From: Actinomycetota bacterium | Lineage (GTDB): Bacteria; Actinomycetota; CADDZG01; WHSQ01 | Length of the DNA: 39,961 bases | NCBI GenBank assembly: GCA_009379915.1 | Contig: WHSV01000027.1 | Location: forward strand, 1 to 39,961 | Reading direction: 5' to 3' | Shown: positions 1-39,961 of the stretch, piece by piece | Numbering within the stretch: the first letter of the stretch is position 1 | How the letters are laid out: every line of letters begins with the position of its first letter | Program-made: the position numbers and the translations under genes | The notes under the pieces: generated by a model | The model's input: only the letters and a program-made list of their open reading frames with translations | Told to the model about the DNA's origin: nothing | The model's database searches: none

Positions 1-1263
1 GTCCACGGTCGCCAGCGTGCTCTCCAACAGCTTCTTCGAGGCGGAGTGCGTTGCGACCAACTGGTCGAGTTCCTGAAGCTGGTCCCTGGCTTGTTCGGCC
101 TCCTGCAACAGACCCTCCACATCGATGTCGCCGCCCGATTCCGGTTCCGCCGGTATCGGCAGCGCTCGAATCTGTACCAGAAGCTCCCTGACCTCGTTCA
201 GGGTGCTCCTGCCTTCGTTCGAAGCCTCCTCAGCCTCCGCCGTAGTTGAAGCCAGGTCCGCGAGATGCTTCCGGTGTTCCTTGGCAGCCTCGTCCGCTTC
301 GTGATCGGAGAGTGGCCGCAAACACGTGGGGCAGACGGCCTCCGACCCACCAAGCTGGGACATTGCATTCTCGATGAGGTCGGCCTGACCGCGAGCGGTT
401 GCCGCTTTGCCGTCGGCCGATGAGATCGAGTCCTCGAGATCTCGTTCGGCTCGCTCCAGCAGCTCGGTGACGTCCTCCGATGTCGCCGCTTTCCCGAGGA
501 GCGTGCTTGCCTCACCAGCGATCGATTCGAGCTTCTCGTTGCGTTCGTCGATGGAGGCCCGGAATCGCATCCACTGCTCGGCCAATTGAAGCCGCTCGCC
601 TACTTCGTTTACCGCGGCGAGAGCTCGTCCTCGTTCCTCGTGAGCGGAAGCAAGGTTCTGATCCAGAGATTGCATTTCGGCCACCAGTTCGTCTCTCTGG
701 CGTTTCTCGGTGCGCTGGGTCGTTTTCATCTTTCGAAGGGCGCTGGCCGCGGCGCGCGCAGTGGCCTCAGCGGTAGCGGCCGCCTGAAACAGCGGAGTAA
801 CCCCGAACACCGACGCGAGGTGATCCTGAAGCTGGAACTCGCCGTGAGTGGTCTCCAGTGACCCACCGTGGATCATGAACGTCAGCTGACCCAGCACGCG
901 CACGTCGGCGCCGTACTCGCTTGCGAGAAGTTCGTCGAGCTCGTCCTGCGTCGCGATGATCGTTTCGCCGGCCTGCGCACTGAGGTCCACGCGACCTCGT
1001 CGGTCGACCGATCTGGTGATCGCCAGGTTCTCACCGGAGGGGAGCCGCACGACGACCTGCACGGTCGCGCCCTCCGCCTCTCCTCGAATCTGCTCGGCCG
1101 CATTTACCTCGGAGGCGTCACCGAGAAGCCCCCAAGCCGCTCCCATGATCAGAGACGTCTTCCCGATGCCGTTCGACGCGACGACGTACGTGGCCCCCGG
1201 ACCAAACTCGAGATCGAGGTTGTCGTAGGCACGCCAGTTCTGCAGCTGAAGTCGTTCAATCAT
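1..1263 (-). CDS. Rad50/SbcC-like AAA ATPase with zinc hook (3' part outside window)
   Basis: The reading frame is open from an ATG at 1263 to the left edge (421 codons), so only the N-terminal part is seen. It begins like SMC/RecF/Rad50-type ATPases, with a short beta-strand start followed by a Walker A motif (ASNGIGKTS, near residues 29-37). A long polar, Glu/Arg/Ala-rich region expected to form a coiled coil runs from about residue 150. In its middle is a CPTC motif at residues 311-314, the position and form of a Rad50 zinc hook. Family knowledge: such proteins use ATP to tether or process DNA ends. The ATG overlaps the stop of the upstream 308-aa gene as ATGA, so the two are translationally coupled. 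The distal Walker B domain is missing from the window, so the exact subfamily (SbcC, RecN-like or defence-associated SMC) is open. Confidence 0.8.
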   Translation of the reverse strand, partial: MIERLQLQNWRAYDNLDLEFGPGATYVVASNGIGKTSLIMGAAWGLLGDASEVNAAEQIRGEAEGATVQVVVRLPSGENLAITRSVDRRGRVDLSAQAGETIIATQDELDELLASEYGADVRVLGQLTFMIHGGSLETTHGEFQLQDHLASVFGVTPLFQAAATAEATARAAASALRKMKTTQRTEKRQRDELVAEMQSLDQNLASAHEERGRALAAVNEVGERLQLAEQWMRFRASIDERNEKLESIAGEASTLLGKAATSEDVTELLERAERDLEDSISSADGKAATARGQADLIENAMSQLGGSEAVCPTCLRPLSDHEADEAAKEHRKHLADLASTTAEAEEASNEGRSTLNEVRELLVQIRALPIPAEPESGGDIDVEGLLQEAEQARDQLQELDQLVATHSASKKLLESTLATVD

Positions 1264-2186
1264 CTGGGCTTCACCAGTTTTTCGAGTTGAGAGACTGCCT
1301 CGTCCGGATCGAGTTTGCCGTCGTAGAGGTCGGCAGCGATCTTTGCCAGCGCGGCCGACTCACGCGGGCCCAGCCCCAAGAGCGCTTCCTTCTTGGGGTT
1401 CGCCTTGCGGGCTCGTTCGCCGATGGTTCGTTGGGTCTCGATGGCGTCCTCGGCGGCCTGTCGCGCGATCGTCGGAACGTCGACGGTGATGCCCCCCTCC
1501 TCGTCGAAGGCCGGAACCTCGTCCCAGTAGGGAATCAGCTCGTGCAGAAAAGCAGCCACGCCCTCGCCCACGGGTTGGATGGGACGCCGGTAGCGACGAC
1601 CGACCAACGCTCCCCCGGGATTCTGGATGTGAGGGGCGCAGTCTTCGGGTTCCACCACCAGACACATCGAATCCTTGCCCACCATGGCGATCGCAGCCGT
1701 GTCGGGCAGCATGCGGAACACGCGCCCCGCATCGTCAAGACAGCCACCGTTCTCCTTGAGCTCCTCCGCGTTCGCATCGAGGAGCCACACGCGGACGCGT
1801 CCGCCGAACGTTCCGACGAGCCATTCCCCGAGAACCGGCACCCCCCCGAGCTGCGTTACGAATGCGGTTGCCTCCGGCGTGACGCGAACCTCGGGGGCCA
1901 GCGCCTCTTTTAGCTGCGCAAGTACCCGGTCGCCGAGCTCGGAACGAGCAGCTTCGTCCATGGCGCTCGGCGCGGCTTCGGGGGGCGACGTGCGCTCGTC
2001 CTCCTCCTCCACGCGCCCAAGCCCCAGTGCTACGCCGCCGGTCAAATCGAGGATTCGAATCAATTCCTCGAGTTCCTTCTGCTCCGAGGGGCTGAGGTGG
2101 CTGATGTCGGGCTCTGGAGCGCCCATCTCAACGTGGTCGAGGTACGCGGTCAGTGCGGCCTCGATGCGGTCCTCGATCTCACCCAT
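1260..2186 (-). CDS. Unrecognised 308-aa protein between a sigma factor and a Rad50-like ATPase
   Basis: I do not recognise the family. An ORF could start at a GTG at 2195, but a GGAGG at about 2196-2200 abuts that codon and is about 8 nt from the ATG at 2186, so the ATG is preferred. The first ~50 residues are acidic and helical (a pattern like DRIEAALTAYLDHVE), resembling short N-terminal segments of proteins that pair with sigma factors or kinases. The middle (about 110-230) is a globular region with beta-strands and a conserved-looking GGVPVLGEWLVG. The C-terminus is a charged helix. No membrane segment, signal peptide or catalytic motif is visible. It overlaps the sigma gene by 8 nt and the ATPase by 4 nt, so it probably works with one or both. 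A role as adaptor or anti-sigma partner is inference only. Confidence 0.75.
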   Translation of the reverse strand: MGEIEDRIEAALTAYLDHVEMGAPEPDISHLSPSEQKELEELIRILDLTGGVALGLGRVEEEDERTSPPEAAPSAMDEAARSELGDRVLAQLKEALAPEVRVTPEATAFVTQLGGVPVLGEWLVGTFGGRVRVWLLDANAEELKENGGCLDDAGRVFRMLPDTAAIAMVGKDSMCLVVEPEDCAPHIQNPGGALVGRRYRRPIQPVGEGVAAFLHELIPYWDEVPAFDEEGGITVDVPTIARQAAEDAIETQRTIGERARKANPKKEALLGLGPRESAALAKIAADLYDGKLDPDEAVSQLEKLVKPR

Positions 2187-2826
2187 CGTCCCCACCTCCT
2201 TCGCTTGGTGCTTCGTCTGATGCTTCGTCTACCGGCCGCCCTCGGCTCTTGAGATGCCTGCGGATCTTGATGGTGGCCATGGCGATGATCTGCCCCACCC
2301 TCTGGCCCGTTACCGGCGGGACGAGCTCACGTCCCACCGCGGCTCGGCTTTTTTCGTTGTATTGGACCTCGAGGAACACTTTTCTCTCCGTTGGTGTCAA
2401 AACCTCGTGAAGCGCCTCCTCCACGAGGGAGAGCAGTTCGACTCTCTCGATCTCTTCGCGATCCTCGAAGTAGTCGACGTCTGCACCTTGCGATCCTGGA
2501 AGGAGGTCCTTCCTGGTGATCTCTTCTCCGTCTTCCCGGTAGAGCGGGGCATCCAGGGGCGGCCCGATCCTCTTCACCTCGGCCCGTCGAAGTGCGTCGA
2601 TCGCCTTGTTCTTCGCGACTCTGATGGCAAAGGGACGAAAGGGACCCTGGCGCTCGAAGTTCTTGGCGGCCATCGAGCTCCATGCTTCGTCGACCACATC
2701 CCAGGGGTCGATACCTCTTCCTCTCCCCACGCTCAAGACGGAGACCCGCATCAGTCCCCGGATCCGCTTGTATTCCTCACCGTCGACCCCATCCGGCAAC
2801 TCTGGGTTCAGTGGCTGGTTATCCAC
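2179..2826 (-). CDS. Sigma-70 family (ECF-like) RNA polymerase sigma factor
   Basis: A 215-residue protein with the two-domain layout of small sigma factors. Region 2 lies at about residues 20-105 and includes a DPWDVVDEAW helix and a FAIRVAKNKAIDALRRAE segment matching the -10-recognition helix pattern. Region 4 lies at about 135-195 (LTPTERKVFLEV... VGQIIAMATIKIRRHL), the helix-turn-helix for -35 contact. The linker contains an acidic stretch. The start is a GTG at 2826 with only a weak ribosome site. It is the first gene of a minus-strand operon with the 308-aa protein and the Rad50-like ATPase; the stop overlaps the next gene. A sigma factor leading a DNA-repair-type ATPase operon suggests a stress-induced or self-regulated module (inference). 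It could instead be a sigma-like DNA-binding protein that no longer works as a sigma. Confidence 0.8.
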   Translation of the reverse strand: MDNQPLNPELPDGVDGEEYKRIRGLMRVSVLSVGRGRGIDPWDVVDEAWSSMAAKNFERQGPFRPFAIRVAKNKAIDALRRAEVKRIGPPLDAPLYREDGEEITRKDLLPGSQGADVDYFEDREEIERVELLSLVEEALHEVLTPTERKVFLEVQYNEKSRAAVGRELVPPVTGQRVGQIIAMATIKIRRHLKSRGRPVDEASDEAPSEGGGDDG

Positions 2827-2996
2827 GTGAAGTACCTATCGCAGGATCGCGAAAATCGAAAGCCCGGCCGCGGCTCGCTCCGCGAGCTTTCGGCATTCAG
2901 CCCCCCGAAACGGCGGCAGAAAGTCGAGAGTTCAGAGGAACCTTTCGGTGCCTCGATCTTGGGGTCACGCGCAACACCCCCGAGCGCCTCGGGAGG

Positions 2997-3581
2997 TCAG
3001 GCGGGTCTGATCGGGAGGTCGTAGTAGCGGCGGACGCTCGAGCCGATCCGGGACACGTCGGTCCCGTAGATGTGCAGCGAGATGGCAGTCCCGTCCCCCA
3101 CGTTGCGGACGCGATGGATGTCGCCGGGCGGGGCGAAACCGCTGATGTCGCCCGTACCGTTCGAGCTATCTCCGGCTTCGATGAGGTGCCCGCCCGTTTC
3201 GTCGAGCGAGAAGATCTCCTCGTACTCGACGCCCTGAAGGACTCCGAACACGCACCAGGTCACATGGTCGTGTATCTGCGTCACCTGCCCCGGGCGCCAA
3301 ACGAGGGCGACGATCGAGAAGGCTCCATCGGGCTCGACGTGTAGCAGGTGACTCTGATGGGCCTCGGGGTCGCCGACCCGCTGGTCGGAGGTGAGGATCT
3401 CGGGCGAGGGCAGGTGGCGCCGCAACTCGCCGGCTACGAGCTGGGCCGTCTCACGCCAGTCGGCGTGCGTGCCCACGGCAGCGCGGACCGCGGTCACCAG
3501 ATCGCCGAGTCCAGGCGTCGCGGACCGGCGCGAGCCGAGAAGACCCACTTGTGGGCTTCCTGCTGTGTCGTTGGCACTCAC
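2997..3581 (-). CDS. Cysteine dioxygenase type I-like cupin
   Basis: Predicted thiol dioxygenase of 194 aa. The reading frame is open to 3944, but that long version runs into the divergent oxidase gene. A GTG at 3581 has a GAGGA ribosome site 8 nt upstream and gives the usual family length of about 190-200 aa. The iron-binding residues are visible as IHDH (His104, His106) and His156 in DIHRVRN, and a SLHIYG segment carries the conserved Tyr172. Family: cysteine dioxygenase oxidises cysteine to cysteine sulfinate in the cytoplasm; some bacterial relatives prefer 3-mercaptopropionate, which cannot be excluded. It is divergent from the FAD oxidase, with 214 bp between them that could hold both promoters. 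Confidence 0.8.
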   Translation of the reverse strand: MSANDTAGSPQVGLLGSRRSATPGLGDLVTAVRAAVGTHADWRETAQLVAGELRRHLPSPEILTSDQRVGDPEAHQSHLLHVEPDGAFSIVALVWRPGQVTQIHDHVTWCVFGVLQGVEYEEIFSLDETGGHLIEAGDSSNGTGDISGFAPPGDIHRVRNVGDGTAISLHIYGTDVSRIGSSVRRYYDLPIRPA

Positions 3582-3795
3582 GATCTCGATCCTCTCGTCA
3601 TCGGAGCCGCTGGAATGATCGCGGCGCTCGCTAACTTTAGACAGACGTTCGAGCAAGAACTCATCGCCTGAGCCTGCAGCGAGGATCCAATCACAGATGT
3701 GACGGAGATTCGATGAGTTTCGCCGCGGCGGCCAGTCCTTATCCAGACGAAGAAGTGGACCCGGAGGGTTCGCCCGATAACCAAAGGAGTCGCTC

Positions 3796-5190
3796 GTGGA
3801 GTCCTCGCCATCCCACAGCACCGCCATTTCGATCCCGCAGCTACGCGCCGACCTCAACGGTCGAGTGATCGCCCCGGACGACGCCGGGTACGACGAGGCA
3901 CGCACCATCTTTCCCGGCGGGATCGACCGCCGGCCGGCGGTCATCGTCCGAGCGGCGGACGCGACCGACGTCGCCCACGTCGTCTCGCTTGCGCGCGAGA
4001 CGGGGCAGGAGCTTGCCGTCCGTAGCGGCGGTCACAGCATCTACAGCGTCTCCGAAGGCGGGATAGTGCTCGACCTCTCGAACATGAAGGAGCTGCAGAT
4101 CGATGTCGAGGGACGCACCGCGTGGGCCGAGACGGGATTGACCGCCGGCGAATACACGAACTCGGTGGGGGCTCATGGGCTCGCGACCGGATTCGGCGAC
4201 ACCGGTTCGGTCGGCGTCGGGGGGCTCACACTCGGTGGCGGCGTCGGATACCTGGTGCGCAAGCACGGGCTCACCATCGACGACCTGCTGGCGGCTGAGA
4301 TCGTAACGGCGGACGGCGAATTGCGCCGAGTGGACGCCGAGTCACATCCCGATCTCTTCTGGGCGATCCGCGGTGGTGGCGGAAACTTTGGGGTGGCGAC
4401 CCGCTTCAAGTTCAGGCTGCACAAAGTGGATCAGTTCGTGGGCGGAATGCTGTTCCTGCCGGCCACGCACGACGTCATCCACTCGTTCATGGCCGAGGCG
4501 GAAGCCGCCCCCGAGGAGCTTTCGGCCATTGCCAACGTCATGCCGGCCCCCCCGATGCCGTTCCTCCCCGAGGAGTACCACGGCCAGCTCATCGTGATGG
4601 CCATCATGGCCTACGCCGGCGACACGGAGGCCGGCGAGCGCGCCATGGCTCCCTTCCGGGCGCTGGCCTCGCCGATCGCCGACATGGTACGGCCGATGAC
4701 CTACCCCGAGATCTACCCTCCGGAGGAAGAGGATTACCACCCGATGGCGGCGGCACGCACGATGTTCGTCGATGCCGTAGATCACCGCGCCGTGGATACG
4801 ATCATGGAGAAGCTGCAGACCTCGACCGCCTCGATGGCCGTCGCGCAGCTACGCGTGCTCGGTGGTGCGATGGCTCGGATTCCCGAGGATGCGACCGCGT
4901 TCGCCCATCGTGGGCGGCCGATCATGGTGAACGTCGCCGCGCTCTACGAGCGTCCCGAGGATAAAACGGTGAACGAAGCCTGGATCGCGGACTTCGCGGC
5001 GGAGCTCAACCAGGGTGACACGAGCGGATACGTCAACTTCCTCGGCGACGAAGGCGAGGCGCGGGTGCGCGCGGCCTACCCGGGTTCGACCTGGGACCGG
5101 CTGGTTGCCATCAAGCGTCGCTACGACCCGACCAATCTCTTCCGGCTCAACCAGAACGTCCCGCCGGCGACCGAGGAGGCCGGACGGTGA
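3796..5190 (+). CDS. FAD-linked oxidoreductase, berberine bridge enzyme type
   Basis: 464-aa flavoprotein. An FAD_binding_4 (PCMH-type) domain spans about residues 45-215, with RSGGHSIYS containing His80, the usual site of covalent histidyl-FAD attachment, and a glycine-rich GVGGLTLGGGVGYL segment. The second flavinylation cysteine found in bicovalent members is not seen at the expected place (a Gly-Tyr-Leu-Val stretch occupies it). The C-terminal BBE motif (YDPTNLFRLNQN) is present near residue 450. Such enzymes oxidise alcohols, sugars or secondary metabolites using O2 or another acceptor; the substrate is unknown. The start is a GTG with AAAGGAG 5-6 nt upstream. There is no signal peptide. 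It converges with the protease gene, leaving only 25 bp between their ends. Confidence 0.88.
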   Translation: MESSPSHSTAISIPQLRADLNGRVIAPDDAGYDEARTIFPGGIDRRPAVIVRAADATDVAHVVSLARETGQELAVRSGGHSIYSVSEGGIVLDLSNMKELQIDVEGRTAWAETGLTAGEYTNSVGAHGLATGFGDTGSVGVGGLTLGGGVGYLVRKHGLTIDDLLAAEIVTADGELRRVDAESHPDLFWAIRGGGGNFGVATRFKFRLHKVDQFVGGMLFLPATHDVIHSFMAEAEAAPEELSAIANVMPAPPMPFLPEEYHGQLIVMAIMAYAGDTEAGERAMAPFRALASPIADMVRPMTYPEIYPPEEEDYHPMAAARTMFVDAVDHRAVDTIMEKLQTSTASMAVAQLRVLGGAMARIPEDATAFAHRGRPIMVNVAALYERPEDKTVNEAWIADFAAELNQGDTSGYVNFLGDEGEARVRAAYPGSTWDRLVAIKRRYDPTNLFRLNQNVPPATEEAGR

Positions 5191-5215
5191 GAGCGGAGCA
5201 ACCTAGACCTGAGAG

Positions 5216-6694
5216 TTATTTCCTACGAGTAGGTTTCGTTTGCTTCTTCTTGGGACGAGCACCGCGCCTCTTGCTCAATAGAGCGCGCACCGTTGTGCCT
5301 TCCGCCTTGGAGATGACGTCCGAGAACGTCGCAATCGGCTCTCTGAGAGAGGGTTGAATCTTCGCGAGTCTCTCTGCGAGACGGGTGAAGGTCTGAATCG
5401 TCTCGGCGTCGACCTTGCTCTCCAGAATCTCAAAGTTGTTCCCTCGGCGCAGCCACGGCTCCACCAAGCGGACGGTGAGGCCGAAGGCTTCCTCGTCTTC
5501 CAGAAGAGCTCCGGACAGGTCGGCGGCGTTGCTGTCGACGAACTCGACGACGCGCTTGCCCAGGGGGGTTCGGGCCAGCACGCGACCGCGCAGTCGGCGC
5601 AATTGCTGCTCCTTACGTCGCATCTTGCGTCGGGGGCCGGCCATCGCTGCCGAGGTTCCGAATATCGACTCCAAGAGCGCACGAACTGCGCCGTTGCATA
5701 CCGTGGTCAGGTTCAAAGCGGTCAGCACGGCGTTGATGTCGTTGGCGATGGTGATGGGAACGCCGGCATTGTTGGTCCCACCCGCGTACAGGAGGCCAAC
5801 CACGGGAAGGGTGTTGTTGAGCTCCCCGACGGCTTGGTTGAAGATCAGAGACCCGGAGTCACCCGCCGCGCTGAACTGATTCCCGTCTGTCGACGTAATG
5901 ACGAAAGAGTTCGCAATCCGCCCCAGTCGAGTTCGGTTGCGGTAGTTGATGTTGAACGTACCGTTGATGGACGTGACCCGGCCGTTGGTCGTGAGTCTCG
6001 TCGTTCGCCCTCGCTTCTGTACGTTCATCCCAAGAGCGGGAGCTTGAACCTCGTAGATCGCCGGGCCGATATCGATGACGTTGTCGGTCCGGTCGACGGT
6101 GATCGTGCCGATGGCGGCGTCCACCGCGGTTACAGCCGGGAGCGTCGGCGACCCGGCCGGTACCGTCGTCAGAGAGATGTGTCGTTTGATCGTCCCGATT
6201 TGATCGGCGGGGAAAGTCCCGCCGTCAAGTCGACCGGGCTGGCAAATACCGGTTACCGCAGGCAGCGTGTCGAGATTGGAAATCACGTGGTTGTTGGTCA
6301 TCAGCACGATCGCGTCGTCGCTGTTGTCGCACGCCCAACCTCCTAGCGTTCCCGCCGAAACGCTTTGCTGCGGACCGATGCTGCACCCGCCGGGCACGGG
6401 TCGATAGCGAGTCGTGTCCTGGAAAGTGTCCAGGGGGCCGGATTCGATAACGTCCGTCCGAACCGTTCGGTCCCCCTCTGCCGTCACTGCGTTGGGGACC
6501 ACACTGCCGCTTGGAAGTCGGTCAACCGAGTACTTGCTCTCGACGAATACCTGAACGCACACCTCTGTTGAGAACTCTCCGCCCTTCTGCCGGTATCCCG
6601 TAGCGGTGCCGATCACGTTCGGGAGCGCCAGCAGATTCTCGGTGTTCAACTCCTGAGCGAACATTGCCTGAGAAACACGATCTTGTCTCGCCAC
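5216..6694 (-). CDS. Trypsin-like serine protease with N-terminal prodomain-like region and basic C-terminus
   Basis: 492 aa. A chymotrypsin-fold catalytic triad can be assigned: His136 in TNNHVIS, Asp192 in VDAAIG and Ser280 in AAGDSGSL. Residues about 20-90 form a separate small domain (LPNVIGTATGY ... VQVFVES). The same pattern occurs in the small protein encoded just upstream, so it may be a prodomain or an interaction module. After the protease domain (to about 335) comes a helical, Arg/Lys-rich extension ending in a Lys-rich tail (RPKKKQTKPTRRK). No signal peptide is seen, so it is probably intracellular. The start is a GTG at 6694 chosen for a GGGAGGAG site 7 nt upstream. Substrate and trigger are unknown; the triad call is firm, the domain roles are inference. 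Confidence 0.85.
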   Translation of the reverse strand: MARQDRVSQAMFAQELNTENLLALPNVIGTATGYRQKGGEFSTEVCVQVFVESKYSVDRLPSGSVVPNAVTAEGDRTVRTDVIESGPLDTFQDTTRYRPVPGGCSIGPQQSVSAGTLGGWACDNSDDAIVLMTNNHVISNLDTLPAVTGICQPGRLDGGTFPADQIGTIKRHISLTTVPAGSPTLPAVTAVDAAIGTITVDRTDNVIDIGPAIYEVQAPALGMNVQKRGRTTRLTTNGRVTSINGTFNINYRNRTRLGRIANSFVITSTDGNQFSAAGDSGSLIFNQAVGELNNTLPVVGLLYAGGTNNAGVPITIANDINAVLTALNLTTVCNGAVRALLESIFGTSAAMAGPRRKMRRKEQQLRRLRGRVLARTPLGKRVVEFVDSNAADLSGALLEDEEAFGLTVRLVEPWLRRGNNFEILESKVDAETIQTFTRLAERLAKIQPSLREPIATFSDVISKAEGTTVRALLSKRRGARPKKKQTKPTRRK

Positions 6695-6718
6695 CGTGGA
6701 ACTCCTCCCTCATGCCGG

Positions 6719-6967
6719 CTAACTGTCGAATGCTGTGAGCTCACCCGAAACAATGACCTCGGAGCGGGACTCTCCCAACGTCCCCGCTGCGGCCTGTTTC
6801 GTCGGGTCGACGTCCTCCTCCGATCTCACGAAGATGTGCACGACATAGTCCTGGTCACTCTTGGAACGGCCGACCGCGGTGCCGACCACCCCGGGAATCG
6901 ACGCGAGCTCCTCAGAGCTCGCTTCGAGGGCTTGCGAGGCGTCATCCGCCGTTGCGAATCCAGGCAT
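6719..6967 (-). CDS. Small protein homologous to the N-terminal domain of the adjacent protease
   Basis: 82 aa from an ATG at 6967, preferred over a GTG at 7021 because GGGGGGA lies just upstream of the ATG. Its core (IPGVVGTAVG ... VVHIFVRSEEDVD ... GTLGE) lines up with residues 24-90 of the protease encoded 25 nt downstream (LPNVIGTATG ... CVQVFVESKYSVD), including the spacing between strands. No catalytic residues, membrane segments or signal peptide are visible. The arrangement is like an inhibitor or folding helper made in trans from a duplicated prodomain (inference). It is probably co-transcribed with the protease. I do not know a family name for this domain. Confidence 0.7.
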   Translation of the reverse strand: MPGFATADDASQALEASSEELASIPGVVGTAVGRSKSDQDYVVHIFVRSEEDVDPTKQAAAGTLGESRSEVIVSGELTAFDS

Positions 6968-7139
6968 CTGTTTCCCCCCAGCTCCATGATCGAGCAGTTC
7001 AAGATCGTCAAGTCTCTCCACTCGCGCAGGCGACGGCGTTCAACGCCGAAGACTAACCGTCGAGGGGAGTCTGATCGAGGCTCGTCACCGGCGCGTCACG
7101 GTCGCGTTACGGAGCCTCTCCCCCTAGCAGGGCCGGCCT

Positions 7140-8222
7140 CTAGCCCGCTTTCAGCTGAGAGGGGACCACCACGACTTCGCGCTCCTCGCCGTTTCGGTAG
7201 ATCCGCACCGGGACCTTGCGGCCAATCGTGCCGGCGTCCATCAGGCGCTGTATGTCGTCCATGCCCTGAACCGGCTCGCCTTTTATCTCGAGGATGATGT
7301 CTTCGGGAGCGAGTCCGGCCCGGGCCGCCGGCCCTCCCGGTTCGACGTGCACGACCTCGATGCCGCGGTCGCGACCGACCCGGTTAGAGAGGCGTGGCGG
7401 CAGGGGACGCGGCCCCCCGGCGATCCCGAGGAAGGCCCGTCGCACCCGCCCGTCGCGCATCAGCGCGGCGATGATCTTGCGAGTGACGTCGTTGATCGGC
7501 ACCGCGAGGCCGAGCCCTTGCCCTGCATTGGCTCCGACCAGCGCGGTATTGATTCCGACCACCTCGGCTCGGCCGTCGGCCAGCGCTCCGCCGGAGTTGC
7601 CGGGATGCAGCGCCGCGTCGGTTTGGATCACGTTCTCGATGAAGCGGATGTGATCGCCGGCGCGTGCCGGGAACGATCGCCCCAGGGCGCTCACGATTCC
7701 CGCAGTCACCGACCCGGCAAATCCGAGAGGGTTGCCGAGTGCGACCACGAGCTGTCCGACCCTGAGCGTCCCGGCATCGCCGAGATCGGCGGGAACCAGA
7801 TCGGACGCGCGCGTGCGGAGCACCGCGAGATCGGACAGTGGGTCCGCACCGACGATCTCGAAATCGAACTCTCGACCGTCGGTAAACGAGACGATGCCCT
7901 CGTCTGTGCCGTGGACCACGTGAGCGGATGTGAGCATGTAACCGTCGGGAGTGATGACCACGCCGCTGCCGCCCCCCTCGACTGTGCGACCACCCATGAC
8001 TCTCCGCATCACCTGCAGGTTCACGACGGACGGCGCGAGCCGGTCCACTACGCGCGTGATCGTCGCCGAATACGCGTCGAGCGGATCGTCGTCGCCCGGA
8101 GGTTTGCTCGCGCGGGGCGGGGGAGCGGGGCCGTCGAGGATGTTGTCGACGAACAGCGGCTCGTCCCAGTCCTGGCTACGGCTCCGCTCGGGTCCACTGA
8201 TGCTTCTGGCCCGCAGATTCAT
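7140..8222 (-). CDS. HtrA/DegP-like trypsin-PDZ protease lacking a membrane anchor
   Basis: 360 aa. The trypsin-like domain spans about residues 60-260 with His101 (TSAHVV), Asp131 (SDLAVLR) and Ser210 (HPGNSGGAL), the standard HtrA triad. A PDZ domain follows at about 270-355 (RGIEVVHVEPGGPAARAGL, then GRKVPVRIYRNGEE). Most bacterial HtrA proteins carry a signal peptide or an N-terminal transmembrane helix. Here the first 50 residues are polar and proline-rich with neither, so a cytoplasmic location is likely. The start ATG has AAGGAG 7 nt upstream. HtrA enzymes degrade misfolded proteins. It lies 64 nt downstream of the acetyltransferase gene on the same strand and may share its transcript. 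Confidence 0.92.
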   Translation of the reverse strand: MNLRARSISGPERSRSQDWDEPLFVDNILDGPAPPPRASKPPGDDDPLDAYSATITRVVDRLAPSVVNLQVMRRVMGGRTVEGGGSGVVITPDGYMLTSAHVVHGTDEGIVSFTDGREFDFEIVGADPLSDLAVLRTRASDLVPADLGDAGTLRVGQLVVALGNPLGFAGSVTAGIVSALGRSFPARAGDHIRFIENVIQTDAALHPGNSGGALADGRAEVVGINTALVGANAGQGLGLAVPINDVTRKIIAALMRDGRVRRAFLGIAGGPRPLPPRLSNRVGRDRGIEVVHVEPGGPAARAGLAPEDIILEIKGEPVQGMDDIQRLMDAGTIGRKVPVRIYRNGEEREVVVVPSQLKAG

Positions 8223-8286
8223 GCGGCGGCTCCTTCATAGGTCACTCCAACGGAACAACGGCTTGATGGGTCGCGCCATTCCCCGG

Positions 8287-8832
8287 CTACCAGAGCTCTC
8301 CGGGCCGCCACTCGGCGCTGATGGGTGCCTTCGTGTTCAAGGCGGGCGTCGACTTCGTCTTGAGGATCATCACCGTGCCGTCTTCCTCCGCGGTCCGGGC
8401 GAGGGCGCCGTCTCTCATGCGGATGTAAGTCCGTCCCTTCCACGTCTCCCATCCGAGCTTCGCGTAGAAGCCGTTGACGCCGGTACTCAATCCGCCGAGC
8501 TGGTAGTTCTCGACCAAGAACTCGTTCACCGCCTGCATGACTTTGGTGCTGTGACCCCGTCCCTGCTGGTGCGGCCACGCCGCTACACCTTCCACATAGC
8601 CGGTGCGTAGTTGATGGCCCTGAGTGTGCAGTTCTCGGTCAACGACGCACGCGTGCGCCAGGACCTCCCCGGTTCCGAGGGCCATGAAGTGCAGAGCAGG
8701 TCCGATGTCATCCCAGTAACCCTCGAACGACTCGCCGAACGCGGCCTCCATGAGTCGGGTGATCTCCAGGAGGTCCCCTTCGGAGAGTTCGGCGGTCCGA
8801 GCGGTCTTGATCCCTGCCATGCGCAAAACCAT
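8287..8832 (-). CDS. GNAT acetyltransferase resembling aminoglycoside 2'-N-acetyltransferase AAC(2')-I
   Basis: 181 aa, the size of the chromosomal AAC(2')-I enzymes of mycobacteria. Recognisable shared features in order: LMEAAFGESF near residue 30, the central GYVEGVAAWPHQQGRG acetyl-CoA-binding segment, an ENYQLGGLST strand-helix, GWETWKGRTY, a DGTVMIL strand, and a C-terminal end of the type EWRPGELW. These match AAC(2') far better than a generic GNAT fold. Family function: transfer of acetyl from acetyl-CoA to the 2' amine of aminoglycosides, often with a native housekeeping substrate. Two ATGs (8832 and 8820) are possible and neither has a clear ribosome site. Resistance activity cannot be concluded from sequence alone. 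Confidence 0.8.
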   Translation of the reverse strand: MVLRMAGIKTARTAELSEGDLLEITRLMEAAFGESFEGYWDDIGPALHFMALGTGEVLAHACVVDRELHTQGHQLRTGYVEGVAAWPHQQGRGHSTKVMQAVNEFLVENYQLGGLSTGVNGFYAKLGWETWKGRTYIRMRDGALARTAEEDGTVMILKTKSTPALNTKAPISAEWRPGELW

Positions 8833-8951
8833 AGGCTCGCAGCTCGTTGCGACCTATACAGGTGATTCCAATTTCCTCGACCGTCGAGGGGGTCTGAAGC
8901 GTCTTTATGAGGAGAACGTCGTTCGGCCGGCCGGCGGTCGGAAACGGCCCT

Positions 8952-9260
8952 GAGGAGGAGAACTGTCTGCACCACCCGATCTGATCGCTCTTTGCAGGCG
9001 CCTGTACCCCGAACTCGTGGGTGTTTTGGGACTGTATTGCGGGGATCGGGCCGTTGCCGAGGAACTTGCCCAGGAGTGGCTCGCGAGAGTCTGCAGGGAT
9101 TGGCCGTGGAGCGTCATTCGATGACGAAGAGGCGGCCTTCAAGTTGCTGCGCGACCAGGCACGGCGCTCCCAACTAAAGATGGTCGAGATCGCCGAGGCT
9201 GTGCTGTCGAGCTACAAGCTTCTTCCGAGCGAATCAAGAGAGCGCGTTCCAGCCAAATAA
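8952..9260 (+). pseudogene. Remnant: sigma-70 region 2 fragment followed by a partial ANTAR domain in another frame
   Basis: After a strong ribosome-site-like GAGGAGGAG (8952-8960), the frame from 8963 reads as a short sigma region 2 start (LIALCRRLYPELVGVL, then DRAVAEELAQEWLARV) and stops at 9122-9124. It has no ATG or GTG at a sensible place. In a different frame, about 9111-9260 encodes the second half of an ANTAR RNA-binding domain (DDEEAAFKLLRDQARRSQ, then MVEIAEAVL). Neither piece is a complete domain. The simplest reading is a decayed gene or two truncated genes. A single-base error joining the two pieces into one novel protein is possible. Confidence is limited because the fragments are short. 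Confidence 0.5.
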
Positions 9261-9613
9261 AGGCACCAGCGACGTCACGTAGCTGAACGAGACAGGAACC
9301 TCGCCGGGAGCAGAGGAGCACGAACTAGACTCGAGGTTGTACGGAAGCACAACCGTTTCGGCCGAGGTCAAGGGTATCTCGGGGCCCGTGAAACTGTTCA
9401 TCCGCGTGGCCACAGTGGTGTTGGTGGCCGGGGCCCGAATGGCGTACTACGAAGCCTTCAGCCGACGCAGGTCCGCAGGTTCGTCGGCAAGCGAGCATCG
9501 CGCCGACGTTGATCTGGCAGCTATGTTGCGGGGTCGTTTGACGCGCACCGGCGTGGGTAGGCGCCGGAGGACGACCGGACTCCTTCAGCAATGGATACAG
9601 GCGGTGACTGCAT
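9261..9613. other. 353-bp stretch without a supported gene
   Basis: It lies between the ANTAR remnant and the zinc dehydrogenase. A 102-codon plus-strand frame beginning with TTG at 9337 overlaps the dehydrogenase start and shows no recognisable domain or ribosome site. A minus-strand frame here is antisense to the dehydrogenase. No clear promoter, repeat or RNA structure was recognised. It presumably holds the dehydrogenase promoter. Confidence 0.5.
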
Positions 9614-10801
9614 ATGAGGGCTGTGGCTTGGCACGGCAAGCGTGACGTAAGGGTGGACACCTTCCCGGATCCAAAGATCGAGCACCCTACGGATGCGATC
9701 GTGCGGATCACATCATCCGGCGTCTGTGGCTCCGACCTGCACCTGTACGAGATCATGGGACCGTTCATGGAAGCGGGCGACATCCTCGGCCATGAGCCTA
9801 TGGGGATCGTCGAGGAGGTCGGCAGCGCGGTCACGAACCTCGCGACCGGCGATCGAGTCGTTATTCCCTTCCAGATTGCGTGCGGGCACTGCTTCATGTG
9901 CGATCGGGGACTCCATACCCAATGCGAGACCACTCAGGTGCGAGAACAGGGGATGGGGGCCGCGCTGTTCGGCTACACAAAGCTCTACGGACAGGTGCCT
10001 GGCTCGCAGGCGGAGCTATTGCGCGTGCCTCAGGCTCAGTTCGGTCCTATTAAGGTGCCCGAGGGTCCACCCGACGATCGCTTCATCTATCTCTCGGACG
10101 TGCTCCCGACCGCGTGGCAGGCCGTTGCATACGCCGATGTCCCTGAAGGTGGCAGCCTTGTCGTGCTCGGCCTGGGGCCGATCGGCGACATGGCATGTCG
10201 CATCGCCCGCCATCTCGACGTCGCCCGCGTGATCGGAATCGACCTCGTGCCAGAGCGACTCGAGCGCGCCAGGACATTCGGTGTCGAGGCGCTCGATTTG
10301 CGGGAGTACGACACAGACATCGTCAAGGTGGTGCGTGATCTGACCGAGGGCAGGGGGCCCGATTCAGTGGTCGATGCAGTGGGGATGGAGGCGCATGGTG
10401 CTCCCGTTGCGAAGGTCGCGCAACACATCACGGGTTTCTTGCCGGATGCTTTGGCCACCAAGCTGATGGAGAAGGCAGGCGTCGATCGCCTGACGGCTTT
10501 CCATCTTGCGATCGAACTCGTTCGCCGGGGCGGAACCATCTCGCTCTCCGGCGTGTACGGGGGCCAAGCGGATCCGTTGCCGATGTTGACGCTCTTCGAC
10601 AAGCAGATTCAGTTGCGCATGGGACAGGCCAACGTAAAGCGATGGGTCGACGACATCCTGCCATTGGTCTCCGACGACTCGGATCCGCTCGGCGTCGAGA
10701 GCTTCGCAACCCATCGGCTTCCTCTCGAGGATGCGCCACGCGCCTACGAGATGTTCCAGAAGAAGCAAGACGGAGCGGTGAAGGTCCTTTTGCAGCCCTG
10801 A
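9614..10801 (+). CDS. Zinc-dependent alcohol dehydrogenase, glutathione-independent formaldehyde dehydrogenase-like
   Basis: 395-aa medium-chain dehydrogenase. Catalytic zinc ligands are seen in GVCGSDLH (Cys near 37) and GHEPMG (His-Glu near 60). The structural zinc is given by four cysteines in CGHCFMCDRGLHTQC. The NAD(P) site is GLGPIGDMACRIARH near residue 182. The extra length compared with common 350-aa alcohol dehydrogenases and the insertion around AQHITGFLPDALATKLMEKA match the formaldehyde dehydrogenase / FdhA-like branch, which oxidises formaldehyde or other aldehydes and alcohols with NAD. The exact substrate is not predictable. The start ATG follows an AGGCGGTGA stretch. It stands alone and converges with the ANTAR gene. 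Confidence 0.88.
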   Translation: MRAVAWHGKRDVRVDTFPDPKIEHPTDAIVRITSSGVCGSDLHLYEIMGPFMEAGDILGHEPMGIVEEVGSAVTNLATGDRVVIPFQIACGHCFMCDRGLHTQCETTQVREQGMGAALFGYTKLYGQVPGSQAELLRVPQAQFGPIKVPEGPPDDRFIYLSDVLPTAWQAVAYADVPEGGSLVVLGLGPIGDMACRIARHLDVARVIGIDLVPERLERARTFGVEALDLREYDTDIVKVVRDLTEGRGPDSVVDAVGMEAHGAPVAKVAQHITGFLPDALATKLMEKAGVDRLTAFHLAIELVRRGGTISLSGVYGGQADPLPMLTLFDKQIQLRMGQANVKRWVDDILPLVSDDSDPLGVESFATHRLPLEDAPRAYEMFQKKQDGAVKVLLQP

Positions 10802-10821
10802 AGGGCCGTGCCGAGAAGCGG

Positions 10822-11112
10822 CTACGGTTCTTCGTTCCCGGCTGGTTGGGCACCCTTTGCCAACCTCGCAGCGACGTCACGCAGCTTCACATTGCTGTGC
10901 TGGGACATGACCTTGAGAACTTCGAAGGCCTGCGTTTCATTGACACCTTCACGCTCGATGATGATTCCTATTGCTTTGCCGATCACCGTCCGGCTCCCGA
11001 GCGCAGCTCTCAGTCCATTGACTTCCTGCTCGAGAGCGAGGAGCTCCTCTCGCTTGATCTCCTCATGATCTTCCGGGACAAGAGGATCCCCGTGGACCGG
11101 GACATCCTGCAT
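10822..11112 (-). CDS. Stand-alone ANTAR-domain protein
   Basis: 96 aa. An N-terminal acidic helix (about residues 15-35) leads into an ANTAR domain at about 35-85: VNGLRAALGSRTVIGKAIGI, then the second and third helices with AFEVLKVMSQHSN and KLRDVAARLA. ANTAR domains bind paired RNA hairpins and act as antiterminators. They are usually fused to receiver or GAF sensor domains; here no sensor is present, so a partner protein may supply the signal (inference). The ATG at 11112 has GAGAGGAGA 5 nt upstream. It converges with the dehydrogenase, with about 20 bp between, and is divergent from the F420 gene. Confidence 0.83.
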   Translation of the reverse strand: MQDVPVHGDPLVPEDHEEIKREELLALEQEVNGLRAALGSRTVIGKAIGIIIEREGVNETQAFEVLKVMSQHSNVKLRDVAARLAKGAQPAGNEEP

Positions 11113-11320
11113 CGCCGTCTCCTCTCCGGACCAGTTGCATCATCGCCGAGTTCAGCGTACCTCGCGTGGCCTTCCGAGTAGTCGGGGTGCCCACACATTT
11201 ATGGCCATAGCGAGACCCGCCGCTGGATTGTTAACGGCGGGCCCCTCGCGACTCCCGGATGCCGCGGCGTCCGAGGTCACTGAGGTAACAGCTAACCGCT
11301 TGAGTCTCGTTGATTCAACC

Positions 11321-11334
11321 CGATTGGGGTACGA
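11321..11334 (+). promoter_or_regulatory. Putative alternative-sigma -10 box upstream of the F420 oxidoreductase
   Basis: CGATTGGGGTACGA ends 30 nt before the ATG at 11365. A 13-of-14 match (CGATCGGGGTACGA) lies at the same distance before the zinc-ribbon gene at 16774. The GGGTAC core resembles the -10 element of actinobacterial SigB/SigF-type general-stress promoters. A GTTG lies 14 nt upstream of the core here as a possible -35. Assignment is by resemblance only. Confidence 0.4.
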
Positions 11335-11364
11335 GTCACCCATCAGCTACGAGGAGGAAACCAC

Positions 11365-12315
11365 ATGCAAATCGGCTACAAACTCTCGAGTGAGGAGCAC
11401 GACCCCAGTGATCTTGTCCGTTATGCCACCCGTGCGGAGTCAATCGGCATGCGGTTTGCGCTCATCTCGGATCATTTCCATCCATGGATCGACCGGCAGG
11501 GACAGAGTCCTTTCGTGTGGGCGACGTTGGGTGGCATCGCTCATGCGACCAGCTCGCTACGGGTGGGAACAGCAGTGACCTGCCCGACCATCAGAATCCA
11601 CCCGGCCATCGTTGCTCAGGCCGCGGCCACGATCGCGGTCATGATGCCGGACAGATTTTTTCTCGGTGTAGGAACGGGCGAGAACCTCAACGAGCATGTA
11701 CTGGGGGACAAGTGGCCCGCGGTCGACACCAGGCTGGAGATGCTCGAGGAGGCGGTGGGCCTTATGCGCGAACTTTGGACGGGCAAGCAGGTGAGTTTCA
11801 AGGGAACGCACTTCGTCGCCGAGAACGCCCGACTCTATACGGGTCCCGACAATCCCATCGATGTGATTGTGGCGGCCAGTGGGAAGAAGGCCGGTGCTCT
11901 TGCAGGCAAGATCGGAGATGGCCTGATGGGCGTCGCGCCTCAGGAAGAGGTGCTGCAGACATTTGACGATCACGGCGGCTCAGGGAAACCTCGATACGCA
12001 GAGGTGCAGGTGTGCTGGGCTGAGAGCGAGGCCGAAGCGCGCAGAGTGGCGCATGAATGGTGGCCCAACGTCGGCATCAAAGGACAGCTCTCGCAGGAGT
12101 TGCCGCTTCCGGCCCACTTCGATCAGGCGGCGGAGATGGTGACGGAGGAGGACGTGGCGGAATCCGTTTCATGCGGTCCGGATCCCGAAGTCCATATCGA
12201 TGGTCTCAAGAAGTTTGCCGATGCGGGCTTCGATCATCTCGCCGTGCATCAGATCGGCCCCAACCAAGGAGGCTTCTTCGATTTCTATGAGAAGGAGGTT
12301 CTTGCCCGCTTGTAG
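11365..12315 (+). CDS. F420-dependent LLM-class oxidoreductase (F420 G6PDH-like family)
   Basis: 316-aa TIM-barrel protein of the luciferase-like family. Telling features are the start MQIGYKLSSEEH, SDHFHPW near residue 37, SSLRVGTAVTCP near 60, FFLGVGTGENLNEH near 100, and a C-terminal HQIGPNQGGFFDFYEKE. This pattern matches the group usually annotated as F420-dependent glucose-6-phosphate dehydrogenase-like (TIGR03557 type), which uses deazaflavin F420 for hydride transfer. The substrate of this member is unknown. It supports an F420-making host such as an actinomycete. The start ATG has GAGGAGGAAACC just upstream, a near-ideal ribosome site. The promoter box at 11321 suggests stress-type control. 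Confidence 0.88.
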   Translation: MQIGYKLSSEEHDPSDLVRYATRAESIGMRFALISDHFHPWIDRQGQSPFVWATLGGIAHATSSLRVGTAVTCPTIRIHPAIVAQAAATIAVMMPDRFFLGVGTGENLNEHVLGDKWPAVDTRLEMLEEAVGLMRELWTGKQVSFKGTHFVAENARLYTGPDNPIDVIVAASGKKAGALAGKIGDGLMGVAPQEEVLQTFDDHGGSGKPRYAEVQVCWAESEAEARRVAHEWWPNVGIKGQLSQELPLPAHFDQAAEMVTEEDVAESVSCGPDPEVHIDGLKKFADAGFDHLAVHQIGPNQGGFFDFYEKEVLARL

Positions 12316-12387
12316 CGTGCTGCCGGCTGCTGACGTGACGTCGGCGAGGAATGTCCGGGCAACGAGTGGAGTGACCCCCAGCTGTGC

Positions 12388-13440
12388 TCAGGGATTTGAC
12401 CCGCCTACGCCTTTGCGGATCTCCCGATTGCGCAGAAAGCCTCCCGCTTTCTTCTCCATGGGTGGAGTGTTGATGCCGGCCTTCTGCCGAAGACCATCGG
12501 TCAATTCGAGCAAGGTTGCGCGGGCGTCGTGGCGGGGTTTCCACCCGAGCTCCCTCTTGGCGCGTGACGCATCCATCAATGGGGCATTCGTTCCCATCTC
12601 CACCCATCCCGAGGGCGTGGGCTGAAATCTCAGCTTCCAAGCCACGTCTGCGAATCCTCTTAGGACATCCGGGCTGATCTTCAATACTCGAGCATCGAAC
12701 GTCTTTTCGATCAGCTCCGCTGTCACTAGCGGCTCGGTGGCGAGATTGAATGCACCACGAGCGTCGCCCAACAGGCTGAGCCGGTAGGCCTCAGCGACAT
12801 CTCCCGAGTGCACCACCTGCGTCGTGAGCTCGGGATGAAATGGAATCAACGGCAGCAAGTTGCGATTGAACAGCCAGGACGGGACGAAGGGACCAAAGAA
12901 GAGTCGACGGATCTCACTTGCGGCGTCGCGCTTGAACATGAGTGCCGGACGTATCCGGACGACCGCGATTTCGGGGTGCCGCTGTTCGAACTCGTCGAGA
13001 ATTCCCTCGACGGCAGCTTTATGGCGCGAGTAGAACGAGGTTGGAATGCCTCCCGTCGGCCACGACTCATCCCGACGATTGTGCTTGTCGGAGGGCGAGT
13101 ACGCACCGACTGACGATGCATAAACGATTCTGCCGACGCCGGCCCGTGACGCGGCGTCGAATACCAGACGGCTCCCTTCCACGTTTGTGCGCTCGACCTC
13201 GCCAAGGTTGCGTGAGGGCTGTATCGCCCACGCTAGATGGACGACACTGTCGGCTCCGGCGAAGACGGGTTCGAGATCGTCCTCGGCGATATCCGCTCGC
13301 CTCCATTGCACCTTGTCGAGCTCTGCGGATGGAAGCCGGCGGGCGACGCCCACGATGGATTCCACGTCCGGGTCGCTGCGCAGCAGATTGATCAAGCTGG
13401 TGCCGGCGTTTCCCGTCGCACCAACGACTACAACTCGCAT
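12388..13440 (-). CDS. NAD-dependent epimerase/dehydratase (extended SDR)
   Basis: 350 aa from an ATG at 13440 that has GAGGGAG 5 nt upstream; an in-frame start at 13464 lacks one. The Rossmann motif GATGNAG spans residues 7-13. The catalytic pair is Tyr137 and Lys141 (YSRHK), with the active-site Ser in YASSVGAYS near residue 110. The C-terminal half carries the substrate domain (LGWKPRHDARATLLEL). Extended SDRs of this kind act on nucleotide sugars, steroids or other alcohols. No neighbour identifies the substrate. It lies between the convergent F420 gene and a small plus-strand stress-type gene. Confidence 0.85.
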   Translation of the reverse strand: MRVVVVGATGNAGTSLINLLRSDPDVESIVGVARRLPSAELDKVQWRRADIAEDDLEPVFAGADSVVHLAWAIQPSRNLGEVERTNVEGSRLVFDAASRAGVGRIVYASSVGAYSPSDKHNRRDESWPTGGIPTSFYSRHKAAVEGILDEFEQRHPEIAVVRIRPALMFKRDAASEIRRLFFGPFVPSWLFNRNLLPLIPFHPELTTQVVHSGDVAEAYRLSLLGDARGAFNLATEPLVTAELIEKTFDARVLKISPDVLRGFADVAWKLRFQPTPSGWVEMGTNAPLMDASRAKRELGWKPRHDARATLLELTDGLRQKAGINTPPMEKKAGGFLRNREIRKGVGGSNP

Positions 13441-13632
13441 TGCTACTCCCTCGTGCTCGGACAAGATCGCAGAATTCCTCTACCCCCAGGGGGCCTGCAC
13501 AAGCGAGTTTCAGAGAGGGCATGGCTACTGCCCCGGTGCGAGCGAGATTCAAGCGTGGGGTAAGGCCCGAGGTCCTGATTGATTGGAAGGACCCGGGGAA
13601 TACGAAAGAAGAATCCGCATGGAGGTGAGGAC

Positions 13633-13862
13633 ATGCAAAGGACCACGGCAGTAGCGTTAAGAACGACAAGCAGTACGAGGGTCTCCGCAAGAAAGGCATG
13701 AGCAAGCAGAGGGCCGCGGCTATCTCGAACTCCGAGGGCTCGTCCAGCCGCGGAGGCAAGAAGTCACACAGCGGGGGACGCTCAACGACCAGTAGCAAGG
13801 CTGGGGGTACCAAGGCACAGAAGGCCGCCGCGGGGCGCAGGGGGGCGGAAGTCCAACAGTAG
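13633..13862 (+). pseudogene. DUF7218-like small basic protein with a frameshift right after the start codon
   Basis: The frame containing KNDKQYEGLRKKGMSK and RAAAISNS is the hallmark of a small actinobacterial protein family (DUF7218 by my recollection). It runs open to TAG at 13860-13862 but has no start codon of its own: a TGA precedes it at 13626. An ATG at 13633 with GGAGGTGAGG in front is in the wrong frame. Adding one G after that ATG would give the expected beginning MAKDHGSSVKNDKQ. So one base is missing, either by mutation or by sequencing error. The rest is a Ser/Gly/Lys-rich tail. Function in the family is unknown; the sequence suggests a small disordered, stress-type protein of about 76 aa. 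Confidence 0.65.
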
Positions 13863-13941
13863 CTAGCACTCCCGTTCCCAGCGCCCAGGTGTACGAAGAT
13901 CCCGCAACCCAGTCTGACAGTCCCCCGCGGCTGAGCTGGAT

Positions 13942-14934
13942 CTATGTCGAGACGCGCCGCTCCAGCCCGTCGCAAATCTTCAGTCCGAAGTCGATGCCCG
14001 AGAAATACTCAACACTTTGCATCCCTCCTGGGCTCTCGGCGTTGATCTCCACAACTTTGTCTCCGATCACGTCGATCCCAACGAAGAACATCCCGTCCTT
14101 CACCAACCTGTCCCGCATCATCTCGACGATCCTGAGCTCTTTTTCCGAGATCTGGGTTTCTTCTGGCTTGCCTCCAGTGCTGATGTTGGCGCGAACATCT
14201 GTGCCGCGTGGCACTCGTTTGAAGGCGGCGTAGGTCTTGTCCACCTTCATTAGTTCTCCTTCCAATAGGAACAACCTGAGATCGCCTTCTTCCGCTCCGG
14301 CGACGAATTCCTGCGCCGTGATGTAACCGTCCTCCTTGACGGCAGCGACGATCTGCTTGAGGTTTGGATCATTCTCATCCTCGATCAGGAATACGTTGCG
14401 CCCCTGAGCTCCATAGAGCGGTTTCACGATGGTTCTGCCAACACGTGCGACGAATTCTCGGATCTCTTCGAGGTGCCGAGTCACGAGGCTGCATGGTCTG
14501 ATCTCGGGCGGGAACTCCTGGAGGTAGAGCTTGCTGCCCGCACGCGACAAGCCCACAGGATCGTTTACGACCGTCACTTCTCTGTCCACCAGCATCTGTC
14601 CGAACACGACCCCCATGCTCGTGGCCCAGGGTCGCGCTTGGAGATCCTGGATGGAATCGTTCCTCAGCCATACCGCGTCGAAGTCATCAAGGACGATGGG
14701 AACTTGTTGCTCGTCATCCTGCGTACGTTCCAGGAAGGACTTCAGGTCGTCTCCTTGCTTGTAATCGCCTCGGTGTCCGCGGGCTCGCAGTTTCTCGTCG
14801 GGGTCGTAATCGACATCGCCGACTCCCACGTACCAGACTTCGTGGTCGCGTTTCGCAGCGGCCAACGCCAAGCGCGTCGTGGTGAATTCACTGTCTTCGG
14901 TGGCCACATCGTTTACGAAGAACGCAATCTTCAT
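13942..14934 (-). CDS. Glutathione synthase-like ATP-grasp ligase
   Basis: 330 aa. The N-terminal part (MKIAFFVNDV, then FDAVWLRNDS near residue 90) matches the pre-ATP-grasp domain of GshB. The ATP-grasp part has RTIVKPLYGAQGRNVFL near 170-185 for ATP binding, EGELMKVDKTYAAFKRVP, and the metal-binding end VVEINAESPGGMQ near 305. Family reaction: ATP-dependent joining of a carboxylate to an amine, in glutathione synthesis gamma-Glu-Cys with glycine. No GshA-like partner is seen nearby, and actinobacteria normally make mycothiol, so another peptide-like product is more likely (inference). Its ATG overlaps the stop of the QEGLA gene by ATGA, which implies a joint job. Confidence 0.85.
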   Translation of the reverse strand: MKIAFFVNDVATEDSEFTTTRLALAAAKRDHEVWYVGVGDVDYDPDEKLRARGHRGDYKQGDDLKSFLERTQDDEQQVPIVLDDFDAVWLRNDSIQDLQARPWATSMGVVFGQMLVDREVTVVNDPVGLSRAGSKLYLQEFPPEIRPCSLVTRHLEEIREFVARVGRTIVKPLYGAQGRNVFLIEDENDPNLKQIVAAVKEDGYITAQEFVAGAEEGDLRLFLLEGELMKVDKTYAAFKRVPRGTDVRANISTGGKPEETQISEKELRIVEMMRDRLVKDGMFFVGIDVIGDKVVEINAESPGGMQSVEYFSGIDFGLKICDGLERRVST

Positions 14935-16130
14935 GCGGCTTCGGAGCCCTCGATTAGATCCCGCACCCTCATTCCTTCATACGCGCGTTCGAGCCGCCTT
15001 CTTGCGTCGTGGCCCTCGGTCCATCGAGGGCGGATCCTGGCTGGCTGCAGGATCTCTCGTTCTATGAGTTCCTCGATGAGTGGGACGTTGTCGAGCGAGA
15101 GCTTGCCAACCAAGAGGGGTTCGATGGTCTTACGCTCCGAGATGAACTCGAGTAGCCGGGAGATCCCCCGGAGATAGATGACGTCTTTTGTGAGACCTCC
15201 GTTGCGAGCGATCCGTATGGTCACACCCCATGCTGTCTTAGGTGCAAGAGCATGTTCCTCGCGCAACTCCTTGAATATCTCAAGGAATTCGGCCCCATTG
15301 ATCAGCCTATCCACCGCAACTACACGGGCTGCGAGCAATCGCAGCCTCAGAGGATCCAGACCGCCGCAAACGAATTCGGCCAGCAATGCCAACCCCTCTT
15401 GAGTCTCGTCGTATCCAGGAAGTCCGACGGCCAAGAGCTTCAAAGGCTGTGCTCTCCCATTCTCGTAGGTGACGACGTGCGTTCCCACCTCGTGCTGGAT
15501 GAGTGCATTGACGCGCCTGCTCCGGAAGACAGCGGACGCGGGAACCAGGAATCGTCCGTGTGAAACCATGAGATCGGATAGGTCGGATCGAACCTCCAAC
15601 TCGGCTGTAAAACCGGGGTGGCGGGCCCGGTAGGAGTCGATTTCCTGTTGCGCAGTCTCTGCAAAGGCGGCGGCCGTCACGTAACTGTCCCGAGGCGGCG
15701 ACACAGAAATCTTTTCTAGAAGTTCCGTTGCATCAGCGACCAGCGCCTCTCCTACGTCACCGAAGAGCTGCAGCGACCCGTACATGAACCTGGAGGTGTC
15801 TCGGTCTTCTAGGAGCATGATCTCTCGCATGATCTCGTCTCTCTTCGCGAGAAAGAGATTTTCGAGGGCCGGATCTTCGACTCGTTCGATCTCTAGGTCG
15901 TAAAGCCGTCGCTTGACAAGATCGGGCTCGAAACTCAGCGGCCTCGATTGCATAGCCGGCGCGCTGGCGAAACCACCTCGCTCGAAGTCCGCCCACGCCT
16001 CCGATGCGTTGACGGGCGTGAGGTTCAAGAGGAGATTTATGTCTCGCTCCATCTCGGTGAGAGCGTGGTCGATCTCGAGGGCATGAGAGAGATCGGTCGG
16101 AGGCCACTGGTCCGTATTCGTGTCTGCCAT
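14931..16130 (-). CDS. QEGLA-motif zinc peptidase-like protein (DUF1704)
   Basis: 399 aa. It carries the metal motif HEVGTH at residues 213-218 (HExxxH spacing, as in DUF1704 proteins and the tubulin tyrosine carboxypeptidase MATCAP) and the family signature QEGLA at 244-248. The N-terminal 120 residues are helical and acidic. Members were first noted as flavohemoglobin expression modulators, but the fold suggests removal of a C-terminal residue from a peptide or protein. Coupling to the downstream ATP-grasp ligase fits a make/remove pair for a peptide-like tag or metabolite, as has been proposed for similar neighbourhoods. The start ATG at 16130 has only a weak ribosome site. Confidence 0.85.
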   Translation of the reverse strand: MADTNTDQWPPTDLSHALEIDHALTEMERDINLLLNLTPVNASEAWADFERGGFASAPAMQSRPLSFEPDLVKRRLYDLEIERVEDPALENLFLAKRDEIMREIMLLEDRDTSRFMYGSLQLFGDVGEALVADATELLEKISVSPPRDSYVTAAAFAETAQQEIDSYRARHPGFTAELEVRSDLSDLMVSHGRFLVPASAVFRSRRVNALIQHEVGTHVVTYENGRAQPLKLLAVGLPGYDETQEGLALLAEFVCGGLDPLRLRLLAARVVAVDRLINGAEFLEIFKELREEHALAPKTAWGVTIRIARNGGLTKDVIYLRGISRLLEFISERKTIEPLLVGKLSLDNVPLIEELIEREILQPARIRPRWTEGHDARRRLERAYEGMRVRDLIEGSEAA

Positions 16131-16408
16131 GCGCTACCACTTACCCATCGCCTTCGACCATGAATCGAGCCCCGCTACAGCTTCGCTCGCCTTATCCGTC
16201 GGCGTACGACGATAGGCGTGCCACATCAACGTGGGCTTGACCCGACCGACGAATTTTCAAGACGGACAACCGCCAAGGCGACGAGCAGAAACGGAGCAGG
16301 GCTTAATCATCGTGGGCAACATGGGTATGCAACCAGCACCTACCAAGATGTGGCGTGAATGGGATCCGTAGACGCTAGCCGTGTCGGTACAACGAGGAGG
16401 CGTGCTGC

Positions 16409-16717
16409 ATGGGTGCGATTGCAACGACTCTGGTGATCATTTTGACGATCGGCACTGCGGCTTATCTCGTTGGGACCATGCTCCGAGGCATCGGCAACGA
16501 GAAGCGCACTCACATGCGCGTCTGGAAGATCTTCGGTCTCAGCCTCGGTTCCTGCACCTTGTTCCTTCTTACCTGGATCGGCCAGGGTGTGGCGCAATGG
16601 CAGGAGTTCACCGACGAGCAACGCGATCACAAGGAAGCGGTCGAGGTCGGCGATTTCACATCCGATTTCTTGCAAGCCACACTAGGTTCGGGTGGGACCA
16701 TTGCTTGGTCTGTCTGA
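16409..16717 (+). CDS. Small two-helix membrane protein, similar to the N-terminal half of DUF6766
   Basis: 102 aa. Hydrophobic segments at about residues 5-25 and 43-63 predict two transmembrane helices. The sequence SLGSCTLFLLTWIGQGVAQW and the following QEFTDEQRDHKEA look like the beginning of DUF6766-type proteins. Those continue with a WQSEFLQ-like motif and two more helices, which are absent here: the frame ends soon after FTSDFLQATLG. It may be a natural short form or a truncated copy. The ATG has GAGGAGG 8 nt upstream. It is the first of three small plus-strand genes. Confidence 0.68.
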   Translation: MGAIATTLVIILTIGTAAYLVGTMLRGIGNEKRTHMRVWKIFGLSLGSCTLFLLTWIGQGVAQWQEFTDEQRDHKEAVEVGDFTSDFLQATLGSGGTIAWSV

Positions 16718-16729
16718 TTCTGAGCGCAC

Positions 16730-16743
16730 CGATCGGGGTACGA
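16730..16743 (+). promoter_or_regulatory. Putative alternative-sigma -10 box upstream of the zinc-ribbon gene
   Basis: CGATCGGGGTACGA differs at one base from the box at 11321-11334 and lies exactly as far (30 nt) from its start codon. GATT 16 nt upstream of the GGGTAC core could be a -35. It resembles general-stress (SigB/SigF-like) promoters. Confidence 0.4.
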
Positions 16744-16773
16744 AAGGGAGGGACCCCATCAAAAGGAGATCAT

Positions 16774-17073
16774 GTGCAGGAGACTTTTGTTTGTGATCAC
16801 TGTGGTCGCGAGTTTCCAATCAGGCAGTTGAAAGAGGCGTTCACAGAGGAGCAAGCCAGTCGTGAGCGCGAGAGGCTCTGTCCCTCCTGTCTCGATATAC
16901 GCATGAACGAAGCGGACCGAGTCAAGGGCGTCGCGGGCGAGCACAAGAGGGCAGCCGTGCGGCTCGAGGACGAGGGCGACGAAGCCGACGAGGTTTTTGC
17001 GGCCCCTAGAGAGCCGCTCGGAGAAAGAGGCCAGGGCCGCGACCTCGGAGACGAAAGCCAGGAGCAACGATAG
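16774..17073 (+). CDS. Small zinc-ribbon protein with charged tail
   Basis: 99 aa from a GTG at 16774 with AAAAGGAG 5-6 nt upstream; the open frame extends further back but without support. Two CxxC knuckles (CDHC near residue 7 and CPSC near 36), separated by about 28 residues, predict one bound zinc. The second half is highly charged and probably disordered (DEGDEADEV, then EPLGERGQGRD). I do not recognise a named family. Position between the membrane protein and the basic protein, and the shared promoter-like box, suggest a stress-related role. Confidence 0.65.
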   Translation: MQETFVCDHCGREFPIRQLKEAFTEEQASRERERLCPSCLDIRMNEADRVKGVAGEHKRAAVRLEDEGDEADEVFAAPREPLGERGQGRDLGDESQEQR

Positions 17074-17119
17074 TTGGATACGAGCGAGGGATCACAGGAT
17101 CGAAAGAGGGAGGTAGTCA

Positions 17120-17394
17120 ATGGCTACAACCAAACAACGCAAGGCCGCTAAGCGAAACGTGAAGCGCGCTCAAGCAGGCGCTCGTTCAAAGCGCACGCTG
17201 GCGAACCTCCCGAAAGAGACAAGACGAGACATGGGTCGCCAGGCGGCGAAGGCCCGAAAGAGGGGCGGTGCCCCCGGCCACTCGCTGGAGGATCGGACGC
17301 GCCAGGAACTCTATGAGGCGGCCAAGAAGAAGAACATCTCAGGGCGTTCCAAGTTGGGGAAGTGGGACCTCATAAGGCGCTTCGCAAGGCGTAG
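17120..17394 (+). pseudogene. Small basic Rho-N/SAP-like protein with probable frameshift near its end
   Basis: The frame from ATG 17120 (ribosome site GAGGGAGG) encodes a Lys/Arg/Ala-rich protein whose second half, RQELYEAAKKKNISGRSKLG and then KWDLIRR, looks like the Rho N-terminal/SAP-type helical motif of small actinobacterial proteins. In the sequence as given the frame runs on to 17695 with 100 residues of low-quality, gene-unlike sequence. Adding one G at about 17377 gives the natural ending LIRALRKA and TAG at 17392-17394, a 91-aa protein. So a one-base loss is likely. The function is unknown; nucleic-acid binding is plausible from charge and motif. Confidence 0.65.
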
Positions 17395-17651
17395 CTCGAC
17401 CGCTCGAGGCACCCTCTTGCTTTTTCGCCGGAGACCATGCCACTACACATCCTCTTCGACGTGGTACGTACAGCCTGATGTCAGTCGAAAATCGGGATCG
17501 GGCGGCCGTCCGTCGATCCAGACAGAACACAAACCTAATCTCAGCATGGTCCGGACGCATACAGGCTCTGCGCTGCACCGCGCAGGAACCCTTGATTCGT
17601 CCGAGCAGGAGAGGCAATTGAGGAGCCATAGGATGGTCGATCCCTCGCCTC

Positions 17652-18599
17652 TTACACCACCCTGTAGTCAGGTTCGTCTCCGCCCAGCACGGTGACTATG
17701 GAGGTTGCCGCCTTGGTTTGAGACTCTGCGATCGCTTCGTCCGAGTAGAAGGCCGCATGTGGAGTGGCGACCAGTGTTTCGAGGGACGAAAGCATGGCGG
17801 CGTCCGGCGGCTCCTGGTCGAAGACGTCCAGCCCGGCCCCCGACAGCTTGCCCCGACTCAGGGCATCCGCCGCCGACTTCGTGTCGACGATGGGGCCGCG
17901 CGAGGTGTTGATCAGAACCGCCCCGTCCTTCATCTTGTCGATGGCCGCCGAGTCGATGAGACCTTTGGTGCCGGAGGTAAGGGGCGCGTGGATGGTGACG
18001 ATGTCGGAGCTCGACAGCAACTCGTCTAGATCCTCGATTCGCGTTACCCCGGTGCCCGCCAAAGCGGAACCGTCTATGTAGGGGTCGAAGACTCGAATCT
18101 CGAGCCCGAAAGTCGTCGCTCGGGCGGCAACGGCTCGACCGATGTGGCCGAATCCGATCATGCCGAGTTGCCTCCCGCTCAGCCGGCGGACCGGGCGGAG
18201 TTGTGCGATGCCCCAGCCGTCCTTCCTCACCACCTGATTGCCGGTCACGATCTTTCGCCACACCGCGAGCAGCAGGGCAATGGTGTGATCCGCAACCTCC
18301 TCGACGCAGTAGTCGGGCACGTTGGTCACGGTGATGCCCGCGGCGCGAGCGGCCTCGAGGTCGATGTTGTCCACTCCGATCCCGTAGCGCGCGATTACCT
18401 TGCAGCTCTTGAGGGCGGCGACCGTATCTGCGTCGATCGCGGCGTAGGTCGTCAGGATGGCATCGGCCTCGGCGGCCTCCGCCCGGATCGTCTCGGGTGA
18501 GGAGTCAGAAAGGATCTCCAGCTTCCCCCCGGCGCGACCCAGGATCTCGCGCTCCACGTCGACGGTGGGAAAGACCTGATCGGTCAGCACGACTCTCAT
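17652..18599 (-). CDS. D-2-hydroxyacid dehydrogenase, CtBP/phosphoglycerate dehydrogenase-like
   Basis: 315 aa. The NAD motif GFGHIG spans residues 149-154. Catalytic residues are visible as Arg in NTSRGPIVD, Glu in DVFDQEPP and His in ATPHAAFYS, the standard set of this family. The substrate domain is split around the Rossmann domain as usual, and there is no ACT domain, which separates it from full-length SerA. It reduces 2-keto acids or oxidises 2-hydroxy acids with NAD(H). It is the last gene of the minus-strand run dehydrogenase-hydantoinase-cyclase and starts 63 nt after the cyclase stop, so it probably handles a hydroxy acid from the same pathway. Confidence 0.9.
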   Translation of the reverse strand: MRVVLTDQVFPTVDVEREILGRAGGKLEILSDSSPETIRAEAAEADAILTTYAAIDADTVAALKSCKVIARYGIGVDNIDLEAARAAGITVTNVPDYCVEEVADHTIALLLAVWRKIVTGNQVVRKDGWGIAQLRPVRRLSGRQLGMIGFGHIGRAVAARATTFGLEIRVFDPYIDGSALAGTGVTRIEDLDELLSSSDIVTIHAPLTSGTKGLIDSAAIDKMKDGAVLINTSRGPIVDTKSAADALSRGKLSGAGLDVFDQEPPDAAMLSSLETLVATPHAAFYSDEAIAESQTKAATSIVTVLGGDEPDYRVV

Positions 18600-18662
18600 G
18601 GCTTATCCCTCTTCTCTACCTTGGCCTTGTGCGGTCTACCGTTCCACCGGGGGACTGCACAC

Positions 18663-19331
18663 TCAATCGAGCACGGCAAACACGCGGCAGGGAGCAGCCT
18701 CTGCCTCGTCGAGTTTGAAGAACGGCGCAAACAACGTGAAGCGCTTCTCGTCGACCGCCCCGAGGTTGATCGCCTGCTCGACGAGCGGGAGGTCTTCGCC
18801 GAGAAGTCGTTGGTGCACGACGAAATCCTCTGAGGTGAAGTCCTCGAGTGCAGCCGAATACTCCTCGAAGAAGTCGAAGACGACTGCTTTGGGCGAACGC
18901 TGAAGAATCCAATCGGCTGCGTCGACGGTCAGGTAAGGAGACTCCGTATAGAACGCCGGAAAGTCGCCCCAACGCTTGTCCGTCCAGTCCGTTCTGATGA
19001 CCATGATGTCGTTGTCTCGCACGTCGGCGTCGGCGCGCTCGAGGCGGTCCGCATCCACGGGTTCGCGCGGACCCACATCGGAGCAGTCCAGGATCACGGC
19101 GTCTCCGATCACCTTGTCGAGTGGTGTCGCCGCAATCGGGTCGCCGTCTTCGAACACATGCCAGGTCGAGTCGACGTGACTGCCGGTGTGCAGGAGGGCG
19201 TGCATGGTGCTCACCTGCCAGAAGCCCGGTCCCCTGCGATGGTGCTCGATACGAACGGGCGCGCCCTTGGCCGCGGGCGGTGCCTTGGTCCCGGTATCCA
19301 CGCCCACGCTGAGATCGACGACTCGGCTCAT
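18663..19331 (-). CDS. Cyclase family protein (kynurenine formamidase/isatin hydrolase-like)
   Basis: 222 aa from an ATG at 19331 with GGGAGGAG 5 nt upstream; the frame is open further back, but that part is antisense to nothing useful and lies inside the hydantoinase gene. The metal motif HTGSHVDSTWH (His48, His52, Asp54, His58) is the HxxxHxDxxxH signature of the cyclase/formamidase superfamily (PF04199). These Mn or Zn enzymes hydrolyse amide or lactam bonds, such as N-formylkynurenine or isatin. The ATG overlaps the hydantoinase stop (ATGA), so the two are coupled and probably perform successive hydrolyses. Confidence 0.87.
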   Translation of the reverse strand: MSRVVDLSVGVDTGTKAPPAAKGAPVRIEHHRRGPGFWQVSTMHALLHTGSHVDSTWHVFEDGDPIAATPLDKVIGDAVILDCSDVGPREPVDADRLERADADVRDNDIMVIRTDWTDKRWGDFPAFYTESPYLTVDAADWILQRSPKAVVFDFFEEYSAALEDFTSEDFVVHQRLLGEDLPLVEQAINLGAVDEKRFTLFAPFFKLDEAEAAPCRVFAVLD

Positions 19332-20695
19332 TCGGACTCCTCCCTGAAGCCGGGGCCGGGAAGGAAGTGACCCCAGCCGGCGTCGATCATCGGCTTCCCT
19401 TGGTCCGCGACCAGCTTGCCGCGCACGTAGGTGCGTAGGGGTCGGCCGGTTACCCGCCGGCCTGCAAACGGCGTCCAACCAACCTTGGCGACCACGTCGG
19501 CGTCGGTGATGACCCGCTCCGCCGAAGGATCGACGAGCACGAAGTCGGCGTCGGCCCCCGCATCGAGGTTGCCCTTGGCCGGCCACAAGCCGTAGGCGCG
19601 CGCGGGGGACTCGGAGCGGGCGGAGACCAGCCGTTCGAGCGAGAGCTTTCCCCCGGCCACCCCGGTGAGCATCATCTCGAGGCCGGTCTCGACCCCGGGC
19701 ACACCGAAGGGCGCCTCCCAGATGTCGTCTTTTCCCGCGTCCTTCTGCGCGCGCGTGGAGGGAGCGTGGTCGGCACAGATCATGTCGACGCGGCCCTCTT
19801 CGAGCTCGGTCCACATCTGGTCGCGGTCGGCCGCTTTTCTGGCCGGCGGCGTGAACTTGTGGTACGCACCCCAACTGTCGATCTCGTCTTCGGTGAGATG
19901 GAAATAGTGAGGACAGCTTTCGACCTGGAGCCTTGCTCCGACGGCGCGCTCACGTCCGGCAAGCGCGCAGATCTCGGGATGGCTGGCATGGGCGATGATC
20001 GTCCGGCAGCCGGAGATCCGAGCGATCAAGGCAACGGTGTTGACGGCGACCTGTTCGGCCTCCTTGGAGCGCCACTCGGGGACGACCCGCGGGTCCTTTC
20101 TTCCCGCGAGCCGCAGGTCCTCTTCGTTCTCCGCGGCGATGAACTCGTCCTCAGCGTGCACGAGAACGAGCCCATCGAAAGATGCGACGGTGCGAAACAG
20201 CTTCAGCATCTTGCCCGGCAGCACTGCGGGCACTCCGTGGAGGTTGCAGGTAAAGACCTTGAAGCAGGCAGCACCCGCGTGCCACATGGGTTGGAGCTCG
20301 TCGATGTTGTCCGGATGGCCGCCTCCGAACAGCGCGAAGTCGATCAGCGAGCGGTCTGATAGGTAGGCGGCCTTGTCCCTGAGAATCTGCGCGTCGAGGA
20401 CGAAGGGGATGCTGCGGTGGTGTTCGACGATCGTTGTCACTCCGCCCACCGCCGCCGCCGCGGTGCCCGTGGGGAAGTCCTCGCGCTCGGTAAGTCCCGG
20501 GTCCATCATGTGCACGTGCGGGTCGACGCCACCGGGGAGCACCATGAGACCGTCCGCGTCGACGATCTCGTCGCCCTCTCCCGTCCCGGAGGCGGTGCGG
20601 CCGGCGACTCGCCCTCCGGTGACCAAGAGATCGCATGACTCGCGCCCCGATGACGAGACCACGGTGCCCCCCCGAATGACGAGTTCGGCGGTCAC
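19328..20695 (-). CDS. Hydantoinase/allantoinase-like cyclic amidohydrolase
   Basis: 455 aa. All ligands of a two-metal amidohydrolase are present: His60 and His62 (DPHVH), the carboxylated Lys146 (CFKVF), His180 (LVHAED), His236/His239 (AHASH) and Asp309 (CADHAPS). The N-terminal LVIRGGTVV and C-terminal YVRGKLVADQGKP strands form the usual small beta domain. Family members open cyclic amides (hydantoins, dihydropyrimidines, allantoin, dihydroorotate). The exact ring is not predictable. A GTG start overlaps the stop of the upstream alcohol dehydrogenase as GTGA, and the stop overlaps the cyclase start. This is the strongest hint that the pathway substrate contains a cyclic amide. Confidence 0.88.
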   Translation of the reverse strand: MTAELVIRGGTVVSSSGRESCDLLVTGGRVAGRTASGTGEGDEIVDADGLMVLPGGVDPHVHMMDPGLTEREDFPTGTAAAAVGGVTTIVEHHRSIPFVLDAQILRDKAAYLSDRSLIDFALFGGGHPDNIDELQPMWHAGAACFKVFTCNLHGVPAVLPGKMLKLFRTVASFDGLVLVHAEDEFIAAENEEDLRLAGRKDPRVVPEWRSKEAEQVAVNTVALIARISGCRTIIAHASHPEICALAGRERAVGARLQVESCPHYFHLTEDEIDSWGAYHKFTPPARKAADRDQMWTELEEGRVDMICADHAPSTRAQKDAGKDDIWEAPFGVPGVETGLEMMLTGVAGGKLSLERLVSARSESPARAYGLWPAKGNLDAGADADFVLVDPSAERVITDADVVAKVGWTPFAGRRVTGRPLRTYVRGKLVADQGKPMIDAGWGHFLPGPGFREESE

Positions 20696-21726
20696 GCTAC
20701 GCCGGCCACGTCGATCACGGTTCGGCCGATCACGTTTCCGGCTTCGAGGTCGGCAATGGCATCGTTCACATCCTCGAGCGGTCGGCCCTTATCGACGACC
20801 ATGCGCACGTGCCCGTCGGCCACCAGGCGAATTGCGCGCTCGAGCTCGTCCATCAACACGTAGCGAGATCCGATGAGCTCGATCTCCTCGAGCACGAAGC
20901 GAGGAGTGGGCAGCGAGAAACTCGACGTTATGGAGTATCCAACTGCGACGACTCGCCCACCGGGCCGGACGAGCCGGTCCGCTTGAACGAGTGTTTCCTC
21001 GCGACCGACACAATCGATGACGACGTCGACACCATCGACGCTCCTATCCCGGACGATGGCATCCAAGACGTCGTCGTTGCTCGCACGGGCGTCCAGATCC
21101 AGATCGAGGGCCGCATCGATCGATGGTTGGGACACGTCGAGGCCAACCACACGCGCCCCGGTGGCTCGAGCTATCTGCAGCGCATGAATGCCGACTCCGC
21201 CGAGTCCGATGATCACCGCGGTGGTACCAGCGGCTACCTCACCACGCGTGACGACAGCGCGGTACGCCGTGCCCAGAGCACAGGTGAGTGGGGCAGCCTG
21301 GACGGGGTCGATGTTGTCTGGCACGACGGTGAGCCGGTCGAGCGGAACGACTAGCCGGTCACGGAACCCACCGGGATTAGTGAAGCCGGTCCACGACACG
21401 GGGTTGGTGCAGAGGTTGTCGTAACCTGCGCGACAGCGCTCGCAGCGGCGGCACGGCCAAATGTGGTAGGCGACGACGGTGGTGCCGGTCGGAATGGCAC
21501 CCGCCGGGTCGGTTTCAATGACTCTGCCGCAGATTTCATGACCGGGGATGTGTGGCAGCTGCAACGACTCGCTGTACGGCATTTTCCCACGCGAGGTCTT
21601 GACGTCGCTGAAGCAGACCCCGCAGGTGAGTACCTCGAGGAGGGCGAAGCCAGGTCGAAGCCTAGGCTCATCGACATCGATGGCCTCGAGCGGTTCGCCG
21701 TACGCAGTGACGGCCATAGCCCTCAT
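20692..21726 (-). CDS. Zinc-dependent alcohol dehydrogenase (medium chain)
   Basis: 344 aa from an ATG at 21726; AAGG lies about 10 nt upstream, while an in-frame start at 21801 would cover the operator. Catalytic zinc: CGVCFSDV and GHEICG. Structural zinc: four Cys in CRRCERCRAGYDNLC. Cofactor site: GLGGVGIHALQIA near residue 170. It should oxidise an alcohol or reduce a carbonyl with NAD(P). It is the first gene of a minus-strand operon with hydantoinase, cyclase and CtBP-like dehydrogenase, under the palindrome at 21802-21817. An ATG at 21717 is an alternative start. Confidence 0.88.
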   Translation of the reverse strand: MRAMAVTAYGEPLEAIDVDEPRLRPGFALLEVLTCGVCFSDVKTSRGKMPYSESLQLPHIPGHEICGRVIETDPAGAIPTGTTVVAYHIWPCRRCERCRAGYDNLCTNPVSWTGFTNPGGFRDRLVVPLDRLTVVPDNIDPVQAAPLTCALGTAYRAVVTRGEVAAGTTAVIIGLGGVGIHALQIARATGARVVGLDVSQPSIDAALDLDLDARASNDDVLDAIVRDRSVDGVDVVIDCVGREETLVQADRLVRPGGRVVAVGYSITSSFSLPTPRFVLEEIELIGSRYVLMDELERAIRLVADGHVRMVVDKGRPLEDVNDAIADLEAGNVIGRTVIDVAGVA

Positions 21727-21801
21727 AGGCGATGACCTTGTGCGGCAGCCGGCCTCGGTCGTTGCATCCCTCATCCTCCAGTACGCTCGTTGCACTATCA
21801 A

Positions 21802-21817
21802 ATACTATGCATCATAT
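21802..21817. promoter_or_regulatory. Palindromic operator A (GntR/FCD-type), divergent promoter region
   Basis: ATACTATGCATCATAT is centred between 21809 and 21810. It sits in the 146-bp gap between the minus-strand dehydrogenase-hydantoinase operon and the plus-strand cupin-SDR pair, where it could control both directions. It matches the sites at 23900, 35003 and 37293 at most positions. AT-rich stretches like this are rare in this GC-rich window. Confidence 0.6.
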
Positions 21818-21872
21818 GTCGCCAGAGGGCTGTCCATTGTGAGGGCGCCCGGAGCACACGGAGGGAGAGCCG

Positions 21873-22250
21873 ATGGGCAAGCATTGGCACACCGCGCACC
21901 GCTGGGACCTCGAATGGCAAGACGACGTCGACATCCTGACGCTCGGTAACGGGGTGCAGGTCAAGGTGCTCTATCGGGATCCAGAGACACAGCACACCGA
22001 CATGCTGATCAAGTTCCCACCCGGATACACCGAACCGCGTCACAAGCATGATGCCAGTCACTCGGTCATCGTTCTCGAGGGCCTGCAGATCGCCGCCGGA
22101 GAGCCGATGCGCCCCGGCGACTACGTGTGGGCATCCGGCGAAGAAGCCCATGGACCGTTCGAGTACCCCGAGGGCTGCACCGTGTTCGCGAGCTTCCGCG
22201 GGCCCTCGTCGCAACATCGCTACCCGGGATCGGTCGCGGGCGATATCTAG
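21873..22250 (+). CDS. Cupin-domain protein
   Basis: 125 aa. It fits a single cupin barrel. Motif 1 is seen as PRHKHDASHSVIVLEG (metal-type His near residues 52-58) and motif 2 as PGDYVWASGEEAHGPFEYP. No other domain is present. Small cupins of this kind act as dioxygenases, isomerases or sugar/ligand-binding proteins, so the role is open. The ATG has GGAGGGAGAG just upstream. It is followed by the SDR gene after 12 nt, and both are likely transcribed from the promoter region with operator A. Confidence 0.78.
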   Translation: MGKHWHTAHRWDLEWQDDVDILTLGNGVQVKVLYRDPETQHTDMLIKFPPGYTEPRHKHDASHSVIVLEGLQIAAGEPMRPGDYVWASGEEAHGPFEYPEGCTVFASFRGPSSQHRYPGSVAGDI

Positions 22251-22262
22251 GCTCGGCTACCT

Positions 22263-23045
22263 GTGAACTCGAGGGAGGGAGCCAACGCGGGCCGGCTATC
22301 GGGCCGCCGCGCCATAGTGACCGGAGCGGCCGGCGGAATCGGCGCAGCGCTGGCCAGAGGCATCGCGCGAGAGGGAGCGACGGTGGCGTGTGTCGACATC
22401 AATGAGGACGGCGCGAAGGAAGTCGCGGCCTCCATCGGCGAGGTCGGGGGCCGGGCGATCTCGGTCGTGGCCGACGTGACCGATCTCGATCAGGTCGAAC
22501 GCATGCATGCAGCTGCCTCCGATGCATTCGGAGGAGTGGATCTCCTGGTGGCCAACGCAGGAGGATCGCGCGGGGAGATGGTTCCTTTTCTCGAGCTCGA
22601 ATCCCCTCTTTGGCATCGCATGATCGACCGCAACCTCACCAGCGTGTACTACTGCGGCCTGGTGTGCGCACGCCAGATGGCTTCGAATGGTGGGGGGGCG
22701 ATCGTCGTAACTTCGTCGCAACTCAGCGAAGTAGCCAGACCCGGCATGGGCCATTACGCCGCAGCGAAGGGTGGAGTGCGCCAACTCGTCAAAGCCATGG
22801 CCGTCGATCTAGCGCCGCACGGAATCCGCGTGAATGCGATGGCTCCCGGTCCGACACTCACGCCGGGCAACCGTGCGATGTTCGAGCGGCCTGAGGTCGC
22901 GGCCACCCACCAGCACACGATTCCGCTGGGCCGGGTGGCGGATCCCGAAGAGATGGTCGGTGCGGTCGTCTACCTGGCTTCGGAGGAGGCCTCGTTTACG
23001 ACCGGCACTACCATCTTCGTCGACGGCGGCTACACGATCCTCTGA
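22263..23045 (+). CDS. Short-chain dehydrogenase/reductase
   Basis: 260 aa classical SDR. The NAD(P)-binding TGAAGGIG is near residues 20-27, NAG near residue 98, the active-site Ser in VTSSQ and the Tyr/Lys pair in GHYAAAKGG. The C-terminal end FVDGGYTIL is typical. It oxidises or reduces an alcohol or ketone. The GTG at 22263 has no clear ribosome site, but it follows the cupin gene by 12 nt and translational coupling is likely. The substrate is unknown; the context links it to the catabolic regulon. Confidence 0.88.
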   Translation: MNSREGANAGRLSGRRAIVTGAAGGIGAALARGIAREGATVACVDINEDGAKEVAASIGEVGGRAISVVADVTDLDQVERMHAAASDAFGGVDLLVANAGGSRGEMVPFLELESPLWHRMIDRNLTSVYYCGLVCARQMASNGGGAIVVTSSQLSEVARPGMGHYAAAKGGVRQLVKAMAVDLAPHGIRVNAMAPGPTLTPGNRAMFERPEVAATHQHTIPLGRVADPEEMVGAVVYLASEEASFTTGTTIFVDGGYTIL

Positions 23046-23059
23046 GTGCTACGGAATGG

Positions 23060-23842
23060 CTACGCGTTGTCGGAGGTCTCGTCCCACAGCGCGAGCGGGC
23101 GGATCGGGCTTCCTGTCATCCCCACGAAACGAAGGGGGAGCATCATGAACCAGAAGCCGTGGTGCACCGGGATCTTCGTCATGTTGGCGACGTTCTCCGT
23201 ATGGACCACGAGTCGTTCCCCATGGGCCCGGTGGTTGGGGTAGTTCATGTTAGTGGGGTTGTCGGTCGAGATCGCATCGGTGCACAGGTTCACGATGCCC
23301 TGGTCGAGTAACCATCGGGATGCCTCTTCGCCCATCCCCGGATAGTCGGTGAGGAACTTCTTCGCGTCCGTGTCCCAGTACGACTCAACGCCCGTGTAAT
23401 AGAGGAGTGTCGACCCAGGCTCGATCTCGATCTCCGCCTCGTCGAGTGCGCGACGAAGCTGATCGAGGGAGATATCGGTACGCGGTTCGGCGAACGAGAG
23501 ATTGACCCATGCCGCCGACGTGATCATCGTGGAGAGAGGAACGGTGTCGATGGCGAGGTCGGGCCGGGTCGGGTTGAAGTGGAAGATCGCGTCGACGTGT
23601 GTGGAGACGTGCTCGCACAGGGACATGCCGCGCACGGCGTAGCCCCAGAAGTCGGTGTCGCCCATCCTCATGCGGGACTCCTCGTGAGTGAGATGCCACC
23701 AGGTCGCCACCTTCATGTGACCGGGATAGACGGGGATGTCGTCCGACAGCTCGTGACCCAGGTCGAGGACGCGCATTCGCCTGCCGAAGACCTCGAGCAC
23801 GTCGGTTGAAGCGTAGGTTGCTTCACTCGTCTCCAGACCCAT
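23060..23842 (-). CDS. Second cyclase family protein (formamidase-like)
   Basis: 260 aa, longer than the other cyclase in this window. The metal motif CEHVSTHVDAIFH supplies His78, His82, Asp84 and His88. Additional family features are LDLGHELSDDIPVYPGH at 26-42 and a C-terminal KIPVHHGFWFMMLP. It is expected to hydrolyse an amide, lactam or lactone with a bound metal. Low similarity to the 222-aa paralogue suggests a different bond or step. The ATG has AGGAGGT in front. It converges with the SDR (14 bp gap) and is divergent from the ABC operon across operator B. Confidence 0.87.
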   Translation of the reverse strand: MGLETSEATYASTDVLEVFGRRMRVLDLGHELSDDIPVYPGHMKVATWWHLTHEESRMRMGDTDFWGYAVRGMSLCEHVSTHVDAIFHFNPTRPDLAIDTVPLSTMITSAAWVNLSFAEPRTDISLDQLRRALDEAEIEIEPGSTLLYYTGVESYWDTDAKKFLTDYPGMGEEASRWLLDQGIVNLCTDAISTDNPTNMNYPNHRAHGERLVVHTENVANMTKIPVHHGFWFMMLPLRFVGMTGSPIRPLALWDETSDNA

Positions 23843-23899
23843 GACTACCTCCTGAAACCCGTTACCCCGACCGATCCGTGCCCCGACCGTTGCGTCTAT

Positions 23900-23915
23900 A
23901 TATTATGCATGATAT
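23900..23915. promoter_or_regulatory. Palindromic operator B (GntR/FCD-type), divergent promoter region
   Basis: ATATTATGCATGATAT is the best-conserved copy, with perfect arms except for one central mismatch. It lies between the cyclase (minus) and the ABC transporter operon (plus), 61-76 nt before the substrate-binding protein's ATG. Confidence 0.65.
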
Positions 23916-23976
23916 CGTCGGGCCCCAGAAGGAAAGGCGTCCTGTCGGGGGACAGGACCGGACTCGGGGGGCACCC

Positions 23977-25053
23977 ATGTCGCGAGCAACACATCGGCCG
24001 GAACTTCGTTGGGCGAGAAGGCGCAAACTGCGATGGCTGGCCGTGTTGGCCGTGCTCGGGCTCGTGGCCGCGGCCTGCGGGAGTGGCGACGATGCCGGCG
24101 GCTCGGGCGACGGCGAACGGAGCGTCATCCGATTCGCTTTCGCTCCCGACCCGGTGTGGGACTACATGAACGACAACGGAATGATCGTCGAGTGGGAAGA
24201 GAAGTTCAATACACGGATCGTGACGTCATCAACCTGGGACGAGTTCGCGTTCTTCGCCGGAGGCCACGGTGACATCGTGTCGACCGCCACCTACGAGCTA
24301 CCCCTCCTCGAGAAGGAGACGGATATCAAGACGGTGACGTTCGGCCAGTACAACCACCTTCGAGTCCCGATGATGGCGCGGCCCGAATCCAACTACGAGA
24401 CGCTCGAGGACATCCCCAAGGGTTCCAAGATCGGTGTGATCGGACCCGTTTCCTCGACCCTCGTCTGGGGCTTCTTCGCCGACAAACTTCACGGGCTCAA
24501 CTTCCGCGTCGGTGAGGGCGACTACGAACTCGTGGTCGAGGATTACTTCGTCATGCCGGAGCTGCTGGTTCGGGGGGACGTCGAGGCGATCGTGTGCATC
24601 CCCGAAGCGGCGGCCCCGTACCTTCGCAGGGGGGAGATCGAGGTCATGTACGGGGGAGAGACGCCCTGGGAGCTATACCAGGAGATCGGTCCAGACCCCG
24701 AGCACAAGGGCGTAATGGGCAACATGTTCACCTCGACCGAGGAATGGTTCGAGGAGAACGAGGACCTGGCCGCTGCGTTCCTCGAGCTGTGGCAGAGCGG
24801 CATCGACAAATGGCATGAGAACCAGGCGGAGATCATCTCCACCTATCCACAGCACTTCGCGGTGGAAGAGGAAGCGGACGTCGAGTTCATCCAGCAGTAC
24901 ATCGAGGACCACGACTGGTTCGTCGACACCGTCTACCTCGACGAGGACTGGATCGAGGCAGAGATGTCTATCTACGACCTCATGAAGGAAACGGGCTTCA
25001 TGGAGGAGAGCGACCCAACGCCTCGCTTCGAGGCCGTGGAAGCACCGAGTTAG
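23977..25053 (+). CDS. ABC transporter substrate-binding lipoprotein (SsuA/NMT1-like)
   Basis: 358 aa from an ATG at 23977 with GGGGGG upstream; the frame opens earlier at 23878, but that would include operator B. An Arg-rich n-region and a hydrophobic stretch end in the lipobox LVAAAC, with Cys34 as the lipidation site, so it is a membrane-anchored binding protein. The body follows the periplasmic-binding-protein-2 pattern (LEDIPKGSKIGVIGPVSS, then GDVEAIVCIPEAA), as in SsuA, ThiY and TauA proteins for sulfonates, pyrimidines or aromatic acids. It is acidic at the C-terminus. It leads an operon with two permeases and an ATPase. Confidence 0.87.
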   Translation: MSRATHRPELRWARRRKLRWLAVLAVLGLVAAACGSGDDAGGSGDGERSVIRFAFAPDPVWDYMNDNGMIVEWEEKFNTRIVTSSTWDEFAFFAGGHGDIVSTATYELPLLEKETDIKTVTFGQYNHLRVPMMARPESNYETLEDIPKGSKIGVIGPVSSTLVWGFFADKLHGLNFRVGEGDYELVVEDYFVMPELLVRGDVEAIVCIPEAAAPYLRRGEIEVMYGGETPWELYQEIGPDPEHKGVMGNMFTSTEEWFEENEDLAAAFLELWQSGIDKWHENQAEIISTYPQHFAVEEEADVEFIQQYIEDHDWFVDTVYLDEDWIEAEMSIYDLMKETGFMEESDPTPRFEAVEAPS

Positions 25054-25088
25054 CCGAGCAGCGGGCAGAATCTTCTAGCAGGGAACAC

Positions 25089-25964
25089 GTGGTCCATCCC
25101 AAGGGAGACATGGCAACGAAATCTGCGGCAAAGGGCGACCTGAAAGCCGGCCGGGAACCGGCCACCGATCAGGAGCAGAAGGCTCTATTAAAGAAGCGGG
25201 CCGATAGGCGCAGTCGTTGGATATGGCGCCTCGCCGGATACGTATTCTTCATCGGGATCTGGCAGTTTTCCTCGACCTATCTGGTCGAGGACTTCATCCT
25301 ACCGCCACCGCTGACGATTCTCGAGACGATGCAGGAGATCGTGACATCGGGACTCCTCGTGACGCACTTTGGGGCCACGCTCGAGAAGATCGCCATCGGA
25401 TTCTCCCTGGCCTTCATTATCGGCGCGTTCATCGGCATTCTCATGGGGATGAATCGGTGGTGGGAGGCGTTCTTCTCGGACTGGGTTCTCATCCTGATGA
25501 CGACGCCGGGTCTCATCTTCGTCCTCGTTTCCACCATGGTCTTCGGTCTGTCCTACATCGGGCCCATTGTTGCGGTCGTGATCACCGGTTTCCCATACGT
25601 CGCTGTCAACCTCGTCGAGGGGGTCAAGGCGGCGCCCAAGGACCTGACCGACATGGCGCGCTCCTACAACGTCTCGCGCGCCCGTCTGATCCGCCACGTG
25701 ATAATCCCCTTCCTCGCACCTTTCATCTTTACCGCGATCCGTTACGGGTTCTCGATTGCCTGGAAGGTCGCAACCCTTACCGAGGTCATCGGCGGGAACG
25801 AGGGAATCGGATTCATGATGCGCCGCGAGTTCCAGTCCTTCTCGATGGCCGGCTTCCTTTCGTGGGCCTTGCTGTTCTTTGCCTTCGCACTGTTTCTCGA
25901 GCGGATCGTTCTGCAGCGCCAGATCGACCGCTTCTTCCGGTGGCGCCCTGAGGTGACCTCGTGA
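25089..25964 (+). CDS. ABC transporter permease (SsuC-like), first copy
   Basis: 291 aa. A charged N-terminus of about 40 residues is followed by about six predicted membrane helices. The EAA loop for ATPase contact is clear: EGVKAAPKDLTDMARSYNVS, followed by IPFLAP. The GTG at 25089 is preferred because AGGG lies 5 nt upstream, while the ATG at 25110 has its purine run too close. It lies 35 nt after the binding protein. With the second permease it should form a heterodimeric pore. Confidence 0.88.
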   Translation: MVHPKGDMATKSAAKGDLKAGREPATDQEQKALLKKRADRRSRWIWRLAGYVFFIGIWQFSSTYLVEDFILPPPLTILETMQEIVTSGLLVTHFGATLEKIAIGFSLAFIIGAFIGILMGMNRWWEAFFSDWVLILMTTPGLIFVLVSTMVFGLSYIGPIVAVVITGFPYVAVNLVEGVKAAPKDLTDMARSYNVSRARLIRHVIIPFLAPFIFTAIRYGFSIAWKVATLTEVIGGNEGIGFMMRREFQSFSMAGFLSWALLFFAFALFLERIVLQRQIDRFFRWRPEVTS

Positions 25965-26000
25965 TGGCCCGAACGATCGGCCGGGGTCGAGGTGATCGCC

Positions 26001-26873
26001 ATGAGTAGCACCGCTACCGTCGCTCGGAGGCCGATGGGCGTGCCTCGGGGCCTCAGAAGGTTCTGGCGGAGCACGCGAACGGCCCGGGCGATCTCAATCG
26101 TGTCCTTCCTGGTTGGATGGCAGTTGCTGATTCCCCTTCTTCCGACCGCGCTGATTCCAACTCCGTTCGAAGTCGGCGAGTTCATGTGGGCCGAGCTGCG
26201 CGCCGACACGCTCGCTCCGGAAACCGTCTACCAGGCGTTCGCCACCAGTCTCCGGCGCCTGGTGACCGGCTTCGGTATCGCTCTATTGATCGGCATCCCC
26301 ATCGGCCTGCTGATGGGATTGTTCAAGCGCGTCGAGGAATTCCTCCATGACTTCGTTGTCGTGGGACTTGCGATGCCATCGCTGGTGTGGGCGCTTATCG
26401 CGGCGATGTGGTTCGGTTTCGTCGAACGTTCGTCGATCATCACCGTGATCTTGGCGTCGGTCACCTTCGTAATAATCAACGTGTCCGAGGGAGTCAGGGC
26501 GGTTCCCAAGGACCTCCTGGACATGGGCAGGGCCTACGGCACGTCGGATCTCCATCGGGTGCGGCACGTCGTGCTTCCATCGCTCATGCCGTTCCTGTTC
26601 GCCTCGTTGCGATACGGGCTGGCGAACGGCTGGAAGGGGTTGGTGCTCGCCGAGATCTATGCATCGACCAGCGGTGCCGGGTGGACGATCCGCTTCTGGT
26701 ACGACGCCAGGCGAGCTCAGGGCGTCATCGGATACGCGTTGTTCTTCATGATCTTTGCCCTCCTCGCGGAGCGGCTCGTCTTCAGAAGGCTCTCCGACCG
26801 GGTGTTCCGGTGGAGACCTTCGCAGGACCAGCCTCCGCCCGAGGCGGAGGGCAGTGTGCAAGTCAACATCTGA
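26001..26873 (+). CDS. ABC transporter permease (SsuC-like), second copy
   Basis: 290 aa. An upstream in-frame GTG at 25992 exists, but GAGGTGA lies 5 nt before the ATG at 26001, which decides the start. About six membrane helices are predicted. The EAA loop is EGVRAVPKDLLDMGRAYGTS, followed by LPSLMP. It is clearly paralogous to the preceding permease. Many SsuC-type importers use a homodimer, so two different permeases suggest a heterodimer for an asymmetric substrate (inference). Confidence 0.88.
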   Translation: MSSTATVARRPMGVPRGLRRFWRSTRTARAISIVSFLVGWQLLIPLLPTALIPTPFEVGEFMWAELRADTLAPETVYQAFATSLRRLVTGFGIALLIGIPIGLLMGLFKRVEEFLHDFVVVGLAMPSLVWALIAAMWFGFVERSSIITVILASVTFVIINVSEGVRAVPKDLLDMGRAYGTSDLHRVRHVVLPSLMPFLFASLRYGLANGWKGLVLAEIYASTSGAGWTIRFWYDARRAQGVIGYALFFMIFALLAERLVFRRLSDRVFRWRPSQDQPPPEAEGSVQVNI

Positions 26874-26909
26874 ATTAGACCGCCGACGACAAACTCGAGA
26901 GGGAATCCA

Positions 26910-27650
26910 GTGGCAAGCATCAAGGTTCAGAGTCTTCGCAAGGAGTTCGTTACCTCGGATTCGACCGTCGTGGCTCTGGAGAACGCATCCTTTGAGGCCT
27001 CCGGACACGTGTTCGTGAGCATTGTTGGACCCTCGGGCTGCGGCAAGTCCACGCTCCTCAACATCCTCTCCGGGATCGAGACTCCGACCTCCGGCATCGC
27101 GGAGATTACCGAGGGGGACAAGAAGGCCCGCAACGGATACGTGTTTCAGGCCGCGCGACTCCTGCCCTGGAGAACGGTCATGGACAACTTGTTGTTCGTC
27201 CAGAAGGACAGGGACGCCGAGACGCGCGAGCGGTGCCAGCGCTATCTCGAGATGGTCGACCTCGGGCATACCGCCAACAAGTATCCGGGACAACTCTCGG
27301 GAGGAATGCAGCAACGAGTCGGCATCGCCCGCGCGTTCTCGATCGAGCCCGACGTGCTCTTGATGGACGAGCCCTTCAGTCACCTGGACGCGATCACCGG
27401 TCGCTCACTTCGCAAGGAGCTCCACCACATCTGGATGGAAACGAGGAAGACGGTGCTGTTCGTCACCCACGATGTGGGCGAGGCCGTCGAACTCTCCAAT
27501 CGCATGGTGATCTTCGGCCAAGGCGGAAGGCTCAGGGAAGACATGAAGATCGATCTTCCCTTCCCGCGCGATCCGGCGGACGACGCGGTCGCGCTGACCA
27601 AGGCCAACGTTTTGCGAACGTTCGAAGAGCTCGATCTGGTGGCCAGCTGA
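26910..27650 (+). CDS. ABC transporter ATP-binding protein (SsuB-like)
   Basis: 246 aa. Walker A GPSGCGKST at 40-48, Q-loop Gln80 in YVFQAAR, signature LSGGMQQR at 129-136, Walker B LLMDEP at 150-155 and the H-loop His in FVTHDVGEA. These define a complete nucleotide-binding domain of the nitrate/sulfonate/taurine importer type. GTG start with GAGAGGG upstream. It powers uptake with the preceding binding protein and permeases. The remaining genes of the operon follow after 52 nt. Confidence 0.93.
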   Translation: MASIKVQSLRKEFVTSDSTVVALENASFEASGHVFVSIVGPSGCGKSTLLNILSGIETPTSGIAEITEGDKKARNGYVFQAARLLPWRTVMDNLLFVQKDRDAETRERCQRYLEMVDLGHTANKYPGQLSGGMQQRVGIARAFSIEPDVLLMDEPFSHLDAITGRSLRKELHHIWMETRKTVLFVTHDVGEAVELSNRMVIFGQGGRLREDMKIDLPFPRDPADDAVALTKANVLRTFEELDLVAS

Positions 27651-27702
27651 CGATTCGTTGTTCATGACAGGAAGTGCAGGCTGAGATGGAGGTAACCCAG
27701 AG

Positions 27703-28056
27703 ATGGGCAAAGTGACGTGGGACGACAACGCCGATCACGTGGTGTCGGGGGGCTACTCGACCGCCCGCGGGCCGGTGTTGCGGAGTGAGAAGCAAGAAGT
27801 CACCAAGGTCTTCTTCAAAGCGGGTGAGGGAGCGCACAAGCACCACCATCCGGAGGAGCAGACCTTTTACGTTCTGAGTGGCCGCCTGCGCGTGACGCTC
27901 GGTGACGACGAGCCGTACGAGGTCGGGCCGGACGAAGGGAGCTTCCACCCCTCGAACGTGCCGCACAAGGTCGAGGCACTCGAGGACACTTATGCGGTCA
28001 GCTTCAAGAACATCGTCGATCCGAGCGGCTACGACCCCACAGGAGCACTCAAGTAA
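27703..28056 (+). CDS. Cupin protein, tandem copy 1
   Basis: 117 aa. One cupin barrel: motif 1 GEGAHKHHHPEEQTFYVLSG with three consecutive His and a Glu, and motif 2 PDEGSFHPSNVPHKVEAL. These are standard metal-binding positions. It lines up with the next gene over its whole length, so the pair is a tandem duplication. The ATG follows ATGGAGGTAACCCAG, with a good GGAGG. A role in ring opening or as a ligand sensor is possible; the sequence does not decide. Confidence 0.82.
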   Translation: MGKVTWDDNADHVVSGGYSTARGPVLRSEKQEVTKVFFKAGEGAHKHHHPEEQTFYVLSGRLRVTLGDDEPYEVGPDEGSFHPSNVPHKVEALEDTYAVSFKNIVDPSGYDPTGALK

Positions 28057-28081
28057 GGACAGCCGACAAAGGAGAGAAGTC

Positions 28082-28459
28082 ATGCCCTTCCATCACTTTG
28101 ACAAGATCGAAAAGGAGTACGCGACGCCGAAATATTCGACGGCGTTTGGAGAGTTGGTGACCGGCGAGAAGGTCGAGCTCGGCCGCCTTTCCTTCGAGAA
28201 GGGAGAAGGTGCCGTCGAGCACGCTCACCCGCACGAGCAGATCATGTATGTCATCTCTGGTCGCCTGAAGGTCGAGTTTCCGGACGAGACCGGCGAGATC
28301 GGCCCCGGATCCGCGTTCCACGCGCCCTCCATGGTCAAACATCGGGTGACCGCACTCGAGGACACCGTGGTGTTGAGCGTGAAGAACACGATCGACGGCG
28401 TTGGACACAAGATCAACCCGGGCGAGACCGACCGGCTTCAAGAACTCGGAAAGGCCTGA
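28082..28459 (+). CDS. Cupin protein, tandem copy 2
   Basis: 125 aa from an ATG at 28082 with AAAGGAGAGAAGTC before it; the frame opens earlier inside copy 1 but without support. Motif 1 GEGAVEHAHPHEQIMYVISG and motif 2 PGSAFHAPSMVKHRVTAL carry the metal residues. It shares the ALEDT and VKN-type ends with copy 1. Differences in the His positions suggest divergence of substrate or role. The stop TGA (28457-28459) overlaps the presumed start of the amidohydrolase. Confidence 0.82.
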   Translation: MPFHHFDKIEKEYATPKYSTAFGELVTGEKVELGRLSFEKGEGAVEHAHPHEQIMYVISGRLKVEFPDETGEIGPGSAFHAPSMVKHRVTALEDTVVLSVKNTIDGVGHKINPGETDRLQELGKA

Positions 28460-29457
28460 CCATAGACGCAGTCCGGCGTGTTGATGTTCACCGGCATTAC
28501 ATTCCTCAATTTCTCATCGAGGAGGCACGAGCCGGGCGGGGCATAGACAACCTCAAAGTCGAGGGAGATGTAGTGATGCACCGACAGGGGTATCAATATC
28601 CGCTCGATGCCGACTTCCATCTCCTGGACCGGATAATCGCGAACCTCGACGAGACGAACGTGGATCACGCCGTGCTTGGACCCACGCCGACTCTTTTCTT
28701 CTATGACGTTGATGCCGCAGCGGGCGCAGAGTTTTGCGCGCGCTCTAATGACTGGATCAGCAAGCAGTCGGTGGAGAGCGGCAGCCGAATCAGCGGGATG
28801 GCCACCGTGCCGATGCAGGACCCGGGCGCGGCCGCCAGGGAGCTTCGCCGGTGTGTCGAGGACCTCGGTATGCGAAGCGTCGAGCTCGGCACCGACATCG
28901 AGGGCGTGCCACTCGACGACCCACGCTACCGAAACTTTTTCGAAGTCGTTGACGAGCTAGACATTCTCGTCCTGCTGCATCCCTACTTCGTTGGTCCGCG
29001 GCCGGGTCTCGAGGACTTCTACATGACAAATCTCGTGGGACTCCCGTTCCTCACCGCCCTCGCGGCGACCAGGCTGTTGTTCTCGGGGTTTTTCTCACGT
29101 CACGATGTCCGTTTCCTGTTGGTCCACGGTGGAGGCTTCATGCCCTACCAGCTCGGACGACTCGACCGGGGATACCTCGTCAGGGAGGAGAGTTCTGCCT
29201 TCGCCGACCGCAGGCCGAGCGAGTCGATCGGAAAGCTCTACTACGACACCCTGACCCACAGTCCCGCGGCTCTGGAGTTCCTCGTCGACCTGGTGGGCGC
29301 GGATCATGTGCTGTTCGGCACGGATCTCCCTTTTGACATGACCGACCCGAGCCAAGCTTCGGCCATCGACTCACTCGGAGAGGCTCAGGCGCAGCAGGTC
29401 TGGGGCGGAAACGCGATCCGGTTGCTGCGTGACGCGCGAGGTGGGTCCCTCACCTAG
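28456..29457 (+). CDS. ACMSD-like amidohydrolase with a non-canonical start
   Basis: About 333 aa. The first normal start in frame is the GTG at 28573, but that version lacks the metal motif. Upstream sequence in the same frame encodes VDVHRHYIP, the HxH (His12, His14) of the amidohydrolase 2 family, lined up with the paralogue at 36136. No ATG, GTG or TTG exists before it, so the start must be CTG at 28456 (overlapping the cupin TGA), ATA at 28462, or a mutated or misread codon. Other ligands: His in LLHPYFVGP, His in LVHGGGFMPY and Asp in GTDLPFDM. ACMSD-type enzymes decarboxylate or hydrolyse aromatic carboxylates. It is the seventh gene of the ABC operon. Confidence 0.8.
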   Translation: MTIDAVRRVDVHRHYIPQFLIEEARAGRGIDNLKVEGDVVMHRQGYQYPLDADFHLLDRIIANLDETNVDHAVLGPTPTLFFYDVDAAAGAEFCARSNDWISKQSVESGSRISGMATVPMQDPGAAARELRRCVEDLGMRSVELGTDIEGVPLDDPRYRNFFEVVDELDILVLLHPYFVGPRPGLEDFYMTNLVGLPFLTALAATRLLFSGFFSRHDVRFLLVHGGGFMPYQLGRLDRGYLVREESSAFADRRPSESIGKLYYDTLTHSPAALEFLVDLVGADHVLFGTDLPFDMTDPSQASAIDSLGEAQAQQVWGGNAIRLLRDARGGSLT

Positions 29458-29463
29458 GCCTCG

Positions 29464-29481
29464 CCACCGGGGCGCCGGTGG
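29464..29481 (+). promoter_or_regulatory. Intra-operon GC-rich hairpin
   Basis: CCACCGG, a 4-nt loop GGCG, then CCGGTGG: a perfect 7-bp stem in the 50-nt gap between the amidohydrolase and the acyl-CoA dehydrogenase. No T-run follows, so it is not a classical terminator. It may set relative expression or mRNA stability. Confidence 0.4.
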
Positions 29482-29507
29482 TCGTCCTGAGATGAGAAAG
29501 GAGTTTT

Positions 29508-30698
29508 ATGACTACCGAGCACCTCGAGAAGCATTGGGGTGAAGTTGCGCGCCGGTTCGGTCAAGAGGTGGTCGCGCCGCGCTCTCGGGATCTGGACGGC
29601 CAGGTGGATCCCGAGGACTCGTTTTCCTGGGACATCGTCGAGGAGGCCTCCCGCCGCGGCTTGCGGACGCTGACGATGTCGGAGGATTGGGGCGGCGGCG
29701 GCGCGGGATGTCTCGTAACGGCCAAAGTCGTCGAGGAGATCGCCCGCTTCGACCTCGGTGTGTCCGTCGTCATGGCTCAGACCTGGAAGCTGATCCAGAC
29801 CCTCGAAGCGGCGACCACTGAGGATCAGCGCCAGCGTTACCTCCCGATCGTGCGTGACGATTCGAGATGTCTGCTGGCCATCGGCTTCACGGAGCCGGAG
29901 GTCGCATCCGATTACATTGCGCCTTACGAGAGGGCGTCCTACCGGACGCGCGCCGAACGCGTCGAGGGGGGATGGAAGCTCACCGGCAAGAAGCATTTCG
30001 TATCCAACGCGAACCGAGCAACGCTGTACATCGTCTTCGCCCAAACGGATCCCTCGAAGAGCCTGCTCGACGGCTCCACGGCCTTCCTGGTTCGCCGAGG
30101 GACCTCCGGCTTCACGTCGGGACACGTGCACAACAAGCTCGGGGAGCGCCTGGCAAACAACGCGGAGCTGGTGTTCGACGACTGCTTCGTTGCGGATTCC
30201 GACGTCCTGGGCGAGGTCAACGGCGGATTCGGCGTGCAGAGCCGTTTCTTCCCGGCCAGCAACGCATACGCCGCCGCCAGCATCCTGGGCGTCGGCCAGG
30301 CCGCTTACGAGAAGGCGCTGTTGTGGGCACAGACGCGGGTGCAGGGCGGTGGTCCGCTTCTGAGTCACGACAGCGTGGCGATCGACCTGGCTCAGATGCG
30401 CATGGAGTTGGAGGCGGCGCGGACCTACGTCCACCGAGCGGCGCGCGGAGCGGACGGAACGATGGCATGGGTGCCCACTCACGGCTCGCTGCCCAAGGTC
30501 TTCGCGAGCCAAGTGGTGTGGCGAGTGGTGACTCAGGCTCTGGAGTTGCACGGTGGCCGGGGCTACATGAAGGACGAGAACAACGGGATGGAGAAGTTGG
30601 TCAGGGACGCGGCCGCGTTCCTCCACTCCGACGGCGCCAACCGAACTCTGCTCCTGAAGGCTGCCAAGGTGATCCGCGCGGAGGTCGCCGAGCCGTAG
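29508..30698 (+). CDS. Acyl-CoA dehydrogenase-family flavoprotein
   Basis: 396 aa with the usual N-helical, beta-barrel and C-helical order. The FAD/substrate segment FTEPEVASDYI near 128 and GGWKLTGKKHFVSNANRA near 155 are typical. The C-terminal GGRGYMKDE and the following segment are present, but the loop usually written EGTxQ, whose Glu is the base in many family members, reads SDGANRT here, i.e. Asp in place of Glu. So the substrate or chemistry may differ from simple fatty acyl-CoA oxidation. The ATG has GAAAGGAG upstream. It is the last gene of the plus-strand operon and converges with the molybdenum hydroxylase genes. Confidence 0.88.
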   Translation: MTTEHLEKHWGEVARRFGQEVVAPRSRDLDGQVDPEDSFSWDIVEEASRRGLRTLTMSEDWGGGGAGCLVTAKVVEEIARFDLGVSVVMAQTWKLIQTLEAATTEDQRQRYLPIVRDDSRCLLAIGFTEPEVASDYIAPYERASYRTRAERVEGGWKLTGKKHFVSNANRATLYIVFAQTDPSKSLLDGSTAFLVRRGTSGFTSGHVHNKLGERLANNAELVFDDCFVADSDVLGEVNGGFGVQSRFFPASNAYAAASILGVGQAAYEKALLWAQTRVQGGGPLLSHDSVAIDLAQMRMELEAARTYVHRAARGADGTMAWVPTHGSLPKVFASQVVWRVVTQALELHGGRGYMKDENNGMEKLVRDAAAFLHSDGANRTLLLKAAKVIRAEVAEP

Positions 30699-30705
30699 TG
30701 GAAGG

Positions 30706-31218
30706 CTAGGTGTCGGCTCGGTCTCGCCGCCCCGAATTTCCGCCGAGGCCGTCGCGATCGGCGATCAGTGATTCAACGGCTGCCATGATCTGCGGGTAGG
30801 TACCGCAGCGGCAGAGATTGCCGGCTAGCTGCTCGCGGATTGAATCGGGACCGAGGTCGGCCTGTTGATCGAGCAGCGACCGGACCGTGAGCACCATCGC
30901 GGGGATGCAGTAGGAGCACTGATACGCGCCCTCCTCGATGAAGGCCCGTTGCACTGCGTCGAGCTCGCCGTCGTGTACAAGTCCCTCCGAGGTCGTGATG
31001 CTGGTCCTCGAGTGCATCACGGTGAGAGCGTTGCATGAGCTGACCGGTAGTCCGTTCACGAGCACCGTACAGGTGCCGCAGATGCCAATCCCGCAGGTGC
31101 CTCGCACGCTTTTCAGTCCGAGTTCTTCCCGCAGCGTGTGAAGGAGCGTGTCGCCGGTGCGCACCTTCACGGCGGTGGGACGTTCGTTTACGACCAACTC
31201 GACGCTGTGCTCGATCAT
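30706..31218 (-). CDS. Molybdenum hydroxylase [2Fe-2S] subunit (CoxS/XdhA-like)
   Basis: 170 aa. The first [2Fe-2S] cluster is bound by Cys42, Cys47, Cys50 (CGIGICGTC) and Cys62. The second, in the helical domain, is bound by Cys101, Cys104 (CSYC), Cys136 and Cys138 (CRC). This is the small electron-transfer subunit of xanthine dehydrogenase/CO dehydrogenase-type enzymes. The start overlaps the large-subunit stop by 4 nt. Electrons would pass from the molybdenum cofactor through these clusters to FAD in the medium subunit. Confidence 0.93.
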   Translation of the reverse strand: MIEHSVELVVNERPTAVKVRTGDTLLHTLREELGLKSVRGTCGIGICGTCTVLVNGLPVSSCNALTVMHSRTSITTSEGLVHDGELDAVQRAFIEEGAYQCSYCIPAMVLTVRSLLDQQADLGPDSIREQLAGNLCRCGTYPQIMAAVESLIADRDGLGGNSGRRDRADT

Positions 31219-33482
31219 CGTGTCCCCTCCTCCGCCCGCGTGTCCTCGAGCGCCCGCAGTACGCGCTCGGGAGTCATGGGAAGATCTTTAATCCGCGCTC
31301 CCGTTGCCCTGAATACCGCGTTTGCAATCGCCGGCGCGAGGGGGGGAACCGTCATCTCGCCGACTCCGTGCACATCGGCGTCCTCGAGGTCGCTTTCTAC
31401 AGCGCTGCTCGTCAGTCGCTGAGGGATGTCGAGGATCGAGGGGATCATGTAATCGGACAGATTCGGGTTGACCACCTGACCTGCGTCATAGGTGAGCTCC
31501 TCGAACAGCGCGGGACCGAGCCCGAAGATCATGTTTCCCTCGTTCTGCTGTTTGACGCGCAGTGGGTTGACGACACTCCCTGCAAATGCTGCGCCGTGGC
31601 AACGAAGCACGTCTATTCGTCCGGTCTCGAGATCGACTTCGACCTCGACGCCGACCGCTCCTTCGTGCCAGTGCACGGAGGCCCGGCCTTGGCCCGTCTC
31701 TCGATCGAGCGTGGACATGCCCTCCGAGCTCTGGAAGGTACCCTCGCCGCTCAATTCAGCGAGCTCCGCTCGGCGCAAGACCTCGCCGTAGCCGATCATC
31801 GGAGCCGTGCCCTTGATTCCCGCGGCACCGCCTTCGTGATGGAGGTCGGCTCGATCCACCTCGAGCAGCTCCACGAGTAAGTCGTCGAGCTGTGCGCGGA
31901 GATTGACCGCCGCGTCCTTGACCGCAACACCCATCGAGAAGGTTGTGCGACTCGATGCGGTGACCATGTCGAAGGGCGTGACGGCCGTATCGGGGAAGGG
32001 AGCGTCTATCAACTCGGTGGGAATCCCGGTCGCATCCGCCGCGATCTGCATCAGAGTCGAGGCCGCGCCCTGGCCCATCTCGACACTGCTCGACAGAAGG
32101 GTGAGCCTGCCATCCGTCGTGAGCCGGAGGCGGGCCTCCGAGCGCGATGGCGTGAGCGTGCTCTTGATCATCAGTGCGACGCCCTTACCCCGCACTACGG
32201 TGCCGCTCCTCGGCGCGGGCTCTTCATCCCACTCGATCGCATGGGCAACATCGTCGAGGAGCTCGGTGAAGTGGACGTCGTGCAGCGCCTCGCCGGTCGC
32301 GAAGACGTCCCCCTCGCGCAACAGGTTCTTGGCTCGGAGCTTGACCGGATCGATGCCGAGGTCCACCGCGATGTCATCGAGCTGCGACTCGTAAGCCCAG
32401 CAGACCTGCGACGTCATGGCGCCGCGGAACGGGCCGGTTGGAACACTGTTGGTGTAACGAGCGGTCGAGTCGACCCATACGTGTGGGATGCGATAGGGGC
32501 CCGGTGCTCTGGTCATCGCCTGGCCCGCGCCCACCGGGCTCGACGCGGCGTACGCGCCGGCGTTGAAGGTTGCCCGAACCTGACGGGCCACGATCGTCCC
32601 GTCGTTGGTGACGCCGGTTTTGATCGTGACGTGAGCGGAGTGCTTTCCCGTGGTAAGAAAGACCTCGGGGCGCGTCAGCGTCATCTTGACCCGGCGCCTT
32701 GTTACCCAGGCCGCGTAGGCGACGAGTGGCTCGAGCTTGACGCCGCCCTTGGACCCGTACGCACCTCCGAGGTTCAGCGTGCGTACGCGCACCTTCTCGG
32801 CGGGAAGATCGAAAATGCGTGTGAGGGCCTTGTGCACCATGTAGGGAGCCTGGCTGGCGGTGAGGACGTCGAGCCCTGCGGCCTCATCGAAGGTCGCCAG
32901 CGCGACATGTGGCTCCATCGGGACATGGCTCGCTGGGGGCGAGACGTAGGTGTCCTCGTAGATACGGTCGGACATTGCCCAGCCCGTTTCGATGTCGCCG
33001 TGCCGGAGCTTCCATGTACCGGAGTCGTTGTCGGGCCACTCGTCGTGAATCACTGGGGCGCCGTCGGCCATCGCCTCGACGGGATCGACGACGAACGGCA
33101 GCTCGTCATATTCGACGTCCACCCACGCGACCGCCTCGGCCGCGATATCGGGGCTCTCGGCGACAACCAGGGCCACGATCTCGCCGGCGTATCTCACCTT
33201 GCCGATAGCGACGATAGGTTGATCGTCGCGCTGACCTCCGTAAAGGGGATTTATAGCGGAGTGAGCAGCCAGATCTTCTCCGGTGAGCACGGCGACGACT
33301 CCGGGCATCTCGCGCGCGGGCTGAGCGTCGATCGATCGAATGAGCGCGTGTGGAACCGGACTGCGAACCGCTGCCGCGAACGCCATGTTGGGTACAGACT
33401 CGTTCAAGACCAGCGGCAACGAACCGACAACCCGGTCTCGCGCGTCACGCATTGGGAAGTTCGTGCCCGTCAGTCGGCTCAC
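31215..33482 (-). CDS. Molybdenum hydroxylase large (molybdopterin) subunit
   Basis: 755 aa from a GTG at 33482 that overlaps the FAD-subunit stop (GTGA); a longer frame to 33560 runs into that gene. The N-terminal Ald_Xan_dh domain (PVPHALIRSIDAQ) is at about 40-135. Cofactor-binding segments include LNLGGAYGSKGG near 236-247, GPFRGAM at 350-356 and VEMGQGAAS. The catalytic Glu is in GVGEMTVPPLAPAIA near the C-terminus. CO dehydrogenases of form I carry a cysteine loop (AYxCSFR); here the loop is FRGA, so this is not a CO dehydrogenase of that form and probably hydroxylates an aromatic or N-heterocyclic ring or an aldehyde. Confidence 0.9.
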   Translation of the reverse strand: MSRLTGTNFPMRDARDRVVGSLPLVLNESVPNMAFAAAVRSPVPHALIRSIDAQPAREMPGVVAVLTGEDLAAHSAINPLYGGQRDDQPIVAIGKVRYAGEIVALVVAESPDIAAEAVAWVDVEYDELPFVVDPVEAMADGAPVIHDEWPDNDSGTWKLRHGDIETGWAMSDRIYEDTYVSPPASHVPMEPHVALATFDEAAGLDVLTASQAPYMVHKALTRIFDLPAEKVRVRTLNLGGAYGSKGGVKLEPLVAYAAWVTRRRVKMTLTRPEVFLTTGKHSAHVTIKTGVTNDGTIVARQVRATFNAGAYAASSPVGAGQAMTRAPGPYRIPHVWVDSTARYTNSVPTGPFRGAMTSQVCWAYESQLDDIAVDLGIDPVKLRAKNLLREGDVFATGEALHDVHFTELLDDVAHAIEWDEEPAPRSGTVVRGKGVALMIKSTLTPSRSEARLRLTTDGRLTLLSSSVEMGQGAASTLMQIAADATGIPTELIDAPFPDTAVTPFDMVTASSRTTFSMGVAVKDAAVNLRAQLDDLLVELLEVDRADLHHEGGAAGIKGTAPMIGYGEVLRRAELAELSGEGTFQSSEGMSTLDRETGQGRASVHWHEGAVGVEVEVDLETGRIDVLRCHGAAFAGSVVNPLRVKQQNEGNMIFGLGPALFEELTYDAGQVVNPNLSDYMIPSILDIPQRLTSSAVESDLEDADVHGVGEMTVPPLAPAIANAVFRATGARIKDLPMTPERVLRALEDTRAEEGTR

Positions 33483-34342
33483 GAGCCCGCAGCGCCGTTC
33501 GAGACGAGACCCGTGAGAGCCCGCCTCACAAAGACGCGGATCATTCGCTTGCGATACCAAGCAGACCCGCGCGCGTCCTCGAGCGGTGATATCCCCCGCG
33601 AATAGGCACCGGCCAGGCTCTCGATCACATCCGCTTCTAGCGGAGCGCCGAACGCCTGATCCTCCACGTCATCGAAGCGCTGAGGACTCGATGCGACTGC
33701 TCCTACCACGATAGAGAGATCGTCGACGATCTCGTCCGAGAACTTGGCGCGTGCAGCGACTCCAACACAGGGGCGATCCTCCGACGAGCGACTCACATAC
33801 TTTAGGTAAACGGCGCGTTCGTTTGGCTCCAAGGAGCGCACCTCGATGCGCGTAATGATCTCGTCGCGCTCGAGAGCCGTCTCGTAGAAGCCGGTCACAA
33901 GATCGCGCGCCGCGATGCGTCGTTCACCGCGCTCACTCCCGGCGACCACCGTTGCGTCCAAACCTGCAAGCACGGTGGGGGGATCGGACGCATAGTCCCC
34001 CTCTGCGAGGTTGCCTCCCAAGGTGGCCGCGTTTCGGACCCTGACGTTGCCGACGAGTTCGCACGCCCTGGCGAGACTCGGAGTGCGCTCGAGCAACAAC
34101 GAGGAGGTGGCGATCTCCTGTAGCGTGACGGCGCTTCCGATGGTGATGAGGTCGTCGCTTGCCGTGACGTTCGAGAGGCCGTCGATGCTGCGGAGGGAGA
34201 CGAGAACCTCAGGAAGCAGCAATCCCTGCTGCATCATCAGCACGACTGCCGTTCCACCCGCCACGACTTTGCTCCCCTCGTGCAGATTGAGGAGCTCGCT
34301 GGCCTCGGAGACGGTTGTGGGCTCCAGATAGTCGATGTCCAT
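33479..34342 (-). CDS. Molybdenum hydroxylase FAD subunit (CoxM-like)
   Basis: 287 aa. The FAD-binding motifs AGGTAVV (28-34) and TLGGNLAEGDYASDPP (108 onward) are present, followed by the CO_deh_flav_C domain at about 180-285. It passes electrons from the iron-sulfur subunit to an acceptor. Its ATG directly follows the TAG of the CoxG-like gene with no gap, and its stop overlaps the large-subunit GTG. The order G-M-L-S is a full structural set for one enzyme. Confidence 0.92.
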   Translation of the reverse strand: MDIDYLEPTTVSEASELLNLHEGSKVVAGGTAVVLMMQQGLLLPEVLVSLRSIDGLSNVTASDDLITIGSAVTLQEIATSSLLLERTPSLARACELVGNVRVRNAATLGGNLAEGDYASDPPTVLAGLDATVVAGSERGERRIAARDLVTGFYETALERDEIITRIEVRSLEPNERAVYLKYVSRSSEDRPCVGVAARAKFSDEIVDDLSIVVGAVASSPQRFDDVEDQAFGAPLEADVIESLAGAYSRGISPLEDARGSAWYRKRMIRVFVRRALTGLVSNGAAGS

Positions 34343-34933
34343 CTAGGTCCCGTCCGGGTCGTCGCTTCCCGGATTCCTGCGAAGCGAGCGCAAGAACGCG
34401 ACCAGGCGAGCCCACATTGAAAGAGCGACTACGCGCGCCACTCTGATGGTTCGCTCCGGGGCCTGAGGTGCGGCGCCGTCCTCATCGGCCGCGGCGAGGA
34501 CGGAGTTCACGCAGGTCGCGAAGTCGTTCAGCATCTGAGTCGCGGTCGCCTGAATGACTCCGGTCCCGAATTGCCCCAATCGACCGCGAATCGAGACGTC
34601 CGCCTCGGCGTCGACGCGCGTGGTGCCGTCACCGATGTCCTCGAGGTTCGCGGTGAAGCCGACCTTCGCCATGCTCTGGGTCGACCGGTCCTTGCCCTGT
34701 GCCTTCGCCGCCAGGCGGGCCGGGGCCTCGGACGGATCGACTCGAACCGATCCGGCGAACGAGGACTTGATGGGACCGATCTGCGTTCTCAGCACTGCTT
34801 CGTAGGTGTTCGGCTCCGTCATCTCGACGTTCTCCACGCCCGGCACGCAGGCGGCGACCCGCTCGATATCGGTGAGGAGGGCGGCCACGCGCTCGCGTTC
34901 GGCTTGCAGGATGAAGGACAGGGTGACGATCAC
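34343..34933 (-). CDS. CoxG-like SRPBCC protein
   Basis: 196 aa. An SRPBCC (START-like) domain over about residues 1-145 shows LTDIERVAACVPGVENVE and VDAEADVSIRGRLGQFG, typical of carbon monoxide dehydrogenase subunit G. A linker and a hydrophobic/basic helix at about 165-185 (VARVVALSMWARLVAFLRSL) may attach it to the membrane. CoxG proteins recruit the Mo-enzyme to the membrane and deliver electrons to quinone or bind small hydrophobic substrates. It is the first gene of the operon below operator C. Confidence 0.87.
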   Translation of the reverse strand: MIVTLSFILQAERERVAALLTDIERVAACVPGVENVEMTEPNTYEAVLRTQIGPIKSSFAGSVRVDPSEAPARLAAKAQGKDRSTQSMAKVGFTANLEDIGDGTTRVDAEADVSIRGRLGQFGTGVIQATATQMLNDFATCVNSVLAAADEDGAAPQAPERTIRVARVVALSMWARLVAFLRSLRRNPGSDDPDGT

Positions 34934-35002
34934 GCCGTTGGCTCGCCCGCATGCAGGGTCTCGTGGCTCGGTGGTGCCGGAGGTGTGACCATCGAGATCA
35001 TA

Positions 35003-35018
35003 AGATTATGCATTATAC
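35003..35018. promoter_or_regulatory. Palindromic operator C (GntR/FCD-type)
   Basis: AGATTATGCATTATAC, centred on TGCA, lies 70-85 nt upstream of the CoxG-like ATG (minus strand). The ATTATGCAT core equals that of operator B. The outer arms are less symmetric than in A and B. Confidence 0.55.
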
Positions 35019-35049
35019 ATATCCCACGGCCGGGTCTCTTCCCCGCGGC

Positions 35050-35307
35050 CTAGGGGATGACGGGCAGGAGCAGGTAGGAGGGGCGACGCTCGTCGGTGTG
35101 CAGCGTGACCGCGCCTCCGAACATCTCGCTCGGCCGGTCGCGAGGATCGTCGTGCAGGAACGGCCCGCATCCTTTCATCTCGTTCTTGAGGAGGCGAGGC
35201 GCGCGCCCTCTCCCGGATACTCGTAGTCCTTGCCCCGTACCGTGAGCGATCCGGTAGCCGGCGGGGACGGCGATCGAATCGGCTGCGTTCATAGAAAGAA
35301 CATCCAT
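35050..35307 (-). CDS. Hypothetical 85-aa protein
   Basis: I do not recognise it. The second half (EMKGCGPFLHDDPRDRPSEM, then LHTDERRPSYLLLPVIP) looks like a real protein end. In the first half a neighbouring frame reads in a more gene-like way (GSLTVRGKDYEYPGEGARL), so a frameshift may separate the two parts. The ATG at 35307 has only GAGGCGG about 9 nt upstream; 35292 is an alternative. It lies 40 nt downstream of the GntR gene on the same strand and could be its co-transcribed partner. Confidence 0.45.
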   Translation of the reverse strand: MDVLSMNAADSIAVPAGYRIAHGTGQGLRVSGRGRAPRLLKNEMKGCGPFLHDDPRDRPSEMFGGAVTLHTDERRPSYLLLPVIP

Positions 35308-35347
35308 TGGGGGACCGCCTCGGCGAGCAGTCCCCGAGGACCCGCTG

Positions 35348-36016
35348 CTAGGCCTTCGACTCCTGTTCCTTGAGGAACTTGCGCAGCTCCTTCACCGTGT
35401 GATTGATGTGGGCTCGGACGGCTCGTTGTGCTCTGCGCACATCCGAGGCCTTACAGGCATCGAGGATCTCCTGGTGCTGATCGTCGGCCCGCTTGTCCAG
35501 GGGCTGGTGCGACACGAACATGTGGATGTACGTGCTCGACGAGTCCCGCAGGCTTGCGATCATGCTGCACAACCGGGGCATCTCTGAGGCGTTGTAAAGG
35601 GTTAGGTGGAAGTGATCGTTGAGCTCGACCCACTTGTCCTCGCCCTCGGTCTGGCGCATCTCGTCGATGACGGACTGCATGTCGGTGAGCAAGTCTGGAG
35701 TCAGATTCGGCATCGCCTTTGTGATGGCGAGCACCTCGAGGGCACCGCGGATCTCGTACGACTCGGTGAGGTCCTCCGCCGTCGGGTGGAACACGATGGC
35801 GCCCCGATGAGGATCGATGCGCACGAGCCCGTCGGCCTGAAGCAACGCAAAGGCCTCTCTGACGGGGGTCGTGCTCACCCCGAATCGAGCCGCAACGTCG
35901 TTCTGACGAAGGCGAGTACCGGGCTGCAACACCCCTCGCTGAATCTCCGACCGGATCAGCTCCGAAACGGTTTCCGCGGTCGTCTTTCGTCTCAGCACCT
36001 CAGGCTCACTTGCCAT
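35348..36016 (-). CDS. GntR-family transcriptional regulator (FCD subfamily)
   Basis: 222 aa. The N-terminal winged helix-turn-helix at about 12-78 includes RLRQNDVAARFGVSTTPVRE and the wing DPHRGAIV. The C-terminal all-helical FCD domain (about 90-215) carries likely metal-binding His residues in NDHFHLTLYNAS, DQHQEILD and AHINHTV. FCD regulators are commonly repressors released by an organic acid pathway intermediate. The gene sits inside the catabolic island with a weak palindrome 79-94 nt upstream, so it is the best candidate to bind the ATGCAT-centred operators (inference). Confidence 0.92.
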   Translation of the reverse strand: MASEPEVLRRKTTAETVSELIRSEIQRGVLQPGTRLRQNDVAARFGVSTTPVREAFALLQADGLVRIDPHRGAIVFHPTAEDLTESYEIRGALEVLAITKAMPNLTPDLLTDMQSVIDEMRQTEGEDKWVELNDHFHLTLYNASEMPRLCSMIASLRDSSSTYIHMFVSHQPLDKRADDQHQEILDACKASDVRRAQRAVRAHINHTVKELRKFLKEQESKA

Positions 36017-36073
36017 GGATCACCTTCTCTATCCGCTAACGTTCTAGTTCCCTCGGCCCGATGTGCACCCGGC

Positions 36074-36090
36074 CCCCCGTCACGCGGGGG
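36074..36090. terminator. Possible terminator or 5'-leader hairpin before gntR
   Basis: CCCCCG, loop TCACG, CGGGGG: a perfect 6-bp GC stem between the amidohydrolase stop (36136) and the GntR start (36016). No T-run follows on the minus strand, so termination strength is uncertain. Confidence 0.35.
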
Positions 36091-36094
36091 TCAG

Positions 36095-36110
36095 GCACAA
36101 TGCATTCTAT
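36095..36110. promoter_or_regulatory. Weak palindromic operator E upstream of the GntR gene
   Basis: GCACAATGCATTCTAT keeps the ATGCAT centre and the TAT of one arm only. Its place 79 nt before the regulator start suits autoregulation, but the match is poor. Confidence 0.35.
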
Positions 36111-36135
36111 CCGCCCGGCTCCCACTGAATCTGAA

Positions 36136-37176
36136 TTAGCGGGTCGCGCCCAGATCATCTCGTATACCTAGAAGTGCCGCCTCTTCAAGGTCGAACAGTT
36201 CCAAGGCGGTTGAACCACCAACGAGCCGGCGTGTTTCCTGTGAGTCTGCGACGCGGTCCAGGCGCCCAACCGGGTCCTCGTCGGCCATGTCGAAGGGCAG
36301 GTCGGTACCCAACACGACGCGCTGACTGCCCACGAGATCGATCAACCACTTCAGCGCACGGTCGTGGTGCGTGATGGTGTCGAAGTAGAAGCGGTCGAGG
36401 TACTCGCTCGGAGGACGGTCGAGGCTGACCCGGGATTCCTGGCGGACCCTCCAGCCGTGATCGAAACGACCGATCTGGTAGGGCAGGAAGCCTCCCGCGT
36501 GCACGAGGACGAACTTCAAGTTCTCGAAGCGGTCGAACAGACCGGAGAAGATCAGACGTCCGGCGGCGAGAGCGGTGTCCAAGGGGTTCACGAAGATGTT
36601 GGTCAGGTAGTAATCCTCGTACCCAACTTTCGGTCCGATGTAGTAGGGGTGGAGGATCACCGGTGCCCCGAGCTCGTCGACCGCCTCCCAGAGGGGCAGG
36701 TAGGTGTCGCGGTCCACGTACTCGCCCTCGATCGTGGTGCCGACATGGGCTCCAACGAAGCCAAGCTCCTGAACGCAGCGTCGGTACTCTTCGGCAGCTG
36801 CCTCGGGGTCTTGCATGGGCAGCGACGCCGTCCCGGCGAGCCGGCCGCTCGAGCCCGCCACCGCTTCAGCCAGCGAATCGTTCGCCATGCGAGCGAAGGA
36901 GGCGGCGTCGGCGGTATCGATCCAGTAGTAGAAGAGCGTGGGGGCCAGAGACATGATCGAGAAATCGATGCCCCTGGTATCCATGTCATCGAGCTTGAGC
37001 TGACCACCCAGAAACCCGTCATCCAGCGGATAGGCGAAGCCCTCGTCGTGCACCACCCAACGGCGTCCGTCGCGCCTTTCGACCGCCGCTCTCCAGGCGG
37101 GGTGATCGGCCGCTTTCAGGAACTCAGGCGGGATGAAGTGGGTGTGGACGTCGATGATCATTCGCGCCGTGTCCAA
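36136..37176 (-). CDS. ACMSD-like amidohydrolase (amidohydrolase 2 family)
   Basis: 346 aa. The metal motif IDVHTHFIP gives His11 and His13. Further ligands are His in VILHPYYIGP, His in FVLVHAGGFLPY and Asp in GTDLPFDM. It is a close paralogue of the enzyme at 28456, sharing PMQDPEAAAEEYRRCVQELG-like segments and a Leu/Phe-rich PTLFYY element. Family members decarboxylate or hydrolyse aromatic or heterocyclic carboxylates. The start is read as TTG at 37176, which has GGAG 5 nt upstream; the ATG at 37161 is about 15 nt from any purine run. Operator D lies about 120 nt upstream. Confidence 0.88.
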   Translation of the reverse strand: MDTARMIIDVHTHFIPPEFLKAADHPAWRAAVERRDGRRWVVHDEGFAYPLDDGFLGGQLKLDDMDTRGIDFSIMSLAPTLFYYWIDTADAASFARMANDSLAEAVAGSSGRLAGTASLPMQDPEAAAEEYRRCVQELGFVGAHVGTTIEGEYVDRDTYLPLWEAVDELGAPVILHPYYIGPKVGYEDYYLTNIFVNPLDTALAAGRLIFSGLFDRFENLKFVLVHAGGFLPYQIGRFDHGWRVRQESRVSLDRPPSEYLDRFYFDTITHHDRALKWLIDLVGSQRVVLGTDLPFDMADEDPVGRLDRVADSQETRRLVGGSTALELFDLEEAALLGIRDDLGATR

Positions 37177-37292
37177 TCCTTCTCCTTCCCGCTCGGCGGA
37201 CCCTTTGCGCTCGTCCTGGATCCGGTCGCCCTCCCGGCGACTCGGCGAGGGGAACCACGACGGACTGCACTCGAGAGGACCGCCCGATCCTC

Positions 37293-37308
37293 ATATTGTG
37301 CATAGTAT
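37293..37308. promoter_or_regulatory. Palindromic operator D (GntR/FCD-type)
   Basis: ATATTGTGCATAGTAT, centred on TGCA, with one arm mismatch and a G in place of A in the core. It lies between the upstream zinc dehydrogenase stop (37335) and the amidohydrolase start (37176), indicating a separate promoter for the amidohydrolase. Confidence 0.6.
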
Positions 37309-37334
37309 ACCCTCGGGTAGCGGCCTCGCAATGG

Positions 37335-38381
37335 TCAAGCGGTGGCTGCCGCGTCCCCCTGGTGGTCGAGGATGACTTTGAGGGAACCTCCCGCACCGGT
37401 CGCTGTGATCGCCTCCCGAGCACGGCTCAGGGGAAAGACGTCGGTCACGAGGGGCTCGAGCTCGACTGCCCCGCTCGATACGATGTCGATCGCAGCCGGG
37501 AAATCCTCGGGCTTGGCGGCCCTGGGGTTCGAGATGGCCAATTCCTTGTAATAGAGCTGGTAATAGGGGATTGAGGGTGCCCGTTCTGTGATGGTGCCGA
37601 ACAGCGTCAGCCGGCCTCCGATCCTCGTGAACTCGATGGCCTTGGCGAGCGTGGAGCCTCGGCCGGCTGCCTCGATCGCGACGTCGACGCCGCGGCCCGA
37701 TGTGTATCCGAGGACGGTCTCGAGCGCCTTCGGATCGGAGGGGTCGATCGTGAGGTCGGCGCCGAGCCGCTCGGCAAGAGCCCTCTTCGACGCCGTCCTT
37801 GTGACGCCTATCAGAGGAGATCCCCCGCGCGCTTTGGCGAGTTGGAGGTGCAGGAGGCCCGAGACCCCCAGCCCCATGACGAGTGCGGACTCGCCCGGAA
37901 ACAGTTCGGTCTGCCGCTGCGCGTGAATGCAAGTGGTGAGGACCTGCAGGAGCGGACCGGTGGTATCGGAGATCTCCCGGGGAACCACGTACAGATTGGC
38001 AGCAGGGACCGCGACGATGTTGCTGAAACCACCGTCGCGATCCCTGCCCATCAGTGCCCCATTGGGGCAAAGGTTGACCTGTCCTTTCGAGCAGTGATAG
38101 CAGGTCCCGCAGGACACGACGGGATCGATCAGCACCCGGTCGCCGCGCTGCAACGGCGGCTCCGGCGGGACCTCACCGTCTATCTCGAGGATGGTGCCGA
38201 CCATCTCGTGTCCCAACACCAGCGGATGGGTCACGGGGATCTTGCCGGCGAAGATGCTCAGGTCGGTTCCGCAGATACCGGTCGAGCGGATGGCAACGAG
38301 CGCCTCGCCCGGACCCGGCCGCGGCTCGGGACGCTGCTCGAGTCGCAGCTCGTTGGGCGCCTCCAGGACCACCGACATCAT
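37335..38381 (-). CDS. Zinc-dependent alcohol dehydrogenase (threonine/sorbitol dehydrogenase-like)
   Basis: 348 aa from the ATG at 38381; a GTG at 38396 has its AAGGAG too close, so the start is not certain. Catalytic zinc: GICGTDLS and GHEMVG. Structural zinc: CGTCYHCSKGQVNLC. Cofactor site: GLGVSGLLHLQLAKARG near 165. It oxidises a secondary alcohol or reduces a carbonyl with NAD(P). The start region is next to the stop of the HMG-lyase-like gene (38389), so the two are co-transcribed with the M24 gene at the right edge. Confidence 0.87.
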   Translation of the reverse strand: MMSVVLEAPNELRLEQRPEPRPGPGEALVAIRSTGICGTDLSIFAGKIPVTHPLVLGHEMVGTILEIDGEVPPEPPLQRGDRVLIDPVVSCGTCYHCSKGQVNLCPNGALMGRDRDGGFSNIVAVPAANLYVVPREISDTTGPLLQVLTTCIHAQRQTELFPGESALVMGLGVSGLLHLQLAKARGGSPLIGVTRTASKRALAERLGADLTIDPSDPKALETVLGYTSGRGVDVAIEAAGRGSTLAKAIEFTRIGGRLTLFGTITERAPSIPYYQLYYKELAISNPRAAKPEDFPAAIDIVSSGAVELEPLVTDVFPLSRAREAITATGAGGSLKVILDHQGDAAATA

Positions 38382-38388
38382 GAGGCTG

Positions 38389-39627
38389 TCAACCACTCTC
38401 CTTGAGATGCTCGGTGGCCATTGCGGCGACTTCCTCGAAGGGGAGGAGTGCCTTGGTGGACAGCGCGCGCTCCTTGACGGCCATCAGCAGCGCGCGCAAT
38501 TGCTCGTCGTCGGCCGACAGTCCGAGCGCTTTCATCGCGAGCGTCATCGACGGAAGGCCGCTGCCCTTCCCGTAGACGATGCGTGCGGGGGGCTGCCCGA
38601 CGACATCCCAGTGATAGGGGAACAGCTCCTCGGGTTTGCTGTCGATGCAGTGCTCGTACCAGCCGGCGATGATCCCCGACTCGACCTCGAAGAGACGCTC
38701 GCCGACGACCGCGCGGTTACTGGGGATCGTGTGTCCGGTGCGCTCGCGGACGAGCCGCGACAAACCATAGAACTCCTCGGTTACCAGGTTGTGCTCTGCG
38801 TCGTACATCATCCGCAGCGCGAGCGCGAGTTCCTCCATCGGCGTGTTGCCGGCACGTTCGCCGATACCGCTGACCGTCGTGTGCACGACCTCGACGCCGA
38901 CCGCGAGCGCGGCGAGCGAGTTGGCGACGGCGAGCCCGAAGTCGTCGTGGAAGTGCGCCTCGAGTCGAACGTTGGGCAGACGTTCGCGGACCTTTTCGAT
39001 CCACACCGGAATCGCTTGTGGTGTGACCCCGCCGAAGGTGTCCACCAGCGAGAGAGCATCCATATGACCTTCCGATGCAACCTGCTCGACGAGATCCAGG
39101 TACCAGTCGAACTCGGCGCGCGAGGAGTCGATCGTGAAGAAGACCGTATCGAGGCCCTCGTCCTTGGCCGCGAGAGTTGCTTCGATGGACAGCTTTTTCG
39201 CCCGGTCGATCTCCCAGCCGTAGGCACGTTCGAGGATGTGGCCGGAGGAGGGAATCTCCACAACGACGCCGGTCACCCCGCAGTCCTTGGCCTTGCGAAT
39301 GTCGTCGACCATGCAGCGTGCGAAAGCGTAAATCTGGGGGCCGAGGTCGGCCTGGACGATGTCCTTGATCGCCGCCTCGTCCTGCGCGGACACGATCGGC
39401 ATGCCCGCTTCGATGCGATCGACGCCGGCCGCGGCGAGGCGACGAGCGATGGCGACCTTGTCCTCGCGCGTCAGCGCGACGCCGGCCTGCTGCTCGCCAT
39501 CTCGCAGCGTGATGTCGTGAAAGATGACACGCTCGGGGAACGCGAATCCCTCGCGCGACGCATCGAGGAAGTTCCAGGGGCTCGTGAACCAGCGCCCCTC
39601 AACCTCCCACGGGGTCTCATTTGCCAT
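38389..39627 (-). CDS. HMG-CoA lyase/isopropylmalate synthase-like DRE-TIM enzyme
   Basis: 412 aa. The metallolyase barrel shows TLRDGEQQAG at 40-49 (catalytic Arg42 and metal Asp43), HFHDDFG with His225 and His227 as metal ligands, and GIGERAGNTP at 254-263. The last 100 residues form the extension seen in homocitrate/isopropylmalate synthase relatives, but there is no LeuA C-terminal regulatory domain. Such enzymes make or break carbon-carbon bonds next to a keto acid. In this cluster a cleavage or condensation late in the pathway is likely. The ATG has AGAGGAG about 8 nt upstream. Confidence 0.87.
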   Translation of the reverse strand: MANETPWEVEGRWFTSPWNFLDASREGFAFPERVIFHDITLRDGEQQAGVALTREDKVAIARRLAAAGVDRIEAGMPIVSAQDEAAIKDIVQADLGPQIYAFARCMVDDIRKAKDCGVTGVVVEIPSSGHILERAYGWEIDRAKKLSIEATLAAKDEGLDTVFFTIDSSRAEFDWYLDLVEQVASEGHMDALSLVDTFGGVTPQAIPVWIEKVRERLPNVRLEAHFHDDFGLAVANSLAALAVGVEVVHTTVSGIGERAGNTPMEELALALRMMYDAEHNLVTEEFYGLSRLVRERTGHTIPSNRAVVGERLFEVESGIIAGWYEHCIDSKPEELFPYHWDVVGQPPARIVYGKGSGLPSMTLAMKALGLSADDEQLRALLMAVKERALSTKALLPFEEVAAMATEHLKESG

Positions 39628-39657
39628 CGTGGTTCTCCTCTCTCGGCTTCGTTTCCG

Positions 39658-39961
39658 CTAGTCCCACCAGTAGTCGGGGTGCTCCACCAGCGTGGTTATC
39701 GCGTTGCCGTCCTCGGTAATGACGATGTTCTCCTCCAACCGCACCGTCTGCTCCAGCTTCGGATGTCCTGCGAAGGTCTCGATGGCGAAGTACATGTTGG
39801 GCTTGATCTCGGCGGGATAGTCGAGCGAGTACGCGCGCGATACCCACATTCCCTCGTAGAGGCTGAGGCCGATGGAGTGGGCGAATTGCTGGAGGGACAC
39901 GCTGCCGTACTTGTCATCGTCGTAGACGGGGAACTTGGCGGCGACGTCGGCGGTGGTGTTG
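39658..39961 (-). CDS. M24 family peptidase/creatinase-like protein (C-terminal part)
   Basis: Only the last 100 or so residues are in the window; the frame continues past the right edge. HSIGLSLYEGMWVSR supplies the metal His of pita-bread peptidases, YFAIETFAGHP the next ligand Glu, and VRLEENIVITEDG the final Glu. M24 members are Xaa-Pro aminopeptidases or creatinase/ectoine-hydrolase types that cleave C-N bonds. In a catabolic operon with HMG-lyase-like and alcohol dehydrogenase genes, a small-molecule hydrolase is more likely than a peptidase (inference). Confidence 0.8.
   Translation of the reverse strand, partial: NTTADVAAKFPVYDDDKYGSVSLQQFAHSIGLSLYEGMWVSRAYSLDYPAEIKPNMYFAIETFAGHPKLEQTVRLEENIVITEDGNAITTLVEHPDYWWD

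Follow-up and report, generated by a model that had tools for sequence, protein, structure and literature searches.

In the window, the 39,961-nucleotide stretch of DNA analyzed here (contig WHSV01000027.1, from an Actinomycetota bacterium), a small stand-alone gene lies beside a NAL1-like protease gene, and we think it very probable that its product works together with the protease as a functional partner. The small protein, P0001 (82 aa; 6719..6967, minus strand), is NAL1_N-like, and the neighboring P0002 (492 aa; 5216..6694, minus strand) is predicted to be a NAL1-like S1-type serine protease from Pfam matches, comparison of an AlphaFold model with rice NAL1, and conserved residues. That the two form a protease-partner module, in which the free NAL1_N domain would restrain the protease in trans as a mimic of the built-in N-terminal domain, has in our judgment an even chance of being correct. 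We regard the pair as a functional unit because of its homology, common predicted topology, pairing in varied order and strand, co-inheritance, and absence of the partner from most viral loci; physical binding, the binding site, and the inhibitory sign are what we infer.

The P0001 gene runs from an ATG at 6967 to a stop codon at 6719, with GGGGGG, a G-rich run resembling a Shine-Dalgarno sequence, upstream of the ATG. The P0002 gene begins with a GTG at 6694 and is preceded by GGGAGGAG, a Shine-Dalgarno-like sequence within the 24-nt spacer ahead of the protease start (6695..6718, minus strand). No signal peptide was apparent in either protein. An HtrA/DegP-like protease is encoded upstream, 172 nt away (7140..8222, minus strand); we judged it a chance neighbor outside the module and rejected a functional link, as a homologue lay beside only one of 80 related loci (L019).

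Pfam searches with P0002 returned NAL1_N (2.2e-5), Nal1_C (7.5e-6), and Peptidase_S64 (2.1e-5). The NAL1_N score was 28.1 bits in the genome search (cut-off 27) and 24.6 bits in the whole-protein scan, and Nal1_C scored 25.7 bits against a curated cut-off of 26.1; among 67 protease relatives, NAL1_N matched 41 and the Peptidase_S64 model 11. A PDB sequence search gave rice NARROW LEAF 1 as a weak match. When the AlphaFold model of P0002 was compared by Foldseek, rice NAL1 (8hau) ranked first (E 2.3e-20), followed by Streptomyces griseus protease B (3.7e-11), with a modest TM-score to NAL1 of 0.53 at best. Within the putative catalytic triad (H136, D192, S280), H136 and D192 were invariant and S280 was at least 90% conserved across the 67 relatives. 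Taken from sequence and model, P0002 is a predicted bacterial NAL1-like serine protease and a new member of the NAL1 family (PF25608 NAL1_N, PF25819 Nal1_C; PDB 8hau, 7y77, 8pmg), with the same N-terminal and catalytic domains. Compared with NAL1, the predicted helical C-terminal extension (about residues 345-492; 5219..5661, minus strand; from the model and homologue alignment) is the window enzyme's own, and it aligned over its full length mainly with the closest relatives (L017-L019). Because P0002 is NAL1-like, the piece that exists as a free copy is the NAL1_N domain (about residues 1-93; 6416..6694, minus strand), a region recognized from Pfam, BLASTP, the model, and profile-profile comparison and duplicated in P0001. 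The first-pass annotation had described a duplicated protease domain, which is inaccurate, as the free copy matches the N-terminal domain and not the catalytic domain.

In a single BLASTP comparison with an E value of 5e-08, residues 5-80 of the 82 in P0001 aligned with residues 2-91 of the 492 in P0002, and 33% of the aligned positions were identical. Smith-Waterman alignment scored 87, whereas none of 5000 shuffles exceeded 61. When the two families were compared profile against profile, the probability was 99.6% (E 9e-24) over 77 columns. The shared motifs from which the pairing was originally noticed are real, and IPGVVGTAVG and LPNVIGTATG start at residue 24 in both proteins. They are not equally spaced, as had been stated: HIFVRSEEDVD starts at residue 44 and QVFVESKYSVD at 48, giving spacings of 20 and 24, and the difference of four residues falls in a hairpin. 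AlphaFold modeled P0001 with a mean pLDDT of 88 and an alpha-beta-beta-alpha-beta order that is common to the N-terminal region of P0002, so that comparison of the predicted folds, a check suggested at the outset, turned up an identical order of elements and no sign of different folds.

P0001 itself had no direct match to PF25608, and direct matches were found for 13 of 66 members of the stand-alone family. Structural matches to P0001 in the PDB were weak (MamM C-terminal domain, E 0.007; EscJ, E 0.012), and we treated them as a shared simple topology and not as relatives; a PDB search with a sequence profile found nothing. The C-terminal ends of the small proteins lie no more than three residues from a conserved alanine column in 54/64 cases, with the stop exactly one residue past that column in 31/64. 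In sequence terms, so precise an end at the domain boundary fits a bare binding domain, and the C-terminus of the small proteins may itself matter.

To place the pair in a wider context, a genome collection with one genome per species (84,980 species) was scanned, which returned 80 protease loci, and up to 1.5 kb from the protease was searched with a stand-alone profile that had nine stand-alone domains as its seed and went through one round of refinement. A P0001-like gene lies directly upstream of the protease gene in each of the three closest protease relatives (L017 Luteitalea, 55% identity; L018 Thermoleophilia, 52%; L019 Acidimicrobiaceae, 47%). A stand-alone NAL1_N-like gene was present within 1.5 kb of the protease at 63 of 79 loci (L062, included here, is weak), placed downstream in 41, upstream in 16, convergently in five, and divergently in one. 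The same profile gave zero matches when the reading frames were reversed or shuffled. The pairs span 14 named phyla, archaeal Methanophagales included; the phylum names were taken from metagenome records, among which there may be some misbinning. The first loci had been selected by the protease, and for this reason a second sample was run, in which the small family and the protease were searched separately in 397 genomes of the window's phylum; the small gene was adjacent at 18/23 protease loci (protease >100 bits). It was also present in all three annotated plasmids checked, one from Rubrobacter and two from Rhizobium, where the pair genes are named hypothetical protein or left unannotated. 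No other recurrent neighbor was seen beside the protease across phyla, and no second NAL1_N domain naturally fused to the protease was seen among the loci. The conserved co-occurrence on which the first-pass annotation had staked its proposal is therefore borne out in both samples and, together with the identical predicted topology, supports its view of the small protein as a dedicated protease partner. The remaining 16/79 protease loci, including 7/7 from Bacillota, had no adjacent partner, which means that cells can also do without it.

A tree was built from 66 stand-alone domains together with 67 built-in ones. It is poorly resolved, but the two kinds separate in it with eight label changes, against 44.7 under shuffled labels, and a few lineages (Chloroflexota, ANME-1) look like separate duplications. 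The own protease's domain was the closest built-in domain for the stand-alone copy in only 9/54 pairs; for P0001, the domain of its own protease does come nearest, by a small margin (32.5% vs 30.3%). Small-protein distances tracked protease distances (Spearman 0.36; best of 1000 permutations, 0.25). The tree separation, the few own-closest pairs, and the correlated distances suggest that most of the small genes belong to an ancient family of their own, which moves together with the protease. We rejected a local duplication in the window because the small proteins are mostly their own lineage and because, in other phyla, the closest proteases have relatives of P0001 as neighbors. What held of the original description is a homologous neighbor, whereas the notion of a copy of the adjacent protease's domain mostly does not apply.

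NAL1-like proteases are also encoded on viral contigs, where most keep the built-in N-terminal domain. A stand-alone gene was nearby at no more than 4/80 viral loci: two of these genes resemble a built-in domain that has been split off, and the other two are weak; searches of the viral contigs with P0001 alone found nothing. With 2/80 viral loci counted as paired, the comparison with the cellular loci (63/79) gave a Fisher p of 2e-26. Viral and cellular lineages are interleaved in the tree with eight transitions, of which only two provide independent contrasts on well-supported branches. This distribution argues that the partner is something that cells, more than viruses, need. Since viral homologues mostly have the N-terminal domain and lack the partner, the partner is probably not needed generally for folding or activity, and restraint therefore fits better than an obligatory chaperone.

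As we picture it, a NAL1-type protease carries its own NAL1_N domain and the neighboring gene would supply a second, free one, which would act on the protease in trans, most likely by restraining it. The free domain would take the place, or the subunit interface, used by the protease's own N-terminal domain. While the partner is bound, the protease would stay inactive or unassembled in the cytoplasm, and release would follow when the partner is removed, degraded, or outcompeted. The intracellular setting that had been proposed fits: by a crude heuristic, neither gene showed a signal-like segment in 52/64 pairs, and none was apparent in the window proteins. By the same heuristic, five pairs (L020, L021, L025, L070, and L079) combine a small protein bearing a signal for export or of lipoprotein type with a protease that has none, with the reverse case, a signal on the protease but not on the small protein, in three. 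In those five, the two proteins may sit in different compartments, and a simple cytoplasmic inhibitor does not explain them.

Restraint is not the only action that a free NAL1_N domain could have. It may, though we doubt it, be an assembly factor or cofactor, that is, a subunit, cap, or chaperone aiding folding, oligomerization, or activity. Solved NAL1 structures are titled 'open' and 'close' and include multi-chain entries, subunit interfaces may matter, and tight gene linkage suits a subunit as well as an inhibitor; however, the viral and Bacillota homologues with an intact N-terminal domain but no partner indicate that such help is not generally required, and gene order and strand are variable. 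We consider it unlikely that the small protein is a substrate that the protease cleaves, or an adaptor that docks via the shared domain and delivers substrates, in a signaling cascade. Most of the small proteins consist of little more than the domain, so that there is hardly any tail for the protease to cut, and an adaptor region is not evident; this speaks against the reading even though some of them are exported or lipoprotein-like when the protease is not, the Rhizobium plasmid pairs adjoin radical SAM and HEXXH peptide-modification genes, and REL2, a specific regulator, is degraded by a NAL1 protease in plants (PMC12915138).

For a few stand-alone relatives, no such protease was detected in the same genome (G117, G273, and G054), as might be expected if the small gene were an independent by-product of N-terminal domain duplication whose function has nothing to do with the protease. 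An unrelated gene would not be expected to pair with the protease in 14 phyla while order and strand vary, nor to diverge in step with it, and we think this explanation very improbable. A narrower version of restraint casts the small gene as an antidote that checks a self-harmful intracellular protease in bacteria and archaea, in stress or defense, with phages having repeatedly taken the protease alone; this is speculative and we give it little credence. PADLOC models gave no match to P0001 or P0002, and on that basis a known anti-phage defense system was ruled out.

If the small protein does restrain its protease, it would resemble inhibitors that act on proteases of other families. Spi resembles the propeptide of SpeB. 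In the SpeB-Spi and staphopain-staphostatin systems, the gene for a small specific inhibitor is contiguous and co-transcribed with that of the protease, and the inhibitor is thought to protect the cytoplasm (PMC3462683). As in the window pair, a small gene lies beside the protease (63/79 loci in our case), but SpeB and the staphopains are cysteine proteases of other families with no sequence relation, and inhibition is established there and only proposed by us here. Yeast Pbi2 and POIA1 are I9 propeptide-like inhibitors. Among the I29 propeptide-like inhibitors (CTLA-2alpha, crammer, and BCPI), free propeptide homologues inhibit cathepsins (PMC4089206). These I9 and I29 inhibitors are free proteins that share homology with the N-terminal domain found in their target protease family, as P0001 does with that of P0002. 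They copy the cleaved propeptide of subtilisins or cathepsins, whereas the solved NAL1 constructs retain the NAL1_N region: by their titles, the PDB constructs start at residues 31-46 and so include the N-terminal region, and NAL1_N is therefore probably not removed in them. By analogy, the stand-alone partner resembles the propeptide-like inhibitors, and placing it among them would depend on inhibition. The serine protease domain of the window enzyme is related to those of yeast Ssy5 (Peptidase_S64) and of alpha-lytic protease and S. griseus protease B, in which N-terminal prodomains act as both chaperone and inhibitor; no relation was detectable between NAL1_N and these prodomains.

The protease NAL1 matters to agriculture in both rice and maize and is known for its effect on rice yield. 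The literature searched mentioned no stand-alone NAL1_N partner of plant NAL1 and gave no description of a bacterial NAL1 protease-partner pair, and a stand-alone NAL1_N partner was not found as a named system in Pfam, NCBIfam, PADLOC, or the open literature searched. If true, our proposal would name a specific control element for the whole NAL1 protease family across at least 14 prokaryotic phyla, point to a function of the NAL1_N domain, and give a role to two genes annotated as hypothetical protein.

Several further loci were of interest in their own right. At L101:1087-1716 and L116:994-1653, a stand-alone NAL1_N-like domain forms the C-terminal end of lipoprotein-like proteins 210-220 aa long, and a NAL1-like protease was looked for in these genomes and none was detected. 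In a 675-aa reading frame (L117:1069-3093), a NAL1_N-like domain precedes a region that is unrelated and not of the trypsin kind; the NAL1_N-like domain is thus not confined to NAL1-like proteases. On two Rhizobium plasmids (L207, NZ_CP050304.1; L209, NZ_CP071682.1), the protease adjoins radical SAM and HEXXH peptide-modification proteins in surroundings that resemble peptide-modifying clusters, and the small partner gene is divergent in both and unannotated in L209. In spore-forming Bacillota (L047, L065, L084, and L091), the protease, here without a partner, adjoins yabG (peptidase U57), and Veg is among the scanned neighbors; a sporulation link for the Bacillota NAL1-like protease is possible. 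On viral contigs from IMG/VR (L127-L206), the protease is sometimes near genes for DnaB helicase, clamp loader, and thymidylate synthase, and PHROG 20754, labeled 'protease', corresponds to the NAL1-like protease family. By sequence match, this family also reaches archaeal viruses, as the spiravirus Alphaspiravirus yamagawaense (HE681887.1:10526-11101) encodes a predicted protease whose match to the window protease covers residues 15-201 of the latter.
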